A stretch of 6,840 nt of DNA, taken from positions 1 through 6,840 of the forward strand of contig JAIJLI010000111.1 of the NCBI GenBank assembly GCA_022722495.1, given 5' to 3'. This DNA is from Dialister sp. (GTDB lineage Bacteria; Bacillota; Negativicutes; Veillonellales; Dialisteraceae). Positions 1 to 6,840 of this stretch are shown here, piece after piece. The notes beneath the pieces are model-generated. The model searched no databases and was not told where the DNA came from. It saw nothing but the letters and a program-made list of their open reading frames with translations. The first letter of the stretch is position 1. Each line of letters starts with the position of its first letter. A program made the translations under genes and the position numbers.

Positions 1-64
1 ATAAGGCTTCACCACTACGCAACTGCTGAGCTGCTTTCTTGTAATCAATTTCTAAGTTGTCCAT
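1..64 (-). CDS. IS256-family transposase, N-terminal fragment
   Basis: The ATG at 64-62 opens a frame that stays open to the window edge, giving 21 codons that begin MDNLEIDYKKAAQQL and continue RSGEAL. The pattern of an acidic start, then a helix with KKAA, then (K/R)SG and a short hydrophobic residue is what I know from the N-terminus of IS256 (mutator-type) transposases, where a GKDG segment normally follows. The DDE catalytic domain lies outside the window, so activity cannot be judged. The IS-like end at 102-125 and the hairpin just upstream support the call. Only 21 residues are visible, so the family assignment is moderate. Confidence 0.55.
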   Translation of the reverse strand, partial: MDNLEIDYKKAAQQLRSGEAL

Positions 65-71
65 AATATAA

Positions 72-112
72 AAACTGTGTTAAACTACTTTTATTGTAGC
101 TTGACACAGTTT
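72..112 (-). repeat. Hairpin in the IS leader, just upstream of the transposase start
   Basis: Bases 72-88 and 96-112 form an inverted repeat with 17-base arms and a 7-base loop (89-95). Fifteen of the 17 positions pair; the exceptions are 81/103, which can form a G-U pair in RNA, and 84/100. The stem ends 7 bases before the transposase ATG. In other insertion sequences, hairpins at this place limit translation from transcripts that enter from outside. That role here is inference; the pairing itself is seen directly. Confidence 0.7.
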
Positions 113-125
113 AATTTACACTCTC

Positions 126-156
126 TAGAAGTTACATATTTTTGGGTAAACTTCTA
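126..156 (-). terminator. Hairpin after the last operon gene, possibly an interrupted terminator
   Basis: On the minus strand this reads TAGAAGTT-T-AC, a loop of about 10 bases, then GT-AACTTCTA. That is an 8-base-pair stem, a one-base bulge and two more pairs. It begins 27 bases after the TAA of the last operon gene (183-185). No T-run follows the 3' arm, because the insertion sequence starts immediately there. It may be a terminator that the insertion cut off from its T-tract, or an AT-rich chance hairpin. Confidence 0.45.
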
Positions 157-182
157 CAGACTATTTTTATATACTGCTCTTT

Positions 183-2147
183 TTATTTTATAAATTTAAA
201 TGTATGTTTTTTATTATATATATCGTATACATTCAAAACATAACTTCCTTTAGGCAAAGAAGAAACTTCCACTTTATTACCAATAGTCAAAGCTTGCTTG
301 CCTATCACTCCTCCAACAGGTAATAGTGGAGTAATATTCATGTTTGCAATCAAGTTATTACCAGAGTTTCTTCTGTTCGATGCGATAACACTTATCTCTT
401 TGCTGTTATATCTAAATTCCACATTAATTGGAGAAGGATCCAAAGGAGCTAATGTATAAGGATAACTCGTGGTTGAACCATTCTTGTTATATGCAGTAAT
501 AGTAAAAGTTGTAGAAAAATCCTTATCTACTGTTGCTATAAAATAACCTTTTTTAAAATCCTTCACCTCATACAAATAGGGCATTTCATTATCTTCATCT
601 AATTGAGAGACAACAACTTTCGTTACACCTTCAAGATTATTTAACCCCACTTTAACTTCTCGTAAATATTCGTCTTCATCCTTTTGCTTTATTGTCGCAG
701 ACCTTGCTAACTCAACTCTTTGTGGTAGATAATCTAAAAGAAAATAATATGCAGTACCCTCTACTTTATGCGCTCCATTAGCATATCGTACGACCCTACA
801 TCTAAGATAACCATCACAGGAGCGTGCATAACTATCAATGTCATAATGAGGTTGAAACTCACTCACATTAATTTCATCAAAACTTTCTAGACCAGGCTCA
901 TAGTATACGTTATCCCAAGTACCATCATTTTTTAAAAAAAAGACTTCAAATCCAATAAAAGGCCTATTACTTTTGGGAATAAATTGGTCTACATAATTCC
1001 ACAAACTATCTTCATCCAAAAGCCCATCAGTTTTAGAATATGAATTTATTGACATTGCCTTTGCTGTATGATTAAGAGAGAATGCCCCCTTAAATGGTAA
1101 TATATTATTTGTACTTGAAACTTTCTCACCACAAGAATTTCCTTCGTTACCAATACCTACAGCAACTAGTCCTGTCCAATTTAAAAGACAACTAAACATT
1201 CTGTATGTATCATCACTAGCAATATCTCTCACAACTGTTCCTTTCCCAAATTCATATGAAAGCAATTCTGATATTTTTTTCGAAGATGTCGGAATAAAAT
1301 AATTCAAAGAACGTTCCTCATCCCAAACAGAAGGCGCATACAAAGAAACATTATAATCTCTATAATAGCCATCTTCTGCATGAACCAATATAGGGTTACC
1401 CATCGTTACTTCTTTATAAGCATTTGTAGGATTCTCGTCCAAAGACATCAAAATATGCGTTTCAAATGGAGTTGGACTAGCAGGGATATTCAGTTTTTCA
1501 GGTACTCGAATTTTCTTGCCACTCCAAACTAAACCAAAAGATTTTGCTATATCTCTTAATGCCATAGTTACAAAATCATAATGTTCTTGGTCTACAGTTC
1601 CATCCAAAGAACAAGAACAAAGATTCTCCAAATTATGATTATAATTGTAGTAGGTTATTGTTATTTCTGGCTCCATAAACATATTGGGCGTAACTCTCTC
1701 ATTAAATAACCCAGCTAATTTATAAGCCAACCCAAGCCATAATACAGCTTTCATTTGTGTCCAAGGAGAACGAGGAGTTAGAACATGATAGCCAAGAGCC
1801 TCTCCTGAACAGTTCTTTACTTTAAATCTCACATTTGAAAAGATTGACTGATTGGCATACTTAGATGTATTCTCATCCCAAACGGCTTTGATTCGTATCG
1901 GAAAAGTAGTAGGCAAAGCTTCCTCCCAAATTTCACAAGCTAACTTAAAAGCACCTTTCATTTCATAAGGCCAATTTCCCTCAAACTCAGGAATAATTTT
2001 GGTACCACCATATACTGAACGCACAATAGGCAATCCTATATTTTTGTCTATTACACTTTCGGAAGAATAAGACAAATCTTCTATTTCCTCTTGCGCCATC
2101 ATTGGCGATAAGGAAAATAGCATAGCTAACATCAATATCTTTCTCAT
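183..2147 (-). CDS. Exported zincin-like pseudoprotease with Ig-like and C-terminal sorting-type domains
   Basis: A 654-residue exported protein. Residues 1-18 are a signal peptide (MRKILMLAMLFSLSPMMA, then QEE). Residues 62-90 (A67, A70, W74, P83-I84) match the helix and strand that open the catalytic domain of secreted bacterial zincins. Residues 189-208 (YDF then LRDIAKSFGL) match their active-site helix, but HExxH has become R198-D199-I-A-K202, so both zinc-binding histidines and the catalytic glutamate are gone. YAPSVWDEERSLN (270-282) follows, with N282 next to where the family usually has a histidine. Residues 395-480 and 495-570 look like two beta-sandwich repeats, the second with an AYNKNG segment. 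The end (V627-EVSSLPKGSYVLNVYD, finishing KFIK) resembles a type A C-terminal domain of type IX secretion. Its start overlaps the stop of the gene before it (ATGA, 2147-2144), so it is the last gene of the operon. Protease activity is unlikely; the true role is unknown. Confidence 0.75.
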   Translation of the reverse strand: MRKILMLAMLFSLSPMMAQEEIEDLSYSSESVIDKNIGLPIVRSVYGGTKIIPEFEGNWPYEMKGAFKLACEIWEEALPTTFPIRIKAVWDENTSKYANQSIFSNVRFKVKNCSGEALGYHVLTPRSPWTQMKAVLWLGLAYKLAGLFNERVTPNMFMEPEITITYYNYNHNLENLCSCSLDGTVDQEHYDFVTMALRDIAKSFGLVWSGKKIRVPEKLNIPASPTPFETHILMSLDENPTNAYKEVTMGNPILVHAEDGYYRDYNVSLYAPSVWDEERSLNYFIPTSSKKISELLSYEFGKGTVVRDIASDDTYRMFSCLLNWTGLVAVGIGNEGNSCGEKVSSTNNILPFKGAFSLNHTAKAMSINSYSKTDGLLDEDSLWNYVDQFIPKSNRPFIGFEVFFLKNDGTWDNVYYEPGLESFDEINVSEFQPHYDIDSYARSCDGYLRCRVVRYANGAHKVEGTAYYFLLDYLPQRVELARSATIKQKDEDEYLREVKVGLNNLEGVTKVVVSQLDEDNEMPYLYEVKDFKKGYFIATVDKDFSTTFTITAYNKNGSTTSYPYTLAPLDPSPINVEFRYNSKEISVIASNRRNSGNNLIANMNITPLLPVGGVIGKQALTIGNKVEVSSLPKGSYVLNVYDIYNKKHTFKFIK

Positions 2148-3172
2148 AATTTAATTTTTTTTATTATTTTCTTATTGTCTGAATATAAAACTTGTATAAT
2201 ATAAAAACCATTCAAAGAAGCAGGAAATATTGTTGAAGGTTGATAATCTGTTGAACAATAACAACGTTTACCACTCAAATCAAACAACTGAACCTGTTTC
2301 CAAGCTGATGTGCTTTGCAGAATATGCCCAGATAAATTAAGCTGTTTAACAGCTTGCCTTGGTCCGTTGATTCCTGTGTAATAAGCATTTTCTAAGATTT
2401 TAACAATGTCTACAGGCATATAATTTTTAGCAAAAATTGTATCACTTTTTTGTGAGTAACCATACTTATTATAGGCCATATAGCAAATTCCTACATCCCA
2501 ATTTGTACCTATATCTTCCGTGAAATGATACACATCTTTTCCTATAGAGTCCACTTTGCAAGGTTTGATAGCCCATCCTGAAACTTCCTCAAAATTATCA
2601 CCTCCTACCCACAGCAAACCCGTTTGAACCATAAAAATAGTATTACAATTTTCACAACGAATTATACCATCATAATAACTCTCATAAATGTCCTTATTTT
2701 CATAATCAAAGTATGGGTAATTATAAGTGACATCTGTAAGCAATGGTCTAGGAGGCAAAGCATTAACATATACTCCCAACGTATCTGTTTGACCATTTTC
2801 TTCACTGACTATATATCCTTTAAAATAACGCGCAAGCCCAATGTCATATGTTCTTGCCATCTTAAACCAATCCTTGTCAAAAATACTTGTTGATAGTACA
2901 AATTGTTTCTCTAATTTCTGAGAAGAGGCACAAATTTTCTTTTCTACTCTGCGACCTTTAGCATCCCATATTATTTCTTCTATTAAAACACTCCATCGAG
3001 CAAACTCTTTGCTTTTCAACTGACAACAATAAAAAGTGTCAGCTTTAATAATAGGTATATCAGCTATTATTGGCACAGAACTTTCTTTCTGCGTAGCTAT
3101 AACTATATTCTGTGAATTAATATCCGCAAAACTAAATAGAGCTACTATTACTAATAATAAAATTTTGTTCAT
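2144..3172 (-). CDS. Exported protein with Ig-like repeats and type IX-like C-terminal domain
   Basis: A 342-residue protein I do not recognise by name. Residues 1-21 are a signal peptide ending INSQ. No protease-like region is present. Residues 58-150 (W60, then GYIVSEENGQTDTLGVYVN and LPPRP) and 165-250 (WDVGICYMAYNKYGYSQ) look like two beta-sandwich domains; both have counterparts in the C-terminal halves of the two flanking large proteins. Residues 275-342 (VQLFDLSGKRCYC, SLNGFYIIQVLY, KKIIKKIKL) are a good match to a type A C-terminal sorting domain. It has nine cysteines (49, 50, 81, 173, 176, 205, 230, 304, 306), including a CENC pair, which is many for an exported protein of this size and suggests disulfides or metal binding. 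It shares ATGA overlaps with both neighbours, so the three are probably translated as a coupled set. A non-enzymatic partner or binding role is inference. Confidence 0.75.
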   Translation of the reverse strand: MNKILLLVIVALFSFADINSQNIVIATQKESSVPIIADIPIIKADTFYCCQLKSKEFARWSVLIEEIIWDAKGRRVEKKICASSQKLEKQFVLSTSIFDKDWFKMARTYDIGLARYFKGYIVSEENGQTDTLGVYVNALPPRPLLTDVTYNYPYFDYENKDIYESYYDGIIRCENCNTIFMVQTGLLWVGGDNFEEVSGWAIKPCKVDSIGKDVYHFTEDIGTNWDVGICYMAYNKYGYSQKSDTIFAKNYMPVDIVKILENAYYTGINGPRQAVKQLNLSGHILQSTSAWKQVQLFDLSGKRCYCSTDYQPSTIFPASLNGFYIIQVLYSDNKKIIKKIKL

Positions 3173-4779
3173 CTTGCTAAGATCTTTCTAATTATAGTTT
3201 TACCCTTGTCACAAACTTTTAATATTATGACCTTTTGATTACCTATATTTATTGTCGAAACTTCATTCTTGACCTGTTTTAACTTACTATTATCCTCTTC
3301 AAGATTTAGTTCATTCTCAAACAAATCATCTATAGAATAATTCTCCTCTCCATATCGGTTTTTTACTTTTATATATAAAGCCGCATTCCCATAAGAATCT
3401 ACATTCTTAAGATGCAATCTTGTATAATATGGAGTATCAGAAAAATAGGCACATTCAATAGGGCTATATTCCTCTTCCACATAAGCATCTAGATAATGAC
3501 TTCCCTCATAATAGACATCAACATCAATATCAAAAAGATATGGGTCATCTGTTGGTATAATATTTACTTTATTAACTTTCAATATTGACGGTTTCAATTC
3601 TAAAGTCAAATTGTAAGAGTCATAAACACTATCATTTCCGACAATCCCCTTGAACGTGATGGTTGCATTTATATCTCCTTCTATCGTATGGACATACTTA
3701 TCATCTGTTATCGATGGCAACACAAAAGTTAGATTAGAAGATGTTAATCTTTCAACACCTCCATCCTTTAAAGGTAGACAGCATTCCCACATAGGTTTCT
3801 CAATGCCTTCGCTTGGGGTTACATGAAATATATGCTTCTTATATGCTGATGTAATTCCTGAGTCATCTATATCTTCCCCTATTATTTTAACTGTTTTTGT
3901 TCTTGATTTCCAACCAATTTCTCTTAAGATATTCGTTGTTAAACTATCTATTACCAATTCTACAGTTGGTTGTTCTTTAGAAGACATCAAAGTTCCATCT
4001 GCCAACACTCTATTGAGCGATTTGCTTTCTTCAAAAGTACTAGGAGCATATATTTTCCTAGATTCTTCCTTTCGCCCAAAATACACATACCCATTAGCCT
4101 GTTTTACAAAATTTCTCAACTTAGTTCTCTCTGTTTCAAAAATATCTTTTAAATAAATATCATCTTCAGAAAACAGACAAGACTCAAATTTTGTCTTTTC
4201 ATTTTTGATATAAAAGCCAAAGGTATCTCTTTTAGCATTATATTTTATAAATGAACCAAAACCTAAAACTCTAGCTATTTCCCTCAGCAAAGAGTAAGAT
4301 AAGTTTTTAACTGGAGTTGTGGATTTCGACAAACCTACATTCCAGACGGTTTTATTATTTATCTTTATTTTGGCATCTAACGAAGAATCGTTAGTACGAG
4401 TAAGTGCCTTAAAAAGAGCTGTCGGATAATAGAAACCATCTTCCATCAAATGATGTTGCGCCTCTGTATGTATATCTGAATTTCCTAAATCAGAATAAAG
4501 AAACTGTATATTAACAGTAACTCCGCTTGGAAGAAAGCTATTCCATACGTCTTTAGCCATATCAATAGCAACCATTAAGGAATCTGGCATATCATCAGGA
4601 TAGACTACATTTATGTAACCACCCCTCTGAGTAGACAAACGGCTTTTTTTCGCCCCATCAGAAGGTTTTATATATGACGTGGTTAAATCACAAACACATT
4701 CATGCTCCAAAGTTACGTATTCTTGAGCGTAACTATTCAATGCGATAATTGCCATCAACAATATAATCAGTCGTTTCAT
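3169..4779 (-). CDS. Exported zincin-like pseudoprotease with Ig-like C-terminal domains
   Basis: A 536-residue exported protein with a signal peptide at 1-18 (cleavage near SYA-QE). Residues 66-92 (MVAIDMAKDVWNSFLP, then VTVNIQ) match the start of secreted bacterial zincin domains. LLREIARVLGFGS (164-176) clearly matches the LLHEIAHxLGFGS active-site helix, with both histidines replaced (R166, R170) and E167 kept. IYAPSTFEESKSLN (243-256), TLM (263-265) and NILREIGW (283-290) follow in the family's usual order, but N256-R257 stand where a serine-histidine pair is usual. Residues 315-400 and 405-485 are two beta-rich, Ig-like segments, the second ending IKVKNRYGEE. The last 30 residues (INIGNQKVIILKVCDKG, ending RKILAR) look like only the final strands of a sorting-type domain. 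It lies 19 bases after the DUF3244-like gene and overlaps the next start by ATGA. Zinc-dependent cleavage is unlikely. I am confident of the fold resemblance, not of a function. Confidence 0.78.
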   Translation of the reverse strand: MKRLIILLMAIIALNSYAQEYVTLEHECVCDLTTSYIKPSDGAKKSRLSTQRGGYINVVYPDDMPDSLMVAIDMAKDVWNSFLPSGVTVNIQFLYSDLGNSDIHTEAQHHLMEDGFYYPTALFKALTRTNDSSLDAKIKINNKTVWNVGLSKSTTPVKNLSYSLLREIARVLGFGSFIKYNAKRDTFGFYIKNEKTKFESCLFSEDDIYLKDIFETERTKLRNFVKQANGYVYFGRKEESRKIYAPSTFEESKSLNRVLADGTLMSSKEQPTVELVIDSLTTNILREIGWKSRTKTVKIIGEDIDDSGITSAYKKHIFHVTPSEGIEKPMWECCLPLKDGGVERLTSSNLTFVLPSITDDKYVHTIEGDINATITFKGIVGNDSVYDSYNLTLELKPSILKVNKVNIIPTDDPYLFDIDVDVYYEGSHYLDAYVEEEYSPIECAYFSDTPYYTRLHLKNVDSYGNAALYIKVKNRYGEENYSIDDLFENELNLEEDNSKLKQVKNEVSTINIGNQKVIILKVCDKGKTIIRKILAR

Positions 4780-4798
4780 AACTCTAATTTTGTTTATA

Positions 4799-5155
4799 TT
4801 ATGGTAACTCTATTCCTCCTTGATACATACCATTTCCATCAGAAATGGTAATAGTAAATTTCCCATTCAACTCTTGTGGAATTTGAAAAGTCTTATCTAT
4901 AATAATATAGGTATATACTTCTCCTTCCTCACTTTCAAGTGTGAGCGTGTAACCAATCACTTGACTCGGCAAGGTCAATAGGTGGTCCACCAAATCAACA
5001 TTCAAAGGTCGTTTAGGTGCTCGGCTACCTTTGAGAGTTCCGTGAGTTGGTCTATCCAAGCTATACAATAATGTATAAGACTCGGCTCTAGAATGGATAG
5101 GACACAAAAGTAATGCCCCCCAAAAAACAATTAGGTTTGTTAATAATTTCTTCAT
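4799..5155 (-). CDS. Small exported DUF3244-like protein
   Basis: A 118-residue protein with a signal peptide at about 1-24 (KK, then a hydrophobic stretch with FWGALLL, cleavage after HSRA). C18 has leucine before it, so it is not a good lipobox. The mature part is about 94 residues and beta-rich. It shows the layout I associate with DUF3244 proteins of Bacteroides: a G-x-R-x-P-x-R-P segment (43-50), a hydrophobic strand (57-71), a charged turn SEEGEVYTY (75-83), then LNGKFTITISDGNGMYQGGIEL (97-117) as the closing hairpin. Such proteins often lie directly downstream of TPR/HTH regulators and upstream of exported proteins, as here. The family has no known biochemical role. It is the first gene of the operon and has its own promoter candidate at 5198-5229. 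No clear Shine-Dalgarno sequence precedes the ATG, which is normal for this phylum. Confidence 0.7.
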   Translation of the reverse strand: MKKLLTNLIVFWGALLLCPIHSRAESYTLLYSLDRPTHGTLKGSRAPKRPLNVDLVDHLLTLPSQVIGYTLTLESEEGEVYTYIIIDKTFQIPQELNGKFTITISDGNGMYQGGIELP

Positions 5156-5331
5156 AATCTCATTATTTTTAGCTTTTGCTTGTTTTTTATTCTACTACAA
5201 AAGTATAAAAATGCAGCAAACTACGCAAGAAAATTATCAATTTAAATTTTACCTATTTTTTACCACTCATACAAGACTCTCTAAATGAAGTGTTTACAGA
5301 GTATTTTACAAAAATTTTACTATGCTAGAAA
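5156..5331. other. Intergenic region between regulator gene and operon
   Basis: This 176-base AT-rich gap follows the TAA of the regulator gene. Apart from the promoter candidate in its downstream third, I see no RNA gene, no GC-rich terminator hairpin and no clear operator palindrome. A short inverted repeat (ACTCT and AGAGT, 5275-5301 approximately) has only five pairs and a long loop. Without a visible terminator, some read-through from the regulator gene into the operon is possible. Confidence 0.6.
5198..5229 (-). promoter_or_regulatory. Bacteroidetes-type promoter candidate for the operon
   Basis: On the minus strand, TACTTTTG (5205-5198) fully matches the TAnnTTTG -7 element of Bacteroides housekeeping promoters. 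CTTG (5229-5226) lies 20 bases upstream and matches the TTTG -33 element at three of four bases. Transcription would start near 5190, giving a leader of about 35 bases before the ATG at 5155. It is the only full match I found in the gap between the regulator gene and the operon. Confidence 0.55.
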
Positions 5332-6840
5332 TTATTGGATATGTAGAACATACTCATCAAAATCCTTAGGTTTTCCTATCTTTCCACATAGTTTTTTCAA
5401 CATTGTTTTCCTACTTTTTGAGATTGTTGCATCAGATAGATTTAACAAGATTGCCATTAAGGATATAGAGAAACCTAATCTAATCAGTAAGCAGATTCGA
5501 TAATCTCTATCGCTGACTCGGTTCTTCAACATAGGAATAAAGTCAGGAATTACTTTCTCTACCGTATCAGCCAATTCCGTCCAATCCTCCTCATGCATTT
5601 CTTCCAAAGGATGCGCTTCTATACATTGGATTTTTTTGTAAATGGAAGAATTCTTTAAAACTAAATCAGCATCTGAAATCGAAGATAATGAGTATTTGTT
5701 TTGTATATCATGTATCTCAGACTCTAATTTACTGATTGCATTTTCTTTCTCTGTTATAATTTGAGTTAGCTTTTTGTCTTTTTCTGCTACAAGTTGAGTT
5801 TTTTCTTCCTGTAACCTTTTAAGTTTAAGCAAGCAGTCCTCATACACTAGCTTTGAAGCTGCTATTCTCTTTTTCTTAAGAGCTAACTGCTTTCTATAAA
5901 TATAAGAAAGGAACAAGAACAATACGACACAAGCAGAAACTATCATATAGTTCATTTGTGTACTTCGCTTTGCTTTCTGCTCAGCTATTCTTGCTATTTC
6001 TTGATTTCTACCATAATCATACATAGCTTGCACTTGCTGTAATTGCGTTTTTCTTGTTTCTATCAAGTCTGAATCATTATACTCAGAACTTTGCATAGCA
6101 TATTTCATTGCCAATGCTGGTTGATTAATCTTTGCATAATATCGAGCTAAAGCTTTAGTTGCAGCTGCTTTTATACTATATGACTTGCATAGTCTTAGGC
6201 TCTGCTGTAGATAATTATAGGCAGAATCCAACTGAGCTGTTAATATATAATAGGTCCCTTTTTGGCACAAAACATAAGCTTTAGAATCCTCATATTCCGA
6301 GTTTCCCTCATATCCTGTAGAGAAGTATGCCTTAAAAACTTTTTGGGCATTAAGTGTATCTTGTTTTTCAATATAATAATTGTAATTACAGCCCAAAGCT
6401 ATTGCTGCTGCATAATTGTTTCCTATTTGCTTGAACATATGTGCGGCATGCAAGTTTATTGTTATAACAGAATCTTTATTCCCTAAATAGGAATAAGCAT
6501 CTATTCTATTTTGATAATTAATTATTGCATTTAAAGTGTCCTTTGCCAAATAGGCATACTTCTCTGCCTTACCAAACGCATCCAGCAATTGATAAGGTAA
6601 ATATTGCTTACTAAAGAGAAATCCCATCTGGCTATATACCCTGTAAAGCGTGCCATAGTCGCAATCTGCGGCTGTTGTATCGGCTTGCTCCGTAGCTTTA
6701 TCATAAAATTCCAATGCCATCGGTGCCTCATGCATGTCTCTATACACGCAGCCCAACACATAGTTGGCTAGCATCCGCTCATTAGCCGAACCATGATGGT
6801 CATAATAATCCACGACCTCCTTCATCACGCTATCAGATGT
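5332..6840 (-). CDS. Membrane-anchored TPR / coiled-coil / helix-turn-helix regulator (5' end missing)
   Basis: The frame is open to the window edge (codons for TSDS precede the GTG-ATG at 6828-6823), so the N-terminus, probably with a signal sequence, lies outside. Numbering from that GTG, 498 residues are visible. Residues 20-252 are TPR-like helix pairs (for example LGCVYRDMHEAPMALEFYD at 25-43 and DSAYNYLQQSLRLC at 201-214). Residues 293-311 are one transmembrane helix (MNYMIVSACVVLFLFLSYI) followed by basic residues. Residues 325-380 are a charged coiled coil. Residues 435-498 (RVSDRDYRICLLIRLGFS, then LSDATISKSRKTMLKKL) form a LuxR-like helix-turn-helix typical of Bacteroidetes TPR regulators. 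The layout suggests periplasmic TPRs sensing a signal and a cytoplasmic DNA-binding end. It is probably the regulator of the four-gene operon downstream, from position alone. The domain call is firm; ligand and target are not known. Confidence 0.85.
   Translation of the reverse strand, partial: TSDSVMKEVVDYYDHHGSANERMLANYVLGCVYRDMHEAPMALEFYDKATEQADTTAADCDYGTLYRVYSQMGFLFSKQYLPYQLLDAFGKAEKYAYLAKDTLNAIINYQNRIDAYSYLGNKDSVITINLHAAHMFKQIGNNYAAAIALGCNYNYYIEKQDTLNAQKVFKAYFSTGYEGNSEYEDSKAYVLCQKGTYYILTAQLDSAYNYLQQSLRLCKSYSIKAAATKALARYYAKINQPALAMKYAMQSSEYNDSDLIETRKTQLQQVQAMYDYGRNQEIARIAEQKAKRSTQMNYMIVSACVVLFLFLSYIYRKQLALKKKRIAASKLVYEDCLLKLKRLQEEKTQLVAEKDKKLTQIITEKENAISKLESEIHDIQNKYSLSSISDADLVLKNSSIYKKIQCIEAHPLEEMHEEDWTELADTVEKVIPDFIPMLKNRVSDRDYRICLLIRLGFSISLMAILLNLSDATISKSRKTMLKKLCGKIGKPKDFDEYVLHIQ

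What the first reader, a model, noticed from the sequence alone, without database searches (positions are those of the whole stretch)
183..4779. Two exported zincin-like proteins in one operon, both without zinc ligands
Both large proteins keep the landmarks of a secreted bacterial zincin family in the right order: A-x2/3-A-x3-W near the start, the LLxEIAxxLGF helix, YAPSxxxExxSLN and, in one, TLM and ILREIGW. Yet HExxH reads REIAR in one (residues 166-170) and RDIAK in the other (198-202), and the usual SxSH is SLN in both. The reading frames are intact, with signal peptides and coupled starts, so this looks like selection for a non-catalytic role rather than decay. Since both copies lost the ligands differently while the rest is kept, the operon may define a pseudoprotease system for binding rather than cutting.
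Basis: partly seen in the sequence, partly recalled or inferred. Interest (0 to 1): 0.72.

Follow-up and report, generated by a model that had tools for sequence, protein, structure and literature searches.

The report
Paired dead metalloproteases, one gene cassette
Two neighbouring genes that closely match those of the gut bacterium Segatella copri encode relatives of zinc-dependent protein-cutting enzymes in which the zinc-holding residues are replaced, as they are in the related proteins examined, and the pair is predicted to be exported to the cell surface and likely holds other proteins instead of cutting them.

Summary
The 536-aa protein A and 654-aa protein B are relatives of secreted Bacteroidota metalloproteases (NF038122-like). 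HExxH becomes REIAR (A) and RDIAK (B); the third His becomes Arg257 and Tyr283. None of 133 homologues found with A or B carries HExxH (3 are fragments without the helix). In B the replacements are themselves nearly fixed (Arg 104 of 105, Asp 100 of 105), which points to selection; family A is looser. A and B are also full-length homologues of each other. In 29 genome loci found through B, A is present in 23 and upstream of B in 21, usually with a third secreted gene C between; some relatives fuse A to C. A small DUF3244-like protein (D) and a TPR-membrane regulator (E) often lie upstream. In 12 carrier genomes a profile of catalytic relatives met no catalytic member, so an active cousin of the same family is unlikely as partner. 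The most likely role, untested, is a surface binding or scaffold complex. Limits: zincin fold not shown structurally, one or two losses unresolved, B broken or short in 12 of 29 loci. NCBIfam already names an inactivated T9SS metalloprotease (M6-like), so this is a new variant of a known kind.

The parts
3169..4779 (-). Gene A, 536 aa: hydrophobic N-terminal export signal, pseudo-zincin domain (about residues 20-295), two Ig/FN3-like domains (295-490), short C-terminal beta tail without a T9SS profile match
4270..4284 (-). A residues 166-170 REIAR, at the HExxH columns
4009..4020 (-). A residues 254-257 SLNR; Arg257 at the third-His column
2144..3172 (-). Gene C, 342 aa, export signal, weak T9SS type A sorting tail (21.2 bits, cut-off 23); its C-terminal part is fused to A in some relatives
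183..2147 (-). Gene B, 654 aa: export signal, pseudo-zincin domain (about 20-330), Ig/FN3-like domains (336-571), weak T9SS-like tail (16.1 bits, cut-off 23)
1542..1556 (-). B residues 198-202 RDIAK, at the HExxH columns
1299..1310 (-). B residues 280-283 SLNY; Tyr283 at the third-His column
4799..5155 (-). Gene D, 118 aa, export signal, DUF3244-like
   Evidence: no Pfam match of its own at E<=1
5198..5205 (-). TANNTTTG match 42 bases upstream of the D start; could be a Bacteroidetes-type -7 element (consensus recalled; one of 11 such matches on this strand, so weak)
5332..6840 (-). Gene E, at least 502 aa (open at the window edge): weak TPR matches, a hydrophobic segment at 296-314 taken as the membrane segment (the stretch at 449 scores as high), C-terminal part that looks like an HTH domain (by eye, no profile hit)
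   Evidence: relatives match NF053779 BT3442_fam far below cut-off

Best explanation
A and B are two paralogous pseudo-metalloproteases, homologous to HExxH enzymes but without the residues of all three zinc ligands, encoded with C as a cassette that is predicted to be exported by the type IX system and likely works as a surface binding or scaffold complex that grips proteins or peptides without cutting them. Shown: homology to catalytic relatives, replacement of the ligands in the homologues of both, full-length homology of A and B, recurrence of the A-C-B cassette, A+C fusions, and no catalytic member met with the family profile in 12 carrier genomes. Inferred: basic and Tyr side chains (Arg, Lys/Arg, Tyr in B) fill the former metal site and keep the cleft as a binding or structural surface; A, C and B act together; E controls expression and D is a small secreted partner. 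The ligand is unknown; host, dietary or neighbour-cell polypeptides are the natural candidates for a gut commensal.
For: HExxH in 0 of 133 homologues. B, 108 rows with the window, 105 with a letter in the helix: His1 is Arg 104 (the one Lys is P0133, doubtfully aligned); Glu is Asp 100; His2 is Lys/Arg 89; His3 is Tyr 82 of 108. A, 27 rows: His1 Arg/Lys 24; His3 Tyr 15; Met-turn Met 27. HExxHxxG in 51 of 51 loci taken from the NF038122 searches (two genes counted twice). Profile matches A-B 99.5, B-catalytic 99.5, A-catalytic 99.2%. No conserved His/Cys cluster for a new metal site. A in 23 of 29 loci, upstream of B in 21; 4-base overlap after A in 13 of 17 hand-listed loci. C-profile match in the tail of P0017, P0018, P0019, P0022, L020 and L022, none in three unfused A proteins. 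PorU over cut-off in 11 of 12 carriers. Catalytic-family profile in 12 carriers: 10 of 17 matches cover the protease domain and all ten lie in the cassette. dN/dS 0.14 for A in the one pair with dS under 1.
Against: B is split, truncated or short in 12 of 29 loci (L021 and L024 reach a contig end) and A in 3 of 23, so parts are dispensable in some lineages or assemblies are faulty. Family A is mixed at the Glu and His2 columns. T9SS tails of window B and C are below cut-off and A has none. Structure matches cover only the Ig/FN3 part, so the zincin fold is not shown structurally. The catalytic profile missed the known B genes of three carriers (G004, G006, G888), so its sensitivity is limited, and carriers do hold other HExxH proteins (L034, L036). 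One pattern of the locus scan contained the Arg-Asp motif, so the 29 loci cannot test its conservation. No ligand, complex or expression evidence.
Confidence: 0.55

Rival explanations
1. The pseudo-zincin domains are inert spacers: the working parts are the Ig/FN3-like domains and C, and the old protease domain is only kept folded (adhesin-like or stalk role).
For: Ig/FN3-like domains fill much of each protein and dominate the fold search; family A is variable at the Glu and His2 columns.
Against: Arg198 and Asp199 of B are nearly invariant (104 and 100 of 105) against 34% mean column identity, as are Ser280 (108 of 108) and Leu281 (invariant in the 87 rows of A1).
Confidence: 0.2
2. Decoy: A and B bind inhibitors aimed at secreted proteases, from host or competitors, and so shield other proteases.
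For: Retained protease-like landmarks and predicted export; in other Bacteroidaceae an E-D pair has a C10, C25 or C13 peptidase gene close downstream in 3 of 16 regions examined; carriers hold other HExxH proteins (L034, L036).
Against: No catalytic member of this family met in 12 carrier genomes; the ligand residues of the cleft have changed; the other 13 of 16 E-D regions showed no C10, C25 or C13 peptidase among the proteins scanned.
Confidence: 0.1
3. Sensor arm: A-C-B or D captures peptides and reports to the membrane regulator E, which controls the cassette.
For: E lies upstream in the window and an E-type gene on the same strand upstream in 10 of 29 loci; an E-profile match lies beside D in 17 of 20 chosen DUF3244 regions.
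Against: T9SS cargo would be outside the outer membrane, away from E; no signalling evidence.
Confidence: 0.08
4. Decaying protease operon: activity was lost and the genes are on their way out.
For: B broken or short in 12 of 29 loci, A in 3 of 23.
Against: HExxH absent in all 133 homologues, nearly fixed replacement residues in B, low dN/dS where computable, hundreds of members in the nearest clusters.
Confidence: 0.05

Closest known systems
NCBIfam NF038122 metallo_LGF metalloproteases and HExxH relatives in Bacteroidota
   Same: Same domain with helix, YAPSxW, SxSH, LM and GW landmarks in the same order; T9SS tail over cut-off in 2 of 5 scanned
   Different: They keep HExxH and SxSH; A and B have other residues at all three zinc ligands, and B mostly also lacks the Met
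NCBIfam NF052323 T9SS-dependent M6-like inactivated metalloprotease
   Same: A named family of inactivated metalloproteases that use the T9SS; it surfaced as a tail-only match of L065
   Different: Neither A nor B matches it at E up to 1; M6-like by its name. Nothing else about that family was looked up.
Inactive metallopeptidase homologues such as ADAM11/22/23 (review PMC11266112; abstract, outline and passages seen)
   Same: Zinc ligands and general base replaced, Met-turn typically kept, roles in protein binding
   Different: The cases named in the passages seen are mostly eukaryotic; the word-start 'bacteroid' occurs 0 times in that main text
DUF3244 proteins beside TPR-type regulators (PF11589; NF053779 BT3442_fam)
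   Same: D and E resemble these
   Different: Elsewhere the pair lies beside varied genes: C10, C25 or C13 peptidases, radical-SAM, C39 transporter, LanC-like, or unrelated genes

Membership tests
NF038122 metallo_LGF metalloprotease | Profile score over the curated cut-off of 80 bits | tested here: not met
   A 26.6 bits, B no match at E<=1
NF038122 metallo_LGF metalloprotease | HExxH zinc motif | tested here: not met
   REIAR and RDIAK; HExxH in 0 of 133 homologues
NF038122 metallo_LGF metalloprotease | Homologous domain with landmarks in order | tested here: met
   hhalign 99.5 and 99.2% over about 290 columns to eight HExxH relatives
Metzincin | Third zinc ligand | tested here: not met
   Arg257 in A, Tyr283 in B at the SxSH His column
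Metzincin | Met-turn Met | tested here: inconclusive
   Met 27 of 27 in A; Leu 98, Met 10 of 108 in B
Metzincin | Zincin fold | tested here: inconclusive
   Models of mean pLDDT 85.3 and 84.9, but the matches shown fill only the Ig/FN3 part
Pseudopeptidase | Homology to active enzymes with catalytic residues replaced | tested here: met
Pseudopeptidase | No catalytic activity | not testable with these tools
   Needs purified protein
NF052323 T9SS-dependent M6-like inactivated metalloprotease | Profile match | tested here: not met
   No match of A or B at E<=1
T9SS cargo | C-terminal sorting domain over cut-off | tested here: inconclusive
   Window C 21.2 and B 16.1 bits (cut-off 23), A none; relative L001 C 29.7 bits
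T9SS cargo | Host has the T9SS sortase PorU | tested here: inconclusive
   11 of 12 carrier genomes over cut-off, but the window's own genome is not held
DUF3244 (gene D) | Profile match | tested here: inconclusive
   Window D none at E<=1; profile-profile 98.0% over 79 columns to ten D proteins of PF11589-found regions plus L005 D; L005 D over cut-off

The most novel reading that the evidence does not exclude
A two-subunit pseudo-protease receptor: zinc replaced by a fixed Arg-Asp...Lys plus Tyr cluster, so that two dead metalloprotease clefts on the surface of gut Bacteroidales capture polypeptides whole, under the control of a membrane regulator.
Probability: 0.2. Interest if true: 0.75.

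Novelty: new variant of a known kind. Interest (0 to 1): 0.52.

Why it matters
Dead proteases that became binding proteins are, to my knowledge, best known from animals. Here two paralogous proteins, both without zinc ligands, travel together in gut Bacteroidales, with no active member of their own family met in the 12 carrier genomes searched. If they bind polypeptides, they would show how a protease cleft turns into a receptor, and would be a new class of surface proteins in human gut commensals.

Tried and rejected
Own genome: not held. PDB by sequence with B or A: nothing better than E=0.24 and 0.33; with the catalytic alignment, T9SS tails from E=0.028 and Karilysin at 0.63. Viral contigs with A2, plasmids and phages with B: no relative. 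Third protein search with the A alignment: no new member. One or two losses: unresolved; the tree used 40 of 51 catalytic rows (11 left out as duplicates, near-copies or a divergent group), 17 of 27 A rows and 24 of 108 B rows, ligand columns dropped. dS is above 1 or not computable in all listed pairs but one. An active member of the family as partner: none met in 12 carriers, within the profile's limited sensitivity. A new His/Cys metal site: none conserved. Papers: searches listed no paper whose title or abstract start describes this cassette; only open-licence PMC is covered, and only PMC11266112 (abstract, outline, passages) and PMC10434189 (two passages) were opened.
Full report
What is there. 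The minus strand carries E (5332-6840, open at the edge), D (4799-5155), A (3169-4779), C (2144-3172) and B (183-2147). A/C and C/B overlap by 4 bases; D and A are 19 bases apart. A, B, C and D have hydrophobic N-terminal segments. The nearest database match of B is 96% identical, and a source names it a Segatella copri hypothetical protein. The one S. copri genome in the locus set (L019) holds only a diverged cassette (26% identity to B).

Pseudo-protease test. A matches NF038122 metallo_LGF weakly; B does not. The same profile finds B-family genes in other genomes below cut-off. HExxH relatives from Bacteroidota align with both over about 290 columns. At the ligand columns, B has Arg 104 of 105, Asp 100 of 105, Lys/Arg 89 of 105 and Tyr 82 of 108. 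Three B rows (P0029, P0104, P0107) lack the helix, and P0133 is doubtfully aligned; without it the counts are Arg 104 of 104 and Asp 99 of 104. A has Arg/Lys 24 of 27 at His1, mixed residues at Glu and His2, and Tyr 15 of 27 at His3. A keeps the Met-turn Met (27 of 27); B has Leu in 98 and Met in 10 of 108. Single His residues remain in a few rows (B His2 column 2, A His2 column 1), but none keeps HExxH. The homologues were found by similarity to A and B, so catalytic relatives too distant for that search are not in the 133. All 51 loci taken from NF038122 matches carry HExxHxxG; these are the loci the tool returned, and two pairs lie on one gene each. Weaker NF038122 matches in Bacteroidaceae include HExxH proteins of another kind with a HExxHxLGLPD motif (M6-like, a recalled label) and pseudo B genes.

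Cassette. A scan of genome contigs with the B alignment gave 29 loci; one of its three patterns contains the Arg-Asp motif, so these loci do not test that motif. A is present in 23 and upstream of B in 21; L007 and L022 have B first. A C-type or other small gene lies between in most; L014 has none. The C profile (built from 11 loci and the window) matches the tail of L020, L022, P0017, P0018, P0019 and P0022, and not L019 or three unfused A proteins. D-type genes were recognised in 10 of 29 loci, each next to the first A or B gene; E-type genes upstream on the same strand in 10 of 29, on the other strand in 2. Several loci start too close to a contig end to tell. B is a single frame of at least 550 aa in 17 of 29 loci; in the other 12 it is split, truncated or short, and L021 and L024 reach a contig end. 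A is split or short in 3 of 23 (L003, L018, L027).

Selection and partners. Of the 16 closest pairs listed, dN/dS could be computed in 8 (0.12-0.27); dS is under 1 only for A in L010/L012 (0.14). With a catalytic-family profile, 12 of the carrier genomes gave 17 matches: 10 over the protease domain, all inside the cassette by their coordinates, and 7 over the T9SS tail only. The profile did not find the B genes of G004, G006 and G888, so it could miss very distant members. Two carriers hold other HExxH proteins (L034, L036). PorU is over cut-off in 11 of the 12.

D and E. Window D is linked to DUF3244 only by profile-profile comparison (98.0%). From the 58 DUF3244 matches I chose 20 regions. 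A single-sequence search matched E beside D in 9; a nine-row E profile matched it in 17 of 20, in L127 on the other strand. Of 20 downstream proteins scanned from 16 regions, C10, C25 and C13 peptidases appear in one region each (L131, L132, L137), radical-SAM, C39 transporter, LanC-like or VKOR genes in four (L119, L120, L128, L129), and unrelated or no Pfam families in the rest. The link to peptidases is thus a minority pattern without a base rate.

Structure. Models of A and B have mean pLDDT 85.3 and 84.9. The solved structures shown match the Ig/FN3 part. The zincin fold rests on sequence homology alone.

Evolution. A and B join at 90/80 in the full tree, with long branches. Without B, A falls near two catalytic rows (87/75); without A, B is sister to all catalytic rows. 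One or two losses cannot be told apart. Full-length profile homology of A and B (540 columns) favours a common ancestor with the same domain plan.

Verdict. A real, recurrent pair of pseudo-metalloproteases in a cassette. The role in binding is the best guess and is untested. NCBIfam already names an inactivated M6-like T9SS metalloprotease, so the kind is known and this is a new variant.

Noticed in passing
L119, L120, L128, L129: DUF3244 genes lie near radical-SAM/SPASM, C39-ABC transporter, LanC-like or VKOR genes, as in peptide-maturation clusters; the small DUF3244 protein may be more than a protease companion.
   Followed up: partly
L131, L132, L137: An E-profile match and a DUF3244 gene lie upstream of C10, C25 and C13 peptidase genes in unnamed Bacteroidaceae genomes.
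   Followed up: partly
L003, L016, L018, L022, L023, L025, L027, L028, L029: B reading frame split or truncated, in L022, L023, L025 and L028 beside an unbroken A; decay, phase switching or assembly error not told apart.
   Followed up: no
G001:C16:20059-21138: A 369-aa frame that matches only positions 278-660 of the B profile, without its pseudo-active-site helix.
   Followed up: no
L003, L006: Contigs labelled Pseudoflavonifractor and Lachnospiraceae carry this otherwise Bacteroidales cassette; possibly misbinned MAGs.
   Followed up: no
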